Shown here piece by piece: positions 1 through 64,000 of a stretch of DNA of 64,000 nt. How positions within the stretch are numbered: position 1 is the first letter of the stretch; each line of letters opens with the position of its first letter. The notes below the pieces were generated by a model. It was not told the origin of the DNA. It was given only the letters and a program-made list of their open reading frames with translations, and ran no database searches. This DNA is from Pycnococcus provasolii (taxonomy: Eukaryota; Chlorophyta; Pseudoscourfieldiophyceae; Pseudoscourfieldiales; Pycnococcaceae). The translations under genes and the position numbers were made by a program. Where the stretch lies: NCBI GenBank assembly GCA_938743325.2, contig OW568896.1, positions 62,001-126,000 on the forward strand, given 5' to 3'.

Positions 1-1708
1 CAGCCTACCCGAACCTCTGCGACGGTGCGCGGGACTCGTGCACGCAACGATAGGCTTCCCCGGCGCTCTGCCGGATGCCGAGAGCCGAACGAGGGCACTC
101 GTGCACCTGCTCGACAGTGCACCGGGCGCGCCCTCGCAAGACGAGCTCGAGGAGATTGCCGCGCGCACGCGAGGGTGCTCGAGCGCCGACCTGGCGCTCG
201 TGTGCGCGGATGCCGCGCTCGCGTGCGTGCGCGAGGCGACCGAGGACGTCGACGTCGACGACGACGAAATTGATGCGGAGATTGCGGAGTCGATCACGCT
301 CGCGCCACGCCACTTCGAAAACGCTCTCTCGCATCGCACGGCGCCTGGCGTTCTGCGCGGTGCCCCAGGCGCGCAGCTCGTCGGCAATGGCAGTCGAGAC
401 AACGAAAGCAGCGCCGTGCTGCTGCGCACGTTCGACGAGGAGGGTGCTCGCGACCCGCTGAGTGGCGCGCTCGTCGGTGGGCTCGCGGACGTGCAGCGCT
501 CGCTGTTCGAGGGCATACGCCTCGGGCTGACGCACCACCACCTGACGGATCGCTACGGCATGCGTGCGGAGGGAGGTGCACTGCTGCACGGCCCACCCGG
601 GTGTGGGAAGACGATGATCGCGCGCGCAGTCGCCGACGAGTGCGGCGTGAACTTCGTCGCTCTCACCGGCGCTGACCTGCTCAGCCGGTATCTCGGCGAG
701 AGCGAGAAGGCTATTCGCGATGCATTTCGCACCGCGGCGGCGGCGGCACCCTGCGTGCTCTTCCTGGACGAGATTGATGCACTCGGACGAAGCCGTGGTG
801 ACGGCGGCGGCGGCTCCGAGGGAGGAGGGCCGGACAGTCGCAACGTTGCGACGGGAGGAGGAGGTGGCGGCGGCGCGGGTGCCGAGAGCCGCCTGCTGGC
901 GACTTTGCTGACCGAAATGGACGGCGTTTCGGCGGAATGTCGAGGGAAGGTGTTCGTTTTGGGTGCGACGAATCGCATGGACGCCGTGGATAGTGCACTG
1001 CTTCGTCCTGGCCGACTGGGAAGTCGCCTTCTGTACGTGGGCGAGCCTGGTGCGCGTGCCAGGCGCACTATCTTGACAAATGCCCTTCGCAAGGCACCTC
1101 TCGACGACGACGTGCTGTCTCTGGTGAAGAGCATGTCCACGGAGAAGACGGCGCTGGAGAGCGAGGGCGACGTGTCAGACGACGTGGATCGCGAGATGGA
1201 GGTGGAAATGCACGACGACGTCGATGGTGGCTCTCTGACGGCTCGCTCACTTGACACCTGGACACGAGGATTCTCCGGAGCGGAGGTGGCAGAATTTGCT
1301 CGGAGGTGCAGCATGTGCGCGCTGCGTGCAGAGCTTGCTGCGGAGATGGCGGAGGATGATACGGAGGTGCGCGTCGGTATGGTGCATGTCGAGAGCGCGC
1401 TGCGTTCTATGCCCACTTCCGCACGAGCGCGGAGGGTGATGGATGCCGAAGAACGCCGTCGGCAGAAGAGGCACGTTCGAATAGTGGGTGTTGCGGAGGA
1501 GGAGGAGGAGGAGCAAAAGGAGCAGAAGGAGAACATGATGATGGAGGAGGAGGATATGGAGAAGGCGAAGGAGAATACGCCTCACATAGCCGTTCCCGCG
1601 ACGTCGTATGCTCGACTCAAGGCGCTGGAACATGCCGTGCATGAGTTGCTGGCTAAGGGCGACGAGCAAAGTTCGTCGTTGCGTCTGGCGCTTCATGGCG
1701 TTATGTGA
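1..1708 (+). CDS. AAA+ ATPase, AFG2/SPATA5/CIP111-like, 3' part
   Basis: The reading frame is open to the left edge, so the gene starts outside the window. Residues before base 200 match the end of a first AAA module (a LRR...G.P...R pattern followed by a helical lid with a CSSADL motif). The second AAA module follows, with Walker A GPPGCGKT near 589-612, Walker B VLFLDEID near 753-780, sensor-1 GATNR and the arginine-finger segment SALLRPGRL. The SALLRPGR..RLLYVG.P run resembles plant CIP111 and AFG2/SPATA5 more than CDC48; this family releases ribosome-maturation factors or remodels membrane-linked complexes. In the first module the usual RRPGR is RRCAG, so that domain may have lost its finger. 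A Gly-rich insert follows Walker B, and Glu/Lys-rich runs sit near the C-terminus. PEX1/PEX6-type AAA is the main alternative. Confidence 0.8.
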   Translation, partial: SLPEPLRRCAGLVHATIGFPGALPDAESRTRALVHLLDSAPGAPSQDELEEIAARTRGCSSADLALVCADAALACVREATEDVDVDDDEIDAEIAESITLAPRHFENALSHRTAPGVLRGAPGAQLVGNGSRDNESSAVLLRTFDEEGARDPLSGALVGGLADVQRSLFEGIRLGLTHHHLTDRYGMRAEGGALLHGPPGCGKTMIARAVADECGVNFVALTGADLLSRYLGESEKAIRDAFRTAAAAAPCVLFLDEIDALGRSRGDGGGGSEGGGPDSRNVATGGGGGGGAGAESRLLATLLTEMDGVSAECRGKVFVLGATNRMDAVDSALLRPGRLGSRLLYVGEPGARARRTILTNALRKAPLDDDVLSLVKSMSTEKTALESEGDVSDDVDREMEVEMHDDVDGGSLTARSLDTWTRGFSGAEVAEFARRCSMCALRAELAAEMAEDDTEVRVGMVHVESALRSMPTSARARRVMDAEERRRQKRHVRIVGVAEEEEEEQKEQKENMMMEEEDMEKAKENTPHIAVPATSYARLKALEHAVHELLAKGDEQSSSLRLALHGVM

Positions 1709-1896
1709 TAAAAATTGTCAATTCTTGTTACTGAAATTTTTTCTCTCTATTTTTTTTATCGAAAAAAAAACATGCCACAAAGCAAAACTCAACTGGTTTT
1801 CTCTAACTATTTATGCAACGCGAGACGGTTTCAGGAGCCACCCACGTTTTTTGTTGGTACTATGTTTTTGTTTTTTTGTTTTTTGGTGCTGTCTCT

Positions 1897-2460
1897 CTAC
1901 GGGAGCGCGTCCCGTTCCTTGAGCCATTCTGTGAGTTTGTCTTTGGTGATGATGCCCTCCCACTTTTCCTTCACGGGTTCGCCCTTGTCGAAGACGTAGA
2001 GCGTGGGCAGTCCGTACACGTCGTACTTTTCGGTAAGCGTTGGGTTCGGGTCCGTTTCCACCTTGACCACCTTCAAGGATGGGAACTCCCCTGCTGCCCA
2101 CTCTGCAATTTTCGCCATGAGACGGCACGGTCCACACCACGTCGCCCAGAAGTACACGAGCACGGGTCCGTCGTGTGCGTCGATCTCCGCGGACCACGTA
2201 GGTTCGTCCACTTGGGTGACAACAGATCCCGACGCACTGGAGGAGGCGGCGGCAAGCACCCTCCCCAAGGGCGGTGAACTTCTCAAGCCTGAGAAGGATT
2301 GTGAAGTACTCCTGATCCTTCTGATTATGACTGATGATGATGATAAGGACGAAGAAGGACGTCTCATCACACGCGTGGTACCTGGAGAAGGTGACATTGA
2401 TGACGAAGATGCCCTCACAAGACGGACACTCAAAGGACGAGAGCTGAGCTGTGCGGCCAT
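1897..2460 (-). CDS. thioredoxin, probably plastid-targeted
   Basis: A protein of 187 residues. The first ~75 residues are rich in Ser, Arg and Ala with almost no acidic residues, as in a chloroplast (or mitochondrial) transit peptide. The remainder is a complete thioredoxin fold: the active site WCGPC lies in the segment YFWATWCGPC, followed by KVETDPNP, the cis-proline segment YGLPTLYVF and a C-terminal helix. Thioredoxins of this size and context reduce disulfides in stromal enzymes. It resembles x/y/m-type plastid thioredoxins, but I cannot separate these by eye. The gene is divergent from the MurJ-like gene, and the shared 700-bp spacer carries telomere-like repeats. Confidence 0.88.
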   Translation of the reverse strand: MAAQLSSRPLSVRLVRASSSSMSPSPGTTRVMRRPSSSLSSSSVIIRRIRSTSQSFSGLRSSPPLGRVLAAASSSASGSVVTQVDEPTWSAEIDAHDGPVLVYFWATWCGPCRLMAKIAEWAAGEFPSLKVVKVETDPNPTLTEKYDVYGLPTLYVFDKGEPVKEKWEGIITKDKLTEWLKERDALP

Positions 2461-2805
2461 TATAGAAGAGGATGAAGGGAGGGAGCGGGGATGATATGCT
2501 CAGGCAGTCCGGGAGATACGCCAGGCACCAGGGGGGGAGGGGGGCAGGGGGGCAGCACAGGGGCAGCACAGGGGCAGGAGCCCGGGGGGAAGAAAACCCT
2601 GGACCTATTCTTCGCTATTAAGACGGATCCCAACCTTGACAGCCACACGTTCAAGGAGAAGGATGAGTGTAGGAAGCCTACCTAGGTGGCCTCACTCAAT
2701 CTCCTCACTTGGGAGGGCCGGAGGGGGGATCACGCATCTGCCATCTGCCATCCCCTCAGGCCTCAGGACTCTGGCCTCAGGGGGGGTTCGTAATAACCCT
2801 AGTTT

Positions 2806-2844
2806 CTAACCCTAACCCTAATCCTCTTCCTCTTAAAACCCTAA
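2806..2844 (+). repeat. telomere-like repeat and telo-box in a divergent spacer
   Basis: CTAACCCTAACCCTAA occupies 2806-2821, and a separate AAACCCTAA, the core of the plant telo-box, is at 2836-2844. Both sit between the thioredoxin start (2460, minus) and the MurJ-like start (3162, plus). In plants telo-boxes are promoter elements of growth and translation genes. A regulatory role here is inference. Confidence 0.6.
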
Positions 2845-2949
2845 TCATCCTGTCCTTTCGTTTGCTGTGTCTTTTGCTGGGGAAGGCGTACTGTATGCGA
2901 CGACAGGCGCACGCCATTTCACGTACTTTTCATTTCTTGCGTGAGTGAG

Positions 2950-2985
2950 CCTCGTGAGCCTCGTGAGCCTCGTGAGCCTCGTGAG
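2950..2985 (+). repeat. 9-bp tandem repeat, 4 copies
   Basis: CCTCGTGAG is repeated four times without change in the leader region of the MurJ-like gene. Otherwise the spacer 2461-3161 holds G-rich runs and the telomere-like motifs; I see no gene in it. Confidence 0.8.
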
Positions 2986-3161
2986 TTCTAAAGGTAGCTA
3001 CGGCAGAAGGTGCAGTCAGTCAGTCTCGAGGAGGCTTTTGTCTCTGAGTGAGAAATCTCTCGAGGAGGAGGAGGATCCTGGAGGCATACATAAGGTGTCG
3101 TCTCTGAGTATTGGAGTATTTATTTATTTATTTCGTTTCGTATCGTATCGTATAGTATAGT

Positions 3162-5258
3162 ATGGCGTATTCATCGTCGTCGTCATCATCATCAGGAGTC
3201 GTCGTGCGCACTTCTCATTCTCATTCTCGTTCTCGTTCTTATTTTCAGCATGATTCATCGAGGAGGCGATGTACACCACCACCATTCTCATTCTATTTGG
3301 TGTCTGCTATCCACTCAACATCACGATCACGCAAGCAGCTTGCAGCTTGCTCGTCGCATGACGACGGCTTCAAGGAGGGTTTACCAAGACACGACTCCAT
3401 ATTCACGAGAAGAAGAGACTTGTCTCAAGGCTCAAGGCTTGGTGCAAGCTCGCGTTGGTTAAATATACCTCATAGTTCTGCTGGCAGAGGACGACGACGT
3501 CGTCTCAGAGGCGCTTCACACGCAACCACGTCGTCATCAACGTCACCACCATCCCCATCATCCCTTGCGAAGTCCACGTACCTCGTCGCCGTGTTTGCCG
3601 CACTCGCCAAGTTCGTTGCCGTGTTCAGAGAAGTTTTAATTGCGTTCGCGTTCGGAGTCGGGCCCATCGCAGACGCGTTCGGATACGCGTCGATGATGCC
3701 AAGCTTCTTCGTCGCCGTGCTTGGTGGAATCAACGGACCGCTGCACTCCGCCGTCGCGGGACAGCTCAGCCGTGCCAAAAAACATCAAGAAGAAGAAGAA
3801 GAAGAAGAAGAAGTTCCCGCCAGCGACGTCGTCGCTTCCGCGTCAGCCGCAAGCCTGCTTCTCACCGCACCCGTCGCCGTGCTCACGTTTGCATTCGCAC
3901 CGCAGATCTTCGACGCGCTTGCTCCAGGGCTTGCCGCCTCGGCGACCGCGGACGCTCAGCTCGCTCGATCCGCAGGTGCCACGATGCTAAGGGTCATGTC
4001 GCCCACCGTGCTGCTGTGCGGCCCTCTCGGCGTGTGCTTCGGCGCACTGTCGGCAAACGGGGAATTTCGGCTGCCCGCGGCAAGTCCCGCCTTGTCGAGC
4101 GCGGCTATCATCGTCGCCGTCGCAGCGTACGTGCTCGGACCAACGCAGGGCAATGCACCCATGGCTGGCGCTCTCGCTCTTGCCATCGGAACCACCGCAG
4201 GATGCCTCGTGCAAGTGCTGGCGCAGGCGGCGCGCACAGCCCAGCTTGGCCTTGGCGAGGTGTGGAATCCGCAGTTTGGCGTTGCACTCGCGGCGGTGCG
4301 ATGCGAGGTGAGCCGAGTCGTATTCGGCGCGATGTCGTCGACGACAGCCGCCGTGCGCAGTTGCGCGAGCGTCGTTCGCGTCCTCCTTCCCGCGACGATC
4401 GCGACGGGGTCGGTGCAGATCAACGCCGTCGTTGACCTGTACTTCGCCAGCTCGCTCGGACCTGGCGCTGCCGCAGGCCTTGGGTACGCGGCACTGCTTT
4501 CCTCCGCCCCGCTCGGGATCCTCTCCAGCGCCCTTCTCGTGCCTCTGCTGCCCATGCTCGCGAGGCAGGCGAACGACAGCGAGGCGTTCGCGTCGGCGGT
4601 GCGCGGCGCTCTGCTCGCGGGCATGGTCGCCGCCTGCTTCGTCGCGAGCGTGGTTGGCCCACTCGCACCGAACGCCGCGCGCGTCGTCCTTCAGCGCGGC
4701 GCGTTCGACGCCGCGGCGACGGCTTACGTCGCGCCTCTCGTCGCGGGGTACGCCGCCGGCGCGGTGGCGGGCGTGTGGCGCGACATTCTCGTGAGGGCGT
4801 TCTACGCGCTTGGCGAGGGTGGCATTCCCTTCCGGGCGGCGTTCGCGTGTGCGTTGTTGAACGCCGTTCTCGACTGGGCTTGCGTGAACATCCTGAACTT
4901 GGGTGCAGGCGGCCTCGTCGTGGCGACGGCTCTCGCAAACGCGTGCGGCGCCGTCTGGCTGCTGTTTGCCCTTCATCGCAGGGTGGGTGGGTGCCGGTAC
5001 GGCAGCTTGGTTGGTGACGTCTTGCGTGTTCTTGCGTACGGCGCGGTGACAGCCGTGGTGGCACGTACGCTGGGGCAAGGTTTGCCCGCGCTGTTTCTGT
5101 CTTCTGAGAGTACCACCACAGGACCACTGTGGAGCTGGTTCGTTCACCTGTGCTGCGCGTTTGTGAGCTTCCTGTGCGCGAGCGCGTGCTTTTATGGGCT
5201 GTGCCTTAAGGGTGGCGTGCTTGCTGCTATTCACCAACTTGAATCTGTAGAGAAGTAA
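3162..5258 (+). CDS. MurJ/MviN-family lipid II flippase-like protein, plastid leader
   Basis: A protein of 698 residues. The first ~130 are Ser/Arg/His-rich and look like a chloroplast transit peptide; the rest is a polytopic MOP-superfamily membrane protein. MurJ-like landmarks are the first helix pair (VFREVLIAFAFG...ADAF with FF.AVLGG..G), the PLG.CFGAL segment, and a central block with QINAVVDLYFAS.L..G. followed by LSSAPLGIL and LLPMLAR. Bacterial MurJ flips the peptidoglycan precursor lipid II. Several streptophytes and some prasinophytes keep a plastid peptidoglycan pathway, and MurJ-like genes descend from the cyanobacterial endosymbiont. A short Glu run near residue 210 interrupts an exposed loop. 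The gene is intronless and begins at the first ATG after a T-rich leader. Substrate is inferred from family only. Confidence 0.85.
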   Translation: MAYSSSSSSSSGVVVRTSHSHSRSRSYFQHDSSRRRCTPPPFSFYLVSAIHSTSRSRKQLAACSSHDDGFKEGLPRHDSIFTRRRDLSQGSRLGASSRWLNIPHSSAGRGRRRRLRGASHATTSSSTSPPSPSSLAKSTYLVAVFAALAKFVAVFREVLIAFAFGVGPIADAFGYASMMPSFFVAVLGGINGPLHSAVAGQLSRAKKHQEEEEEEEEVPASDVVASASAASLLLTAPVAVLTFAFAPQIFDALAPGLAASATADAQLARSAGATMLRVMSPTVLLCGPLGVCFGALSANGEFRLPAASPALSSAAIIVAVAAYVLGPTQGNAPMAGALALAIGTTAGCLVQVLAQAARTAQLGLGEVWNPQFGVALAAVRCEVSRVVFGAMSSTTAAVRSCASVVRVLLPATIATGSVQINAVVDLYFASSLGPGAAAGLGYAALLSSAPLGILSSALLVPLLPMLARQANDSEAFASAVRGALLAGMVAACFVASVVGPLAPNAARVVLQRGAFDAAATAYVAPLVAGYAAGAVAGVWRDILVRAFYALGEGGIPFRAAFACALLNAVLDWACVNILNLGAGGLVVATALANACGAVWLLFALHRRVGGCRYGSLVGDVLRVLAYGAVTAVVARTLGQGLPALFLSSESTTTGPLWSWFVHLCCAFVSFLCASACFYGLCLKGGVLAAIHQLESVEK

Positions 5259-6298
5259 AAGATAGATAGATAGATGTAAGGTTACCCTAGTATTTATTTA
5301 CTGTATGTATGTTAAGTATTTGTGTATGGGTAGTACTACTTTGTGTCAACATACTGGCCAACCTCTATGTAGAAGCGCGGGAAGAACAACGGGTCTGGAC
5401 ACACGTTAGTCTAGACCATCAACGTGTCCCGGACGCGTGCGTGCGTCTCGTATGTAATACAGTGTCGTTGGGGGTTGGTTGGCCGGGACACTTGAGGTGG
5501 TTGGGGGGACCTGTTGGGGGGGGCTTGGGGGGAGGACGAGGGGAGGGCACCTTACGTGTTGGTATCTCCCCTCCAGGTGGTACCAATACACGTCACTGAC
5601 GCGGTTTCCGTGCCCAGATGTCTTATTGTAAGGGTAGTTCTTATTCTTTTCCCGCCACCCTGCTATGTCGAAGGTTATCCAGAAAGAAGCTTCTCCTCCT
5701 TTGGATAGTTTATTCTTCGAGTTGGCGCACGCCACCATAGACAACCAACTACTGTACATCGTTCCCCCAGCATAAAAATCCTGAAATTACCCTAGTGGGA
5801 ACCCGCTGGCAAAAGATCCCGAATCCAAACGCAAGTGCACAGTAGGAAATATAATATCCGTTTCAAACATGTGTCCTTCCTGCCTTTTTGGTGGGTGGGT
5901 GGGTGGGCAAAATCCGTCGGGTCCCGGTACCGATTTCTCAGGACCAAAAATGCTCCTGAAAAAAGGGCGAACCAGAAAAACGCACCCCTGTTTGCGCAAA
6001 AAGTGCAAAGGTTCCATTTAAGATATTTCCATGTGGCAACTTTTTCCCCCCACAACGCACTTTTTCCGAAAACGGGGGTCCCCTTTGCGAATTCGCCTTC
6101 CACGCGGTTCCTTCGCTTGTGGCAGTGGGGGGAGGGAAAAAGTGCCCACTGCCCACTGTCACGTCAGCTCAGCCACGCTTTGTCCAAGCCTGCTTTGTGC
6201 GTTTTATTCTACCAAGCAAGTGTGTCTGCTGATTCATTATTGTGTCTGCTGATTCATTGTGTCTGCAACTTCATATTGTGTCTGCAGCTTTTCTCTTC
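5259..6298. other. intergenic, no gene seen
   Basis: About 1 kb with G-rich runs near 5510-5550, many short frames and no recognisable protein. At 6221-6290 there is an imperfect tandem repeat built on TGTGTCTGCTGATTCATT, directly before the Gln-rich protein gene. Confidence 0.6.
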
Positions 6299-7144
6299 AT
6301 GGCTGCTGCTTCAGGAGTGTCTTTGTATGCTGCTTCTAAGGAGGGTCGGCATCACGATCAGGCGTCGGCTCAGGATGCTGCGCATGGTGAGCGTGTTTGT
6401 GCTCCTGCTGGGTTGACCGTCGTGCCTTCTTTGGTGAGGTGGAATCATTCCTTGGGAGGAGCTGCAGCAGAGAATCATAATGAAAGCGGCATGCGCGCTT
6501 TAGGCGACATTCACACGACGATAATGCATGTCGAGAAATGTCAGGATGAAGAAGAAGAGGAGCCTCCTGTGTGCTCCGGACGCACAGCTTCAGATGCACA
6601 CGCACAGCAGCAGCTGCTGCAGAATACACTTCATGGGCATCAAAACGCCAATCTCTTGTTGCCAGGTGGTCAGCAGCAGCAGCAGCAGCACCGCGTGCCT
6701 CTGCAAGTAATACCCCCGCACGCACACGCACACGCACACGCACATGCACATGTGACTCCGCCGTGGATGGCGTGGAGTCAACACGAACACGCGCAATTCC
6801 TTGACGAGATCGAGCAGGACTTCGTCATGAGGCACCTCACCACCAACCAACAACAGCAACAGCAACAACAGCAACTACAACAACAACAAGTCGTGATGAT
6901 GGCGAACAAGAACAACATCGTACCCACCAACACATCAGAAGTGTCAAGTGAACTATACACGGACGACACCATCAACACCCAGGAGCTCGAACTCGACGAC
7001 ACAGCTCACAGCCAGATATCCGCTCATTGCACGCAGCGCACAAACCACAACAAGTTTCCAGACTTCTCGAACGTCAAGAACTACTCGCTGCGAAACGTAT
7101 CAACACAGGACAGGTGCTCGGCTTGGATGACAAAGGCTTTTTGA
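6299..7144 (+). CDS. Gln/His-rich protein of unknown function
   Basis: A protein of 281 residues from the ATG at 6299; an upstream in-frame start at 6242 lies inside a tandem repeat and is less likely. It contains an acidic run, two polyglutamine tracts (one near residues 140-145, one of about 18 residues with a Leu break near 195-215) and an alternating His-Ala stretch of about ten residues. One short ordered-looking segment (PPWMAWSQHEHAQFLDEIEQ) lies between the low-complexity tracts. Such composition is typical of transcription or RNA-binding cofactors, but there is no domain I recognise. It could be a nuclear regulator; that is inference only. A T/A-rich 3' end follows the stop. Confidence 0.55.
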   Translation: MAAASGVSLYAASKEGRHHDQASAQDAAHGERVCAPAGLTVVPSLVRWNHSLGGAAAENHNESGMRALGDIHTTIMHVEKCQDEEEEEPPVCSGRTASDAHAQQQLLQNTLHGHQNANLLLPGGQQQQQQHRVPLQVIPPHAHAHAHAHAHVTPPWMAWSQHEHAQFLDEIEQDFVMRHLTTNQQQQQQQQQLQQQQVVMMANKNNIVPTNTSEVSSELYTDDTINTQELELDDTAHSQISAHCTQRTNHNKFPDFSNVKNYSLRNVSTQDRCSAWMTKAF

Positions 7145-7390
7145 CCGGACGAACATATATTTCGATTCCTTTCACCATTTTTTTTTGGCAAACGTCTGTA
7201 ATAAACAACATGAACGAAAAAAAACAATTTTGTTTTGAACATTTACAGCAGAGCCGCCCTGCGTCAGGTACACGTTGTGTGTGTTTGTGTGTGTGTGTGT
7301 GTGTTTTGTGGCAACAAGGTTTTCAAAAAGATGCTTCTTCTGCTGCTGCTTTTGCGGTTCCTTTCTTTTCTTTTCTGCGCTTGACTCGAC

Positions 7391-8092
7391 TCAGCGGTAA
7401 CCCGAAATTTGCTCCTGTTTCGACGTCAGAGGTACGTACCGCACACCCATCGCGTGGCGAAGTGTCACCTTGCCATCTTGGCCCTTGTCGTAGCAGTCTA
7501 GGCTTTGGTCGAACGTGCCGACGGGAATCATCATGCGTCCGCCAGGAGCGAGCTGCTGGATGAGCGCCTCGGGTGTTGTCGGTGCCGCCGCGCCGACGTG
7601 AATCGCGTCGTAAGGTCCCTTGGACACGTACCCTTCGCGCCCGTCGCCTGTGATGAGCACAAGACGTCCTTCGTTCATCCAGTTGGCGCACGAAGGCGAA
7701 CTGCGCTGCACGTCTGTGATGGCACGCGCGGTAAGCTCAGGTATGTGTTCGATACCCACCGCCACGCCTTCGCTGGTGTTGTTGCACACCATGTGAGCGA
7801 AGCATGCGGTGAGATACCCGGTGCCACTTCCGACGTCGAGCACGCGTGCTCCTGGCTTGAGGTGGTCCTTGAGAAACTCGAGGCAGTACGCGTGCATGTG
7901 CGGCGCGCTGATTGTGGCGTTGTGTCCGATGGGGGTTGGTGTGTCTGCGTACTCCATTCCCTTCTCACGCACGAACAGGCCGCGGTCGACGGCGCGCATG
8001 GCGTCCGCGACTTGCTTGGTTTTGACGATGCCGTTTCGCTCCAGCGCGTCGACCATCGTGTCGTTCGACGTTCCGTGGCTGCGCCAGGACAT
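7391..8092 (-). CDS. PCMT1: protein-L-isoaspartate O-methyltransferase
   Basis: A protein of 233 residues from the ATG at 8092. The start SWRSHGTSNDTMVDAL..NGI matches the beginning of eukaryotic PIMT. The family signature follows: DRGLFV, Y.D.P.PIGHNATISAPHMHA, then the SAM-binding motif VLDVGSGTGYL, the GIEHI block, ITGDGREGY, YDAIHVGAA and the C-terminal L.PGGRMMIPVG segment. The enzyme methylates isoaspartyl residues formed by protein ageing, using SAM, and is usually cytosolic. The frame continues upstream to 8416 and would add 108 residues with a hydrophobic Cys-rich stretch. I consider the shorter start more likely, but a targeted longer form cannot be excluded. Confidence 0.93.
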   Translation of the reverse strand: MSWRSHGTSNDTMVDALERNGIVKTKQVADAMRAVDRGLFVREKGMEYADTPTPIGHNATISAPHMHAYCLEFLKDHLKPGARVLDVGSGTGYLTACFAHMVCNNTSEGVAVGIEHIPELTARAITDVQRSSPSCANWMNEGRLVLITGDGREGYVSKGPYDAIHVGAAAPTTPEALIQQLAPGGRMMIPVGTFDQSLDCYDKGQDGKVTLRHAMGVRYVPLTSKQEQISGYR

Positions 8093-8789
8093 GTCCCTGC
8101 TTCTCGGTCCGCGAATATGTCTGCCCGGTAAAGGCGGCGCGGGTGAAGCCGCAGATGCAGCGCCGGAACCCAGCCGAACCCGCGACCCTATCCCAGCACC
8201 GACCCTGACCCTCACCGGGAAGCGAATGATGATTCCCAAAGCACAGAAAGCAGAAAGAGAGCAGAGGCACGCGGAGCACGAACACACGAACACACAGACG
8301 CGAACTCTATCGTATCGGAGTGACGGAATGATTGTGCGCTGGATTGGGAGGGAGAATGAACATGTATTTGGCGGGCGGGGAACATATGCCACGTGTCTAG
8401 ACGCTTTCCAGTCCATTTCCCGGGCAGAACTCAGAAGGGTCAGTCAGGGTGTAACTTTATAGGGGAAGAAGGACTGGGTTAGGGTTAGGGTTAGGGGGAA
8501 AAGGCGCTTGGTTGGGGATCCCGGTCCGGCCGGTACCCACGGCGTCGTGCCGAGCGCGCGACGCAGATGGAGACGTTGTTCGCACGTTTCGGAGCACATG
8601 CCGACGTGTGCTAACCTTCGAACCACCATCGTCGCACGCACTCTCTTGGCACGTGTGCCAAAGGAGGGCAAGGCGGATGAATGTTGTTGGGTATGGCGTC
8701 TCGCGCAACGCGTTGATCGGGAGAATCGCCATTTATTTGCTAATCGATCGCAAATAAAACCGGCAACAAAGAGGAGGCAATGGAGGAGC
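8093..8789. other. spacer upstream of the isoaspartate methyltransferase
   Basis: This stretch holds the possible N-terminal extension of the methyltransferase (to 8416), then a telomere-like tract and unassigned sequence. I see no separate gene. Confidence 0.5.
8476..8498 (+). repeat. interstitial TTAGGG repeat
   Basis: GGGTTAGGGTTAGGGTTAGG and further G residues lie about 380 bp upstream of the minus-strand methyltransferase start. Confidence 0.85.
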
Positions 8790-9077
8790 TTAGGAGCATG
8801 ACACTGCACCGCAAACGCAATACCGCTTTTCCTTCTTCGTCGTTGCGCACAATGATGCGCCGCACCCAACTGCACCGCAATCGCAATACCGCTTTTGCTT
8901 CTTCCAGTTCTTCGTCGTTGCGCACATTGATGCGCCGCACCCAGCTGCACCGCAGACGCAAAATTGCTTTTGCTTGTTCGTCTTGGGGCATTTAAGGTTA
9001 GGAGACGGTGACGGCATTTCGTCGTCTTCGCTGTTGCTATCGTCGATGCTATCGGCGGCGGCTGCATGACGCTCCAT
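8790..9077 (-). CDS. small Cys-repeat protein (putative)
   Basis: A frame of 95 residues starts with an acidic Ser/Asp region (residues 9-30). It then carries three tandem copies of about 22-26 residues with the pattern C-x-C-x4-C-x4-C, as in CVCGAAGCGASMC; the third copy is cut short by the stop. Spaced cysteines with conserved GA pairs suggest a small metal-binding module. The DNA repeat is visible as three near-copies of about 75 bp and extends slightly past the stop, so the gene may be truncated or the true frame may differ. I do not recognise the family. Overlapping frames on both strands are also open, which lowers confidence. Confidence 0.35.
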   Translation of the reverse strand: MERHAAAADSIDDSNSEDDEMPSPSPNLKCPKTNKQKQFCVCGAAGCGASMCATTKNWKKQKRYCDCGAVGCGASLCATTKKEKRYCVCGAVSCS

Positions 9078-9352
9078 GTGTTGTGGACGTCATGTAGTAA
9101 GGTACTCGTTCACGTGGGAGGTGTGGAATATCAAGCATTTCTAGAGACCGATGTGGCCGGCACTTACTTTTTGAAAGTATTACTTTTCAAGCGATAGTGT
9201 TGAGGTTTTGAAGCTGCTTGATGATCGGATATCGCGCTTCAAATCAATCAAGATCTCCAAAGAAAGAGGGACTTCAGGTTGGTTCTTGTATTGCTATCTA
9301 TAGGTATGTTACAACAGTAATTATTAATCTATCAAGGATAATTTACATGATG

Positions 9353-10825
9353 TCACACAGAAGTAGTAGCAGTTGCATCTCCTCCTCCTCCTCCTCCTCC
9401 TTCAGAACTTCTTAGCAGAGGCGATGCCTCGCGCGGCCTCGTGTCGTCGTCGTCGTCGTCGTCCGGAGCAGAATTGTCGACACCGACGCTCCACTTCTGC
9501 ACCTCGTAAAGTGAAAGAGCAACGAGAATGGCAACGATCAGAACAATCTTCGTGATGATGGATGAGAAGTACGTGACGAGACCCATGGCAAAAAATGCAG
9601 GCGTCAACATCAACACGCATACTGGGGTGGACGCCTTGATCCGAAACACAGAGGCGGAGTGCTCGTCTCTTACGTGCCTTCTTCTCAAAACGAGCCACGC
9701 GGCAAACTCCACGACAATTGAGCCAACGTACAGCAAATTCAGCATATCGACGACACTTGTGAAGTCGAAGAATCCGAGTAGGATAATGCCGCTCGCACTC
9801 GCAATGATGCCGACGTAAGGCGTGTCGTATCGTGACCGTGCGGCGAAAATGCGAGGAAGCATGCCGCGCTCAGCCATGCCCGCAAGCTGGTAGCTATCAC
9901 TCGACATTTCCGTGATGAACTGGGCGGCGTTGGACGCGACCGACGCAACCAGAAGCGCGCTCGTCAACGCCCATCCGCCCAATTCTTTCGCGATCGACGC
10001 GAAGTAGCCCTCCTTCCAGCGGGAGATCTCCTCCTCCGAACCTGCGGAAACGCCAATACCGACGAGCAGAGGCAGAAGATACGTCGCGTACACGAGCAGA
10101 AGGGCGTACGAAAGCGCACGTGGAAACGTCTTACCTGGCTCGGACACCTCGCCAGCTAGCGTACTCACACTGTCCCAGTAGTTCAAGTTCCAAAACAGTA
10201 CAGAGAGATACGGCCGCCACCGTACGTCTTCAAACGAGGCGGCGCGCAGCTCGAAAGGCTCCCCGTGACGATCCAACAACCAGTTCGAGGGTGAGAGACT
10301 GCCGTGGAAAATTCCCACGATGCAAAACGCAACGAAAGGCACGAGCGCAACCACGGCGACCACCACAGCCGCAATACCGACGCACTCGATGCCTCGAAAG
10401 TTGACCGCGGTTAACGCGAACGTCACAGCTATCACGAACGCCGCTCGCGTGTACCCGTCTTTGTCAAAGAGTTCTGGCGCCGCGTTCTGCGCGTAAGCCG
10501 CGAGGAGCACGGGATACAGCGCATTGTCCGCCACGCCGCTGAACCACGACAGCGCTCCCTGGACCCACCCAACGCGTCGTCCGAACGCCGCGGTGGACCA
10601 CGCCACGTACCCGCTATTTTCTGGGAAGAGACTGCATAGCTCCGCGGTGATGATCGCCTCAGGCACGCTCCAAATGAGCGGGAAGGTGGCGAAGCCGACG
10701 AGCGTCAGGAATGGTCCTGCTGCAGATACGCACGTCTCGACACCGAACGGCCCTCCACTCACCTCGTGGTACACGATGGCGACGAGCGGAACGAGCGTGA
10801 GCGCGCGCCGCTGCTGCGCCGGCAT
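9353..10825 (-). CDS. APC-superfamily polyamine/amino-acid transporter (PUT/LAT-like)
   Basis: A protein of 490 residues with about 12 hydrophobic segments. The N-terminus VPLVAIVYHEVSGGPFGVE, then FPLIWSVPEAIITAEL...FPENSGYV.W...AFG and WFSGVADNALYPVL, is the signature of the plant PUT (polyamine uptake) and LAT family. FRGIECVGIAAVV and LFWNLNYWDSVSTLAGEV follow in the usual order. It should import polyamines or amino acids with protons across the plasma membrane or an organelle membrane. The C-terminus is unusual: seven consecutive Asp, then a PLLR motif and a Gly run in a cytosolic tail. The start is 136 bp from the divergent GT31 start, so the two probably share a promoter region. Substrate is inferred. 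Confidence 0.9.
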   Translation of the reverse strand: MPAQQRRALTLVPLVAIVYHEVSGGPFGVETCVSAAGPFLTLVGFATFPLIWSVPEAIITAELCSLFPENSGYVAWSTAAFGRRVGWVQGALSWFSGVADNALYPVLLAAYAQNAAPELFDKDGYTRAAFVIAVTFALTAVNFRGIECVGIAAVVVAVVALVPFVAFCIVGIFHGSLSPSNWLLDRHGEPFELRAASFEDVRWRPYLSVLFWNLNYWDSVSTLAGEVSEPGKTFPRALSYALLLVYATYLLPLLVGIGVSAGSEEEISRWKEGYFASIAKELGGWALTSALLVASVASNAAQFITEMSSDSYQLAGMAERGMLPRIFAARSRYDTPYVGIIASASGIILLGFFDFTSVVDMLNLLYVGSIVVEFAAWLVLRRRHVRDEHSASVFRIKASTPVCVLMLTPAFFAMGLVTYFSSIITKIVLIVAILVALSLYEVQKWSVGVDNSAPDDDDDDDTRPREASPLLRSSEGGGGGGGDATATTSV

Positions 10826-10961
10826 GGACGGATGTCGCAGCTCGAGGAATAATTGCGATCGGGGAGGAATTATTTGTTTTAGGGGATCGAAGAACCTGCA
10901 GGGAAAAAATCTGCCCCGATTTTATGCGGACGCGCCGCCATAGATCGACCGCGAATCCTGC

Positions 10962-12062
10962 ATGGTGGACCACCGACGAAGAAGCCATTCTTCTGGCTAT
11001 TCACGCGTGCCGCTTTCCGTCGTCGCTCTCCTAATGCTCGCATTCATGTCGTGGATACTCTTGCTGTTTCGCGTGGCAAATCGTCAGCAAGGGTTAGGGC
11101 AGCAACAACAACAGGAGCAGCGTTATCATCACGATCCCAGGGTCAACAACAGTCTGAAAAAACACCAAAGAGACATTCTCGCTGTGGTGGGGGTATTCAC
11201 GTCGTTTTTGGAGCAGCCTCCAAAACGCGATTCGTTCACTAGGAGGGATGCGCTACGCTCGACGTGGTTTCCGCCGAACGAGGAGGCGATTGATGCAATG
11301 TTCAATAAGCATGGAATCATCATGCGGTTCGTACTAGGACAGCAGGCTGAGCCAAGAAACGAACGAATCGAGAGGCGCATTGATATCGAGGAGGAGCGGA
11401 CGGGAAGCTTCCTGCGACTCGAGCACGTAGAAGACTATCACGCGCTGCCACGCAAGACGCTCAAATTCTTCCACAAAGTCAGCTCGCTATTTCCTGAAGC
11501 TCTGTACGTAATCAAGGTCGATGACGACGTGTATGCGAACGTCGATCGCCTGCCGCAGGCGATTCGACAATGGGAGGAAGATCGTCAAGATTACGTCAGT
11601 TGCATGAAGACAGGAAAGATCTTCACGGATCCTTGGCAGCGGTGGTATGAGCCACAGCATGCGCTTCTCGGTGCTGGTGCGTTCGCGAATCAGCCGCCGT
11701 CCACGCAGCAGCTGTACTTTCTTCATGCGTGGGGGAGTGCATATGCTATCTCTATGCGCGCTGCCAATGCGTTGTCGGCGCTTGCGGTACTCGACTTACC
11801 GATGCGTTTGCTGGCGAACGAGGACACAACCTTGGGCTTGTGGATGCTGGCGATGAACATGCGACATGGCGACGATCGACGGATGTGCGAAAAAACGTGC
11901 TCAGAAACAAGCGTGATTGTCTATGATATGCCAACGTGTGCTGGCTTGTGCCATCCCGTGAGCGATGCGCTGCACACATTGCATGAATCTGCCGCATGCC
12001 ATACAGCGAGTGGGCACGTGCTGCGACGCACACCGCCATACTTTGTACTACCAAAAGTGTAA
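10962..12062 (+). CDS. GT31-family glycosyltransferase (beta-1,3-galactosyltransferase-like)
   Basis: A protein of 366 residues with a type II membrane layout: a short basic N-terminus, one transmembrane segment at residues ~15-36 (SVVALLMLAFMSWILLLF), a Gln-rich stem, and a luminal catalytic domain. Landmarks of GT31 are R.ALRSTWFP after the first strand, the metal-binding DDD in YVIKVDDDVYAN, and a late EDTTLGLWM block corresponding to the EDV.LG motif. The HAWGSAYAISMRAA segment fits the acceptor-side strand. Members transfer galactose or N-acetylglucosamine to glycans in the Golgi; the exact sugar cannot be told. The gene is single-exon, divergent from the PUT-like transporter and convergent with the ATPase. 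Confidence 0.85.
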   Translation: MVDHRRRSHSSGYSRVPLSVVALLMLAFMSWILLLFRVANRQQGLGQQQQQEQRYHHDPRVNNSLKKHQRDILAVVGVFTSFLEQPPKRDSFTRRDALRSTWFPPNEEAIDAMFNKHGIIMRFVLGQQAEPRNERIERRIDIEEERTGSFLRLEHVEDYHALPRKTLKFFHKVSSLFPEALYVIKVDDDVYANVDRLPQAIRQWEEDRQDYVSCMKTGKIFTDPWQRWYEPQHALLGAGAFANQPPSTQQLYFLHAWGSAYAISMRAANALSALAVLDLPMRLLANEDTTLGLWMLAMNMRHGDDRRMCEKTCSETSVIVYDMPTCAGLCHPVSDALHTLHESAACHTASGHVLRRTPPYFVLPKV

Positions 12063-12244
12063 CGGAATTCAACTTCTTTGCTCCTTGTTACAACAATCTG
12101 TTTTTCTCATCATTATTTTTCAACTTTTGTCATCATCACGTCAACATAAGATGCGTATCACGCCTGGCAACACAACTTTATTCATTTCAAGAGCGGAGAT
12201 CAATCAGGATGGATTCAGTGAAAGTCTGTTGTTGTTGTTGTTGT

Positions 12245-15200
12245 TTAGCATTGCGAGTCGCCGGATGGATCCTGACCACTGCTGTCCTTTTTTGGCTTTT
12301 TATCATTCTTCTTCCTCGCGCTCAGGCCTCGCCTGATTGCCTTCCCGCTCTTCTTCAGCGTCCTCTTGAAGTGCACGAAAAGTATGGGATCGACGAATGC
12401 CTTCAAGAACTCGACAATCAGAAACACGGCAAGCATCATCAGCAACACGCGAATCCACTGGTATCCATCCATGCCCTTCACGTTGAAAACGCGCGTGTTC
12501 AGCCCAGGACAGTACAACACGAGAATCTGAAGACCGGTGACGACGGCGACGGATACCCATGCCCACATGTTCCCAAAAAGAATGCGAGGTGAGATGGACG
12601 ACGACTTGAGGAATCGGCAGTTGAACGAGTATCCAACCTCCATGAAGATGAGCGCGCTGAACGCCTCGCCACGACGCTGCTGGAGATCGTACGTTTCGGG
12701 CCACGACTTGTTCCACACGAAAACTCCGATGATTCCCACAATCATGATCGTCGACACGAACAGACAGCGCCACATCACGAGCTTGCCTAACAGCCTCTTG
12801 TTGGGAATGCGAGGTGGCTTGTTCATTACCATCGGCTCAGGTGGTTCCGCCGCGAGCATGAGACCCATAGTCACGGACGTGATCATGTTCACGTAGAGCA
12901 CCTGAATGGCAGTCAATGGCACGGCTCCCAGGTCTTCGATGGCCATCGAGAAGAAGACGGTTAATCCCTGCGCCAAGTTTACCGGGAGGTTGAAGACGAG
13001 AATCTTGCGCAGATTGTCCCACACCCTCCTGCCCTCGCGCACTGCGGAGATGATCGTGGCAAAGTTGTCATCGGCAAGCACCATCTGAGCAACCTCCTTC
13101 GTGACATCCGTTCCATTAATTCCCATCGCCACGCCGATGTTAGCAGCCTTCAGAGCAGGCGCGTCGTTCACGCCGTCGCCCGTCATCGACGCAATCTCGC
13201 GGTTCACCTGCAGCGCCTGCACAATCTGGATCTTATTCTCCGGAGATGCGCGCGCAAAGACGTTGCACTTGAGCACAACCTCGTTCAATTCCTCGTCTGT
13301 CATCATGTCGAGCTGCGGGCCGGTGTAAACTTGGTCGTGCTCATCGTCGGCGATGCCGAGTGTGCGGCCGATGGAAAGAGCCGTCTGCGCGTGATCTCCC
13401 GTAATCATTTTTACCGTGATGCCAGCCGTCGACGCCTCCTTAATGGCGTCGATGCACTCGTCACGAGGTGGATCGAGAATCGCCACGAGCCCCACCATGG
13501 TGAACGTGAGCTTTCCCTTATTCTTCGTCACGTAACTTGGTTCCAAGTCCGTGACGTCGTCTTTGGCTGGAATGGGCGCGGTACACAGGGCTAGAACACG
13601 AAGCCCCTGAGATGCCATGCGTGAGACGGCGCTTTGCCAAAAGTCGCGATCCAAGGCACCAACTGTCGCCATGTCATCTCCAATCACCTGCGTTTTGCAA
13701 AGGTCAATCATGCGATCCGCCGCGCCCTTCATCATCATGACGCGCCCTGAGCCGCCGTCGTTATGCACCGTGGCCATGAACTTGTGCTCCGATTCGAATG
13801 GAATGACTCCCAGCTTTGGCCTCTCTTCGTTCAGATCTTTCAGACTCTCTATGCCAGCCTTCCTCGCCGCGGTGAGGATCGCAACTTCCGTGGGCATGCC
13901 AGCAGCTTCCCAGCGCTCCTTTCTGCCCGCCGTCACAGTCTTCTTCACGAGATTGGAGTTGTTGCACAGCGCTCCAACCGTAAGCATTTCCTTGATGAAG
14001 TGATGCTGTTGCTCTGAGACGGGTTTCTCGTCGGCTGCCGCCGGCTCCGACGACGGTCCGGTGCTGCTGCTGCTGCTGTTGCTCATCACGAAAAAGTCTC
14101 CCTTCGGCTCGTATCCCACGCCAGTGACGCGGAATAGACTCGCGGCTGTCTGTATCTTCACCACTGTCATTTCATTCTTCGTCAGAGTTCCCGTCTTATC
14201 GCTGTTTATCACCGTCAGGCTGCCGAGCGTCTCCACGCATGGCAGTTTGCGAATGATGGCATTCTGCTTGGCCATGGCGGATACACCCAGCGCGAGTGCG
14301 ATGGTCACTACCGCGGGCAAGCCTTCTGGGATGATGGCAACCGCGACGGCAATGGCGTTCTTGAAAGCCTCCTGCCACACCGTCTTGCCTAGCCCACTCC
14401 ACACAGTCGAGTAGGGGCCAAAGAATCCAAGCAGGAACGTTGCGACCGCGACGACGCCAACGAAGATCGAAATCCAGAGGCCGATGTAGTCCATCTGAAC
14501 GAGAAGGTTCGTGCGCGTCTCCTCGACGGTGCTGACGAGTTTGTTGATGCGCCCGATTTCCGCGTTATCTCCCGTCGCGATCACCACGCCGGCAGCCTCG
14601 CCAGTCGTCACCGTGGTCGCGCTGTACGCGATGCACTTGCGATCGGCAAGACCGGTGTTCACGTCAACAGCATCGGTGTTCTTTTTCACATCGTTCGACT
14701 CTCCTGTCAGCATCGCCTCCTGTATTTGAATCTTGCGCACGTCAAATAGCCGGCAGTCGGCGGGAACGCGGTCGCCGCTCTTCAGGTAAATCACATCCCC
14801 GGGCACGAGAAGTTCAGCCTCCAGACTCACGCGCTCGCCATCTCGCAGCGCAGTCGCCTTGGCGGACAGCATGCTCTTGAGCGCCTCGGCAGACTTCTCT
14901 GCACTTCCCTCCTGCACGAGACCAATCACCACGTTGATGATGATCACCAGCACGATCAGCGCAAACTCTGCCCAAGAGTCAATGCTTTCGTTAGCCTTTC
15001 CCTCCTGCCCCTTGCTGATGGCGAAGTACAGCGAAAGCACAGCTGCCACGATGAGAATGTAAATGAGAATGCTGTTCATGTGCCGAAAGAGCTTGTGCAG
15101 AAACGACTCTTTTTTCGGTGGCGTGAGCTTATTGGCTCCGTGAATCTGGAGTCGATTTTCTGCTTCCGACGTCGTGAGCCCGTCTTTCGTGATGCCCATA

Positions 15201-15523
15201 TGGCTGCAAACATCGTCGATCGTTGCGAGGCTGTGCCAGGTGACGTCACCGAAGGCTCCACCTCCGTGTACCGTTCCCTCGCTCACAACATCCAGCGCCG
15301 ATGGACCAGCCTCCCCAGCACGTATGCTCTGATTTGGGTTTTGATACGACCTGCCGCTTAGGGTATCCGCCATTCCCATCATCGGTCGCGGCATCATGTC
15401 GATACTGGCTCGCGCGATATCTGAAATAATGCTGCGATGCGATGATGCAGCGGCACTGGCTTCCACCGCACCGGACTCCTCATCACCATCATGGGTGGTG
15501 GAGGATCGTCGAGCTGCTGCCAT
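12245..15523 (-). CDS. P2-type cation-transporting ATPase
   Basis: A protein of 1,092 residues in one exon. After a Ser/Met-rich N-terminus of ~90 residues come the cation-ATPase N domain, the actuator loop with TGES at 273-276, M4 with PEGLP at 399-403, the phosphorylation site SDKTGTLT with Asp442, a nucleotide-binding domain with KGAADRM, MITGDH and the hinge TGDGVNDAP, then six C-terminal helices. This is a complete P2 pump. M6 reads YVNMITSVTMGLML, whereas SERCA and PMR1 have an Asp (VTDG) that binds calcium; the Ser suggests a different ion or stoichiometry. The C-terminal tail is Lys-rich. Ca2+ or Na+ export is possible; ion choice is not settled by sequence alone. A Gly-His-Gln insert lies in the N domain. 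Confidence 0.9.
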   Translation of the reverse strand: MAAARRSSTTHDGDEESGAVEASAAASSHRSIISDIARASIDMMPRPMMGMADTLSGRSYQNPNQSIRAGEAGPSALDVVSEGTVHGGGAFGDVTWHSLATIDDVCSHMGITKDGLTTSEAENRLQIHGANKLTPPKKESFLHKLFRHMNSILIYILIVAAVLSLYFAISKGQEGKANESIDSWAEFALIVLVIIINVVIGLVQEGSAEKSAEALKSMLSAKATALRDGERVSLEAELLVPGDVIYLKSGDRVPADCRLFDVRKIQIQEAMLTGESNDVKKNTDAVDVNTGLADRKCIAYSATTVTTGEAAGVVIATGDNAEIGRINKLVSTVEETRTNLLVQMDYIGLWISIFVGVVAVATFLLGFFGPYSTVWSGLGKTVWQEAFKNAIAVAVAIIPEGLPAVVTIALALGVSAMAKQNAIIRKLPCVETLGSLTVINSDKTGTLTKNEMTVVKIQTAASLFRVTGVGYEPKGDFFVMSNSSSSSTGPSSEPAAADEKPVSEQQHHFIKEMLTVGALCNNSNLVKKTVTAGRKERWEAAGMPTEVAILTAARKAGIESLKDLNEERPKLGVIPFESEHKFMATVHNDGGSGRVMMMKGAADRMIDLCKTQVIGDDMATVGALDRDFWQSAVSRMASQGLRVLALCTAPIPAKDDVTDLEPSYVTKNKGKLTFTMVGLVAILDPPRDECIDAIKEASTAGITVKMITGDHAQTALSIGRTLGIADDEHDQVYTGPQLDMMTDEELNEVVLKCNVFARASPENKIQIVQALQVNREIASMTGDGVNDAPALKAANIGVAMGINGTDVTKEVAQMVLADDNFATIISAVREGRRVWDNLRKILVFNLPVNLAQGLTVFFSMAIEDLGAVPLTAIQVLYVNMITSVTMGLMLAAEPPEPMVMNKPPRIPNKRLLGKLVMWRCLFVSTIMIVGIIGVFVWNKSWPETYDLQQRRGEAFSALIFMEVGYSFNCRFLKSSSISPRILFGNMWAWVSVAVVTGLQILVLYCPGLNTRVFNVKGMDGYQWIRVLLMMLAVFLIVEFLKAFVDPILFVHFKRTLKKSGKAIRRGLSARKKNDKKPKKDSSGQDPSGDSQC

Positions 15524-15830
15524 GATAACAACAACAAGAACGTAGTAGTAAGCAAAACAGTGTTGAAGAAAAACAAACCTAGGCGATTAATCGGCGGCGC
15601 GCGCAATCACCGTTGACCATAGACCGCATATTTCAAAAACCTAAAACCTTCCCAAATATGGGGTCCCAAAATCGATACACCCAAACCCAAGCTAATAAAT
15701 CACACCGTCTTGGGGCAACCGAAATCTCGTTCGGGGTTGAAATTGTTTACAAGAACGTCCTCCAGTTAGGAGTACATAGCAGTCTGATCCTGCACCATAG
15801 TAGTCTGTGGTGTGCAAGCTTCACGTGCAC
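15524..15830. other. intergenic, no gene seen
   Basis: Short spacer between the start of the ATPase and the 3' end of the next minus-strand gene. It probably contains the ATPase promoter. No repeat or gene is apparent. Confidence 0.5.
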
Positions 15831-17918
15831 TTAAAAGTGCACGTCCGCATCGCCGTGCACGAACCGCCCGGGATCGTGCTTTCGATGGTGGTCCTCCACG
15901 ATTTGCCTGATCTTCGCCTTCTCCTCTAGAATCTTGTTGGCTTCCTTTTTGCCGGAATGGTACGTGACGTGTTGCAAACGAGCCTCCTCCTCCGGAGTAC
16001 GCGCATTCCTCTCGGTGGTGCTTGGATCGTTCAGCGCAAATCCAGACGGAAAGGAATCTCGATTCACCTGTGACTCGGGATTGCGCGCGGCGCTCTGGCG
16101 GTGGTCGTGCAAGCTCATTCGCATCGAGTCCGCCGATATGGTGAGTATGCTTTCCCCCGTCGATCTCTTGTTGCCATGACCTCGCTTGTACGTCATTTTC
16201 ATCTCCTTGTCTTCGAACGTCTGCAGGTGTTCGCGCTTGACGCCACCTACGCCGTAGGCAGCTTCCTTTTTATTAAGGAAAATCTGTCGTCCTTCGTGCA
16301 TATCCAACCCAGGACGCCGGCCTGGTTCCGTCTGATTCGCAACCACGGTTGCCTGCCCAGTCAACAAAAGGTCCCACGCGCTCACGAGCTTCTCAAAGTC
16401 GACGTCCGAGAAACGCACGAGCAACGTCTCGGCGCTGGAGTAGCCTGCGCGGCAGTTGTAAATCTGCGTCGGGAAGAACATCACAGGCATGCGCGTAACC
16501 GGGATGTTCATTCCGCGGAGAACGCCCCAGTCTTCGCCCTGCGGATTCTGGTCGACGAACATGTAGTCGCGGCTGAACGTGCTGTGCATGCCGGCTATCG
16601 AAGCCTCCATCAACGACGCCTGCATCCCCTTCGCGCCCTTGTGCATGCCCTCGGCGATAATGTCGATCAGCTTCGAGAAGTGCTTCTTCCTCTTCTTCGG
16701 CCCCTCGTCGAGCCGGCGCACGACGTCCTTCAGAAACAGCACGCCGTTCAGGTTGCGCTCGTGGCCGCTGGACGAGCCCAGCTTCACCTGCTTCAAGTAC
16801 AGCACCTCCGGGTGGAACATCGTGTTGCCCGCGGGGCTGTACGTCAGCCCGACGGTCCACCCGCCGAGGCTGATGAACGGCTCGACCACCTTGCCCACGA
16901 CGAGGAACTGCGGGCCGGCGACGAAGATGACGTTGATTCCTTGCTGCTCGTGGCTCGACTTCACCTCCGCCTCCAGGAACGCGATAAGTGCGCGTATCGG
17001 CCTCGCGCCGTCCTGGGGAAGCTCTCCACCGTTCTTCTCCACCGCCTTTTCGCTCGTGCCGAGTTGTTGCGCGTCAACGCGTACCACCTCCAAGTCCACG
17101 GACTTGTGCGTTTCGACGTCGCCGAGGAACGCGTGCTCGGTCGTAAGCAAGACGGCGGTAGCGTGCGGGTTGAGGTGGTGCACGCTCTGCGCGAACGCCT
17201 CTATGTTGCATAGTTCCTGCCTGATTCTGAGTTCCGCGTCGCGCGCTCGCGCCTGGTGCTTTGCGCCCGCGCAGTTGACTTCGTTTCCGTTCACCTCGCA
17301 CCCGTCGAGCGATCCCTTGCCGACGTCGTGCGCGGGTTCGTAGTACATGATGAAGAGCAAGCCTCTCTTTCTTTTTGGGAACTCGGTAAGTTGTCTCTGC
17401 ACTTGGCACTCGTATACCGGCACTTCGTAGGGCGGCGGCGGCGGTATGCGTTCTTCGATGCGTTCTGGCGTCGGCGGTGCGGGTGGCATCGGCGGTGGCA
17501 AGTCCGATCTCGGCTTCACTCCCCATATGTTGATGGCTGGAGGCACAGGCGCCGACGCCGCCGACGCCGACGCACCACCACCACCACCAGCGGTGTACGT
17601 GAGTTTCGTGCCGTCGCGAAGCTTGACCGTTTTCGTTTGACCCGAGGGAACTGCACCCGACGACGACGACGACGAGGAGCCCGATCTCCCGGAAAAAGTA
17701 TGCACCGACCCGTCGTCGAGCTTAAACCGCAGAGGGACGGGCGAGAAGTGCTTATCTGTAGACTTAGACTTCGACGACTTAGCAAGCGCGACAAAGCACA
17801 GACAGGCTACTACTACCTGCAAGAGGAGGAGGAGCGCACCACGGCCTCCTCGGACGACGACACGGACACGGCCTCGGACGCGGCCGCGGCACGGAGATCG
17901 CAAGACGTCCGACGACAT
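15831..17918 (-). CDS. secretory-pathway protein, possible GT-A-like fold, function unknown
   Basis: A protein of 695 residues. An Arg-rich N-terminus is followed by one hydrophobic segment (GALLLLLQVVVACLCFVAL, residues ~27-46), suggesting a type II Golgi or ER anchor, then Ser/Gly- and Pro-rich stems to ~residue 165. The folded part runs from YECQVQRQLTEF to ~residue 525. The order of ALIAFLEAEV, INVIFVAGPQFLV, WTVGLTYSPAGN and GVLFLKDVVRRL resembles sugar-nucleotide transferases of the nucleotide-diphospho-sugar type, but the position that normally holds a DxD motif reads AGPQ. A conserved-looking QIYNCRAGYSS block follows, then a basic, coiled C-terminus. It may be an inactive or divergent transferase. 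I do not recognise a named family. Confidence 0.6.
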   Translation of the reverse strand: MSSDVLRSPCRGRVRGRVRVVVRGGRGALLLLLQVVVACLCFVALAKSSKSKSTDKHFSPVPLRFKLDDGSVHTFSGRSGSSSSSSSGAVPSGQTKTVKLRDGTKLTYTAGGGGGASASAASAPVPPAINIWGVKPRSDLPPPMPPAPPTPERIEERIPPPPPYEVPVYECQVQRQLTEFPKRKRGLLFIMYYEPAHDVGKGSLDGCEVNGNEVNCAGAKHQARARDAELRIRQELCNIEAFAQSVHHLNPHATAVLLTTEHAFLGDVETHKSVDLEVVRVDAQQLGTSEKAVEKNGGELPQDGARPIRALIAFLEAEVKSSHEQQGINVIFVAGPQFLVVGKVVEPFISLGGWTVGLTYSPAGNTMFHPEVLYLKQVKLGSSSGHERNLNGVLFLKDVVRRLDEGPKKRKKHFSKLIDIIAEGMHKGAKGMQASLMEASIAGMHSTFSRDYMFVDQNPQGEDWGVLRGMNIPVTRMPVMFFPTQIYNCRAGYSSAETLLVRFSDVDFEKLVSAWDLLLTGQATVVANQTEPGRRPGLDMHEGRQIFLNKKEAAYGVGGVKREHLQTFEDKEMKMTYKRGHGNKRSTGESILTISADSMRMSLHDHRQSAARNPESQVNRDSFPSGFALNDPSTTERNARTPEEEARLQHVTYHSGKKEANKILEEKAKIRQIVEDHHRKHDPGRFVHGDADVHF

Positions 17919-18501
17919 GTTGTGTTGTGTTCGGTGGGATGGGGTCCACCTGGTCTCGCCCTCTTTTTACCACTGCGCGGGGATACCTTGTTGGGCGGGA
18001 ACTCGTAGCCTTCCTCCGTCGGAAAATAGGCCGGGCCTGGCCGGGCCCCGGGCCTCCCCGGGCCCGCACTCCCTTCGTCCATTTAGTTCCGCCCACCGTG
18101 TCACATACCCTAGCCATATGAGGCTCCACTTATTTGTAATTCTCTTGGAGTTGCTGAGAGCTCAGTTGGACGAGATTACATCCGTCGTCTCCCGTAGCTC
18201 CGAAGTCATTCTGCGGAATTAAAATGCCTGCGGCCCGTGCGCGCGGGGCGCCGGCCGCCGGCGATGTGTGTAGCGAACAGCTTCGGCAACTACGTGTGGG
18301 AGGGACGAGCGGAGGAGGAAGAGTAAGGCTCATTCAGCCTATGAGCTAGAGGCGAAGGCCGAAGGATTATTGTTTGAAAGAAGGGAGGGGCCGTACGTGA
18401 AGAAGTGCGCGGATCTTGAGAGACGCACGGACGTTTGTGAAGAAGTCCACAACTCTTAGTATACGGTTATCTAAACCGAACACCTTGAACCGCTACACTT
18501 C
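17919..18501. other. intergenic, GC-palindrome rich
   Basis: Contains GGGCC-rich palindromic sequence around 18020-18065. No convincing gene or RNA gene is seen. It separates the secretory protein from a decayed transposase. Confidence 0.5.
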
Positions 18502-18870
18502 AAAAAGTTATTCTGCGCAGTTTCCGGCCGTTTTTGGTTTAGTAAACCTGGATGCGTGGGAATCAAACGGCGTGACGGCTATTTTATGACGCAGGAGATC
18601 TTCAAGGAACTGCTCGTGGCGTGCGCGAAGATGGTACCTGGAGGCGTCTCACCGACGAACAAATTCCTGCTCATCTTGGACGGGCACTCATCACGGATCC
18701 ACCCGGACTGCGTGGACGTGGCGAAGGAGCTCGGCTTCGTTCGACCTGATGTTGTTTCCGGGAGCTCTCACGCACATCTTGCAAGCCCATGGATGACCTA
18801 TTCGGAGCTCTGAAGCAGCACTACTACGGTCTCATCAAGATGGAGAGAGTGACGAGGGGGCCTCAGACGC
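18502..18870 (+). mobile_element. decayed pogo/DDE_1-type transposase fragment
   Basis: The translation contains TNKFLLILDGHSSRIHPDCV, matching the catalytic-core segment LLLDGHSSH of pogo/jerky/CENP-B-type DDE_1 transposases. The following match to the conserved P..THILQ segment and F.ALKQHYY is found in two other frames (around 18735-18785 and 18789-18860), so the frame is broken at least twice. No inverted terminal repeats were found and the N-terminal DNA-binding part is missing. It is a plain DNA-transposon relic lying just upstream of the TPR-like/SGNH gene. Confidence 0.7.
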
Positions 18871-19021
18871 CAATCCCGGTGGGCGGTGGCTCGCAAGATT
18901 CAGCTGTTGTAACCAAGACACCGTTAACCTGTAAACAATGTTCAATGTTTACGACTTCTAACCCCGAACTGATTCTCTTCAGAACCCCCCCCCGCCATTT
19001 TCCGGCGTCATCTTCCCCTCC

Positions 19022-21898
19022 ATGTACGTGCACTACGAAACCACCTCGGCGGCGTCGGCGTCGGCGTCGGCCGGTGGTGGTGGCGGTGGTGGTGGTGGTG
19101 GTGGTGGTGGTGGTGGTGGTGGTGGCGGTGGTGGTGGTGGTGGTGGTGGTGGTGGTGGTGGTAATAATGTCTCTGTGTGTACGTATGCGTGCACGCTTCA
19201 CGTTGGTTTGGATGGATTAATATCTCCCAGCAGTGTGTCGTCGTCGTCTAAAATTAAATTCGTTGACGCGTGTCGTGTTCTGCTATCTCATATCTGGAAC
19301 GCAGCTTTGAAGGGGGGTCCTGGTGGTGTGAAGGGGGGTGATGATGATGATGACGATGACGATTTTGGTGTTGAAGGTTCTTCGCGGAATATCTCCGCGT
19401 TCCTTGCCGCCATTTCTGTGCCTCTGGCACTCGCACCCACGCTGCTCATCACGGATCCCGATAGTGTGATGACGTCACAATGTCACGCGCCGTTCGAGGC
19501 GTGGGTTGCGACAATACAGACGCCTGTGCTTGTCGCGAACGACGGATCGGAAACGGAACTACGATCATTCGATAACCTATCGGATGATGCGGACGTCGTT
19601 TTCCGAGAAAAACCACAAGCGGAAGAAACACGTAACGCAACCAAAGATGAGTCTGCATGCGTCAAGGCGATCCAACTTGCATTAGACAAAGTCAAGGAAA
19701 AGCAACTCAGATCCGCACTCGTATATGCTGACGCCGCCATCGCAGGCGCGCTGCGGCTGCGTGAGCTTGGAGAGAACGGCGCGTCCAAAGAAATCGCAAA
19801 GGGTGCCGTGCTCGTGCGGGCACGTGTCTTGCTGACAAATAAAATGTACGAAGCCGCAGCAGACGAACTGCGCCACGTACTCGGCGATGCTGCGGCGACA
19901 CCTTCAGATATGGCAGCTTCGTATCGCCCGTCTCTCTGCCTTCCCCCTGGCCTGCTGTCGTCGAGCCTCTTGCTCACACGAGCATGTGCGGACGCTCTGT
20001 TTGGCATGTTCAGATACGCGGAGAGCTCACGCATGTTTCAGCGCGCGCTCACGATGCGAGCTCGCGACGGCGCGGGCGACGAGGATATCCCCGGAGACAT
20101 CATTCAGCCGTACGACTTGCACGGCGCACCCGCGACTGGTGCAACGGATGCCAACAGCCTTCAGGTGGGACTCGCACGCGCGCTCTACTTTGGGAAGGTG
20201 GATGTGCCCACAGCCGGCGACCTCGTGATGGCTGTCCTTAATGCGACGAATGAAAATCACTTCCATGCACTCTTCGCGTACGGCGAGATCACGCTAGACC
20301 GAGGCATGGTGGCGGACTGCGCGAAGGTTGTCCTGCGCCTGCTTACAATGGCGCCAGATCACGACGGCGCTAAGCAGATGATTGCAAGCCTCTGCGAGAC
20401 AGCTGGTGATGAGGGCATTCAGGCGATCATCGATTCCGTATCGGCATTCTGGAACGCCGACGTGGGGAGCGCGCAGGGCATCTCAGGCGCCGCTGCACTC
20501 AGCTTCCTTGGCATATCCGCACGAGAGCACGGCGCCATTGAAGCGAGCGTGGCGATGATCGCGCGCGCTGCGTACCTCTCGCCGGCGAGTCCTACCCATG
20601 CACTTGCGGCGTGCCACGCGTGGGAACTGCTCGATCGGCTGCACGAGTCGCTCGCGGTGTGCGTGAGCTGCCTTGAAGCGGTGCGCTCGACGTGGCCGGA
20701 CGCACTCGATGGCGACGATCCGGTGTCCCGATCTGATGGATTCGGGGGCTCGTCGCTCACCAACGCTTCGGCGGCATCGTGCTTTGCCGCACGAGCGATA
20801 GTTCCATGGGACGCGATGTTCGAAGCTCGCGCGGCGTTCAAGAAGGATGATTCATCGAACGTCAGTCGATTTGTCCGGGACGCTGCTCGGTTCTCCAACA
20901 CTGACACATCTTTCTTGCTTGAAATGCGCGCGTATCGAGATCCCGAAGCATTTCGACCTGCTGGTGACGACGGCTCCGGCGTTTTGGAACGCTTCGACGC
21001 GATGATTTCGTCGATGTCGGGTGCGAATCAACCCATCCAGCACAGTTCGGATGATCTTCAGATGCTTGCTCTGCATATGGCAGCGGTGAAGATTCTATTC
21101 TTGCTCGGGTATTTAGAATGTGCCGAGCTGTACAGCGAGCGCGTGGTGAAACCATTCAGGCGCATGTTCACGAATACGGAGCTGCACATGACGATCATTC
21201 GCAACGAGCAGGCGTACTGGGGCTGCATCGATTGCTTGTCTTCGTTCGATCGGTCATGCGCCGACGGCGCCGAGGATGCAGCGCTCAGCGCACGCCGCGG
21301 GCAGAGCATGAGCGTTAAACCTCTCGTAGTACTTGCGGACTCGCACAGCCTATGTCCGGCGTATCGCACGATCGGTGATCGGCTACTCGTGTCAATGCTG
21401 GTGACAGGGCTCAAGCACTACCATCTGCGACCTGGCTGTGCATTTTATCCGCGAGCGCACTTCGATCGCCTAGCCGCGCGCCTGCCAGAGGGCATCGACG
21501 TGATTGTTGGCTTCGGTGAGATTGACTGTCGCGAGGGTTTGCTAGTGGCGGTGGAAAAAGCAAGGCATGCAAGTCTGAAGGATGCGATTGAGGCGACGGT
21601 CGCGCACTACGTGCGAACGCTCGTGCGATTGTGCCGCAAGAAGGCTTGGACGGTGTACGTACACCCGATTCCGCCTGTACTAAAAGAGACCCGCGCGGTG
21701 GTGCTTGCATACAACAAAGAGCTTGCTCGCCAGATATCCATGGCGCCATCATGCGCTCCGGGCAAGCTAAGTTGGCTGGACGGTTGTGTCGATTCTTGGC
21801 TGAGTGGTGGAGAGCTACGTCCAGATTTGAATCTGGACGGGACGCACATGCACCCTCGATGCTTACGGGAGGTGGACGCAAGCCTTCTTCGTCTGTAA
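19022..21898 (+). CDS. TPR-like repeats fused to a C-terminal SGNH-hydrolase-like domain
   Basis: A frame of 958 residues. It opens with Ser/Ala and ~30 glycines, then an acidic run, so the true start is uncertain and may lie past the polyglycine. From ~residue 200 to 700 there are helical repeats of TPR-like character (for example ALVYADAAIAGALRLRELG and FRYAESSRMFQRALTMRA). The last 200 residues look like an SGNH/GDSL-type domain: block I VVLADSHSLCP, block III VIVGFGEIDCREG, and the terminal catalytic-type DGTHMHP. GDSL enzymes hydrolyse esters or act on cell-wall acyl groups. The Ser of ADSHS and the Asp/His of DGTH are present, so the domain could be active. Partners and substrate are unknown. 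Single exon. Confidence 0.7.
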   Translation: MYVHYETTSAASASASAGGGGGGGGGGGGGGGGGGGGGGGGGGGGGGNNVSVCTYACTLHVGLDGLISPSSVSSSSKIKFVDACRVLLSHIWNAALKGGPGGVKGGDDDDDDDDFGVEGSSRNISAFLAAISVPLALAPTLLITDPDSVMTSQCHAPFEAWVATIQTPVLVANDGSETELRSFDNLSDDADVVFREKPQAEETRNATKDESACVKAIQLALDKVKEKQLRSALVYADAAIAGALRLRELGENGASKEIAKGAVLVRARVLLTNKMYEAAADELRHVLGDAAATPSDMAASYRPSLCLPPGLLSSSLLLTRACADALFGMFRYAESSRMFQRALTMRARDGAGDEDIPGDIIQPYDLHGAPATGATDANSLQVGLARALYFGKVDVPTAGDLVMAVLNATNENHFHALFAYGEITLDRGMVADCAKVVLRLLTMAPDHDGAKQMIASLCETAGDEGIQAIIDSVSAFWNADVGSAQGISGAAALSFLGISAREHGAIEASVAMIARAAYLSPASPTHALAACHAWELLDRLHESLAVCVSCLEAVRSTWPDALDGDDPVSRSDGFGGSSLTNASAASCFAARAIVPWDAMFEARAAFKKDDSSNVSRFVRDAARFSNTDTSFLLEMRAYRDPEAFRPAGDDGSGVLERFDAMISSMSGANQPIQHSSDDLQMLALHMAAVKILFLLGYLECAELYSERVVKPFRRMFTNTELHMTIIRNEQAYWGCIDCLSSFDRSCADGAEDAALSARRGQSMSVKPLVVLADSHSLCPAYRTIGDRLLVSMLVTGLKHYHLRPGCAFYPRAHFDRLAARLPEGIDVIVGFGEIDCREGLLVAVEKARHASLKDAIEATVAHYVRTLVRLCRKKAWTVYVHPIPPVLKETRAVVLAYNKELARQISMAPSCAPGKLSWLDGCVDSWLSGGELRPDLNLDGTHMHPRCLREVDASLLRL
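19073..19162 (+). repeat. GGT microsatellite (polyglycine coding)
   Basis: About 30 near-perfect GGT units, preceded by a short GGCGTC repeat. It encodes polyglycine in the frame of the following gene. Confidence 0.9.
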
Positions 21899-21990
21899 AA
21901 TAATTATTGTTACGGTTTATATCATTACATGTTCACAAATTTTAAATGAATTTAAAGAAAAAAAATGGTTGGCGATTTCTGTGTGTTTGT

Positions 21991-24966
21991 TCAAAATCGG
22001 TTGCTCTGTACACGCGCGTAAGCCTCGCCACTCTTTGAGGCGGAAGTAGTTGACCTACCAAAGAAGTTGAAACGCCTCTGACGCTCAGGTTTGGTCGACG
22101 CATTGTTGGCAACCACAGCCGCCTCAGCTGCCACCGCGGTTGCTCTTGCTAAATCGCCCGTTGCGGCGGCGGCCGCCGCAGCCGCCGAGGCTGCCGCGCC
22201 GCGAGCACCGCCTCGTGCCCTATGCTGAGCCCAAGTCTCCTCGAAGTTCTTGCAGTACACGCGCGCCTTGCGTGCGCCAATGCTCGGATTGCGCGCGAGC
22301 ATGCGTTCCACCAGGCTTGGACTCCAGTCCATTGGCGGGCACGCCGCGTCAACGCCGAGCAACACGCGACGCGTCGCCGACTGCTCGCTGTCGCTAAGAA
22401 CAAGCTGGTAGCCGAGCAGCGCCTCGTCCTCGCCCTCCGCACTCAAAAGCTCGCGCAGGTTGCGGAGGCTCTGAAGTGCGCGTGACGCACTCGATCGCGC
22501 TTCGTCGCTCATGTCGTCAAATGCACCCAAGAGCACGTCCGCGTCCGCTTCGATTCGTAGCAGCGCCTCGGGCGCCAGCGCGGGGCATCGTGTCACCAAT
22601 GCGAGCGTGTACAGGTGCACCGTTCTTTCGGCGAGTGCCGCCGCCGCCGCATCAGCAGCTTCGTCGTCGCACAGCGCTGCGACATCCGCCATGTAGTCCA
22701 CGAGCGTTGCCGCGGCATCCGCCGCTGCGGCACCCTCGAGCCAATCCGACCCTCGAGCGTCACTCAGGAGGCGCTGCTGGAATAGAGCGCCAAGCGCGGG
22801 GTCCGCGAGCACAACGCACGCCACCGCCGCCGCGGCACCTCTCGCCACCTGCTCAAGGGATGATGCCGCTGCCGAGGCAGCAGCTGTGGCGCTCGTTAGT
22901 GCTGTCTCCGTACGCATGCGATCGGCGAGCGCTCGCGCATGTGCCGCTGCTACCAGCGAGCTGTTTGCCCATGCGCACACGCGCTCGAGCTCGACATCCA
23001 GCGGGTGAGCGAGAGTAAGGGAGATGTGCTCTTGCATGCATTCAGCGTATGCTGCATAAACGCCCGTCGACGCGGTCGCCGCCGCGGGCGCGAGATCCGT
23101 TCCCAGGCCGTCCGCGAGACTTGCGACACGCGCCATCTCACCCTCCGCGATTCTTGCGAGCTCCGCCGGTGCTGCGCTGCGCAGTTTGCCGTCGGCGCCG
23201 GCACGTGGCGCGCGTCGGCCTGGTCCATCTTGCCTCGCGAGGCTATAGCCCCACTGACGCGCGGCCGATAGGCTTCGAGACGCGTACACGTCCCGCATGA
23301 TCTTCGAGGCATTCGCGGCGGCCATGTCTGCGCCCACGTCGAGCTCGAGACCTAGCTCTGCTTCCACGGCTCTGTGCGGGTCCAGAGCGCCGGCGATATT
23401 CGGAGACATCGCCGCTCGCCTTGCACGAGCAGCTGCCGCGAGCTCGAGTGCTGAAAGCACCTCGCCAAGGCTCATGCAGTTCGCGGACTCGCCCAACCTG
23501 ACGAGCAGGCGCGAGATGTGCTCGTTTCCCGCTAGCTCCGCGGCGGCGTCCACGCGCAAGTGCGGAGGAAAGCAAGGCGCCGCGGCGCGCTGAATGTCGT
23601 CAAGAGCCTCGATAGCGGCTCGGCTTTCTGTCAGAAGCTTTTCCATAGCACTCGCGCGAGCGTCGTCAGCACCGTCGGCGCATGCGTCGTCCCAGCTGAC
23701 GAGCGCCTCCTCCACGGCTCGAAATTCATGCGCCACCGCGCGCTTCGTTTCACGGCGGCACCGAATGATCCAATCACTCTCGGCATCGTCGGCCGCGTTT
23801 GGATTCGCTGATGACGGTGCTAGCTGATCGGCGTCGTCGCCATCTTCGGCAGAACTCATGGCGTCAAGAACACCTGCGCCAGTGGCATCTTCAACTCCCG
23901 CATCGTGCAGGAGATGCTCCACCTTCCTCTGCATTTCAATGACAAAGGCAGCCTGCAGCAGCGCGTGTGGCCTTTGGATGGCGAGCTCTCGCATTCCTCT
24001 GACGCGCGCCCAAAGCGCCGTTGTCAGCTTCTCGTGCGCCTTTTTGGCGCGTCCAAACGCCTTACCGAGCGCGTTCAGCGCCGCGTCCGCGGAGCGTGCG
24101 TCGCCGTCTCGAGCCTGCCTGAGGATCGCCTCACGTGCGAGCCGGCTCGCGCCCACCAGCGCAACGAGGCGCGCGTGAGCCGCCGGCAGGTCGCAGTCGT
24201 TCAGGTCACCACCAGCGGGCGCCTCGAGCAGCTTCTCTGCGGCATCCGCCTCGCTGGGTATGGCAAGTATGCCCTCGACGTCACGAAGGACGAGTCCTAG
24301 GTTGTTTCGCGCCGCCGCGAGGCTTCTCTGTGCGGCGTCCGCCTCCTCCCTCGCTTCTGCTTTCTGTGCAAGTTTTTTCTCGCGGTCGACGGCGCTGTGG
24401 CACATCTCCGTCATTTGCCCGAGACTTCCTCTCAGCGACTTTGCGTTGCCTGTTGCCTGGTTGAGCAGCTGCACGCTCCGTCTTGCCGCCGAGAGCGTTT
24501 CCGAAGCCACCAGCCTGCTGAGCTTCTCCCCGGCCGCCGCGTGGTGTGCGCTGGCGACGGACGCCATGGCGTCTAATTTCGACGAGCCTGCGCCCCCTTC
24601 TGCCTTTCCTCTCTTACCTATCGTAGTACTGCTTCTTCGAGACGACGAGCTCTGCTGAGGCTGCTGATGCTGAGTCGAAAGCGACTGCCCTTGCAGTTTC
24701 GACCGCACCAGCGCCGAAGCTTCGCTCTTAGCGCTCTTAGCGAGACGAAAGGAGGAGTCGTGGACGTGGAGAGAAGGGGACGACTCAAGGCTCGCGGGAG
24801 GAGACAAAGAAGAATGAGCAAGTGAGTCGTCGAGCGGCATAACCCACGTAGCCGACGAAACAACACTGGCACCACGGCCACTGGCACCACCATGGGCGTC
24901 GACGAGGACGGGCATGATTGGCCACGTGCACCACCCGCCGAGGGAGTGATGAGCTCTCCCTGGCAC
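21991..24966 (-). CDS. SEC6: exocyst complex subunit Sec6
   Basis: A protein of 991 residues, convergent with the TPR-like/SGNH gene. After a ~130-residue Ser-rich N-terminus it is mostly helical. The segment ARNNLGLVLRDVEGILAIP followed by AHARLVALVGASRLAREAIL matches the N-terminal conserved part of plant and animal Sec6 (EXOC3). The C-terminal region LVERMLARNPSIGARKARVYCKNFEETW corresponds to the Sec6 C-terminal domain. The exocyst tethers secretory vesicles to the plasma membrane. This copy is longer than the ~750-residue plant protein because of N-terminal and Ala-rich insertions, typical of this genome. Several in-frame Met lie near the start. High Ala content makes many shadow frames. 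Identification rests on motifs. Confidence 0.85.
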   Translation of the reverse strand: MPGRAHHSLGGWCTWPIMPVLVDAHGGASGRGASVVSSATWVMPLDDSLAHSSLSPPASLESSPSLHVHDSSFRLAKSAKSEASALVRSKLQGQSLSTQHQQPQQSSSSRRSSTTIGKRGKAEGGAGSSKLDAMASVASAHHAAAGEKLSRLVASETLSAARRSVQLLNQATGNAKSLRGSLGQMTEMCHSAVDREKKLAQKAEAREEADAAQRSLAAARNNLGLVLRDVEGILAIPSEADAAEKLLEAPAGGDLNDCDLPAAHARLVALVGASRLAREAILRQARDGDARSADAALNALGKAFGRAKKAHEKLTTALWARVRGMRELAIQRPHALLQAAFVIEMQRKVEHLLHDAGVEDATGAGVLDAMSSAEDGDDADQLAPSSANPNAADDAESDWIIRCRRETKRAVAHEFRAVEEALVSWDDACADGADDARASAMEKLLTESRAAIEALDDIQRAAAPCFPPHLRVDAAAELAGNEHISRLLVRLGESANCMSLGEVLSALELAAAARARRAAMSPNIAGALDPHRAVEAELGLELDVGADMAAANASKIMRDVYASRSLSAARQWGYSLARQDGPGRRAPRAGADGKLRSAAPAELARIAEGEMARVASLADGLGTDLAPAAATASTGVYAAYAECMQEHISLTLAHPLDVELERVCAWANSSLVAAAHARALADRMRTETALTSATAAASAAASSLEQVARGAAAAVACVVLADPALGALFQQRLLSDARGSDWLEGAAAADAAATLVDYMADVAALCDDEAADAAAAALAERTVHLYTLALVTRCPALAPEALLRIEADADVLLGAFDDMSDEARSSASRALQSLRNLRELLSAEGEDEALLGYQLVLSDSEQSATRRVLLGVDAACPPMDWSPSLVERMLARNPSIGARKARVYCKNFEETWAQHRARGGARGAAASAAAAAAAATGDLARATAVAAEAAVVANNASTKPERQRRFNFFGRSTTSASKSGEAYARVQSNRF

Positions 24967-26275
24967 GGGAAAGAAAAGTCTTAAAAAAATATATAAGTTT
25001 TTTTTCTAAAAATAAAAATAAACCTTTTTTTGGGAAACGAAAATAAAAAATATATATTAAAATTTCCCCGTTGGACTGATTTCCCCGTAAGAATGAATTT
25101 TTAATTATTTTAATTATTTGAGGTAAAAAGTACCGGGTAGTTATTTGGCCCTTTTATAACTTTTCCGTGTGCACCATGACGACACCCGAAACCAGCTCTC
25201 CTCCCAGTCCCAGAGAGTCCGTGTTGGTTGCCGGTTGCCGTGTAGGTGTGGTTGGTGTGGTCCTTGTTGTGCTGTTGTGGGTGGTTTGCCGTGTGGGTGC
25301 CGTGTTGGTGGGACGTGGGTGTGCTTTGCCGTGTTGGTGCTCAAGGGTGCCCATTACGGTAGACTACTCTTACAGTTCTACTCATACCGTAAGAACTATT
25401 CATTTTCCCCTCCGTGTCCGTGTCCGTACCCTACCCGGCGGGTAGGTGGGCACACACGTCCGGATCCGTTTCATCCCGACGACATTCTAGAGTGTCTGCC
25501 GCGTCGATTGAGACATGAAAGCGCACTTGCAAGTTGCCTACCTTTAGGAGTTTAGGGTAATTGGAAAAGAAAAGAACACGCCTGAAAGGGCAGAGTCCCC
25601 TCCTCTTTCTCGAGTAGGTTCGGGATCCCCTGGTCCCCTCGCCTTAACACGTTCCCTTCCGGGCAGAATCAGAATCAGGGAATACGGCAACAAACTGGGT
25701 TTCGGGGCCATGGTGTCCCAATTCGGACACTTGGAAGGGAACGTGTTAACCTTAAGTGGATTCTTGCCGGGGTCCAGCCAGAGTCTACGTGGTCCTATTA
25801 TTATCCGGCTATCCATAGCACTACCTACTCGTTGGCATATGGGGATACATTTGTGTGTGAACGAATCACAAAAGCCGCTTTCGTTCGGGTGCCGGTTGGG
25901 CCATCAGTTGGGCCATTCTGTTGGCCATTCTGGTGGCCTTAAGATCAAAACGCGAACACTAACTCAAAGTAAGTACCGGCCTTGTCGTCAAAGATTCCGG
26001 CTTCTGGCGGTCATCGTATGCCTTTGCGGATGGATGCCGTCGACGGGTCGGGTGGAGGCTCTTTGAAACGCGCGATCGTGGACGGGAGGTGATCGTTGGG
26101 AATGCTAATAGCCACGATCAAGCGCAGTTGGAGTAGAAAAGGCTCCATGTTGTAGTAACAAGTTCCGACTTACTTCTGTCGTATCTTCGACGACCCGCTT
26201 TCTCTTGCCCGCAGTCCCTCGCCCATCGTGTTTTAATCGTCGCGTCTCTCTCTCTCTCTCTCTCCCTCTCTCCCT
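24967..26275. other. long spacer without a gene; contains a 17-bp inverted repeat
   Basis: The left part (24970-25140) is AT-rich, unlike the rest of the window. 25190-25345 is GT-rich low complexity. The 17-mer TTAACACGTTCCCTTCC at 25644-25660 has its exact reverse complement at 25733-25749, a loop of 72 bp. A CT microsatellite is at 26246-26272. No protein is recognisable. Confidence 0.6.
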
Positions 26276-26463
26276 CTACTTAGTGTTCGTGGTGCGGAAC
26301 GCACTCGCAACAAGCAAGCCTGCAGCAACGACGCACTTTTCGAAGGAAGAATAATGCGGATCCAAAATTTCTGCAAGCTTGTTGGCGGTTGGTTTCTTCT
26401 CTGTAGCGGATTCATCATCGCCGGCGTCTGAAGAAGAAGGGCTCTCCGTAGTGATTCGTGCGT

Positions 26464-26495
<32 letters not shown>

Positions 26496-27979
26496 TACTT
26501 CTTCATCAACTTCTCCTCGAATTCAGACGGACGACTTGAAGGTGCAGCTACCACGAGACCACGACGCATGTCTTCGTCGTCCAGTGCATCGAGCGCGGAG
26601 AGCGCATCTACCAGCGCATCTTCCACCTCGTCGCTCTCCACCACCACCACCGGCGGCGGGAGGGTCACATTCTTCACTGTATTCTTCTCCTCTGCACCAA
26701 CCGTCGCCGGAAGTGTCACCGCCGCCGACTCCTTGTTGACATCATCCGTCGCCTCATCGTCGTCGTAGACATCATTGCGTGGTGTTTTCGACTTCTCCTT
26801 CTCGTCGGATTGATCCCATGATGAGGAGGCCACGTCGACGCATTCGACGGTAGTCAAAGCAACTCCCAGCTCGGGGGACGTAGAAGCCACCGCGTAAGCA
26901 GTCACCGCTTCGTTACGGTCGTCGAGCTTATTATCGTCATCATCACGGCTTGCTGCTACGCCGCGCTGCACGTCATCGACTGGCGTCGGCGGAAGGCTGC
27001 TCTTGATAGTCTCGACAGCCTCCCTTTTTGCCCAATTGGTGCGAAGGCGATTTGTTGATGCGTCGTTCTCTTGTGACGCGGTCTGAAACTGCGCATTCGT
27101 CGCGTCAATCTCCGCCTCCATATTCGCGAGCTGGCGCTCGTAGCTGGACCTCATCGATACTGGTCGTAGCAGGCGCCTAAAAATGGCGACGAATGTGCCC
27201 GCGACGGCAATCCACCCGACGACAGCGACGATGATCACCTCTCTTCCCTTGGCACCGCCCTCGGCCCATCCTTGCAAATATGCACTTCGCAAGGTGTCGA
27301 CGTGTTGGTTGGTTTTCTGCTTTAGTTGCGCCGCGGCGTCAATGACTTTCTGTTCCGCGTCCTGCGCCGCTTTCTTTGCCTCATCCACAAACTTCCACGT
27401 CGCGGTGGTGCGTGTTGTTTGTTCAGAAGACTTCTTCGATGATGATGTGGCTGCTGCGTGAGCCGCACCTCCCGCTAGCATTGCCGTTGTTGGTGGGAAG
27501 CACACGGATGCCGCAGCGAATCCGAATATCAGCGAGGTGAGCGCAACCAGCGGCGACGTGAGGCTAAGCGAAGGGATCCGACGACGATTCACAGAATCAC
27601 CACCACCACGCTGCTGCTGCTTCTTTTGATCATCACCATTATCATTATCATCACCATCATTTGCTGCTGCTGCTGCTGCTGCTGCTGACGAGGACGACGA
27701 CGCGGTGCATCCGCAACGATGACCACTACGGCTGCTGTCACTTCTTCGAACGATCCTGGCCCTTTTCCTCACGACGAGTATGGTGGAGCCACCACCACCA
27801 CCACCTCCAGAGACAGAGACAGCAGAGAGAGCACGGCGGCTATTCGTACGACCACTCCTAACATCATGGTCTGGTGAATAACAGCACGCACGTAAAGCAG
27901 CATGCTGACGACGACAAAAAAGACGAGGAGAGCCTGAACGCAACGGAAGCCGTAAGGAAAAACTTGAGGACGCCGCCAT
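26276..27979 (-). CDS. plastid-like membrane protein of unknown function
   Basis: A protein of 567 residues. The first ~120 residues are Ser/Arg/Ala-rich with Gly and Ala runs, like a transit peptide with a thylakoid-type second part. Then come a hydrophobic helix near residues 145-170 (LVALTSLIFGFAAASVCF), an amphipathic Lys/Ala/Gln helix (DEAKKAAQDAEQKVIDAAAQ), a second transmembrane segment near 240-260 (VIIVAVVGWIAVAGTFVAIF) and a coiled-coil stretch. The C-terminal half is acidic, Ser/Asp/Val-rich and probably disordered, with a poly-Ser run before a short conserved-looking end (KLAEILDPHYSSFEKCVVAAGLL). It may be a plastid envelope or thylakoid membrane protein. I do not recognise a family. 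Single exon, isolated between two repeat-rich spacers. Confidence 0.65.
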
Positions 27980-28372
27980 TTTTTATTTATTTTATTTATT
28001 TATTTTAATACCACTGCAGAAGAAGGAGAAAAAAACAACAAAAATTAACATGCAAATGCGGGGTGATAGATCGGGATCCCGCCTATCTATCCGGACGGAT
28101 AAAACCCGGTACCTTTTGAAAACGAAAAACAAGGGTTTGAACTTTGAATTATGGGGGCGAAGCAGGTGGCTGGTGGCGACGGCGACGGTGGGCACGGCGG
28201 CATTAACACAGGTGAGCGAGCATACTTGATTGACAACGAACGTGGGAGCTAGAAAACGGTAACGCAAACATGGCTACTATATTTGTTGGTTTGTTGTTGT
28301 GTTGTATCGGTTACAAGTACGTCTACTTTTTTTTAGTACGTGCACGCGTTCACGTCAGCCTCGCCGTTCTCG
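27980..28372. other. intergenic, no gene seen
   Basis: AT-rich start and T-rich end with nothing recognisable. It lies upstream of the membrane protein and downstream of the cupin gene. Confidence 0.5.
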
Positions 28373-29086
28373 TCAGAATGGGCCAGGCAGGTTGACGGTG
28401 GACGGAAAGTTGGACGCCTGCACGATAATCTGCGTGCACCCCGTCCGGCTCCCGCTGTAGTGCAGCGCCTCCGTGTTGTCCTGGAAGAGAATCTCGCCCG
28501 GACCGAACGTGCGCTCCATTCCGTCCGTCGTGCGCACCCACCACGAACCTGAGAGCGTCACCACCCACTGTGGGCAAGGGGCGCGGTGCCACGGGTTGTC
28601 CCACTCCCGTGGAACGCTCGCGAAGATGGTGGCTGTGGCGTCGGGTAGGTCGTTCAGCGTTCGCCCGGAGCCAAAGCCTCCCATTGTGAACTCACGCAGG
28701 TGTGTGTTTCCGACGTCGTCTGCGTACAGGTGGTAGTACACGACGTCTGGTGCGAGCATCAGTCCCGGCGCCACTTTTGTCGTCTGCTGACTACTTTTGT
28801 GTTCCTCCGGTTTCCCCTTGACATTTTCTTTGACGTTGTCGACGTCGACGTCACGAGCGTGCCCACTCATTGCGAGCACACCCTCCGTGACAGGACCAGC
28901 GAGGTTATCGTCAGTATCAGGGTGCACCTTATGACCTTTTCGCGTACATTTCGTAGCACTCTCGTCACCGTCACCACCACCACCAGTAGCAAGTACTTCT
29001 TGAGATTCGTGCTGCTGTTCCTGTTGTTGCGATTTTCTTCTGCTGCTGCTGCTGCTGCGCATCGTGGAGAAAAAGGGGATCTTCAT
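28373..29086 (-). CDS. cupin-domain protein
   Basis: A protein of 237 residues. Residues 1-110 are polar and probably disordered (Gln/Ser-rich, then Gly/Asp). The folded part from VVYYHLYADDVGNTHL onward has cupin features: PWHRAPCPQWVVTLSGSWWV.T.DG, with a His in the first metal motif region, then FGPGEILFQDNTEALHYSGS for the second motif with the PG turn. Single-domain cupins of this type often bind a small acid or a metal; the reaction here is unknown. The C-terminus ends directly after the barrel. The start codon is the first ATG after the repeat array. Single exon. Confidence 0.75.
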   Translation of the reverse strand: MKIPFFSTMRSSSSSRRKSQQQEQQHESQEVLATGGGGDGDESATKCTRKGHKVHPDTDDNLAGPVTEGVLAMSGHARDVDVDNVKENVKGKPEEHKSSQQTTKVAPGLMLAPDVVYYHLYADDVGNTHLREFTMGGFGSGRTLNDLPDATATIFASVPREWDNPWHRAPCPQWVVTLSGSWWVRTTDGMERTFGPGEILFQDNTEALHYSGSRTGCTQIIVQASNFPSTVNLPGPF

Positions 29087-29201
29087 GAAGAAAGAAAAGA
29101 AAGAAGAAAAGAAAAGGCCAGAAGAACACTCTCAGAGGAACGGAGTGGAAAGAAGTGAAGTGAAATGAAAGAAACACCTGGTTGGGTCCCTGGGAGCGGG
29201 A

Positions 29202-29465
29202 ATGAATGAATGAACGAATGAACGAATGAACGAATGAATGAACGAACGCCAATGAACGAACGAGCACAATGAGACGCACACAAAGGAGCACACAAAGCAG
29301 CACACAAAGAGCACACAAAGCAGACGCACAAAGAGCACACAAATGAGCACACAAAGGAGCACACAAAGCAGCACACAAAGCAGACGCACAAAGCAGCACA
29401 CAAAGGAGCACACAAAGCAGCACACAAAGGAGCACACACAAAGCAGCACACAAAGGAGCACTTAC
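29202..29465 (+). repeat. two adjoining short minisatellites
   Basis: 29202-29265 is built from GAATGAAC-type 4/8-bp units. It passes directly into 29271-29465, built from an AGCACACAAAG 11-12 bp unit in about 16 imperfect copies. On the minus strand they read as SFIHSF and CVLLCVLLC frames, which I take as artefacts. Confidence 0.85.
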
Positions 29466-30538
29466 ACCTGTAAAGTAAAAATAGGAGAATGGCGAGCGAA
29501 TAGGGAGGGCGCGTGGAGGTTGAGAATTGCACTTTTTCGTTTTCCCAAAGGGGGAGGGGGGGGGAGGATGACTCACAACACCCCCCAAAATCCCCCCCCG
29601 AGGCGATCTCCTGGATCCTGGATCTCCTTCCCTTCCCTGGAATCTTCAATGGAAAGATCGCGTGTAGATTCTCAATCCCAAGAGAAGAACGAACCCCCAA
29701 TCCAATCCAATTCCCAAGCAATTTATTTATTTGGGAAGGGTTTCGCGTATAGTTTATTATTTTTGCTTCGTCCTGGGCCTTATTATGTAGTGGGTAAGTT
29801 TGCTCATTTGCGTGCGCAGTTTGCTCATTTTTGCCTTTTTGGTAAGTTTTTCTTTTCTTTAGAACTTTTCGTACGTAAATGTTCACTTTTTATCACAATT
29901 GCTCGTCGCACCAACCTGATTTCAAGGGGAATCCAGGCATGGCGTGGGACGAGCGGAAAAAGTGCCACTTTTTCCCGTGCTTTTCATGCAAAGCATCTCT
30001 CCTCCAGGAATCGACTCCCGCGCTAACGTGACCCTGCTGCGCTTTGCGACCGATCAAATGCGATTCGTATCGCTCGAGATCGCGTGTGTGATTTTTGGTG
30101 CGCCCTGGACCTAAAATGTCGACCGTCCTCCAAAATCGAGATCGCACGAAATCGCTCTCCCTTTTGGCACCGCCTTTTGGCGATGCCAAAGCCCAAAAGG
30201 CGCGCGTCCTTATCATCATCATTGCCTTCCTCCAGGTCGGGCTACATGACATCAACTATCAACTATCCATGGTTTATCGCAGCGCCCGGTTCGGTCGCGC
30301 CTGGTCTACCTATATCGTAGTGCCGCCTTCACCAGAGATGGTCAACCTTGCACGGCCTACCTTTTTACACAATTCCCGGCCATCTGCCCGTGTCCTTAGG
30401 CAGCCAAGGTGGTTGCAGAAGGGATTTCAAGAGGACAAAGACAGAAAGAAGAAGAAGAAGCGGATCCCCTCCAGGTGGGCAACCAAAGAAGTAGGCGTGT
30501 GATGGCACCTACCCACCCTCCCTTGTTGGTGCTGAATT
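29466..30538. other. intergenic, no gene seen
   Basis: About 1.1 kb with no recognisable gene. Short frames lack family motifs. Confidence 0.5.
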
Positions 30539-30667
30539 GGCGGGCAGCCGTCAGCTCACGTGTTCGCGCGTGAACTGACAGGCTGGAGAGGTTATCGGGT
30601 TTTTGAGCAGGCTTTGGGTTTGGCTGAGGGACACTCTCCTCCACACCGTCTAGGAGAGCAAGAAAAG
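30539..30667 (+). repeat. 129-bp direct repeat, copy 1
   Basis: Identical by eye to 31000-31128. Near its 5' end the unit holds an imperfect inverted repeat (GTCAGCTCACG against CGTGAACTGAC, one mismatch), which could form a hairpin. The 332 bp between the copies carries no recognisable protein. Two identical ends around a short core resemble a small composite element or a recent duplication. Confidence 0.9.
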
Positions 30668-30999
30668 AATAGAGCGGAGCAGGGTTTGGAGTGGCGAGCG
30701 CGCGAGACGCGCATAAACCGCCGTTTTCGCAGCAGCCGGGAACAGGGTTCTAATGCTGCGTGGTTGGCCTTTCTAGGGTTGCCAGCGGCACGACGAATGG
30801 ACGACACCTACGGGAGGGGACACCGGAACAACACTCTAAGGGAACACGACAGGGGAACACAGAGCACGCACAGCAGGGGGGGATACCCCTTGAGGCACAG
30901 CCGCCTCTTGGCGAGGTGACTCACTGCGGTACGGCTCGAGGGAAGAGGGAGAGGGAATATTGGGTTCATATTTCTTTTAATACACCCACCCACCCGCCC

Positions 31000-31128
31000 G
31001 GCGGGCAGCCGTCAGCTCACGTGTTCGCGCGTGAACTGACAGGCTGGAGAGGTTATCGGGTTTTTGAGCAGGCTTTGGGTTTGGCTGAGGGACACTCTCC
31101 TCCACACCGTCTAGGAGAGCAAGAAAAG
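31000..31128 (+). repeat. 129-bp direct repeat, copy 2
   Basis: Exact copy of 30539-30667 in the same orientation, 461 bp downstream. It ends 128 bp before the start of the Mpv17-like gene and may contribute to its promoter. Confidence 0.9.
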
Positions 31129-31255
31129 TGTATTTTCACATACAGTAAATTTTAGGGGATATGTGAGGTGGAGAAAAGCTCAAAGAGGGGGGGGGGGAGA
31201 AAAAGCGTATCTCGACGGCAATCGCAGAATCGCAAGCACTGTCCCGAGCGTAGCG

Positions 31256-32175
31256 ATGGCGGTCTCGAGTGCCAGGGTTAGTCTTTATTGTGTGCCGTTA
31301 AGCCGTGTTGTCGTGAGTAGTCGTTTAAGTTTAAGTTGTGGGTTGGCTAGGGTTGGCCGTTGTATCCATGGGTGTCGTCGTGTAAGGGTATATCAAACTC
31401 GTGGATTCAGACAACTTGAACGAAACCCTCGTACAGCATCCTGGGTTGGTGATGGTCACAAGAACTTGGGGAGGAGGAGCACGCCACGCAATTTTACCAC
31501 GCAAGCGCTGCTCGTACCGCAAGACGCTGACGTGACGTTGGCGCTCACAGACGGTTTCATCTCAGCAAGTCTATCTCTAACCATCCGTGGTGGATAAACA
31601 ACGTTCATTTTCACTGACAACCTAACACACACTAAATAAAACAGGTCGCTGGATATGCAGTCAGCGATGCCATCGCGCAGGCGACGGAGTCGAGGGCCGC
31701 AGCCGTGTCGGAGGCACAGCTCGAGCGAGGACGCCTCCTGCGGTACTGCTACTTTGGATTTGCGGATGGCGTCGCGTCACACTTTTTCTTCCACTGGCTC
31801 GATACCGCAGCCACGCAGCTGGTTGGTGGTGGTCCTGACGACGGGAACCTATTCGCGTACACCGCCACAAGTCTCGTGCTCGACTTCACGCTCTTCACGC
31901 CGTTCTGGTGCCTTGCGTTCGTCGTGTACATGGCCGCTGCTCGCGGCGAGTCGCAGCCTTTGGTGCGCGCGCGCGAGCGTTGGTTTCCGCTGTACGTGAG
32001 CAATGTCTGCGCGTGGCTCCCGTTCAACGCCGTCATTTACGGGTTCGCACCGATCGACTTGCGCGTGACTGCCTTAACATTTTGCACGGTTGTGTACACG
32101 GCGTATCTGAGCTTCTTCAGCGAGCGCGAGGCCACCATGAAGAACACCATGAAGGCGAAGAGCACGAAGCTTTGA
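31256..32175 (+). CDS. Mpv17/PMP22-family membrane protein, two exons
   Basis: Exons 31256-31564 and 31645-32175 join in phase 0 to give 279 residues. Exon 1 encodes a basic Ser/Arg-rich leader (organelle targeting) and the start of the first helix, ending LTDGFIS. Exon 2 resumes VAGYAVSDAIAQ, restoring the family motif of first helix plus D.IAQ. Then come RLLRYCYFGFADGVASHFFFHWLD, DFTLFTPFWCLAFVVY and the family end PFNAVIYGFAPIDLRV....VVYTAYLSFFSERE, matching the Mpv17/PMP22 signature. These are small four-helix channels of mitochondria, peroxisomes or plastids. The leader points to an organelle. The splice junction is supported because it rebuilds a continuous family segment. Confidence 0.85.
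31565..31644 (+). other. GC-AG intron of the Mpv17-like gene (introner-like)
   Basis: 80 bp, beginning GCAAGT and ending ACAG. It aligns along its length with the intron at 43805-43889: shared GCA.GTCT, ATCTCTAACCA.CCGT, a GG.GGAT core, CTAACACAC and AAACAG. Such similarity between introns of unrelated genes is the mark of introner elements. The frame is closed inside the intron. Confidence 0.8.
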
Positions 32176-32521
32176 ACCAAGAAGAACAAAAAACAATCTG
32201 CAGAAAATTGTATGTACCAACTGTAACAGTGTAAAATCATTGAGAAAGAACAAGTGTTCACAGCATGGAAATTTCAATTGAGATCCATGGAGAGTGAGCT
32301 CAGCCAGTCCATGGGCCATGGCGGACGCAAAGGCCAAAGGGTACGAAGAAGCACTGGCTGGAACGCGTCAACACACACGAGAAAAGTATTAATACGACGT
32401 TTTTGGCTGCCGCAGAGTACATAATATCTTAAAAATATGTGTTACTTTTATTTTTTTTCAAATAAATAAATAAAACTCCTTTCCATCTTCCCTTTGAACA
32501 CCCATGTCTCCGTGGACATAA

Positions 32522-32746
32522 TCACTCCCTCTGGCAACGCATCACCGCCTCCCAATTGCGAACCTCGTGCGGCATGTCCGCCAGTGGTGGCATGGCCCGA
32601 AGGATCCTCACCATTGTGTCATGGCGCGAGGTGATTCCTTCGGGGTATGGCGGTGGCGGCGGCGGCGGTGGCGGTGGTGGCGGTTCAACTGGTGATGGTT
32701 TCAAAAAACCTGGCGGTGTGTTTAAGCGCGCCATGTCACAAATCAA
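32522..32746 (-). CDS. possible small Pro-rich protein or last exon (weak)
   Basis: A frame of 74 residues without an ATG near the start. It has about twelve prolines followed by a helical, charged end (TMVRILRAMPPLADMPHEVRNWEAVM) that looks protein-like. On the minus strand the sequence just upstream has an acceptor-like CATTTCAG, and a GTGAGT donor-like site lies ~38 bases further, but I could not build an in-phase join. Function unknown. It may be the last exon of a small gene or chance. Confidence 0.25.
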   Translation of the reverse strand: MICDMARLNTPPGFLKPSPVEPPPPPPPPPPPPYPEGITSRHDTMVRILRAMPPLADMPHEVRNWEAVMRCQRE

Positions 32747-33094
32747 CTGAAATGCCTGTGTGGGATACGAAGCTATGCACTCACGAGACTGCCTTCGTTT
32801 CGTCTCCCTCCAGGCCTGCTTCCCAAGTCTTTCCTTCCTTCAAGCCATTCAAGGCCTGCTTCCCAACCATCTTGGCAACCATCTTGACCATCATCATGTA
32901 TCGCGCCAAAACAAACAAACACGCATCGCTCCCTTGAGAGAACAGCTCAACACCTGAACAGTGAACACACACTCTGAATTCTGAAAGTGGTCAAGTGGTC
33001 AAGTGGTCAAGAAGGTGGTCAACAACATGAAGTTCTTGACTGCTCTTGACCTTCGCTCGCTCACCGTCTCGCAATACTGTACCGGCCACTTAAG

Positions 33095-33207
33095 AGTCTT
33101 GACCACCTTCCTGAGCGGGTGAGTTCAACCTTAAAAGTCTTGACCACCTTCCTGACCGGGTGAGCTCACCCATAAAAGTCTTGACCACCTTCCTGAGCGG
33201 CGAGTGT
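33095..33207 (+). repeat. 41-bp tandem repeat, about 2.7 copies
   Basis: Units start at 33095, 33136 and 33177 with AGTCTTGACCACCTTCCTGA. The reverse complement of the core (GAAGGTGGTCAA) occurs at 33011-33022, so the arrays could pair. Confidence 0.8.
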
Positions 33208-33425
33208 GAATGACGAGGCTCAGCCTTGAAGGTACTTCTAAGACGTTACCAACAACCCCTTGTTGGAGATAAATACTGTACGAACAGGTTTTTGGCAATC
33301 CGCATTTTTAGTTTTTTCGCAATCATCCTCATAACTCATTTTCATCATCTGTGTTTTACCTTTGTTGTTTCTCAAGAGGTGTGAATCTTGCTTGCTCTGG
33401 GCCTCTGGCGAATCATCATCGTCAT

Positions 33426-33743
33426 ATGTCGTCGTCACATTCATATGTAAGAAGCAGCAGGAGAGGTAATGGTAATGGTTCTAATGGTTCTTATCTTGGT
33501 GGTCTCTGTCTTCGCCGATCGCTCTTTCTTCTCATGATGATTCCATTGGCGCTTGTCGCACTCATGATGCTCATACACGTTGCCACGTACGCGAAGTTTG
33601 GGGGGTTTCAGGCGCGAAGTTCTCTAAGACCTTCCGAAGTCAACCACGCTTTTGCCAAGTCGGAGGCAGGGACATTGACGGCAAGACGACCGCCGTACGC
33701 TGACACCTCAATATCCTTGGAGAAGGAAGACGCCGACGCCGCT

Positions 33744-33775
<32 letters not shown>

Positions 33776-36700
33776 CGACGACTCAATGAAGCCCACTCAC
33801 GTACCAAAGCAAAACAAGCAAGCTCGGCGGGCTCTGCAACCCGCCGAGACGCCTTCAACGCCTTCAACGCCTTCAACGCCTTCAACGCCTTCAACACCTT
33901 CAACACCGCCAACGCCTTCAACACCGCCAACGCCTTCAACACCGCCATCAACAACTACCACGGCCACCACCTCCACCTCCACCTCCACCTCCAAAAACGC
34001 CAAAAACTCCGCCACATCATCATCATCATCATCACATCATCATCATCCTCATCATTCCGCCTTCTGCCTTACGTGCACGGAAAACGGCGGCACGTGCAAC
34101 CCAACGCTCAACAGGTGCTCCTGCCCTCCAACACACGGAGGAAAGCTGTGCGAAACGCTTCTGCTACCCGCTTGCCGCCTTGGCGTTCCTGCGTTTCGAG
34201 CTAGCTCGACCGCAAACTCGACAAACTCGGCGATTGTCAACCTAAGCTACCTTGCTAGCTGGCGCTTCTGGTGGGACGAGTACCCCGCCGTGCACGCTCA
34301 CACGCCAATGTCCGATATCGAACGCAAGCACAAAAATATACCACTCCGCTTCCTTGCGCCTTTGCCATGCGCATGTGTTTGGCAGGCAATCGCACTGTTC
34401 AGCCGAACGGCAATGCGTGACATGCCGAAGCTGCCTGATCGGCTGCCTTACGAGCAGATTGGCGTTCAACGCATCGCGTGCATCAAGACACCTCGCGATG
34501 TCACCGCTGGCGACACGCTCAGCGGCTCGTACCACAGGCGGAACCCAAACCCGCCGCTTGCGTACGTGACGGCGTTCGCATGGTTTCAAGGTCAGCCGCT
34601 GAGCCAGGGTGTGCTGCTGCATCCATTGGATCTCACCGAGGAACGCATGGAGAGGGAAATCAGAGAGAAGACGCATCCCGGACATCCCATCGCATACATC
34701 ACCAATAATGGCGGCATGTTCGCCGAGCGCGCCGAAAGAGCAAGCGGTGACGACGACGTCCTCTGGAGCATCGCGCCACTCGAGGTGACGGACGAAATGA
34801 TCGCGGCGCTACCCGAGGTGAAGCAAGAGTCCGTGCGCACGGATGCGTCGTCGGACCTCGTGCGAAAAGACTACATGCTATACGAGCAGTATCGACGTGG
34901 CATTCTAGAAAGACACCTCTGCCGCGACAGCTGCAACGGCGCAGGATGGTGCGTAGACGCACAGGATCTACCCGCAACTCTGGTGCCGGGAGAGGGAGAG
35001 AGCGGCGAGTCGCCATCGTGCCGGTGCCTGTCCGCGATGAGCGCACGGACGCATCATGGGCTTCTTGATGATGATCGTCAAGGGCATGGCCTTGCGCCGT
35101 TGACATATATGCGCTCGTGCGCACACCCACGCGACGACCCGCATGCCAATCCGAGGACCCACGCAATGACCCGCATGCCTTCAAGGCCAAAGAATTTCGC
35201 CTCTCGTCGTCGCATCCCCGTTGTGAGCGATGTCGACGCGTATGATCACTGGGGTCCTGATCTGTGGTACGACAGCACAAGACCGTCGAATGTTGACCGC
35301 ATGACCGCATGGTCCGTGCCCATGCTGCCCCGCTGTCCTGCTTCGTGCTCGGGTGTGGGCGCGTGCAGCTACGGCTTCTGCGCTTGCCCATCTGGGAGAT
35401 GGGGACTCGCCTGCGAGTTTCCTAAAGAACTTGACAAACGCGACGTTTCCGTCTCGTCCTCCTCCTCCTTCACCTCGTCGTCGCGAATCATGCGGAGCAT
35501 GCTACGCATCCACGTAATCGAGGCTCCTGCTCTCCTTCGACGTGCATGCCATCCTCACCAGCTTCCAGAGCGGTTCGCGGGTGCCGTGCTGACGAGTGAC
35601 ATCGCAACGGACAATCCGCACGACGCAGACTACCTGCTCGTGTATGGCTGCCCGGAAAGCGACTCTCTCCTGGCTGTGCTCACATTTCTGCTACGGGATC
35701 CCGCGTACCGTGAAATTGCGCAGGACTTGAATGGGTTGGAGAGAGCGGGTGTGCCATCGACATTTCGACCCATTTTGCTGTGCTCGCAATTTGAGGGAGG
35801 ATACGGCAATCTACACCTCGCTCTAAAGCATTGGCTGACGACCGTGCCTGCTTGGATCAGCCGCTGGATGGCGCCAACGAATCCACGGCGCATCGTCGCA
35901 AACATCCAGCTGTCTGGGCTGTCCGATCACCTTCTTCCATCCATGCGCGATGAGTGCCGCATCTGCTTCAATCCCGAGCTTGACGTCGCGGTTCCGTCGC
36001 CTCCAGGGGAAGTTGATGGACTTGGCCTCATCGGCGTGAATGGAATCGAATGCCACGCAAACACACCATTCAGCGATCTCTGCATCTTTGAGGGGAATTC
36101 GGTCAAGCGCATGGCCGAGAGATGGGAGCGCAAGGCTGATAACAAGCTCTTCTTCGCGGGTGCCATTCACATGCGGTCGCCAGAGCGTGAGATCATCCTG
36201 TCACGCACTGAGCCGTATGCATTTATGCGCGACATCGACGGAGGGATCCGGATCCTGCAAACGGAAAAGCTTGTCCACGAGCACACGGTATTCCCAGATC
36301 AAGTAGACGAGACTGTCGATGGCATGCTTGAAATGTCAAAGTCAGACTTCTGCATGGTCCCTGAGGGCAAGACTGGCAACTTTGGCCATCGCGACGTCGC
36401 AGCCCTGTTCCTTGGATGCACGCCGCTTTACACCAAGGTGCTTACCTCTCACCAATTCTTCAGCCGTGCGGTTATCCCATGGCATGCCATTAGCGCATCG
36501 ATTCCTCCACACGCTGCACCTGAAGGAAAGCGGCTGCTGGATGCAGCATTTCGACTCTATGGAGACAGTGCCGTGCGCAAGGAGCGTGAGATTAGCACGA
36601 TGAGCCACATATGGAATTCGCTCACGTGGTCGTCTCTGTATCCAGAGATGCCTTGCCTTGAAAGCGTCCGCGATCCCAGCCGGGATGCATTTGCGGCAAC

Positions 36701-39700
36701 TCTTTTGGAACTATCGCGACGTCGTCTGGAAGGAAAACGCAAGCAAACCGTGGAGAGAACGACGTGCATCTATGTTCAAGGAACTGTGGCTGCGACACCT
36801 CCCCGGCTTGACGGCACGGGACTGAGGAGTGATCAAACTCACCCTCGCTTCGCGACTTTGCAATACATTCTCTCGGAAGACGATCTACCCGCCAATGTGC
36901 GCGACACCAGATGTGCTCCATACGGCGAAATGCCCACCGACGAGCGTCCCATGTGCACGGCATGCGGCGCAGATCCCTTCGACACGGACAGTGGCGTTTT
37001 CTACGTCAAGCAATGTGGTATCCCTGCAGAAAAGCTGGATGGCTATCGCCGAGAGAAGGTTGAGTCCGAAACCAATGCCGACTCAGATGACAGTGGTGCG
37101 GCGGTCGACGTGCTTCTCATTGTTTCGGATCACAACAACCACGGCCTATTCGCACAGGTGGAGCGCGTGTTGAATCAGATCTACGTTGCTCAGATGTACA
37201 ATCTCATCCCGGCAATTTGGCTGGGGATGGATGCTTTCGCGCCAATAGGAAGCTGCGAGCATGGACTCAATCACTACCATCCATACAATCTTGGTGTCCA
37301 AGATGCGAACCATCAGCCAAATCTCTGGCCCATGCTATTTGAACGATTGTCTAGCTATGATCCGCTGGACACGCACGTACTGACTCCGAATGGATATCGG
37401 CGAGTTCGCAATGTGCACGTGGCAAGCTACAAAGACATCCTTGAGGTGAAAACGCCGTTCGCGCAACCGCCGCCTTGCAGCGTGTACCACGACGAAAATG
37501 GCGGTGACTTTGAGCGACGCAATGCCATCCGCGCCTCGTGCTCCTGGGTGCTCTTTTCCAGCTTGCGGGTGCGTGATGTTGTGATGCGGCGAGTGGTAAG
37601 CGAGCTGCGTGAATGGAAATCAAGGAACATCAAGCGTGTGCTTGGTGTGCACCTTCGTGGAACGGACAAGGCTGTTCGACCTCGCGTGGAACTTCGTCGC
37701 TTCCGCACTCTTGTGGATGCGTGGCTCGAGAATATGAAATCAACGGGAGAGGACGACTACGGCGTGTTCCTCGCGACGGAGGACCACGACTACTGGCTCG
37801 AGGCGAGCAAGTGGCTCGGTCCTCGCCTGGTGAATCCAAAGCGCACATTGCCGCACACCGCGAATGCTGTACGAGATCTTAGCATGCCTAAAAAGGCGCA
37901 CGACGCGCTTGTAGATGCCCTACTTCTCGCGCATACCGACTTTCTACTTATGAGCACGTCCGGCGTTCCCGAATTTGCAATTTGGTATAACCCGAAATTG
38001 CACTTCGCCTCGATCGACCTGCAGCTGCCCGAAGGGCGTGAGCTGGAGGTTATGGGAATTGAGCATGTCAAGCACTTGCCGCCATGGGCAATCGAAGCGC
38101 TAGGTGGCGAGCCGAAGAGTATCCACGGTGAAGAAATCGATGGGGACGTGAATTCGGATGTCGTACCAGACCATGCAACGAGTCTAACAAATTCAGCAAA
38201 TAAAATAAAAGAATTGTTAAAGGTGACGGACAAGGATGCTGCGATGCCATCGACGATCTCAACACCGAACGAAAATGAAGAAAGTAGCGATGAGCCTGAC
38301 GATAATCCGCCACCACAGCTTCTGCCGAGCTGTGCTCACGGCATGCTGTTGCATGACGATGAGCTGCAAATCCCACTCCCAGACGATGCATCGGTGACGT
38401 GCTCATATCCGCGAGATGCCTCATTGTACTTCAATCTTCGCCGTTGCCCGTACGGATATATCAGCTCTAGCTTCGGGCAGCTGGGCGACGATGAATCGTT
38501 GGAATGCAATATTCGGCTGGACTCGTCGCTCGACTATCTCCCCGATCCACATACCTATCTCACGCACTTCAAAAACGACCACATGCGTCGATGTCAGTCG
38601 TTCTTTTTTGAACTGCTATCCGAGGCGACGAGGCTGCGTCTTGCCACGTATCAACGCACCTCCGTGCGCGTGAGTGACTGGCCGCCAACAGCTCCTGGTA
38701 AGGCGGTGCTCCGCTACCTTCTCATCGCCTATGGCAACTTTGCGCATCATGCGAAATTTGCGGAGGTTCCTCCATTAGAGCCGTGGAAGTGGGCGGCAAA
38801 TCTGACAGACTGCGATTCCGACGCTACCGGCGAGATGCGACCGTCGTCGGATGGAAACGGCGCCGCATCGCGTGGATGGTCGTGTCTACACGAGGTGGCA
38901 CTTCCACACGACTGGCGCCTACGCTCGAGCGCAGACCGTCGCCGCCGCCGTTGGGAGGTGTCTGAGTCGCTCGGAGAAGAAAAGGCGAACGAAGCTCTGT
39001 GCTATGCACACCGAGCCATTGCAACTGTGGCAGCGACTCACAAGCAGGCGGAGGAAGATACGAACCTGTCGCCATATCTGATTGCGGGCATCCTGACTGA
39101 TGTGCTCATCCGACCTAGCGTGCTCATTCGTCGTTTCCTGCGCGAGCGCACTCGGCACGTGAATTACCGCGCTGAAGATGACATGCCTGATGCGCCTGTT
39201 GTTGCCCTTCACGTGCGCCGCGGCGACGCTTGCGATCGTGGCGAGGAGAATCTCGCGACAGATCGCGGGCCTAGGGGTCATCTTCACACGGGCGGCGTGC
39301 GCATGTCACCACGACGTTGCTACGCTTGGTCGGTATACGAAGCTGCACTGCGTGAGCTGCAGGCGCGCTACGGCGTGCGCAGGGTGCTGCTTGCCACGGA
39401 CTCTCCCACGGTTCTTGACGAGGCTACCAAGGTAAGCGACTTCGACTGGACCTTCGTAGAGTTTGATAGAAGCCAGCTCAATTTCCACCCGGAGGGTCGA
39501 AGCACGCCTGAATGGGTGGAGATACGATCTGATGGCCGCATCGGCAGCGAGGAGATTTTATCGGCATTTGCCGAGATCCATCTTCTTGGAACGGCGGACA
39601 TCTTCGTCGGAACGCTCAGCTCGAACTTTGGGCGACTAGCGTACCACCTCATGATGGCACGAGCGCGTTCGAACACATTGCCGCCGTTCATTACGGTGGA

Positions 39701-39851
39701 CGGCTATCCACTTTGCTGCGACTTGACCCAGTACTGTGAGACAGCGGAGGCGGTGGAAGCGAGGCAAACCTCATGGGCGCCTTGTGTGTACGGCATCAGT
39801 GCGAGCTTTCCGTTGAATCGAACGAAGGTTCCAGGGCAAGTGCACGACTAA
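33426..39851 (+). CDS. giant multi-domain glycosyltransferase: EGF-like, exostosin (GT47) and two fucosyltransferase-like domains
   Basis: A protein of 2,141 residues from the ATG at 33426 in one exon. One transmembrane segment (~residues 35-58) makes it a type II Golgi protein. A disordered stem with a Ser-Thr-Pro repeat follows. EGF-like modules sit near 210-245 and 635-665 (CPASCSGVGAC...CACPSGRWGLACEF). An exostosin-like region covers ~690-1090, with SDFCMVPEGKTGNFGHRD..ALFLGCTPLY matching the GT47 SKFCL.P.G...R...A...GC.P motif. A second domain (~1228-1545) contains VLGVHLRGTDK, and a third (~1720-2141) contains VALHVRRGDACD, both motifs of GT-B fucosyltransferases (GT23/O-FucT type). 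The HL/HV-RG/RR pattern binds GDP-fucose. It may build a fucosylated wall or scale glycan. The domain borders are approximate. Confidence 0.8.
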
Positions 39852-40019
39852 CTGGCGAGCTTGATTATTTTCATTACTATACAAATGTTGTACTTATGTA
39901 ACTTCGTGTAACACTTTATTTCCTTTTATACGTACGATTTTACAACTACTGTTTTACGAAAGTCTTGCAACCAAAATTGGAGAAGGTGTCATGTCGCTTG
40001 CCGCTCAGCATACGCAACT

Positions 40020-41657
40020 TTATGCATTGTCGCGGCCGGTGCTTGATGAACGGACTTCCCACTGCCAACCGCTGACTTGTCCGTGATTATCTTTTCCGAA
40101 GCAGACAACCGGAGGTAGCACGCCGATGACAGAGCTCATGGCTAGGGTGATCATTGTGTGCCTAGCACCTGCGGCGATGTATGATGCTGGCCCGGGCAAT
40201 TCCACGGGACTGAACCACGCGCCATCTCCGCGTCGCCCAAGTTCTCCGGACGCGTTGTCGCCCGCCGTGAGAACATCACCACTGCACGTCAGCACGACGG
40301 AGTGGTTGAAACCGGCCGCTAGTTGGCATACCTGATGTCCATCGTCAGTGTCCAGTGCAACGCGCTTTGGCCACGCATATCCGGCACTGGCAACCATTTG
40401 TCCCAGCTGGCCAACGTGATTGGATCCCCAAGCCCAAACATGACCGTGGCGTGTCAGTGCTAGCGTGTGGTTTCTTCCTAAGGCTACGTCTGCCACTTCA
40501 CCGTGCAATCCCACGAAACGCTCCGTATTCACCAACACGGGCTCGTCGCGCGCGGCGGCGTCTCCCTGGCCTAGTTGACCAAATCTGTTGTCACCCCAGA
40601 GGAAGAGCTCGTTATCCGTCGTCACGGCTGCGCTTGAGAAGCACTGAGATGCGACGCGACGCACACTCACGTGCCGAAGCTGGCTGATCACTCTCGGCTC
40701 GTCCAAACGTGCAGGTCGCTTGTCGTCCGACGCGTCGTCATTTGCGATGTGCAAGAAGGCACCGCCGCGGGTGGACAGCAAGCTGCCGTGGCCAAGTTGT
40801 CCTGCGGTGTTCGATCCCCACGACCAGCACAGGCCGTCGGAAGTCGCGACGAGCATGTGAAGACGACCCACGGCCACACTCACGACGCGCCGACTGAAGG
40901 GAATCACTCTCGGGCCTTGTGCAGCGTACGCCCGCGCCGCGGCGCCGAACGCGCCGCTACCAAATGCGCGTGCCGCATTCACCATTTCACGGCTCGCTCC
41001 CAGATGTCCGCCGTCACTGCGTCCCCACAAGTGCAATTTTCCAGTCGCATCGACGAGAGCAGTTCTTGCAAAGCCGGCTGCGCCGTCGACGAATCGAGGA
41101 GAGCCTTGCATCGTTTTTGGCGATGCAAGCAAGCACGAAAACGGCGCGTCTTTGTCGTCGACGTCAACGGTTGGCAAGGCGCCGTCGGTGTTAGCGCCGC
41201 ACGCGTAGACTGCGCCGTCGTGCGTCGATAGGAGCAGCGACGTGCTTTCTCCAGCCACTGGCATCAGTTCGCCGGCCATGTGCGCGGTCGTTTCAACGAA
41301 GCGGAGGACGTCGACGTAGCTTTCTCCTTCTCCGTTGTCTCTGCAAGGCCGTCGCACATTGTTGTTGTTGTTGTTGTTCTTCTTCTTCATAAGCACGAGG
41401 TCTTGCACAATGGATCTTGAATGTCGGAAGTCTGGAAGTCGTGCGAGGGAGGCTTTGAGTTTGTGGAGACAAGCTGCTTCAATGTTGGTTCCCTTGGGTC
41501 CATAAAATAACGCCTTGCACGTCATGCAACACTTGACAATACTCCGCGAGTCTAACTTAGAGAGGAGGTCATAAAGGAAAACATCACGAGGAAGCATGAA
41601 CAAAGGTGACAAAGGAGGAGCCTCATCTGACAACGCCTCACCTGAGACATTGGACAT
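40020..41657 (-). CDS. F-box/RCC1-repeat protein
   Basis: A protein of 545 residues. Residues ~20-60 hold an F-box-like motif (LPRDVFLYDLLSKLDSRSIVKCCMTCKALFYG). After a poly-Asn stretch, five or more RCC1 blades follow, with cores such as SWGSNTAGQLGHG, LWGDNRFGQLGQGD and AWGSNHVGQLG, each with the family spacing of G.H...L. This F-box plus beta-propeller layout points to substrate selection by an SCF-type ubiquitin ligase, with the propeller binding the target. A guanine-exchange role like human RCC1 is less likely because of the F-box. The start is divergent from the methyltransferase gene, and a C-rich telomere-like tract lies between them. Single exon. Confidence 0.85.
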   Translation of the reverse strand: MSNVSGEALSDEAPPLSPLFMLPRDVFLYDLLSKLDSRSIVKCCMTCKALFYGPKGTNIEAACLHKLKASLARLPDFRHSRSIVQDLVLMKKKNNNNNNNVRRPCRDNGEGESYVDVLRFVETTAHMAGELMPVAGESTSLLLSTHDGAVYACGANTDGALPTVDVDDKDAPFSCLLASPKTMQGSPRFVDGAAGFARTALVDATGKLHLWGRSDGGHLGASREMVNAARAFGSGAFGAAARAYAAQGPRVIPFSRRVVSVAVGRLHMLVATSDGLCWSWGSNTAGQLGHGSLLSTRGGAFLHIANDDASDDKRPARLDEPRVISQLRHVSVRRVASQCFSSAAVTTDNELFLWGDNRFGQLGQGDAAARDEPVLVNTERFVGLHGEVADVALGRNHTLALTRHGHVWAWGSNHVGQLGQMVASAGYAWPKRVALDTDDGHQVCQLAAGFNHSVVLTCSGDVLTAGDNASGELGRRGDGAWFSPVELPGPASYIAAGARHTMITLAMSSVIGVLPPVVCFGKDNHGQVSGWQWEVRSSSTGRDNA

Positions 41658-41705
41658 GGCTCTACCTACAATAGTCCCGGACGCACGGATGACGCCAAAC
41701 GCGAA

Positions 41706-41746
41706 CCCCTAACCCCTAACTGAACCCCTAACCCCTAACCCCTAAC
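41706..41746 (+). repeat. telomere-like (CCCCTAAC)n tract in a divergent spacer
   Basis: Five units of a CCCCTAA type, with one AACTGA interruption, sit 49 bp upstream of the F-box/RCC1 start and ~207 bp upstream of the methyltransferase start. CTCGAA repeats follow. Confidence 0.75.
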
Positions 41747-41952
41747 TCGAACTCGAACCCCTACTACCCAGACCACTACCCGGGAATCCCCGACCCCGAC
41801 CTAATTTCTCCATACAAAGGGGATCCGTCCTTGTCCATATATCCTGTACATCCCTTCCCAGTTTTTACAGAGGCGCCGCTCCTCCCCCTTTGCTTTTACA
41901 GTTTCCTTTTCTACATAAATGCCTTTTAGTTTTGGATAAAACCAACCCATGA

Positions 41953-44137
41953 ATGTCATTTTCAAAAAGTGTCATGGACGACAATAACCATCGTGCTCAT
42001 AATAACGGTCTCTCTCCACAGGGTCATGAGCCTGTCTCCGGCTTACCACTAGATGTTTCTTTCTTAGCAGCATCTGCATCAGCACCTGCTGTCAATACTG
42101 CGTCTCGTCGTATTCTTGTGCCTTTGGATTTGGATTTGGATTTAGATTTACATGATAATTTCGTCGTCGCCTTAAATGTAAATGCGACACTAGTGGATGC
42201 CGATGTTAATTCCAGGGGGATACCTTTACCAGAGACAGACTTGGAGGCCTTGGAGTCGGACATACTCGGTGAGGACCTCGACCTCGACCTCGACCTCGAT
42301 ATCGATATCGACGCTAGGCAGATTCACCACGCAGCAACTATCGCAGCCGCAGCTGCCGTCGCCGCGCAGGAGGTGAACCAAGGCGATGTGCAGCAGGCGG
42401 CGGCTGTCGCAGCCGCAGCTGCCGTCGCCGCGCAGGAGGCGAACCAAGGCGATGTGCAGCAGGCGGCAACTATCGCAGCCGCGGCTGCCGTCGCCGCGCA
42501 GGAGGTGAACCAAGGCGATGTGCAGCAGGCGGCAGCTGTCGCAGCCGCAGCTGCCGTCGCCGCGCAGGAGGTGAACCAAGGCGATGTGCAGCAGGCGGCG
42601 GCTGTCGCAGCCGCAGCCGCCGTCGCCGCGCAGCAGGTGACCAATCAAGGCGATGTGCAGCAAGCAGCGGCTGTCATAGCCGCAGCTGCCGTCGCCGCGC
42701 AGGAGGCGAGCAAAGGCGATGTGCAGCAGGCGGCGGCTGTCGCAGCCGCGGCTGCCGTCGCCGCGCAGGAGGCGAGCCAAGGCGATGTGCAGCAGGCGGC
42801 GGCTGTCGCAGCCGCAGCTGCCGTCGCCGCGCAGGAGGTGACTGCCGCTCCGGCGCCGCAAATACAGGAGGCGGCAACTATCGCAGCCGCAGCCGCCATC
42901 GCTGCGCAGCAGGTGACCAATCAAGGCGATGTGCAGCAAGCAGCGGCTGTCGTAGCAGCCGCAGCTGCAACATCTGCTATCGCTATGCAAGACCCATCAA
43001 CGCCGGAGTACCTCAACGTGCTCACAGCTTTCCTGAGAAGGATGAACCCGGGCGAGTTTGGAGGCGATGTTCGCAAAAGAAATACCGCAGAGCAGGAGGC
43101 GGCGTTGCTTGCAGCTGCCACGGCACTGCAGGCGGCGGCAATCGCAACCGCATCACATACGGTGGACGGACTCCTACCAGCCATTGACGACGTCACGCTG
43201 CTTGCCGAAACCGATCCGCGCAACGTCTGGGCGCTCGCGGCGCGGATGCGCGCGAAGGAGCGTGTCGTGAACATGCCAATGATCAAGCTTGCGTTTACCG
43301 TCGCGCAGGAGAGCGATCGAATGGCGGACGCTAAGTACGACTCAAACTTCGAGGAGGGTGGGCTCGTGGATGGCCACGCGACGGGGTTGACTACTTGGGA
43401 CGCCGGAGTCGTTCTCGCCGATCTTCTCACCCATCCGCCGAGCGTGCTCTGCGCGCAGCACCCGAGGCTCGCTCGCAGCGAACACGGGAGGAATTGGAGC
43501 TGGAAGGGCAAGAAGGTGGTAGAGCTCGGCGCAGGCGCGAGTGCCATTCCGAGTTGCATAGCCGCATTGCTCGGTGCCTCGCACGTTTTCGCCACTGACG
43601 GTGATGGGAGCGTGTTTCCCGCGCTACGCGAAAATATTGCCAAGTTTCATGCCGCAAATAGCCTTGACAGTCGCGTGCCACCGCCGACCCTCGCTGCAAA
43701 ATTCCTGCGCTGGGGCGAGAACGGGGAGGCGGAAGTGGTGGGAGACGACGGTGTCGCCGACGTCGTGTTGGCGGCTGATGTCCTATATATCCTCGAAAAT
43801 CCAGGCATGTCTTACATCTCTAACCAACCGTCATGGCGGATGGATAATCAACAATGCACTAACAATTTCTAACACACGAATACAAACAGGTGCGTGGGGC
43901 AATCTGCTTAAAACGATCGAAGCTCTGTCAGGCCCGCACACACTCAACTTCTTGACGTACACCGATAGAGGCCACCATAAGTTATTCACGAAGTACCTCG
44001 ATCGCATCAAACGCGCATTTCACGTTGTGGAAGTGGCTCCGCACCTTCTGCATCCGCAGTACAAGACAGGATGCCCCGGTCGCCTTGAGCATCACGTTGG
44101 CGACGTTCGTATCTTCAGCCTTGCGAAGAAATTGTAA
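41953..44137 (+). CDS. METTL21/FAM86-like lysine methyltransferase with long Ala-rich repeats, two exons
   Basis: Exons 41953-43804 and 43890-44137 join in phase 1 to give 699 residues. The N-terminal part has an acidic DLDLDLD repeat (twice) and then ~9 copies of a 22-residue unit (VNQGDVQQAAAVAAAAAVAA), coded by a 66-bp DNA repeat. The methyltransferase starts near residue 470: TTWDAGVVLADLL, motif I KVVELGAGASAIPSCIAALLG, acidic residue in ATDGDGS, VVLAADVLYILENPG|AWGNLLKTIEAL across the splice site, and the family end HPQY....RIFSLAKK. The splice rebuilds the DVLY..E segment exactly. The family methylates Lys of chaperones or eEF2-type proteins; the target is unknown. The repeat likely varies between strains. 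Confidence 0.85.
42340..42975 (+). repeat. 66-bp coding minisatellite
   Basis: About nine units of 66 bp in the methyltransferase frame, with the constant core GCAGCCGC and GGCGATGTGCAGCA. Units differ at a few positions, so they are not freshly made. The opposite strand also has a long open frame over the same region. Confidence 0.9.
43805..43889 (+). other. GC-AG intron of the methyltransferase gene (introner-like)
   Basis: 85 bp, starting GCATGT and ending ACAG, with exon 1 ending CCAG. It is the closest relative in the window of the intron at 31565-31644. Confidence 0.8.
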
Positions 44138-44179
44138 ATTCAAAGCGTAAAATAAATCACATCAAAGTTACACGTCCCT

Positions 44180-45535
44180 TCACTCTTGTTTCGCGTCATA
44201 AGGTATTCGCAGTAACTTCACGCCGAGCACGTCGCACGCCTCTGTGATGATTCCTCGAACCATCGCAATGTACCCAACAACACAACAGCCAAAAAATACA
44301 TGCACAAGAATACTCAGCGCCGGTGTCGCACCCATCGTCCACGCGAGCGATACGTCTCCGCCTGCGATGCACGATGCGCCAAGCACGATGGCGACGAAGC
44401 TGGCTAGCGATAACATGGCACCACCCTCCATGGCGCGTTCCACCGGCGTCTGCGCGAAAGGCTTGTCTGCGCACGCGTGGCGGAGAAGAAGCCCGCTCAC
44501 GAGACGGCACATGCACAGTCCCGTGGCGGCAAAGGCGAGCGCCGTCGTCGCCGCCCACGGAACGTGCGCGACACCGCCTTGCTGCACATCGGCGGGAAGG
44601 AGTGACAGGTACGTTGCGGGCACGGCGAGCGCGACTAGCATGGGAATGAGATCTGCCATGCGTGAGACAAGCGTCGCGAGTGACCCCTTACACGCTTCGG
44701 CGTAGACTCGGTGAACGCTAGCAATGGCGGTGATTGTGGCGGACGTGATGCTGATAGCGACGAGCACGTTCCTCGGCTCGTGGTTGTTCAGCCACGGCTC
44801 GGGCTGCGTCCACCACGTCGGCCCGACAAACGCCGTCAGCGCCTTGAGGGATGCAAGCACGATGAGACCTTCCGTTGGCCCGTTGATTATGGGAAGCGTG
44901 AAGCTTCCCGTGTGCCTTTCCTCCCACGTGCACATGTAGAAGGGAAGAACGGTCGCCCCGAACTTCGCAAACATCCCCCACGGCGTGCACTGAAACACGA
45001 GAGATGCCGCGATGGCGCCTAGCGAGGCGTGCAGTGCGTCGCATCCATGGTCTAGTAGGAGTCCCAGCGGCGAGCTCGTTTTGGTGCGTCGCGCTTGCTT
45101 TCCGTCCATGTTGTCAAGCGTTTGGTACGCCAGCAAGGCGACGGCGTCATATGCGAAGAGGAAAGGCGGTGGTGCGCACGACGGATCTCTGGCAGCCACC
45201 TCAGATGCGACAGCTGACAGGTTACCGCATGTTGTAAAAAGTATGGCGATCTGCGACGACAAGCCGATGACGAGTCCGATGAGCGTGATGCAGTTCGGCG
45301 CGACCCATCGGGGTATACAAAATCGCACAAGGAACGATGCGAGTGGTCCTAAAGCAAAGCGGTATATTAGTGAGGAGTCCGTTCCGACATACGCATACGT
45401 CTGAAACGAACGAGCACGTTGAGATGAACGGGACGACGCGATCCAACGAGAGCTGTTGTTATTGTTATTGGTGGTGGTGGTGGTGGTGGTGAGCATGAAA
45501 TGAAAGTTGTTCGATTCCACTTTTGACGACGCCAT
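44180..45535 (-). CDS. CDP-alcohol phosphotransferase (ethanolamine/choline phosphotransferase)
   Basis: A protein of 451 residues with about ten hydrophobic segments. After a Thr/Asn-rich leader, YVGTDSSLIYRFALGPLASF and PRWVAPNCITLIGLV are the usual N-terminal block of AAPT/EPT1. The catalytic motif DG..AR........G...D...D is complete in DNMDGKQARRTKTSSPLGLL followed by LDHGCD (residues ~141-163). FYMCTWEERHTGSFTLPIINGPTEG is the next conserved block. The enzyme joins CDP-ethanolamine or CDP-choline to diacylglycerol in the ER. Choline or ethanolamine preference cannot be told. It is divergent from the SET gene; the spacer is 124 bp. Single exon, minus strand. Confidence 0.93.
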   Translation of the reverse strand: MASSKVESNNFHFMLTTTTTTTNNNNNSSRWIASSRSSQRARSFQTYAYVGTDSSLIYRFALGPLASFLVRFCIPRWVAPNCITLIGLVIGLSSQIAILFTTCGNLSAVASEVAARDPSCAPPPFLFAYDAVALLAYQTLDNMDGKQARRTKTSSPLGLLLDHGCDALHASLGAIAASLVFQCTPWGMFAKFGATVLPFYMCTWEERHTGSFTLPIINGPTEGLIVLASLKALTAFVGPTWWTQPEPWLNNHEPRNVLVAISITSATITAIASVHRVYAEACKGSLATLVSRMADLIPMLVALAVPATYLSLLPADVQQGGVAHVPWAATTALAFAATGLCMCRLVSGLLLRHACADKPFAQTPVERAMEGGAMLSLASFVAIVLGASCIAGGDVSLAWTMGATPALSILVHVFFGCCVVGYIAMVRGIITEACDVLGVKLLRIPYDAKQE

Positions 45536-45659
45536 ACGAAGAATCCTAAAAATGAGAAAAAACGGAAAATTTTAGATGCGATTTAGATTCGGGGTTTAGA
45601 TCGCGGAACGTCCGGTGCACCTCAACGTCCCCCTAAATCCAAAACATCCACCGCCATCC

Positions 45660-46832
45660 ATGGCCACTCCGCCGCACTCCCTCCCCCACGCCGCGCTCGA
45701 GGCGTGGTCGCTGTCCGGTGGCTCGTTCTCAGGTGCATCCTTCATGCAACCTCCGCAAGTCAAGCTCGCGCAAACGCTCACGATGGGCGCGGGCCTGACG
45801 TGCATCGCGGCGATACACGCCGGCGAACGCGTGCTCACCGAGCCGGCGGCCGCCGCATGCGCGATGCCGATGTGCGACGCCGCGAGGTGCATGGGGTGCT
45901 TGCGCAGCCTCGCCCCGCCGCCGCATGAGCTCCCGCTTCCAAAGCTCGCGCAGTGCTGGCCGAGACTGCACGCGTGCGCCGTGCAGTGCAAGGGAGGGTG
46001 TGGCGCGCTCTTCTGCTCGCCGCCGTGCGAACGGATGGCGGCCAAGCACCACGGCATCATCTGCCCCGGTCCGGGCAAGAAAGAAGACCGACTGCTCGCC
46101 TTCTGCCGGGCGCTACCACTGAGGCTCGCGCCGGTCGCCGGCGCGCCGCTGCTCGCGCTCCGGCTCGCCGCGCACGCGCTCGCGCTAAGACGCCAAGGCG
46201 TGGAGGACGTACCCTTCCTCTCAGCTGCACCGATCGCGGGGCTGTGCGAACACCACCTGCCCGCCTCCACGCTACTCCGGACGCACCATGCGGAGCTGCT
46301 CCGCCGCGAGACGCTCGCCCAACTGCGCGCCACCCCAGACGAGTGCGAGTGGGTCTCCACGCAGGCGTACGCAGCGCTGCTCGGGCGCGTGCTCGCGAAC
46401 CAAGCGCAGCTGCGTCCTCGGAGCGCGTTCGATGCGTACGGCGCCGCGCTGCGCGCAAGCACGCACGATCGGGACGCGAGGTCGAAGCTCGTCGACGCGC
46501 TCCTCGACTGCGGGCCGGAGGGCAAGGACGGGGACCGACGCGAGGCGCTCGAGGCGCTCGAGGAGCCGACGCGCGTCGACGGCACCGGTGTGTTCCGCCT
46601 GCACAGCAAGTTCAATCACTCTTGTACGCCCAACTGCGAAGCACAGAGTCATCCGTTCGAGGACGCGTCGATCGACGTGATTTGCATCCGAGATGTGCAT
46701 CCGGGAGAGGCGCTGACGATATCGTACTGCGATCCGAAGCTCAGCCGGATGCACCGTCGCCGCGTCCTCAAGGAGAACCACGGCTTTGATTGCGCATGCA
46801 CGCGATGCTTCGCTGAAGATGATAATTTGTAG
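45660..46832 (+). CDS. SMYD-like SET/MYND protein methyltransferase
   Basis: A protein of 390 residues from the ATG at 45660; the frame is open from 45615 but lacks an earlier ATG. A Cys/His-rich region (residues ~70-125, CMGCLR...C.GGCGALFCSPPC...H) is a MYND-like zinc finger inserted in the SET domain, as in SMYD proteins. The core SET motifs are FNHSCTPNC (residues ~317-325) and GEALTISYCDP, followed by the post-SET GFDCACTRC zinc cluster. It probably methylates Lys on histones or other proteins. An Ala/Arg-rich helical stretch links the parts. Single exon, very high GC. Divergent from the phosphotransferase gene. Confidence 0.88.
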   Translation: MATPPHSLPHAALEAWSLSGGSFSGASFMQPPQVKLAQTLTMGAGLTCIAAIHAGERVLTEPAAAACAMPMCDAARCMGCLRSLAPPPHELPLPKLAQCWPRLHACAVQCKGGCGALFCSPPCERMAAKHHGIICPGPGKKEDRLLAFCRALPLRLAPVAGAPLLALRLAAHALALRRQGVEDVPFLSAAPIAGLCEHHLPASTLLRTHHAELLRRETLAQLRATPDECEWVSTQAYAALLGRVLANQAQLRPRSAFDAYGAALRASTHDRDARSKLVDALLDCGPEGKDGDRREALEALEEPTRVDGTGVFRLHSKFNHSCTPNCEAQSHPFEDASIDVICIRDVHPGEALTISYCDPKLSRMHRRRVLKENHGFDCACTRCFAEDDNL

Positions 46833-47002
46833 AGTTATTATGACCATCTAAATAAACCCCCAACTTTCATTTCTCTTAAACCCCGAATAATCGGACCCTT
46901 GTCCTTTCCTTCTGTGATTCTCGCTCCAAACTGGTTCTCCATTTCCGACTCTCATTCAGTACCTCTCCAGGGGTAGGTTGGTGGTGGCTACGGTACCATA
47001 CG

Positions 47003-47482
47003 ATGGCGGAGCAGCTTCCGAGGTCGTCCGTCGGCAAAATATGCAGAGAGAGTCTACTGTCAGCCCGTGGTGGTGGTGGTGAGGAGGATGAGGAGGAGGA
47101 GAAGGAGGGTGAGGAGGAGGAGGAGGAGCTGGCATTGAGTGATTTGAAAATCCCGCAAGCCACCGTCGACCTCATCAACGCCGTTTCATCGGAATTCATC
47201 ACGCTGCTTGCTGAACAGGCAAACACGCACATGGAGGAAGCGTCGAAGAAAACCATGATGCCACAGCACGTCTACGAAGCGCTAGATGCGCTCGAGTTTC
47301 CTAACCTCGTCAGCGCTGCTCAACAGGGAGGCAAAGACGCGGCGTCTCAGGCGAAAAAACTCAAGGAGAAGCGCGCGGCGGCACGTCCGAACACGGACGG
47401 CATGACTGAGGAGGAGCTCGCGGACGAGCAGGAGGAGCTGCTGCGGCAGGCGAGGAAGCGCGCGTTCGGCGACGAGTCCTGA
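47003..47482 (+). CDS. NC2-beta/Dr1-like histone-fold protein with acidic insert
   Basis: A protein of 159 residues. Helix 1 LPRSSVGKICRESLL is followed by an unusual insert of ~25 residues that is almost pure Glu/Gly/Asp (residues ~22-46). The fold then resumes with LKIPQATVDLINAVSSEFITLLAEQA (helix 2), KKTMMPQHVYEALDALEFPNL (loop and helix 3) and a Lys/Ala-rich tail. The EFI.L...AN...KKT..P.HV..AL..L.F pattern fits NC2-beta/Dr1, a TBP-binding repressor; POLE3-type is the next candidate. The C-terminal Gln/Glu-rich helix matches either. Its partner would be an NC2-alpha-like subunit. Single exon. Confidence 0.75.
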   Translation: MAEQLPRSSVGKICRESLLSARGGGGEEDEEEEKEGEEEEEELALSDLKIPQATVDLINAVSSEFITLLAEQANTHMEEASKKTMMPQHVYEALDALEFPNLVSAAQQGGKDAASQAKKLKEKRAAARPNTDGMTEEELADEQEELLRQARKRAFGDES

Positions 47483-47760
47483 GAAGACTGATACGCCCAT
47501 GGAGTAATGTTACTTTGTAGTTTGTACTACCTATTCTACCGTAGCGAGACGGACTGGACGGGACTGCACAGAACTTCTCCCGGTTCGGAAAAAAACGTGC
47601 CAAACCCCGAATGGGAATTGCGGATCTGTAGTGGTGGATTCTGGTACGGGGGGAAAGCACAATTTCCCCGGAGGTGGAGGTGACGTGGAAACAAACAGTC
47701 ACGTATTTCTGCCAAAATAAATCATTCCCCTCGACGAAAATCAAAATAACAAGTGTAAGT

Positions 47761-48366
47761 ATGGCTGCCTATTTGCCTTCTGTTTCATGTCGTGCACCTC
47801 GTGGCACTGGTGTCACGGCTTTGAAGAATCGTCGCCATCGTCCTCCTTCGTACTACACGGCGCCGGTGACAAACCACAAACACAAACGCGTCGCTCTACC
47901 CCCTTTACACTGCTGGAGCCTGGAAGTCTCATTGGCAACTTCTCTCTTTGTCGCAACCACAGCCGGCATACTTACGAAAAGAGGTGATGATCGATCGCTC
48001 GGACACGTCGTGTTCTTCAGCGTTTTTGGATCCATGCAGGTGATCGATACATCCCTCTGGCTCGACAATGACGTGCTCAGCGCCAGTGTGGGAGGTCTAT
48101 CGTCGTGCAGCATCACGAACAGGGTGGTTACGCGTCTCGGGCTGGCGATCATCTGCCTTGAGCCCATTGCAAAAGACCACACTCATGGAATACGTGATGT
48201 TACTGTTCTGGCATTAATACCACATTGGCCCTCGCAGTTCAATTTCGATGGATGGGAAAAGCTTGAGAGTTACAGCTATGGATCTATTCTCTTCCAGCAC
48301 CCTAACGGGGATGCAGCCGGACCTACACGATGGAATACGCTTCTGCTGCGCCTCAAGACAACTTAG
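47761..48366 (+). CDS. putative small membrane protein of the CWS...MQ.I...LW family; C-terminal part uncertain
   Basis: A frame of 201 residues from the ATG at 47761. After a basic leader, CWSLEVSLATSLFVATTAG, VVFFSVFGSMQVIDTSLWLD and CSITNRVVTRLGLAIICLEPIA follow in the order of a small polytopic protein family that I recall from algae and large algal viruses, where the middle helix reads MQ.IE..LW. The second half (after ~residue 145) shows none of the further helices, and a different frame near 48410 gives NWEWDDE. The gene may therefore be shortened, frame-shifted or have an intron there. Function unknown. Lineage by horizontal exchange is possible. Confidence 0.5.
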   Translation: MAAYLPSVSCRAPRGTGVTALKNRRHRPPSYYTAPVTNHKHKRVALPPLHCWSLEVSLATSLFVATTAGILTKRGDDRSLGHVVFFSVFGSMQVIDTSLWLDNDVLSASVGGLSSCSITNRVVTRLGLAIICLEPIAKDHTHGIRDVTVLALIPHWPSQFNFDGWEKLESYSYGSILFQHPNGDAAGPTRWNTLLLRLKTT

Positions 48367-48949
48367 GATGGCAATACCAATCCTGTGGCGATTAGACGTC
48401 AGACTGAACCTGCCGTCGCTGCAAGCCACCACTAATTGGGAATGGGATGATGAAGCGCGAACTCATGGGAGATGGGTCCGCGAGGAGGAGTGTTGGGGGA
48501 TGGAATAATTGGGGGTTATTCAGTTCTATGTTAAGGAATCACGTGATACCTCCGGAGGGATCACGTGGTACCCGAAAGGGCTGAATCACGTGATACCCGG
48601 AAGGGATCACGTGACCCCTTGGAAGAAAGAGGGAGCTCGGAGAAGCCTCCCTCCCCCACCTTGTAAGGGAAGGTGGGTTCCGTGGTGGAAACAACCACGT
48701 ACGGAGTTTATTATTGTTGTTAGGATGGTGTGTGAGGTGAACCCCTAAACGGGATACGCCGAACTGCCAAAACCCCCAACAGGGAGGTGGTCACGTGATT
48801 CATCAGCCCCCCTTATAACGGGCAGTGCCCACTATGAGGAGGTTATCACGTGATCCCCCTCTCTCGAGGGACCTCCCTTAGTATCCTCCGTGTAACTCAA
48901 CCACTCTTAACTTTTACTTAAGGTGTGTCTACCGTAGGCTTGGCGGTCT
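48367..48949. promoter_or_regulatory. spacer with six CACGTG palindromes
   Basis: CACGTG occurs at 48540, 48562, 48587, 48609, 48792 and 48847. The first four lie 22, 25 and 22 bp apart within a repeated GATCACGTG.TACCC-type unit. CACGTG is the G-box bound by bHLH and bZIP factors, but here it may be part of an old repeat or element end. No gene is seen. Confidence 0.5.
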
Positions 48950-49125
48950 TACGTGTAGTGAAAGAGGACGGCTTGAGCTCGCCGCCACAGGTTGGCCAGC
49001 TGACAAATAGGACACCGTTTGACATATTCAGCCACATAAGAAGCTAATCCAGGCCAATAAAAGTAACGTCGCACTAAGGTTAAGGTGCGATCTCTACCCA
49101 AAATAACCAAACCAAAAGATATCGT
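48950..49125 (-). mobile_element. Ty3/gypsy retrotransposon fossil, integrase zinc-binding fragment
   Basis: The minus strand encodes a short stretch with the order FYWPGL, then VKRCPICQ, typical of the HHCC zinc-binding region of Ty3/gypsy integrases. Only this small part remains and it is broken. No other domains were recognised and no LTR pair was found. Age cannot be estimated. Confidence 0.7.
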
Positions 49126-49188
49126 CCAAGAACCTTATCAACAAAGATATCAACAAAGGTCTTGTCCAAATATAAAACCAAACCATGT

Positions 49189-50772
49189 ATGGCCCAATCT
49201 CAGGACGGTAGAGACACCATTCAAGAGTGGGTCCATAAACAAAAAGAAAGAAACCAAGAAAAGAAAAGGAAAGAAAACCCAAAGAAACCAAAGAAAAGAG
49301 TTAGGGTTAGGGTTAACCGTAACAGAGAGGACATCACGGCGTCGCCAACGCAGCCGTCACCTCAGGCGTCGCCGGATGAGCGCGAAGCTTGGGAGCGCAA
49401 GGTGGTCGAGAGGGCGCACTGGTGGGAACACGAGCCTCGTCTGCACTACCTACGAGCTGAGCGCCTGGAGGAGAGCCTGATTGAGCAGTTCCCGCACGAA
49501 AAGGAGGGCATTCTGTCGTACATCGGCGCGGTGCGTGATGCCACATCCTTTTTTGACGGCACGAATGCGATGATGTTGACGAAACTTCCCGCTCCTGGGT
49601 TTGTCAGGAACTGGCTGTACAATCGTGTCGAGCGACATGCCTTCCGTACGGCGCGCGAGGTTGTGGAAGAGCACGTGACGGACCCACGCCTGCGAGCTCT
49701 TCTCTCGTCAGGTCAAATGATTGACTGGAACTTGCCTCCGGGGCAGGTGAGCTGGCTCGTGGCTGCGGGGATGATGATGTACTACGACCTTGGCGGATAC
49801 TACCCGTCGGGTGGCTCGAACAACATACCGTACGCCATGATGCCAGAGATTGAGCGCATGGGTGGTGCCGTCCTGTGCAACGCCTCGGTCGATCACATCT
49901 TGACGGAGGGGAACGTCGTGAAGGGTGTTCGCATGTCTAATGGCGACGAATTGCACGCACCGATTGTGGTGTCAGCAGCGGGCTTTTCGAATACGTACGA
50001 AAAGATGCTGGAGAGGGAGCAGCTGAGCCCGGACGTTGCCGCAGCCGTGGATCGCACAAACGCCATTCTGAAGCCCAGCCACAGCCACATATGTGCGTAC
50101 ATTTCTCTGGACGGACCACCAGAGGCTTTTGGGCTGAAGAGCTGGAATATCCACAGCTTTCCCGAGCTTCCAAAGTACAAGTACGACGTTGACGCATACA
50201 TGGCTGACTTTTACGACGACCCTTTCGCGCAGAAGGAGTGCTTGATGACGCTGACGTGCCCGAGTGCGAAAGACCCTCTGTACGGGAAGGACATGCCAGG
50301 AAGGTCTAATGTCTTGCTTCTCATCGAAGGCATCCCAGATGCGTGGTACGAAAACTTCGAGCCGTCGCGGCATGGCCGCCGTCCGGATGCATACAAGGAG
50401 GCGAAGGGGCGCTTCGAATCCATGTTTGTCGATCGCCTTCTGAAGTACTATCCGAGGTGCGAAGGGCACATCACGAATGTCGAGATCAGCACGCCGCTGA
50501 CGGCTGAGCATTTCATCAATGCGCCAAAGGGAGCGAGCTACGGATTGGAGTGGACACCGGAGCACTTTGACCGTCAGCTGCACGAGACGGTGTTTACACC
50601 AAAGATTCGTGGCATCGACGGCCTTTACATGACTGGCGAGGCTGTATGCTTTGGAGGAGTCATGGGCGCCTTGGCGACGAGCTTTGGGACTGCTGCTCAC
50701 ATACTGGGGTGGTGGCAGTTTTTGAAGCTCGTGTCGGAAAACCGAAAGAGCAGCTGGCCGGACTTTGAGTAG
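49189..50772 (+). CDS. RetSat/CRTISO-like FAD oxidoreductase lacking its N-terminal Rossmann part
   Basis: The open frame gives 527 residues from the ATG at 49189, but similarity to carotenoid isomerase/retinol saturase begins only near 49360. From there: FPHEKEGILSYI, then YYDLGGYYPSGGSNNIPYAMMP.IERMGGAVL and ILTEGNVVKGVRMSNG (the substrate and FAD side), VVSAAGFSNT, and the C-terminal FAD segment GLYMTGEAVCFGGVMGALATSFG. Full members start ~150-200 residues earlier with a GxGxxG nucleotide-binding fold, which is absent. The replaced segment is Lys-rich, low-complexity and contains a telomeric repeat. Either an upstream exon exists that I cannot place, or the gene lost its 5' end by rearrangement. 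As read, it is unlikely to bind FAD normally. Confidence 0.75.
   Translation: MAQSQDGRDTIQEWVHKQKERNQEKKRKENPKKPKKRVRVRVNRNREDITASPTQPSPQASPDEREAWERKVVERAHWWEHEPRLHYLRAERLEESLIEQFPHEKEGILSYIGAVRDATSFFDGTNAMMLTKLPAPGFVRNWLYNRVERHAFRTAREVVEEHVTDPRLRALLSSGQMIDWNLPPGQVSWLVAAGMMMYYDLGGYYPSGGSNNIPYAMMPEIERMGGAVLCNASVDHILTEGNVVKGVRMSNGDELHAPIVVSAAGFSNTYEKMLEREQLSPDVAAAVDRTNAILKPSHSHICAYISLDGPPEAFGLKSWNIHSFPELPKYKYDVDAYMADFYDDPFAQKECLMTLTCPSAKDPLYGKDMPGRSNVLLLIEGIPDAWYENFEPSRHGRRPDAYKEAKGRFESMFVDRLLKYYPRCEGHITNVEISTPLTAEHFINAPKGASYGLEWTPEHFDRQLHETVFTPKIRGIDGLYMTGEAVCFGGVMGALATSFGTAAHILGWWQFLKLVSENRKSSWPDFE
49300..49315 (+). repeat. TTAGGG repeat at the 5' end of a truncated gene
   Basis: GTTAGGGTTAGGGTTA lies in the open frame just before the conserved part of the RetSat/CRTISO-like gene and after the Ty3/gypsy fossil. 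Confidence 0.85.
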
Positions 50773-50974
50773 AAAGAAAGAAAGATGTCCAACAGTTAAG
50801 ATGGTGCAGTTTTTGAAGAGGGAGGGAAGAAGTTTTGCGTGTGTTGTAAATACAACCACAACGTTCGGGAAATTTGTGTGATTCAATGAGTACCCGGTAG
50901 TAGTAGGGTTTTCACTTTTTCACTTTTTCAAGCACAAACGCGTCTCACATTCTTCCCTCCTGGACGACGACGAC

Positions 50975-52012
50975 ATGATAAACGGCGACGATATCATTGA
51001 AAAAGCGCCCGCCAATCCGTCTCTGGACGACAACAACGACGACGATATGATAAACGACGACGACAGTCTCATTAATAAAGAAGAGCTCGCCGATCCTTCG
51101 CCGAAGATAAATCCATCGTCACTGATAAATCCGTCGCCGTCAGCGGAGGAGCTCCTCCATGATTATCAGCGGCGTCGCACCAAGTATGTCAAAGTGCTCG
51201 CATCGGGCGGGCGTGCCACGCCAGTGACGCCACAAGTCATGTGCGACGACGACAATGAAGATGACGACGATGGGGGAAAGAATGCACCACTACTTGCAGA
51301 TGACGATTCGGCGTACGCGCAAAGTGATCCTTCGCCAACTGTCATGGTACCGGAAACGCCGGGGGCGTGGGCTGTCGATCCAACGAAGGTGGAGGATACG
51401 CCGAAAGCAACTTCTTCTCCACCGTGGTGGAAAAAGAAAATCGCGAGTAGTAGTAGCAGTGCTAGCCCCTCTTCTTCTTCTTCTCCTGATGACCATATCG
51501 ACAAGAACGACAGCGAGAATAGCAATGCACGTCGACGACGTGCGCAGGCACGCAAACGGTGCCTTGATGCTGCAAAAGAGGAAAGCAACAATGACTATCA
51601 CAACAAGCCGTCGCTAATCGTCGCGACGCTCAAGCACATTCTTGGAATGATGTTTTCATTTCATCCGGAGCAGCAAGAGGAACATCTGCCCGCCATCGCG
51701 GTTCTCATCCGCGCGTTGGCGATCGGCGTGCTGTTTCTCACAGCTCTACCCATCGCACTCATCCTCAGCCTGATCACTCTCCCCATCGGGACGCTTGCGG
51801 CATCTATCGCTGGCACAATTACGCTTGTGCTCGGCACCGCACTTTTCTTTGTGGTTGCGCCTCTTCTCTGCGTAGGCGTTGGCGTCGCACTGATCCTTTA
51901 CGTGCTCCGTCGTCAGCCACGTGAGACGTACACCAACAACGCGACGGCGTCGACGAAACAACAGCAACAGCAGATGGAGAAGTTGAAGCTGATCATGAAG
52001 AAGGAAGCTTAA
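50975..52012 (+). CDS. acidic protein with a C-terminal membrane domain, function unknown
   Basis: A protein of 345 residues. Residues 1-190 are Asp/Ser/Pro-rich and disordered-looking (repeats of ND and SP). The segment 195-240 is basic and Lys/Arg-rich. Three closely spaced hydrophobic helices follow (LPAIAVLIRALAIGVLFLTA, LPIGTLAASIAGTITLVLG, ALFFVVAPLLCVGVGVALIL), with loops of only a few residues. A Gln run and a Lys-rich tail end the protein. It might be a tail-anchored membrane protein with a long soluble N-terminus. No family recognised. Convergent with the GNAT gene; 59 bp separate their ends. Confidence 0.6.
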   Translation: MINGDDIIEKAPANPSLDDNNDDDMINDDDSLINKEELADPSPKINPSSLINPSPSAEELLHDYQRRRTKYVKVLASGGRATPVTPQVMCDDDNEDDDDGGKNAPLLADDDSAYAQSDPSPTVMVPETPGAWAVDPTKVEDTPKATSSPPWWKKKIASSSSSASPSSSSSPDDHIDKNDSENSNARRRRAQARKRCLDAAKEESNNDYHNKPSLIVATLKHILGMMFSFHPEQQEEHLPAIAVLIRALAIGVLFLTALPIALILSLITLPIGTLAASIAGTITLVLGTALFFVVAPLLCVGVGVALILYVLRRQPRETYTNNATASTKQQQQQMEKLKLIMKKEA

Positions 52013-52071
52013 AAAAGGGAGAACTGGGAGGAGAGGAGTGAGGAAGGATCATTCATTTTTGGGTGCGGGTG

Positions 52072-52986
52072 TTACTCGAGTCCACCGAGTAAGTCGAGCG
52101 AGTGCATCATCAATACGCGAGGCACCTTGTTGATCATCATGCCCCCCTTTTCGACGGCAACGGTGGAATATCCGATGCTCTCGTAGAGGCTGGTTGCTGG
52201 TATATCCCCCTGTCGAACGTGTAGTGCCATTTGTCCATACCCGAGTTCGAGCCCGAGTTCTTCCGCCGCCTCGACGAGTGCCGCGCCAATCCCTCGCCTT
52301 CGCTGTTTGTCCGTGACGGCGACGTTGGACAGGTACGTCGCGTGTCCGGGCACCTCGACGCCCGTCTCTTCGAAGTCTGCTCTTGAGCGGTTATCAATGG
52401 AGACGTCCGCCATGCCCACGAGTTCGCACCCAGATTCTGCGTTGACGTCGTCGGGGTTCATGTTTTCTTCAAAGCTGTCTGGCACAAGCCAAGCCGTGAG
52501 CGTGGTGGACATGGGCATGGTTCCCGTTTGTTCCATGAGGTACTTTCTCACGAACGTGACAGGTTTTCCGTACGGTCCTCCCGCGAATGCGCGGCAGAGT
52601 ATTTGCGCGGTCGGCTCGACGTCGTCTAACCTGAGCGGGAAGACGACTAGTCGCGCCGGCGGGTTCTTAATCAGGGTAGTGTGTATGAATGACGCGCATA
52701 TGCTGTAGTCAGAGACGTAGTCGGCATCGTTCTGATGCAACACGTCTCGCGAGGTCACAGGTGCAGATAACGAGTGCGAACGGGGAGCCTGCGCCACTGA
52801 AGATAAGTGAGAATGAGAATGAGAATGAGATGATGTGTGCTGCCAGAGAGGAGAAGAATGAGGTGTCCTGAGGTGTCGTCTTCTGCCACCACCACCACTA
52901 CCACCAAAGGCACAAAAGCGAGAATTCTGGCGCTGCATCAAAGGCCTACTGTGAAAGGATGAAGCGCCATGCATATGCAGCGCCAT
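52072..52986 (-). CDS. GNAT-family N-acetyltransferase with a transit-like leader
   Basis: A protein of 304 residues. The first ~90 residues are Ser/His/Arg-rich with few acidic residues, as in a plastid or mitochondrial leader. The GNAT fold follows: DDVEPTAQILCRAF (first helix), ELVGMADVSI, a TYLSNVAVTDKQRRRGIGAALVEAAEEL block holding the acetyl-CoA motif R/Q-x-x-G-x-G/A, then MALHVRQGDIPATSLYESIGY. The gene layout resembles plant plastid GNAT/NSI-type acetyltransferases that act on N-termini or Lys. Substrate unknown. Starts at the ATG at 52986, and the GGGGTTAGGA motif at 53083-53092 lies ~100 bp upstream. Single exon. Confidence 0.8.
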   Translation of the reverse strand: MALHMHGASSFHSRPLMQRQNSRFCAFGGSGGGGRRRHLRTPHSSPLWQHTSSHSHSHSHLSSVAQAPRSHSLSAPVTSRDVLHQNDADYVSDYSICASFIHTTLIKNPPARLVVFPLRLDDVEPTAQILCRAFAGGPYGKPVTFVRKYLMEQTGTMPMSTTLTAWLVPDSFEENMNPDDVNAESGCELVGMADVSIDNRSRADFEETGVEVPGHATYLSNVAVTDKQRRRGIGAALVEAAEELGLELGYGQMALHVRQGDIPATSLYESIGYSTVAVEKGGMMINKVPRVLMMHSLDLLGGLE

Positions 52987-53329
52987 GGAGCTCGAAGGTG
53001 TGCGGAAAATGGGTCGAGAGTTGCCTTGGGAAATACGAGGTGGAAAACCGACGAGAAAACGACTTCATTCCGACGACCAGGTTTTAGGGGTTAGGATAGA
53101 TGGATCTTTCTTCCCTCGGAGGATCGATCCCATGGCGGGGGTCATGGTGGCGGCGGCGTTACGCAGCAGGAGGCACGCAGACAGAACGCAGCAAACGTCA
53201 TTGTGTACGGTCAAGGATCCGTTGAGGTAAGGGCGGTCACCGTTGTCGCATCAAAATCATGCAGAAGCAGATCAAGGACGAGAGTGCAAACAGCGCACGG
53301 AAAGCTCTTTAGCATCAGCGACAGCGCAG

Positions 53330-53409
53330 GGATATCTGAGAGGGGGAGAGGCGGTTGAGCGTTCAGACTTCAGAGCGTCAACCGCCTCTCCCAGCAACCG
53401 CAGATATCC
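53330..53409 (+). repeat. long imperfect hairpin
   Basis: An outer 9-bp arm GGATATCTG at 53330-53338 pairs with CAGATATCC at 53401-53409. An inner 15-bp arm GGGAGAGGCGGTTGA at 53344-53358 pairs with TCAACCGCCTCTCCC at 53378-53392. The apical loop is ~19 bp. The interval 52987-53880 otherwise contains A/C-rich sequence (53510-53850) and no gene. Confidence 0.85.
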
Positions 53410-53879
53410 GACCGGCACATACGATGCAATCTGCAAAACACAATGCATGAGGATCTCGGAGCGCGGCTTCGGTCGGGTCACAGGGCAAGTGAACTCACTA
53501 TTTTTTGCTTACACACACACCACAAAAACACCGTCCTAACGGAACCACCAAACAACCAACCCGACAACAATAAGTCATCAACCACTACAACAACAATAAC
53601 CTCAACATTCAACAGCCACACGACAAGCAACACAACACCACCCCTAACACAAACTCAACAAACAATCGCACAAACATCCCACCAACACTACAACATATCA
53701 ATCAGACAATAGCAACTGCACCAACAACACCCACACATCATCCAAACACACACACACCCACAGCATCACACCACCAACACCTTGTAATCACAACATTGAA
53801 TGCGACCATGACACCCACACAGCCAAGCCACCCCGACACACTTCATCACTCTCGCCGTCACGTCCACCAAGCACGGCGC

Positions 53880-54145
53880 GCGGGAACTCCAGAACTTCAA
53901 ATTCCCCTCAAAACCCTAACAACACTCCAACCCCCAAAAACCAGCCGGAAGCTCCCCGACGATACCTGGTAGTCACTCCCCGTTAGGACGAGCCGAGGTT
54001 CCTCTACAAACTCGACATCCACAAATACGAACGCCTGATCAACATTATACTCACCTCGATTAAGAACATGCATCCCGACCTGGGGCTTCCACAATCACAC
54101 GATCTCCACATCATACCTTGGCAAACGCGATCATCCGTCTTCTAG
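53880..54145 (+). other. short coding-like remnant, origin unknown
   Basis: One plus frame around 53987-54130 gives a protein-like segment (for example FLYKLDIHKYERLINIILTS) without stops for ~45 residues. Nothing upstream or downstream continues it. It could belong to the LINE-like sequence that follows, but no RT motif is present. Confidence 0.3.
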
Positions 54146-54597
54146 CAAGACCGCGGCCACCACTGCTAAGCAGCCTGCACTCAAGAAACTGGACCCTGGA
54201 TCCAAATAGCTCTGCAAGGTTTTCTTTTCCCCTTGGGTTTCTTTCACCTCTGCATCAGCTGCCAGGGCCTTTCCATCTCCGGTTTTTTCCTCCACGTTTT
54301 CCGGACCATTCGACTTTTTCCGCTTCCGCTTTACGGTTTTCGGTGTTTTTTCCACTACCCTCCATACAGACTCGTGGGGTGGTGTGTGAGACCTCCGGGG
54401 TTTGGGGCACTCCGCCTTGATGGAGGGTGTTTCCTAACCCCCACATCTACTGATTGGGGACCCCGGATGGGCATTTGATTTAGATTCTAGAGGATTAGGT
54501 TTGTCATCCCCTGGGATCCCCGGTGACCCAAGCTTTGGTCCCGGGACCTTTTGGTGACCTCCCCCTACTAGTAACTTAACCACTCTTAACAATTTTA

Positions 54598-55500
54598 GTG
54601 GCGTCGTTCCTCCTTGGAGACAACCTAGGGAGGTTTAGGATACAAGTTAGTAAGTTACAACCGGTAAAGTTGTCACAAATCCAACACAAAGGCGCGGACT
54701 CCATCCTCGACTACTGGCAACGCAAAGACGCCAACATCCCCGGACCCCCAGATCCAATCCTCCATCATGAAAAATGCACCACTGCCAACGTCCACCGCCA
54801 GCAAACCGCGCTCTCCGATGCATACTTCGCTTCAACACGAAAGCTCTTCACAATGAGGGCACCCATCACCGCTCAAGCCTTATCCGGCAAAACCAATGGA
54901 TGCATACCAGATACATGCTCCACATGCCGCCATAAACCCACAGAACACAACACAACACCCCCCACAGAACATCTCACTCACCTACTCAAAGAATGCCCCT
55001 ATTCCATTGCCGTATGGCAAGCCATGGAAATCACACTCACACACCTAGGCATCGACGCTGCCATCCCGATGCAGGAACTGCGATCTTCACTATTCGCCAT
55101 GGCCTCAGGATTCGTTCTCAACCCTCCAGCCAACCCACACACCACTGTAACGCCACAACCCATGTCATGGGAAGGTCAGGCTGAGGCACTCAACGCTCCT
55201 CCAATTCAACAACGACCCAAAACACGCGACAACCATCACCTCCCGCTATGGGCCCTTATCCACAGCATAGCCCTCAAAACCATCTGGAACTGCAGATGCG
55301 AATGCGTCTTCCACAGCCCAGGCGAGCCACTCCCCCCATCCCCCCTCAAACGATTTCTCTTCTTCCTACACTCCTACATAACCACTATAGATGGACGTGT
55401 AAATATACCGATATATTATACTTTGGTACATACCGGGTATATACCGGTATATACCGTATGCGTTTTTGGCCATACCGGTATAGTGGATCTGCCACTTGGT
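54598..55500 (+). mobile_element. LINE (non-LTR) 3' fragment with RT zinc-binding domain
   Basis: The open frame to 55551 contains CSTCRHKP....TEHLTHLLKECPYSIAVWQAM, the zf-RVT pattern C-x2-C...E.HL...CP.A...W that ends many LINE reverse transcriptases, followed by LWALIHSIALKTIW. The catalytic reverse transcriptase is missing, so the element is 5'-truncated, as is common for LINEs. The tail (55395-55490) is a palindromic TATACCGG-type repeat with a GTATGCG hairpin. Telomere-like repeats follow immediately. Confidence 0.65.
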
Positions 55501-55544
55501 GAATACCCTAATCCAAACCCCTTAAAAAGCCCGTTATGGGGGGG

Positions 55545-55583
55545 TGTTTAGGGGTTTGGGTTAGGGTATTAGGTTAGGGTATT
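55545..55583 (+). repeat. degenerate telomere-like repeat
   Basis: Units such as GGGTTAGGGTATTAGGTTAGGG follow the LINE tail and precede the 129-bp repeat gene by ~160 bp. Confidence 0.7.
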
Positions 55584-55741
55584 GTTTTGTTTTATCTGTT
55601 GTTGATTTCACGTTCCCGTGCCGCCTGCGCCCTGCGATGCGATAGAAGTTGTTCTCCGCTCGGCCCCTCCCCTGGCCCTCCCCCTCTCGGCCAGTCGGCC
55701 TCTGCTACGCCTTTTCCCTTCCCATTTTCTTCTTCACTCAG

Positions 55742-57016
55742 CCAGCACCGGCTGCACCATCACCATCGCCGCACGCGTCCGAACCGACGCAGATGCAGCT
55801 TACTGAGGAACCGAAGCCGCTGCCGTCGCCTGCACGTCACGACGACTTCGTCGCGTCTCCCGCCGCAGCGCCAGCACCGGCTGCACCATCACCATCGCCG
55901 CACGCGTCCGAACCGACGCAGATGCAGCTTCCTGAGGAACCGAAGCCGCTGCCGTCGCCTGCACGTCACGACGACTTCGTCGCGTCTCCCGCCGCAGCGC
56001 CAGCACCGGCTGCACCATCACCATCGCCGCACGCGTCCGAACCGACGCAGATGCAGCTTCCTGAGGAACCGAAGCCGCTGCCGTCGCCTGCACGTCACGA
56101 CGACTTCGTCGCGTCTCCCGCCGCAGCGCCAGCACCGGCTGCACCATCACCATCGCCGCACGCGTCCGGACCGACGCAGATGCAGCTTCCTGAGGAACCG
56201 AAGCCGCTGCCGTCGCCTGCACGTCACGACGACTTCGTCGCGTCTCCCGCCGCAGCGCCAGCACCGGCTGCACCATCACCATCGCCGCACGCGTCCGAAC
56301 CGACGCAGATGCAGCTTCCTGAGGAACCGAAGCCGCTGCCGTCGCCTGCACGTCACGACGACTTCGTCGCGTCTCCCGCCGCAGCGCCAGCACCGGCTGC
56401 ACCATCACCATCGCCGCACGCGTCCGAACCGACGCAGATGCAGCTTCCTGAGGAACCGAAGCCGCTGCCGTCGCCTGCACGTCACGACGACTTCGTCGCG
56501 TCTCCCGCCGCAGCGCCAGCACCGGCTGCACCATCACCATCGCCGCACGCGTCCGAACCGACGCAGATGCAGCTTCCTGAGGAACCGAAGCCGCTGCCGT
56601 CGCCTGCACGTCACGACGACTTCGTCGTGTCTCCCGCCGCAGCGCCAGCACCGGCTGCACCATCACCATCGCCGCACGCGTCCGAACCGACGCAGATGCA
56701 GCTTCCTGAGGAACCGAAGCCGCTGCCGTCGCCTGCACGTCACGACGACTTCGTCGCGTCTCCCGCCGCAGCGCCAGCACCGGCTGCACCATCACCATCG
56801 CCGCACGCGTCCGAACCGACGCAGATGCAGCTTACTGAGGAACCGAAGCCGCTGCCGTCGCCTGCACGTCACGACGACTTCGTCGCGTCTCCCGCCGCAG
56901 CGCCAGCACCGGCTGCACCATCACCATCGCCGCACGCGTCCGAACCTCAGCAGGGTGCACGTTACTGTTGTAGTGTTAAGTTTAAGTGTAATAAGACTGT
57001 ATTGATTTTCTTGTAA
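55742..57016 (+). CDS. Pro/Ser-rich repeat protein (129-bp coding minisatellite), 5' end unknown
   Basis: Nine near-identical copies of a 129-bp unit (43 residues) plus a partial one. In the most protein-like frame each unit reads PSPSPHASEPTQMQLPEEPKPLPSPARHDDFVASPAAAPAPAA, split here as PSPSPHASEPTQMQLPEEPK then PLPSPARHDDFVASPAAAPA. It ends with RYCCSVKFKCNKTVLIFL and a stop at 57016. The first and last copies have LTEE where inner copies have LPEE, which argues for homogenisation of the middle. No ATG precedes the array in this frame; a pyrimidine-rich tract ending CAG at 55739-55741 looks like a splice acceptor, so the array may start an internal exon. Function unknown; an extracellular Pro-rich protein is possible. 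Other frames and the minus strand are also open. Confidence 0.5.
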   Translation, partial: PAPAAPSPSPHASEPTQMQLTEEPKPLPSPARHDDFVASPAAAPAPAAPSPSPHASEPTQMQLPEEPKPLPSPARHDDFVASPAAAPAPAAPSPSPHASEPTQMQLPEEPKPLPSPARHDDFVASPAAAPAPAAPSPSPHASGPTQMQLPEEPKPLPSPARHDDFVASPAAAPAPAAPSPSPHASEPTQMQLPEEPKPLPSPARHDDFVASPAAAPAPAAPSPSPHASEPTQMQLPEEPKPLPSPARHDDFVASPAAAPAPAAPSPSPHASEPTQMQLPEEPKPLPSPARHDDFVVSPAAAPAPAAPSPSPHASEPTQMQLPEEPKPLPSPARHDDFVASPAAAPAPAAPSPSPHASEPTQMQLTEEPKPLPSPARHDDFVASPAAAPAPAAPSPSPHASEPQQGARYCCSVKFKCNKTVLIFL

Positions 57017-57061
57017 CAATCTGAACATTCCCCTTCACTTCACTCCCGTCCTTAAAAGTTG

Positions 57062-57637
57062 TTAATCAACTACCACGACACGCGTAGCCTCCGCCTTCGT
57101 CTGGGCGACGCGCGTCCTCCCAGCCCACATCCAGAGCTGGTCCTTGAGGTCGCCCAGCGTGTAGGCCGCGCTGCCGAGCTGCTCGACGATGTCCTGGCGC
57201 AGGTCCTTGAGCGCGCGCGTCTTGCGACGCTGAAACTCCAGCTGCAAGATACCCGCGGTATCCGTCCACTCGAGGACTGCCATCAGCTTGGTGACCGCGA
57301 TCTGCACCCTGCTGTACGCGACCGGGAAGCTGCGCGAAGCGTCCTGCTGCAGCTCGTGAAACACTGCCAGTTCGCGGTTGCTGCGGGCCAGAGCCTTCTC
57401 CGTCGTCTGCAGCTGCTGCTGGAGCTGCGCGTTCTTGTTGCTGAGAGCTGCGAGCTGCTGCTGCCCCTCCGCGTTCGCCTTCAGCAAGACCGTGCAGTCG
57501 CCCTCCAAGGCCTTTGCCTTGTCCTCCAGGGCCTTTGCCTTATGCTGCGCGAACATGACTGCGACGTTCTGCGACTTAAGGAACTCGTCGCGGTTCAGGT
57601 CGTTGTTGGCGCACGAGAGGACAGTGAGGTCGGACAT
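57062..57637 (-). CDS. coiled-coil protein of unknown function
   Basis: A protein of 191 residues. Residues ~30-95 form a long coiled coil with heptad-like Leu/Ala spacing (KALEDKAKALEGDCTVLLKA and ALSNKNAQLQQQLQTTEKAL). A second helical part (residues 100-175) includes SRVQIAVTKLMAVLEWTDTAG and a basic helix before DIVEQLGSAAYTLGDLKDQLW. Codon use and length of the frame support coding. No family is recognised. The gene is convergent with the repeat gene, 45 bp from its stop, and lies between it and a LINE tail. Single exon; the start is the first ATG of the frame. Confidence 0.6.
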   Translation of the reverse strand: MSDLTVLSCANNDLNRDEFLKSQNVAVMFAQHKAKALEDKAKALEGDCTVLLKANAEGQQQLAALSNKNAQLQQQLQTTEKALARSNRELAVFHELQQDASRSFPVAYSRVQIAVTKLMAVLEWTDTAGILQLEFQRRKTRALKDLRQDIVEQLGSAAYTLGDLKDQLWMWAGRTRVAQTKAEATRVVVVD

Positions 57638-57769
57638 GATGATGGGCTGATGGGCTGATCGGATGGCGGGCGGGAAAAGGCAGAAAAGGCAAGGGAGGCA
57701 AGGGGAGGGGAGGTCCTCTACGTAGTACTTACGTTCGGCAAAGGTATACTATATACCCTTTCGTTACAA

Positions 57770-58140
57770 CGGGCCCAAGTTGCAAGTTGCCCCCAACTTG
57801 CGTCTTCTCTTACCAGATATACCGCGGTATTGGTATATATCGGGATATACGGTATGCGTTTTCGCGCATACCAGTATTTGTCCATCTATAATAACCACAG
57901 AACGATCAGTCAGACACTCCAGACGAAGCTTCCCCCTCTCAATATGGAACCCTCTCCTAACTGCAAAATGCACGCCCACACTCTCCGCCAAACATCTAAA
58001 AGAAACCAAGTTCAAAGAAGAACTAATCAATCAGATCATGAACTGCTCCCCGCCAACAATACACGCAACACAACAGGACTCTTAAGTCTACTCAACACAC
58101 GTAGGAAGAGATACCTCTCCTAACACGTCAACCAACACAT
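57770..58140 (-). mobile_element. second LINE 3'-end fragment, opposite orientation (weak)
   Basis: The minus strand reads a short segment ending VVIIDGQ that matches the ITTIDGR end of the LINE at 54598-55500, next to a similar palindromic hairpin (GGTATGCGCGAAAACGCATACC at 57853-57874). The plus-strand tail of the first element and the minus-strand tail here thus share a structure. Only ~100 residues of coding remnant are seen. Confidence 0.4.
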
Positions 58141-58650
58141 GGAGAAGAGTCTGGGAGCAAAACAATAGTAAATCAGGGATGTGGGAGGCTTGCTCAATTA
58201 GCAGGGGAACTTTTATGGGCTTGAATTGGGATGTTTTGAGTATTTTTGTATGTAGGGTGGATGTGTCTGATGGTGTACATACTGCATATACTTGTTCTGT
58301 CTTCGTTTAGGTACAGGAACTTCTTCTTGTAACCCCAATAGTCTGGAAAAAAAAAAAAAAAAAAGGGGTTAGGATAGATTGCAAGGGGAGGATTAGAAAC
58401 ACCAAATCCAAACCCGAATAGTGAAACAAAAAAACAAAGTCCATAAAATGAAGGTCCCCGTCGAAGAAAAGAGGTATCCTCTGAGAACACAACAATTTGG
58501 TCGGTGTTCTCGCTGAGCGCCGCCTCGGTCTCCCCCCCCCCTCCCCCCACCAGCCCACCACGTCGCCGTCCTTTCCTTTGGTGCTCAGGTTTTTTCCTGC
58601 CGACGCCGCCTTCTCCATTTCACGCACTTTTCTCACAACACAGCGCAACA
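58141..58650. other. spacer before eS27, no gene seen
   Basis: Includes a 19-base polyA run near 58346 and GC-rich promoter-like sequence up to the eS27 start. No gene. Confidence 0.5.
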
Positions 58651-59146
58651 ATGGTACGTGCTCTCTTATGTCTGCTCTCTTATGATAGGCGTCAATAGCG
58701 TGTTGTTATCTTTGTTATCTTTGTCTTCCTCGGTTTTTTCATATAGGTTCCGTATCTAACAGTTAATCTCTCCTCCACACACTTTATCTCGATTCATTCC
58801 CCACATCATATCTCTCCTTCTTCCTTCTTTTCTGCGATTTCTCTCTCTTTGCGTGCAATTCGTCCTTTGGTTCTTTGCTCATGTTCAGGTTCTCGCCGCT
58901 GACCTCGACTTGCTGCACCCGCCGACGGACGTGGAGAAGCAAAAGCACAAGCTGAAGCGACTTGTACAGAGCCCGAACAGCTTCTTCATGGACGTCAAGT
59001 GTCAGGGTTGCTTCCAGATCACCACGGTGTTCTCGCACAGCCAGACGGTGGTGGTGTGCGGGAGCTGCAGCGCCATTCTTTGCGTGCCGACGGGAGGACG
59101 CGCGAGGCTCACGGAGGGGTGCTCGTTCCGAAGGAAGGGCGACTAA
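58651..59146 (+). CDS. RPS27: 40S ribosomal protein eS27, two exons
   Basis: Exon 1 is only the start codon (58651-58653). Intron 58654-58888 follows with GTACGT...CAG, and exon 2 is 58889-59146. Together they give 86 residues beginning [13 protein letters not shown], matching eS27. The zinc-finger cysteines are seen in CQGC and CGSC, and the family blocks [35 protein letters not shown] and [15 protein letters not shown] are intact. eS27 is a conserved part of the small ribosomal subunit. An intron directly after the ATG is a common position in ribosomal protein genes and may serve expression. Confidence 0.95.
58654..58888 (+). other. intron of eS27 (GT-AG, 235 bp)
   Basis: Starts GTACGTG and ends TTCAG, separating the ATG codon from codon 2. 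It is longer than and unrelated to the two GC-AG introner-like introns. Confidence 0.92.
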
Positions 59147-59466
59147 GGTGTGACGCATACCGCAACGAATCGGCGAAACGAGCAGACACACGGACGGATG
59201 ATGGGTTTTGGGATTTCTCTCTTTTTTTTGTTTTTGCAAGGAAGAGGAAACACCAAGCCGTCTTCGTGCGTGTTAGCTTGATTCGTGCTGTGCGTTGCTG
59301 TTGGGCTGTACCCTTGGTTAGCTTTTCGCCTGTAATGAGACGAGTACGACTTACGTCAGACATCCGCCAGAAATAAAAAAAATCACACCCGCCCCCTTTT
59401 TTTGTTCTCAAAGGTCGAAAAAAAAAACATATAATAGTATGAAGATTACAGTATCCTAGAGCAGCT
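59147..59466. other. 3' UTR region of convergent genes
   Basis: Lies between the stops of eS27 (+) and NAA10 (-). It has A/T-rich runs that fit polyadenylation signals on both strands, including AATAAA near 59371. Confidence 0.5.
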
Positions 59467-59964
59467 TCAATTCACCTCGGATGAAGAAAACCTGTGTCGC
59501 ATGTCATACGCATCTTCGGAGTCCGCGTAGTACTTCTCCTCGATGTCGTGTATTTTGTACCCTAGCGTTTCCGTGTAGAGGTGAAACGCCGCCTTGTTGG
59601 ACTTGCGCACGTGCAGGCTGACGTACTTCGAGCCGAACGTCTCCTTCATCGCCCTTTGTGCGGCACGCATGAGCTTAGAGGCGATTCCGAGCTTGCGGTG
59701 ACTTCTCAGCACCGCGAGCGACGTGATGTGCCCGTGCGTTTCGAAGTCTTTTTTCCGCGCCGCCTCTCCATCCTCCTCCTCCATTTTCGCGAGGACGTAT
59801 CCGACGATCTTGCCGTCGTAGTCCTCTGCGACGAACAGCAGTTGCGGCCACGACAGGATGTGGTACAAGTAGTACTTGAGCTGATAGTTTTCGGGGAGGC
59901 AGAACAGGTTGCACTGCTGCATGGCTATCAGGTCGTCCAAAACAGCGCGGCGCACGCACACCAT
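59467..59964 (-). CDS. NAA10: N-alpha-acetyltransferase 10, NatA catalytic subunit
   Basis: A protein of 165 residues, a usual length for the core. [35 protein letters not shown] is the NAA10/ARD1 start; E. in CLPENY and the Y-rich helix shape the peptide pocket. Acetyl-CoA binding is in [10 protein letters not shown] preceded by [37 protein letters not shown] follows. NatA acetylates Ser, Ala, Thr and other small N-termini on nascent chains together with NAA15. Human NAA10 has a longer disordered tail; here it is short. It shares a bidirectional spacer with the lesion-inducer-like gene, containing telomeric repeats. Confidence 0.95.
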
Positions 59965-60063
59965 GGTGAGTTACCGTGTACCGTAGAGTATGACGGGAAT
60001 CGCCAAGGGCCAAGGGGGGGGGGGGGGGGGGGAGGAAAGGGGACGTCACCAAACCCCCAACCG

Positions 60064-60109
60064 CCTAACCCTAACCCTAACCCTAACCCTAACCCTAACC
60101 CTAGCCCTA
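60064..60109 (+). repeat. interstitial telomeric repeat between divergent genes
   Basis: About seven units of CCCTAA, preceded by a polyG run at 60017-60031, lie between the starts of NAA10 (59964, minus) and the next gene (60180, plus). Confidence 0.9.
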
Positions 60110-60179
60110 CTCCTTCCCTCTCTCTTCGAGTCTTTTTGAATTCGCAGTTTCAAATTCCCCACGCCACACCTCTCACGTC

Positions 60180-60674
60180 ATGTCGTCGTCGTCGTCGTTC
60201 GTCGCGCGTGTTCTTGTCGTGTTGATTTTCCTCGGAAGCGCGTTCGACACCATCAGCAACTTTGGACCCGACGGCGGACCCGCAATGCCCGCAGTCAAGG
60301 CGAAACTAGCACTGCTCTACAACACGGCGTCGTCCGTTGAACTCGTCAAAATTGCCATGGCCAGTGTACCAGCCGCCCTTGTGCCGACGCCGTCTCAGCT
60401 CCTCATGTCATCAGCGATCGTGCAAGTCTTCGGCGCGGTGCTCTTCTTACTGGACTTTGCGCTCGGTGCGCGCCTGCTGGCTCTCTTCCTGGTCGTCGTC
60501 ACGCCTGTCATGCACACGTTTTGGAGCGAGCCGGCCAACTCATACGCGCAAAGCCTCGAGTACATCAACTTCCTCAAAAACTGCGCCATCCTCGGCGGCC
60601 TGCTAAACTACGTGCACCTCAAGAAACAGGCTGTACGCGCAGCCCGTGCGCAGGGGCGCGTGAAGCAGGCATGA
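60180..60674 (+). CDS. HR-like lesion-inducing (DoxX-type) membrane protein
   Basis: A protein of 164 residues with four hydrophobic helices. FLGSAFDTISNFGPDGGPAMPAVKAKL matches the family start in which a (F/N)FG.DGGPA segment follows helix 1. Helices at residues ~80-130 (SSAIVQVFGAVLFLLDFALG, ARLLALFLVVVTPVMHTFW) and the FLKNCAILGGLLNYVHLK end agree with plant HRLI proteins of the DoxX superfamily. Their overexpression causes lesions in plants, but the molecular function is unknown. It likely sits in the ER or another endomembrane. Convergent with DPM2. Single exon. Confidence 0.8.
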   Translation: MSSSSSFVARVLVVLIFLGSAFDTISNFGPDGGPAMPAVKAKLALLYNTASSVELVKIAMASVPAALVPTPSQLLMSSAIVQVFGAVLFLLDFALGARLLALFLVVVTPVMHTFWSEPANSYAQSLEYINFLKNCAILGGLLNYVHLKKQAVRAARAQGRVKQA

Positions 60675-60811
60675 TGATCCCTGACTACCCACAAGGTAAA
60701 GCTGAAATCTTTGTTTGCCAAAAAGCAAAAGTTGTTACACAAAAGAAAACGCGACAATTGTACACCACATTGACAAACCAGGCGAGGCTGATTGTTCCTC
60801 CAGTCCACACT

Positions 60812-61054
60812 TCATCTCCTCTTCTTTCCCTTTGCTTTGAGCATCGTGATACCCACAAACGCGGTGACAGTGCTGAAGAGCACGACTCCGGCGGCGACAG
60901 GCACGACGATGGCGTAGTAGCGCGGCGGGAAGAACGCCTGCACGGGCAGGTCGTCGTCGAACAGCGGCGTGACGACGAGCCAGAGCGTGTAGTACACGAG
61001 CACGAGCGCGGCGAGAGAGGCGAGCGCGGTGCCTGCGACGACGCCCGCGTCCAT
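60812..61054 (-). CDS. DPM2: dolichol-phosphate mannosyltransferase subunit 2
   Basis: A protein of 80 residues from the ATG at 61054; an upstream frame to 61183 adds sequence without similarity. Two transmembrane helices (LASLAALVLVYYTLWLVVTP and YYAIVVPVAAGVVLFSTVTA) are joined by a loop FDDDLPVQAFFPPR, closely matching human DPM2 in length and order, including the FLPR.YA-type segment and the Lys-rich tail. DPM2 stabilises the DPM1/DPM3 enzyme that makes dolichol-phosphate-mannose in the ER, used for N-glycans, GPI anchors and O-mannose. The presence of DPM2 fits the glycosylation genes elsewhere in the window. Single exon. Confidence 0.88.
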   Translation of the reverse strand: MDAGVVAGTALASLAALVLVYYTLWLVVTPLFDDDLPVQAFFPPRYYAIVVPVAAGVVLFSTVTAFVGITMLKAKGKKRR

Positions 61055-62953
61055 GAGGGGGAAAAACGGTCTCCGCGCTGGTAACAACCTTCGAAGTTCG
61101 AACTTCGAACCAAGGCGATGGGGGGCGAAACCCCATTCCAGGAAAGGGCCAGGGGATCCACTCGTTGCATGGAGCCATTTCATCGGGCACCACCTTCACC
61201 ACCTTCACCACCTTCACCACCAGGGTCCGCCCCCGGGGAGGAGGTTGCCCCTCCCCTTCCCCCTCCAGATTCCAGAAGGAGGCGAACCCTGAGGGAGCAA
61301 GACGGGTCTCGCCTTCTTCTCCTTCTCGCCTTCTCGGTCTGAGAGGAAGGACTTACTCCCCGTTGTGGCGTTGTTGCCACTTGCATCTCCATTCTCGCCC
61401 TTTCTCCTCCTTCCTGCGAACGCGAGCCCTCCCCAGGGGTGTCCTTCGAGTCCATTCGAAAGAAGGCGGTTCATCAGGTGAACCGGGCGCTTGTCGAAGT
61501 GTACTGCCCTTACGGCCTTACCCAAGGTGGTTATCACGCGGTGGAACGGGCGCATTAGGCTTGCCAACCGGCTTTGGAGATTTCAGGCAAAATCCACCCC
61601 AAAACAACCAAGAAAAACGAACAAGAACACCTCCAACAACTCGTTGAGGAACCACGGTTGCTTTCGACGCAAATGGATGTGATGGAAGTGCCCGTCCTAT
61701 TGATCCGTGTTAGAGGGACCTTTTATAGGTATTTACGTGGAGGCCAATAGCAGGTTGCAACTTGCAAGGACAAAAAAAAACACAAAAAAAAACCAGAACA
61801 GAGAAGAGAACCTGAGAGAGGCAACCGGCACCAGTTGCAACTTGCAACTGGGAGTCTGGGACCCGTTTGCACGTAGGTAAGGTTAGTACGTACCCTGTAG
61901 GCCTGTAGGACTACGCATAACCTGCTTAGGCATAACGGGCCTCTCCGGTGAAACGAGCCCCTGCATTTGGCTGAGTAATCTATGGACTCTGGTTACAAAC
62001 GACCCGCATGAGATAATCGTGCCAGGCTTGCCCCTACCACCTACAAGAAAAGTCCCCTTGGGTCATACCACCTCCATAATGGAGTCGTCCCAGCCAACAC
62101 CTTGTGGGGGGACGTCCTTCTCATGGAGACGTATATTGTCCTTTGGGTTTTTTTTAACTACTACGACCCGGTACAAACTCCGCAGTAGACTAGCCCGCAC
62201 GGTCCCGTCCTTAGTAACTCCGATAGGTGGCGGTGCAACAATAACACGGTGCAACAACACTCTGTGCAACAACACGGCGGCCGGTGCAGGCTCACTCTTT
62301 TCTCAGCCTTTTCTCACTCACTCTCACTCTTAGCTCGTCTTAGCTCGTCTTAGGCTCTTAGCTCGTCACTTCCCTTTGTCTTTGAGACTACTTTGAGACT
62401 TCACTTTTGTGTGAGTCCTCGCCTCTCCTCTCCGCCTTGGCATAATCAAGCTCTTAAGAGTTTTCTCATTCTCATCACTCATTCTCATTCTCATTCTCAT
62501 TCTCATTGCTCATTCTCATTACAAGTCACTGTCATTCACGAAGTCCAGCACTTGTCGCACACTTACTCTCGTACAGTCGTACTCTTCACCTCGGTCCTCG
62601 GAGACTTGTCTTGAGCCATAGAGAGGTGTGTGTGTGTGTGTGTGCCTGTTGTTGTGCTCGTGGTGGTGTTTTCGGCACTTACTTGGGATACAGACCTGTG
62701 GTAATCTTGTTCCTTGCTACTACCTTCGACTAGCTTGCACACTTCGTTCGGCACGCTTGGTGTGTCACACGTGTGTGCGTGCACATCACATCATCATCGG
62801 CTCACACTTGAGTGAGTGAGAAATCAACAACGAGAGAGAGAGAGAGAACTCGTTTCACTCGTTCGGTGGTGAGCGCTGCATTATTCACAACAGGTGGCAG
62901 GTCTCGCCTCTTGCTTGAGTAGTTAGTTGAGTTGGCGTCGCACTTCACATATC
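61055..62953. other. 1.9-kb spacer with short tandem repeats
   Basis: A CACCTTCAC triplet-type repeat is at 61192-61222. An unassigned minus frame spans 62063-62275. CTTAGCTCGT and CTCATT repeats lie in 62330-62530, and a TG run is at 62626-62643. No gene is recognisable. The right end must hold the promoter and leader of the RWP-RK gene. Confidence 0.55.
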
Positions 62954-63817
62954 ATGGAGACGCTCACGCAGGTTGCCGAAGCAGCCGCAAAGATCGAACC
63001 AAAGCAAGAAAATGAAGCCGCCGCGCAGAGCGACACAAGCACGCACGACTATCCCAAGAACAACGGTAAGAGGCGTGCACCGGCCAGTAGCAGCCCGCAA
63101 GACAGCTTAGACAACACCGCAGATAGGCAGAAGAGTAAGAGGCCGCGTATACGCAACATGGAACTTGACGACCTCTTGCCGTACTTCGACAAACCCATCG
63201 AACAGGCTGCAACGGCACTCGGGTGCTGCTCAAGCGCGCTGAAGCGCAGAACGCGCAAGCTCGGCGTGGATCGGTGGCCTTACCGACGACTGCACAGCTC
63301 GAGACTTCGTGGGAACGAGCTCCACAAACTTGTAGAGCAGAAGGAGGCAAAGCAGAACAACATGGCCAGATGTCCAGAGGAGTCGCCTTGCTCGTCACCA
63401 AGGCGACAGGCCACTACGACCGCCGCGCCATCGACAGCTGGCCACGACAGGAATGCTACGGCGCAGCAGACGTGCGGCGACGGCGTCAAGAACCTGGCGA
63501 TGGTGCGCGATCTTCCCGCCGCCTTCGCCGCCGCTTATAGCGCGACACCTTCTGGAGGAGGGCTTTGTGGATTGCTTCCTCCGGGTGCCGCCACCACGCC
63601 ACCCACGCTAAGCCCCCCGTCGGAGGCTATGCGTGTGCTTCAGCATCTGATGGGCACTGCGAACTTCATTGCTGTTAAGGAGGCGTTGCAACAGGCCGCC
63701 ATGAAAAATCTCCTCAACTCATTGGCGAATAGCGACGCCAGCGCTTTGCTTACTTCTTATTTGTTCGCCGCCGGCATGCTGAGCAGTGCTGGCGCGAATC
63801 ACGGTTCAACGGCATAG
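62954..63817 (+). CDS. RWP-RK domain transcription factor
   Basis: A protein of 287 residues from the ATG at 62954; the open frame extends left without an ATG. A Lys/Arg-rich stretch around residues 65-75 (QKSKRPRIRNM) precedes the RWP-RK domain (residues ~75-125): LDDLLPYFDKPIEQAATALGCCSSALKRRTRKLGVDRWPYRRLHS. The last tract reads RWPYRR rather than the usual RWPxRK. RWP-RK factors control nitrogen response or gamete/zygote programs in green algae. No PB1 or GAF domain is present, so it is of the short RKD type. The C-terminal half is Ala/Pro/Ser-rich with a helical Leu-rich end. Confidence 0.88.
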   Translation: METLTQVAEAAAKIEPKQENEAAAQSDTSTHDYPKNNGKRRAPASSSPQDSLDNTADRQKSKRPRIRNMELDDLLPYFDKPIEQAATALGCCSSALKRRTRKLGVDRWPYRRLHSSRLRGNELHKLVEQKEAKQNNMARCPEESPCSSPRRQATTTAAPSTAGHDRNATAQQTCGDGVKNLAMVRDLPAAFAAAYSATPSGGGLCGLLPPGAATTPPTLSPPSEAMRVLQHLMGTANFIAVKEALQQAAMKNLLNSLANSDASALLTSYLFAAGMLSSAGANHGSTA

Positions 63818-64000
63818 CCAGTGTGTGAGTACTGAGTCGCTTCCAAGCGAATCAGCGAGAGTCAGGTACTTGGGTGTTTTTCTGTGAATGGTTAAATGTT
63901 TATATAAATGTTAATGCAGTTGTTTTTTACTAAATATAAGCAAGTCCCGTAGTAGGCCGTAGCACAACACCGCCGCACCCATGATGTGCACAGCAATGCA
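63818..64000. other. 3' flank, nothing recognised
   Basis: AT-rich downstream sequence of the RWP-RK gene up to the window edge. Confidence 0.5.

What the first reader, a model, noticed from the sequence alone, without database searches (positions are those of the whole stretch)
31565..31644. Introner-like intron with GC-AG ends, sister of the one at 43805-43889
Two introns in unrelated genes (Mpv17-like and a lysine methyltransferase) share GCA.GTCT, ATCTCTAACCA.CCGT, a GG.GGAT core, CTAACACAC and AAACAG. Each join is in phase and rebuilds a conserved protein segment. Homologous introns in different genes are the hallmark of introners, known from Micromonas. Both copies here use a GC donor, which would be an unusual family-wide splice signal.
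Basis: partly seen in the sequence, partly recalled or inferred. Interest (0 to 1): 0.85.

Follow-up and report, generated by a model that had tools for sequence, protein, structure and literature searches.

The report
Introner family in unnamed alga
The two short introns belong to a family of near-copies scattered through more than a hundred places of this organism's genome, so they are very probably real 'introners', but the unusual GC splice start is an exception seen in just these two aligned copies and not the family's rule.

Summary
The observation mostly holds. The introns at 31565-31644 (Mpv17-like gene) and 43805-43889 (lysine methyltransferase) are homologous members of a dispersed family in the window's 32.3 Mb genome: 121 distinct places from seven searches, 82 hit by two or more probes. 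Sixty-five copies were aligned; the consensus is about 73 nt, GTAAGTCTACCTCTAACCATCC..GCGGATAAACA..CACTAACAACCTAACACACTAAATAAAACAG. Removing them leaves a long open frame on both sides in 50 of 63 copies; left in, 0 of 63. Copies up to 98.6% identical sit in unrelated genes. This is an introner family.

The family-wide GC donor is wrong: 63 of 65 aligned copies start GT, only the two window copies GC; a donor-neutral pattern gave 87 GT, 1 GC and 1 out-of-register start among its 89 best hits. The two are only 63.6% identical. High GC-donor rates are already published for Micromonas introners.

No target-site duplication, AG|G preference, phase bias or conserved fold was found; no terminal inverted repeat was seen by eye. 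Junctions prefer C/G|A/G. Splicing is inferred (no RNA data), and copy 1's GC donor is not the only frame-keeping choice.

The parts
31256..31564 (+). Mpv17-like gene, exon 1 (103 codons from the only ATG of the open frame)
   Evidence: open frame ending in phase 0 at the donor
31565..31644 (+). introner copy 1, GC-AG, 80 nt, donor TCA|GCAAGT
   Evidence: family match E 1.1e-15 with a profile that excludes it. Donor set by family alignment; other frame-keeping pairs exist
31622..31626 (+). CTAAC, likely branch-point motif of copy 1
   Evidence: sequence, conserved in the family; branch-point role inferred
31645..32175 (+). Mpv17-like gene, exon 2 with Mpv17_PMP22 domain
   Evidence: PF04117 7.1e-10 on the spliced protein, residues 206-259
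41953..43804 (+). lysine methyltransferase gene, exon 1 (start codon uncertain)
   Evidence: open frame in phase 1; PF10294
43805..43889 (+). introner copy 2, GC-AG, 85 nt, donor CAG|GCATGT
   Evidence: family match E 3.6e-7 with a profile that excludes it; only frame-keeping GT/GC-AG pair in the range tried; variant and relatives
43869..43873 (+). CTAAC, likely branch-point motif of copy 2
   Evidence: sequence, conserved in the family; branch-point role inferred
43890..44137 (+). lysine methyltransferase gene, exon 2
   Evidence: rebuilds NP-GAWG...LL.T, continuous in the proteins of relatives

Best explanation
The two introns are members of one introner family: a short (about 73 nt) multicopy element that carries its own 5' splice site, CTAAC branch-point motif(s) and 3' splice site, has inserted into coding sequence at many places in this genome, and is removed exactly by the spliceosome, as a rule as a GT-AG intron. 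The two window copies are aged members whose donor GT has become GC (one point change, tolerated because the rest of the donor, GCAAGT or AG|GCATGT, can still pair with U1). Shown here: homology, dispersal, unrelated flanks, frame-restoring joins. Inferred: that the RNA is spliced in the cell, that the copies arose by transposition, that the sites are new, and that GC is the derived state.
For: Dispersed copies: (union 121 places, 82 seen by two or more probes); reversed-pattern controls 0 against 52 hits for the core and 0 against 49 for the 3' end. Joins: spliced sense frame of at least 450 nt with at least 90 nt on both sides in 50 of 63 copies, against 0 of 63 unspliced, 27 and 29 of 63 with the donor moved by 1 or 2 nt, 12 of 63 antisense, and 40% of random single-strand positions in the same loci. 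In 7 of 8 spliced proteins tried the join falls inside a Pfam domain match, e.g. RNA polymerase GDKFS|SRHGQKG, kinesin GKTHTMF|GPPG, ABC ATPase GAN|GAGKST. The 8 methyltransferase relatives P0122-P0129 are continuous through the join. Copies 98.6% (L077 in a kinesin, L078 in another gene) and 95.9% identical (L035/L044 and others) lie in unrelated genes. GC is the exception: 2 of 65; 1 of 89. P0121, a near-identical protein of the same gene that reads into the intron, implies codons GGN AAR at the donor, the consensus AAG, where the window has GCATG (inferred from protein).
Against: No RNA data. Absence in relatives is known only from proteins of one locus; some sources may be transcripts or spliced gene models (P0127 is from an annotated set), the best genomic case being P0129 from a 110 kb contig. 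P0130 breaks off before the join, P0131 is distant, and P0132-P0135 were not aligned. The Mpv17 search found one distant relative that tells nothing. For copy 1 other frame-keeping splice pairs exist, 5 with GT. 13 of 63 copies failed the strict frame test: 9 have a long frame with one short side, 4 (L013, L022, and one copy each in L088 and L094) only short frames. The donor-calling script allowed only GT or GC starts, and L076 fits poorly. Copies were found by likeness to splice-bearing probes, so decayed copies would be missed.
Confidence: 0.88

Rival explanations
1. RNA route: copies spread by reverse splicing of the excised intron into another transcript, reverse transcription and recombination into the gene.
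For: No TSD signal in 63 copies (best z 2.9 of 672 position pairs) and no terminal inverted repeat by eye; both splice sites inside the element; sense orientation in coding frames; no phase preference, 17/14/19 for phases 0/1/2 in 50 copies.
Against: Sense bias also follows from selection against unspliced copies. The C/G|A/G junction preference is unexplained by this route. Gozashti 2022 holds DNA transposition the commoner route.
Confidence: 0.45
2. DNA route: a non-autonomous transposon (MITE-like) with very short or no TSD, moved by a transposase encoded elsewhere; splice sites evolved inside it.
For: Junction preference C/G (53 of 63, binomial p 3e-6) | A/G (49 of 63, p 4e-5) with AG|G in only 3 of 63 looks like a target choice. 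Most introner families elsewhere carry TSD or TIR (59.2% of 130 families, Gozashti 2022).
Against: No TSD found, no TIR seen by eye; no autonomous relative was looked for beyond the end-pattern searches.
Confidence: 0.4
3. Ordinary introns that look alike only because of shared splice signals, or gene conversion among old introns.
For: GTAAGT, CTAAC and AACAG are generic signals; median pair identity is only about 71%. Absence in relatives is shown for one locus and by proteins only.
Against: Likeness extends over the whole 73 nt, including the non-signal core; reversed-pattern control 0 against 52 hits; five copies 97% identical to one query.
Confidence: 0.06
4. The GC donors mark a distinct sub-family or a locally different splice rule, not independent decay.
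For: Both GC copies of 65 lie 12 kb apart (1 in 2080 by chance if unselected), and both are followed by an exon that begins GT (9 of 63 copies are).
Confidence: 0.08

Closest known systems
Micromonas pusilla CCMP1545 introner elements IE-A / D-IE1
   Same: Short multicopy spliceosomal introns, sense orientation in coding sequence, conserved donor; some copies with GC donors (53% of IE-A1, Verhelst 2013; 46% of complete D-IE1, van Baren 2016).
   Different: The printed donor motif differs (GYGCGT there, GTAAGT here); thousands of copies there, a lower bound of 121 places here; GC donors near half there, 2 of 65 here.
Micromonas RCC299 IE-C / ABC-IE
   Same: Similar length (average 67 nt) and copy number (221 in Verhelst 2013, 164 in van Baren 2016), GT donors (0% GC in van Baren 2016).
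   Different: Branch motif GACTGACG there, CTAAC here; not compared base by base.
Introner families lacking TSD and TIR (ascomycete introner-like elements; part of the families of Gozashti 2022)
   Same: Carries both splice sites; no TSD found, no TIR seen.
   Different: Verhelst 2013 says the fungal elements have a conserved secondary structure; none was found here.
GC-AG introns as a minor class of U2 introns (recalled)
   Same: The two window copies: GCAAGT and AG|GCATGT, otherwise good donors.
   Different: Exceptions within a GT family. The genome's background rate of GC donors was not measured.

Membership tests
Introner (introner element) | Group of introns alike to near both splice boundaries, in unrelated genes | tested here: met
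   65 copies aligned end to end. Flanks of different loci share only short matches, matches to further family copies, and one 74-nt repeat near L010 and L079
Introner (introner element) | Many copies across the genome | tested here: met
   121 places, 82 by two or more probes
Introner (introner element) | Insertion at new positions, absent in relatives | tested here: inconclusive
   one locus only and from proteins: P0122-P0129 (8 of the 11 aligned) are continuous through the methyltransferase join; some may derive from transcripts or spliced models
Introner (introner element) | Spliced from the mRNA | not testable with these tools
   no RNA reads; indirect: frame test 50 of 63 against 0 of 63
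Introner, DNA-transposon type | Target-site duplication | tested here: not met
   no clear excess in 672 position pairs, 63 copies; a duplication made of constant splice bases would escape this test
Introner, DNA-transposon type | Terminal inverted repeats | tested here: inconclusive
   none seen by eye in the consensus; no formal test run
Micromonas introner elements | Sequence homology to IE-A/B/C/D | not tested
   no Micromonas sequence at hand; the motifs printed in the papers differ
GC-donor introner family | GC donor throughout or at high frequency | tested here: not met
   2 of 65; 1 of 89 hits with up to 2 mismatches

The most novel reading that the evidence does not exclude
A recently active introner family, not seen in the papers searched, in an unnamed alga that inserts without detectable target-site duplication or inverted repeats, at C/G|A/G junctions and in any codon phase, and carries all of its splice signals: a candidate for intron gain through RNA (reverse splicing) outside fungi. 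Two sub-families share both ends but not the middle, as if only the splice-bearing ends were needed for spread.
Probability: 0.3. Interest if true: 0.65.

Novelty: new member of a known kind. Interest (0 to 1): 0.42.

Why it matters
Introners are a known source of rapid intron gain (Gozashti 2022). A compact family with near-identical and decayed members in one 32 Mb genome gives material to tell RNA-based from DNA-based spread, and to follow how splice signals decay (GT to GC) after insertion. The GC donor itself matters little: it is rare here and common in a published family.

Tried and rejected
Family-wide GC donor: rejected. Close sisterhood of the two window copies: rejected (my notebook entry gives rank 53, the right count is 54th of 62). 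Target-site duplication: none found. Conserved RNA structure: not supported; mean z -0.43 over 63 copies, 2 of 63 below -2, consensus fold empty. No Rfam family at gathering threshold in the window. Carriage by viruses: three exact patterns gave 0 hits in IMG/VR; that collection may leave out records near this genome. Naming the species by 18S rRNA: the Rfam search RF01960 did not complete in 12 tries. Two protein searches gave only distant named relatives: Tetradesmus and other chlorophytes and a chytrid, and a protein whose label I read, from memory, as Tetraselmis striata. Presence/absence for the Mpv17-like gene: one distant hit only. An autonomous longer element: not looked for beyond the 5'- and 3'-end patterns. 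Background rate of GC donors among other introns: not measured.

Dropped before counts: 2 of 65 copies without a called acceptor (L021, L041) are missing from the frame, TSD, site, identity and fold tests (63 used). The donor script allowed only GT or GC starts and moved the register of two copies (L067, L073). In one search, 100 of 112 hits were printed; I counted the 89 with at most 2 mismatches. The 11 printed hits with 3 mismatches include 2 GC starts with poor family fit; the reversed-pattern control at up to 3 mismatches gave 32 hits, so they were left out. In one search, 40 of 82 candidates were scored by the tool, 40 of 55. The places behind the union of 121 were typed by hand from the outputs (that script stopped with an error after printing the two counts used). 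Alignment A2 and model R1 used 56 copies including the window's, so the leave-out test is the one to cite. Of 15 proteins found, 11 were aligned.

Papers: Gozashti 2022 (PMC9860276): abstract, section 4, passages. Verhelst 2013 (PMC3879977): abstract, sections 10 (part 1), 13, 14 (part 1). van Baren 2016 (PMC4815162): passages. Amoebophrya paper (PMC7789003): passages. Others: search listings only. No supplementary file was opened. U1 pairing of GC donors and GC-AG introns as a minor class are recalled.

Full report
What is there. Copy 1 (31565-31644, 80 nt) splits an Mpv17-like gene in phase 0; copy 2 (43805-43889, 85 nt) splits a lysine methyltransferase gene in phase 1. Left in, each brings a stop into the frame. 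For copy 2 the stated GC-AG pair is the only GT/GC-AG pair in the range tried that keeps the frame to the same stop. Removing it raises the methyltransferase domain match from 41.5 to 51.3 bits and extends it to profile position 173 of 174. For copy 1 eight such pairs keep the frame, five of them with a GT donor, and the Mpv17 domain match lies wholly beyond the join; there the GC donor rests on alignment with the family.

A genome-wide family. The window lies in a genome of 32.3 Mb and 46 contigs. Copy 1 alone finds 16 further places at 77-82% identity. A consensus query finds 40 (40 of 82 candidates scored); a query for a second sub-family finds 40 (40 of 55 scored). A core pattern gives 52 hits against 0 for its reversed control, a 3'-end pattern 49 against 0. 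A 5'-end pattern at up to 3 mismatches gives 112 against 32; its 89 hits with at most 2 mismatches were used. The union, with copy 2's own search, is 121 distinct places, 82 of them met by two or more probes. A profile built without the window copies finds just the two in the window, E 1.1e-15 and 3.6e-7, and nothing better than E 1.9 in the reversed window.

Anatomy. Sixty-five distinct copies were aligned. Consensus of 63: GTAAGTCTACCTCTAACCATCCATGGCGGATAAACAAACA.TCACTAACAACCTAACACACTAAATAAAACAG. Both ends are strongly conserved. The middle has at least two forms, one with the ATCC..GGAT core and one rich in A. Two CTAAC motifs precede the acceptor; the nearer is the likely branch point (inferred). 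No conserved fold was found.

Splicing is inferred, but strongly. For 63 copies with both ends called, removing the intron leaves a sense frame of at least 450 nt with at least 90 nt on each side in 50. Leaving it in gives 0 of 63; moving the donor by 1 or 2 nt gives 27 and 29; the antisense strand gives 12; a random position on one random strand in the same loci passes in 40%. Phases are 17, 14 and 19 for 0, 1 and 2, and each of the 50 would break the frame if retained. Eight spliced proteins were scanned: all 8 have a Pfam match, and in 7 of 8 the join lies inside it (the exception is the UreG-like protein, join 10 residues past the domain match). Several joins sit in strongly conserved motifs, for example GDKFS|SRHGQKG in an RNA polymerase subunit, GKTHTMF|GPPG in a kinesin and GAN|GAGKST in an ABC ATPase.

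Is the site new? Of 11 proteins aligned with the methyltransferase, P0122 to P0129 (8) run through the join without a break. P0127 is from an annotated set, and other sources may include transcripts, so this is consistent with absence of the intron but not proof; the best genomic case is P0129, from a 110 kb contig. P0130 breaks off before the join; P0131 is distant. P0121, the same protein over the exon but for one residue, reads on into the intron and differs there at 3 of 21 residues. So the site varies within the species or its near kin, more in the intron than in the exon. Its translation implies AAG where the window copy has ATG after the first two donor bases, so the window copy has drifted from the consensus. 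Whether that variant has GT or GC cannot be read from protein.

Recent spread. L077 and L078 are 98.6% identical and lie in a kinesin and in an unrelated gene; L035/L044 are 95.9% identical and lie in unrelated genes. L006 and L007 (95.9%) are 5 kb apart on one strand and may lie in one dynein gene (by eye). Flanks of different loci share only short matches, matches to further family copies, and one 74-nt repeat near L010 and L079.

The GC donors. Of 65 aligned copies 63 start GT and 2 start GC, the two of this window (the script allowed only these two starts). The donor-neutral pattern gives 87 GT, 1 GC and 1 hit in a shifted register among 89. So GC is a rare exception. The two GC copies are 63.6% identical, and each has nearer relatives with GT. 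The simplest reading is one T-to-C change in each. That both should lie within 12 kb is odd (1 in 2080 if unselected), but the pair was picked for that very trait. Both have a following exon that begins GT, as do 9 of 63 copies; I have no explanation.

How it spreads. No target-site duplication was found, and no inverted repeat is visible at the ends. The proto-splice site AG|G is rare (3 of 63). The base before the intron is C or G in 53 of 63, the base after it A or G in 49 of 63. The element thus carries both splice sites and seems to choose sites by a loose rule. That fits either reverse splicing, or a transposase whose duplication is absent or hidden in the constant splice bases. I give the two nearly equal weight.

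What is known. Introners are an established kind (Gozashti 2022; Verhelst 2013). Families with 0 to 50% GC donors are reported (Gozashti 2022); 53% of Micromonas IE-A1 and 46% of complete D-IE1 have GC.

The organism. Named relatives are distant: chlorophytes and a chytrid for a P-type ATPase, a protein labelled Tetstr1. Several copies sit in genes that look to me like dynein heavy chains (by eye), and there is a MurJ-like gene. A flagellated green alga is likely, not shown.

Noticed in passing
window 30539-30667 and 31000-31128: Exact 129-bp direct repeat, 461 bp apart, just upstream of the Mpv17-like gene.
   Followed up: no
window 55612-57072: Tandem array of a 129-bp unit at about 99% identity, in a stretch with long frames on both strands.
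   Followed up: no
window 42211-42973: 66-bp (22-codon) repeats inside the N-terminal part of the methyltransferase frame.
   Followed up: no
window 3162-5258: MurJ-like lipid II flippase gene (PF03023) in a eukaryote, perhaps tied to plastid peptidoglycan.
   Followed up: no
L010 and L079, downstream flanks: A different 74-nt repeat, 86.5% identical, lies within 300 nt downstream of two family copies at unlike distances: perhaps another repeat or intron family.
   Followed up: no
L088:1464-1621: Two family copies separated by a 12-nt stretch, a possible micro-exon.
   Followed up: partly
L032:375-1572: Three family copies within 1.2 kb on one strand.
   Followed up: partly
G000 C24 (two), C23, C21, C16: Five copies of the A-rich sub-family, each 97% identical to one query: the youngest-looking group.
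   Followed up: partly
63 copies tested: Junction preference C/G|A/G with few AG|G sites and no target-site duplication found.
   Followed up: partly
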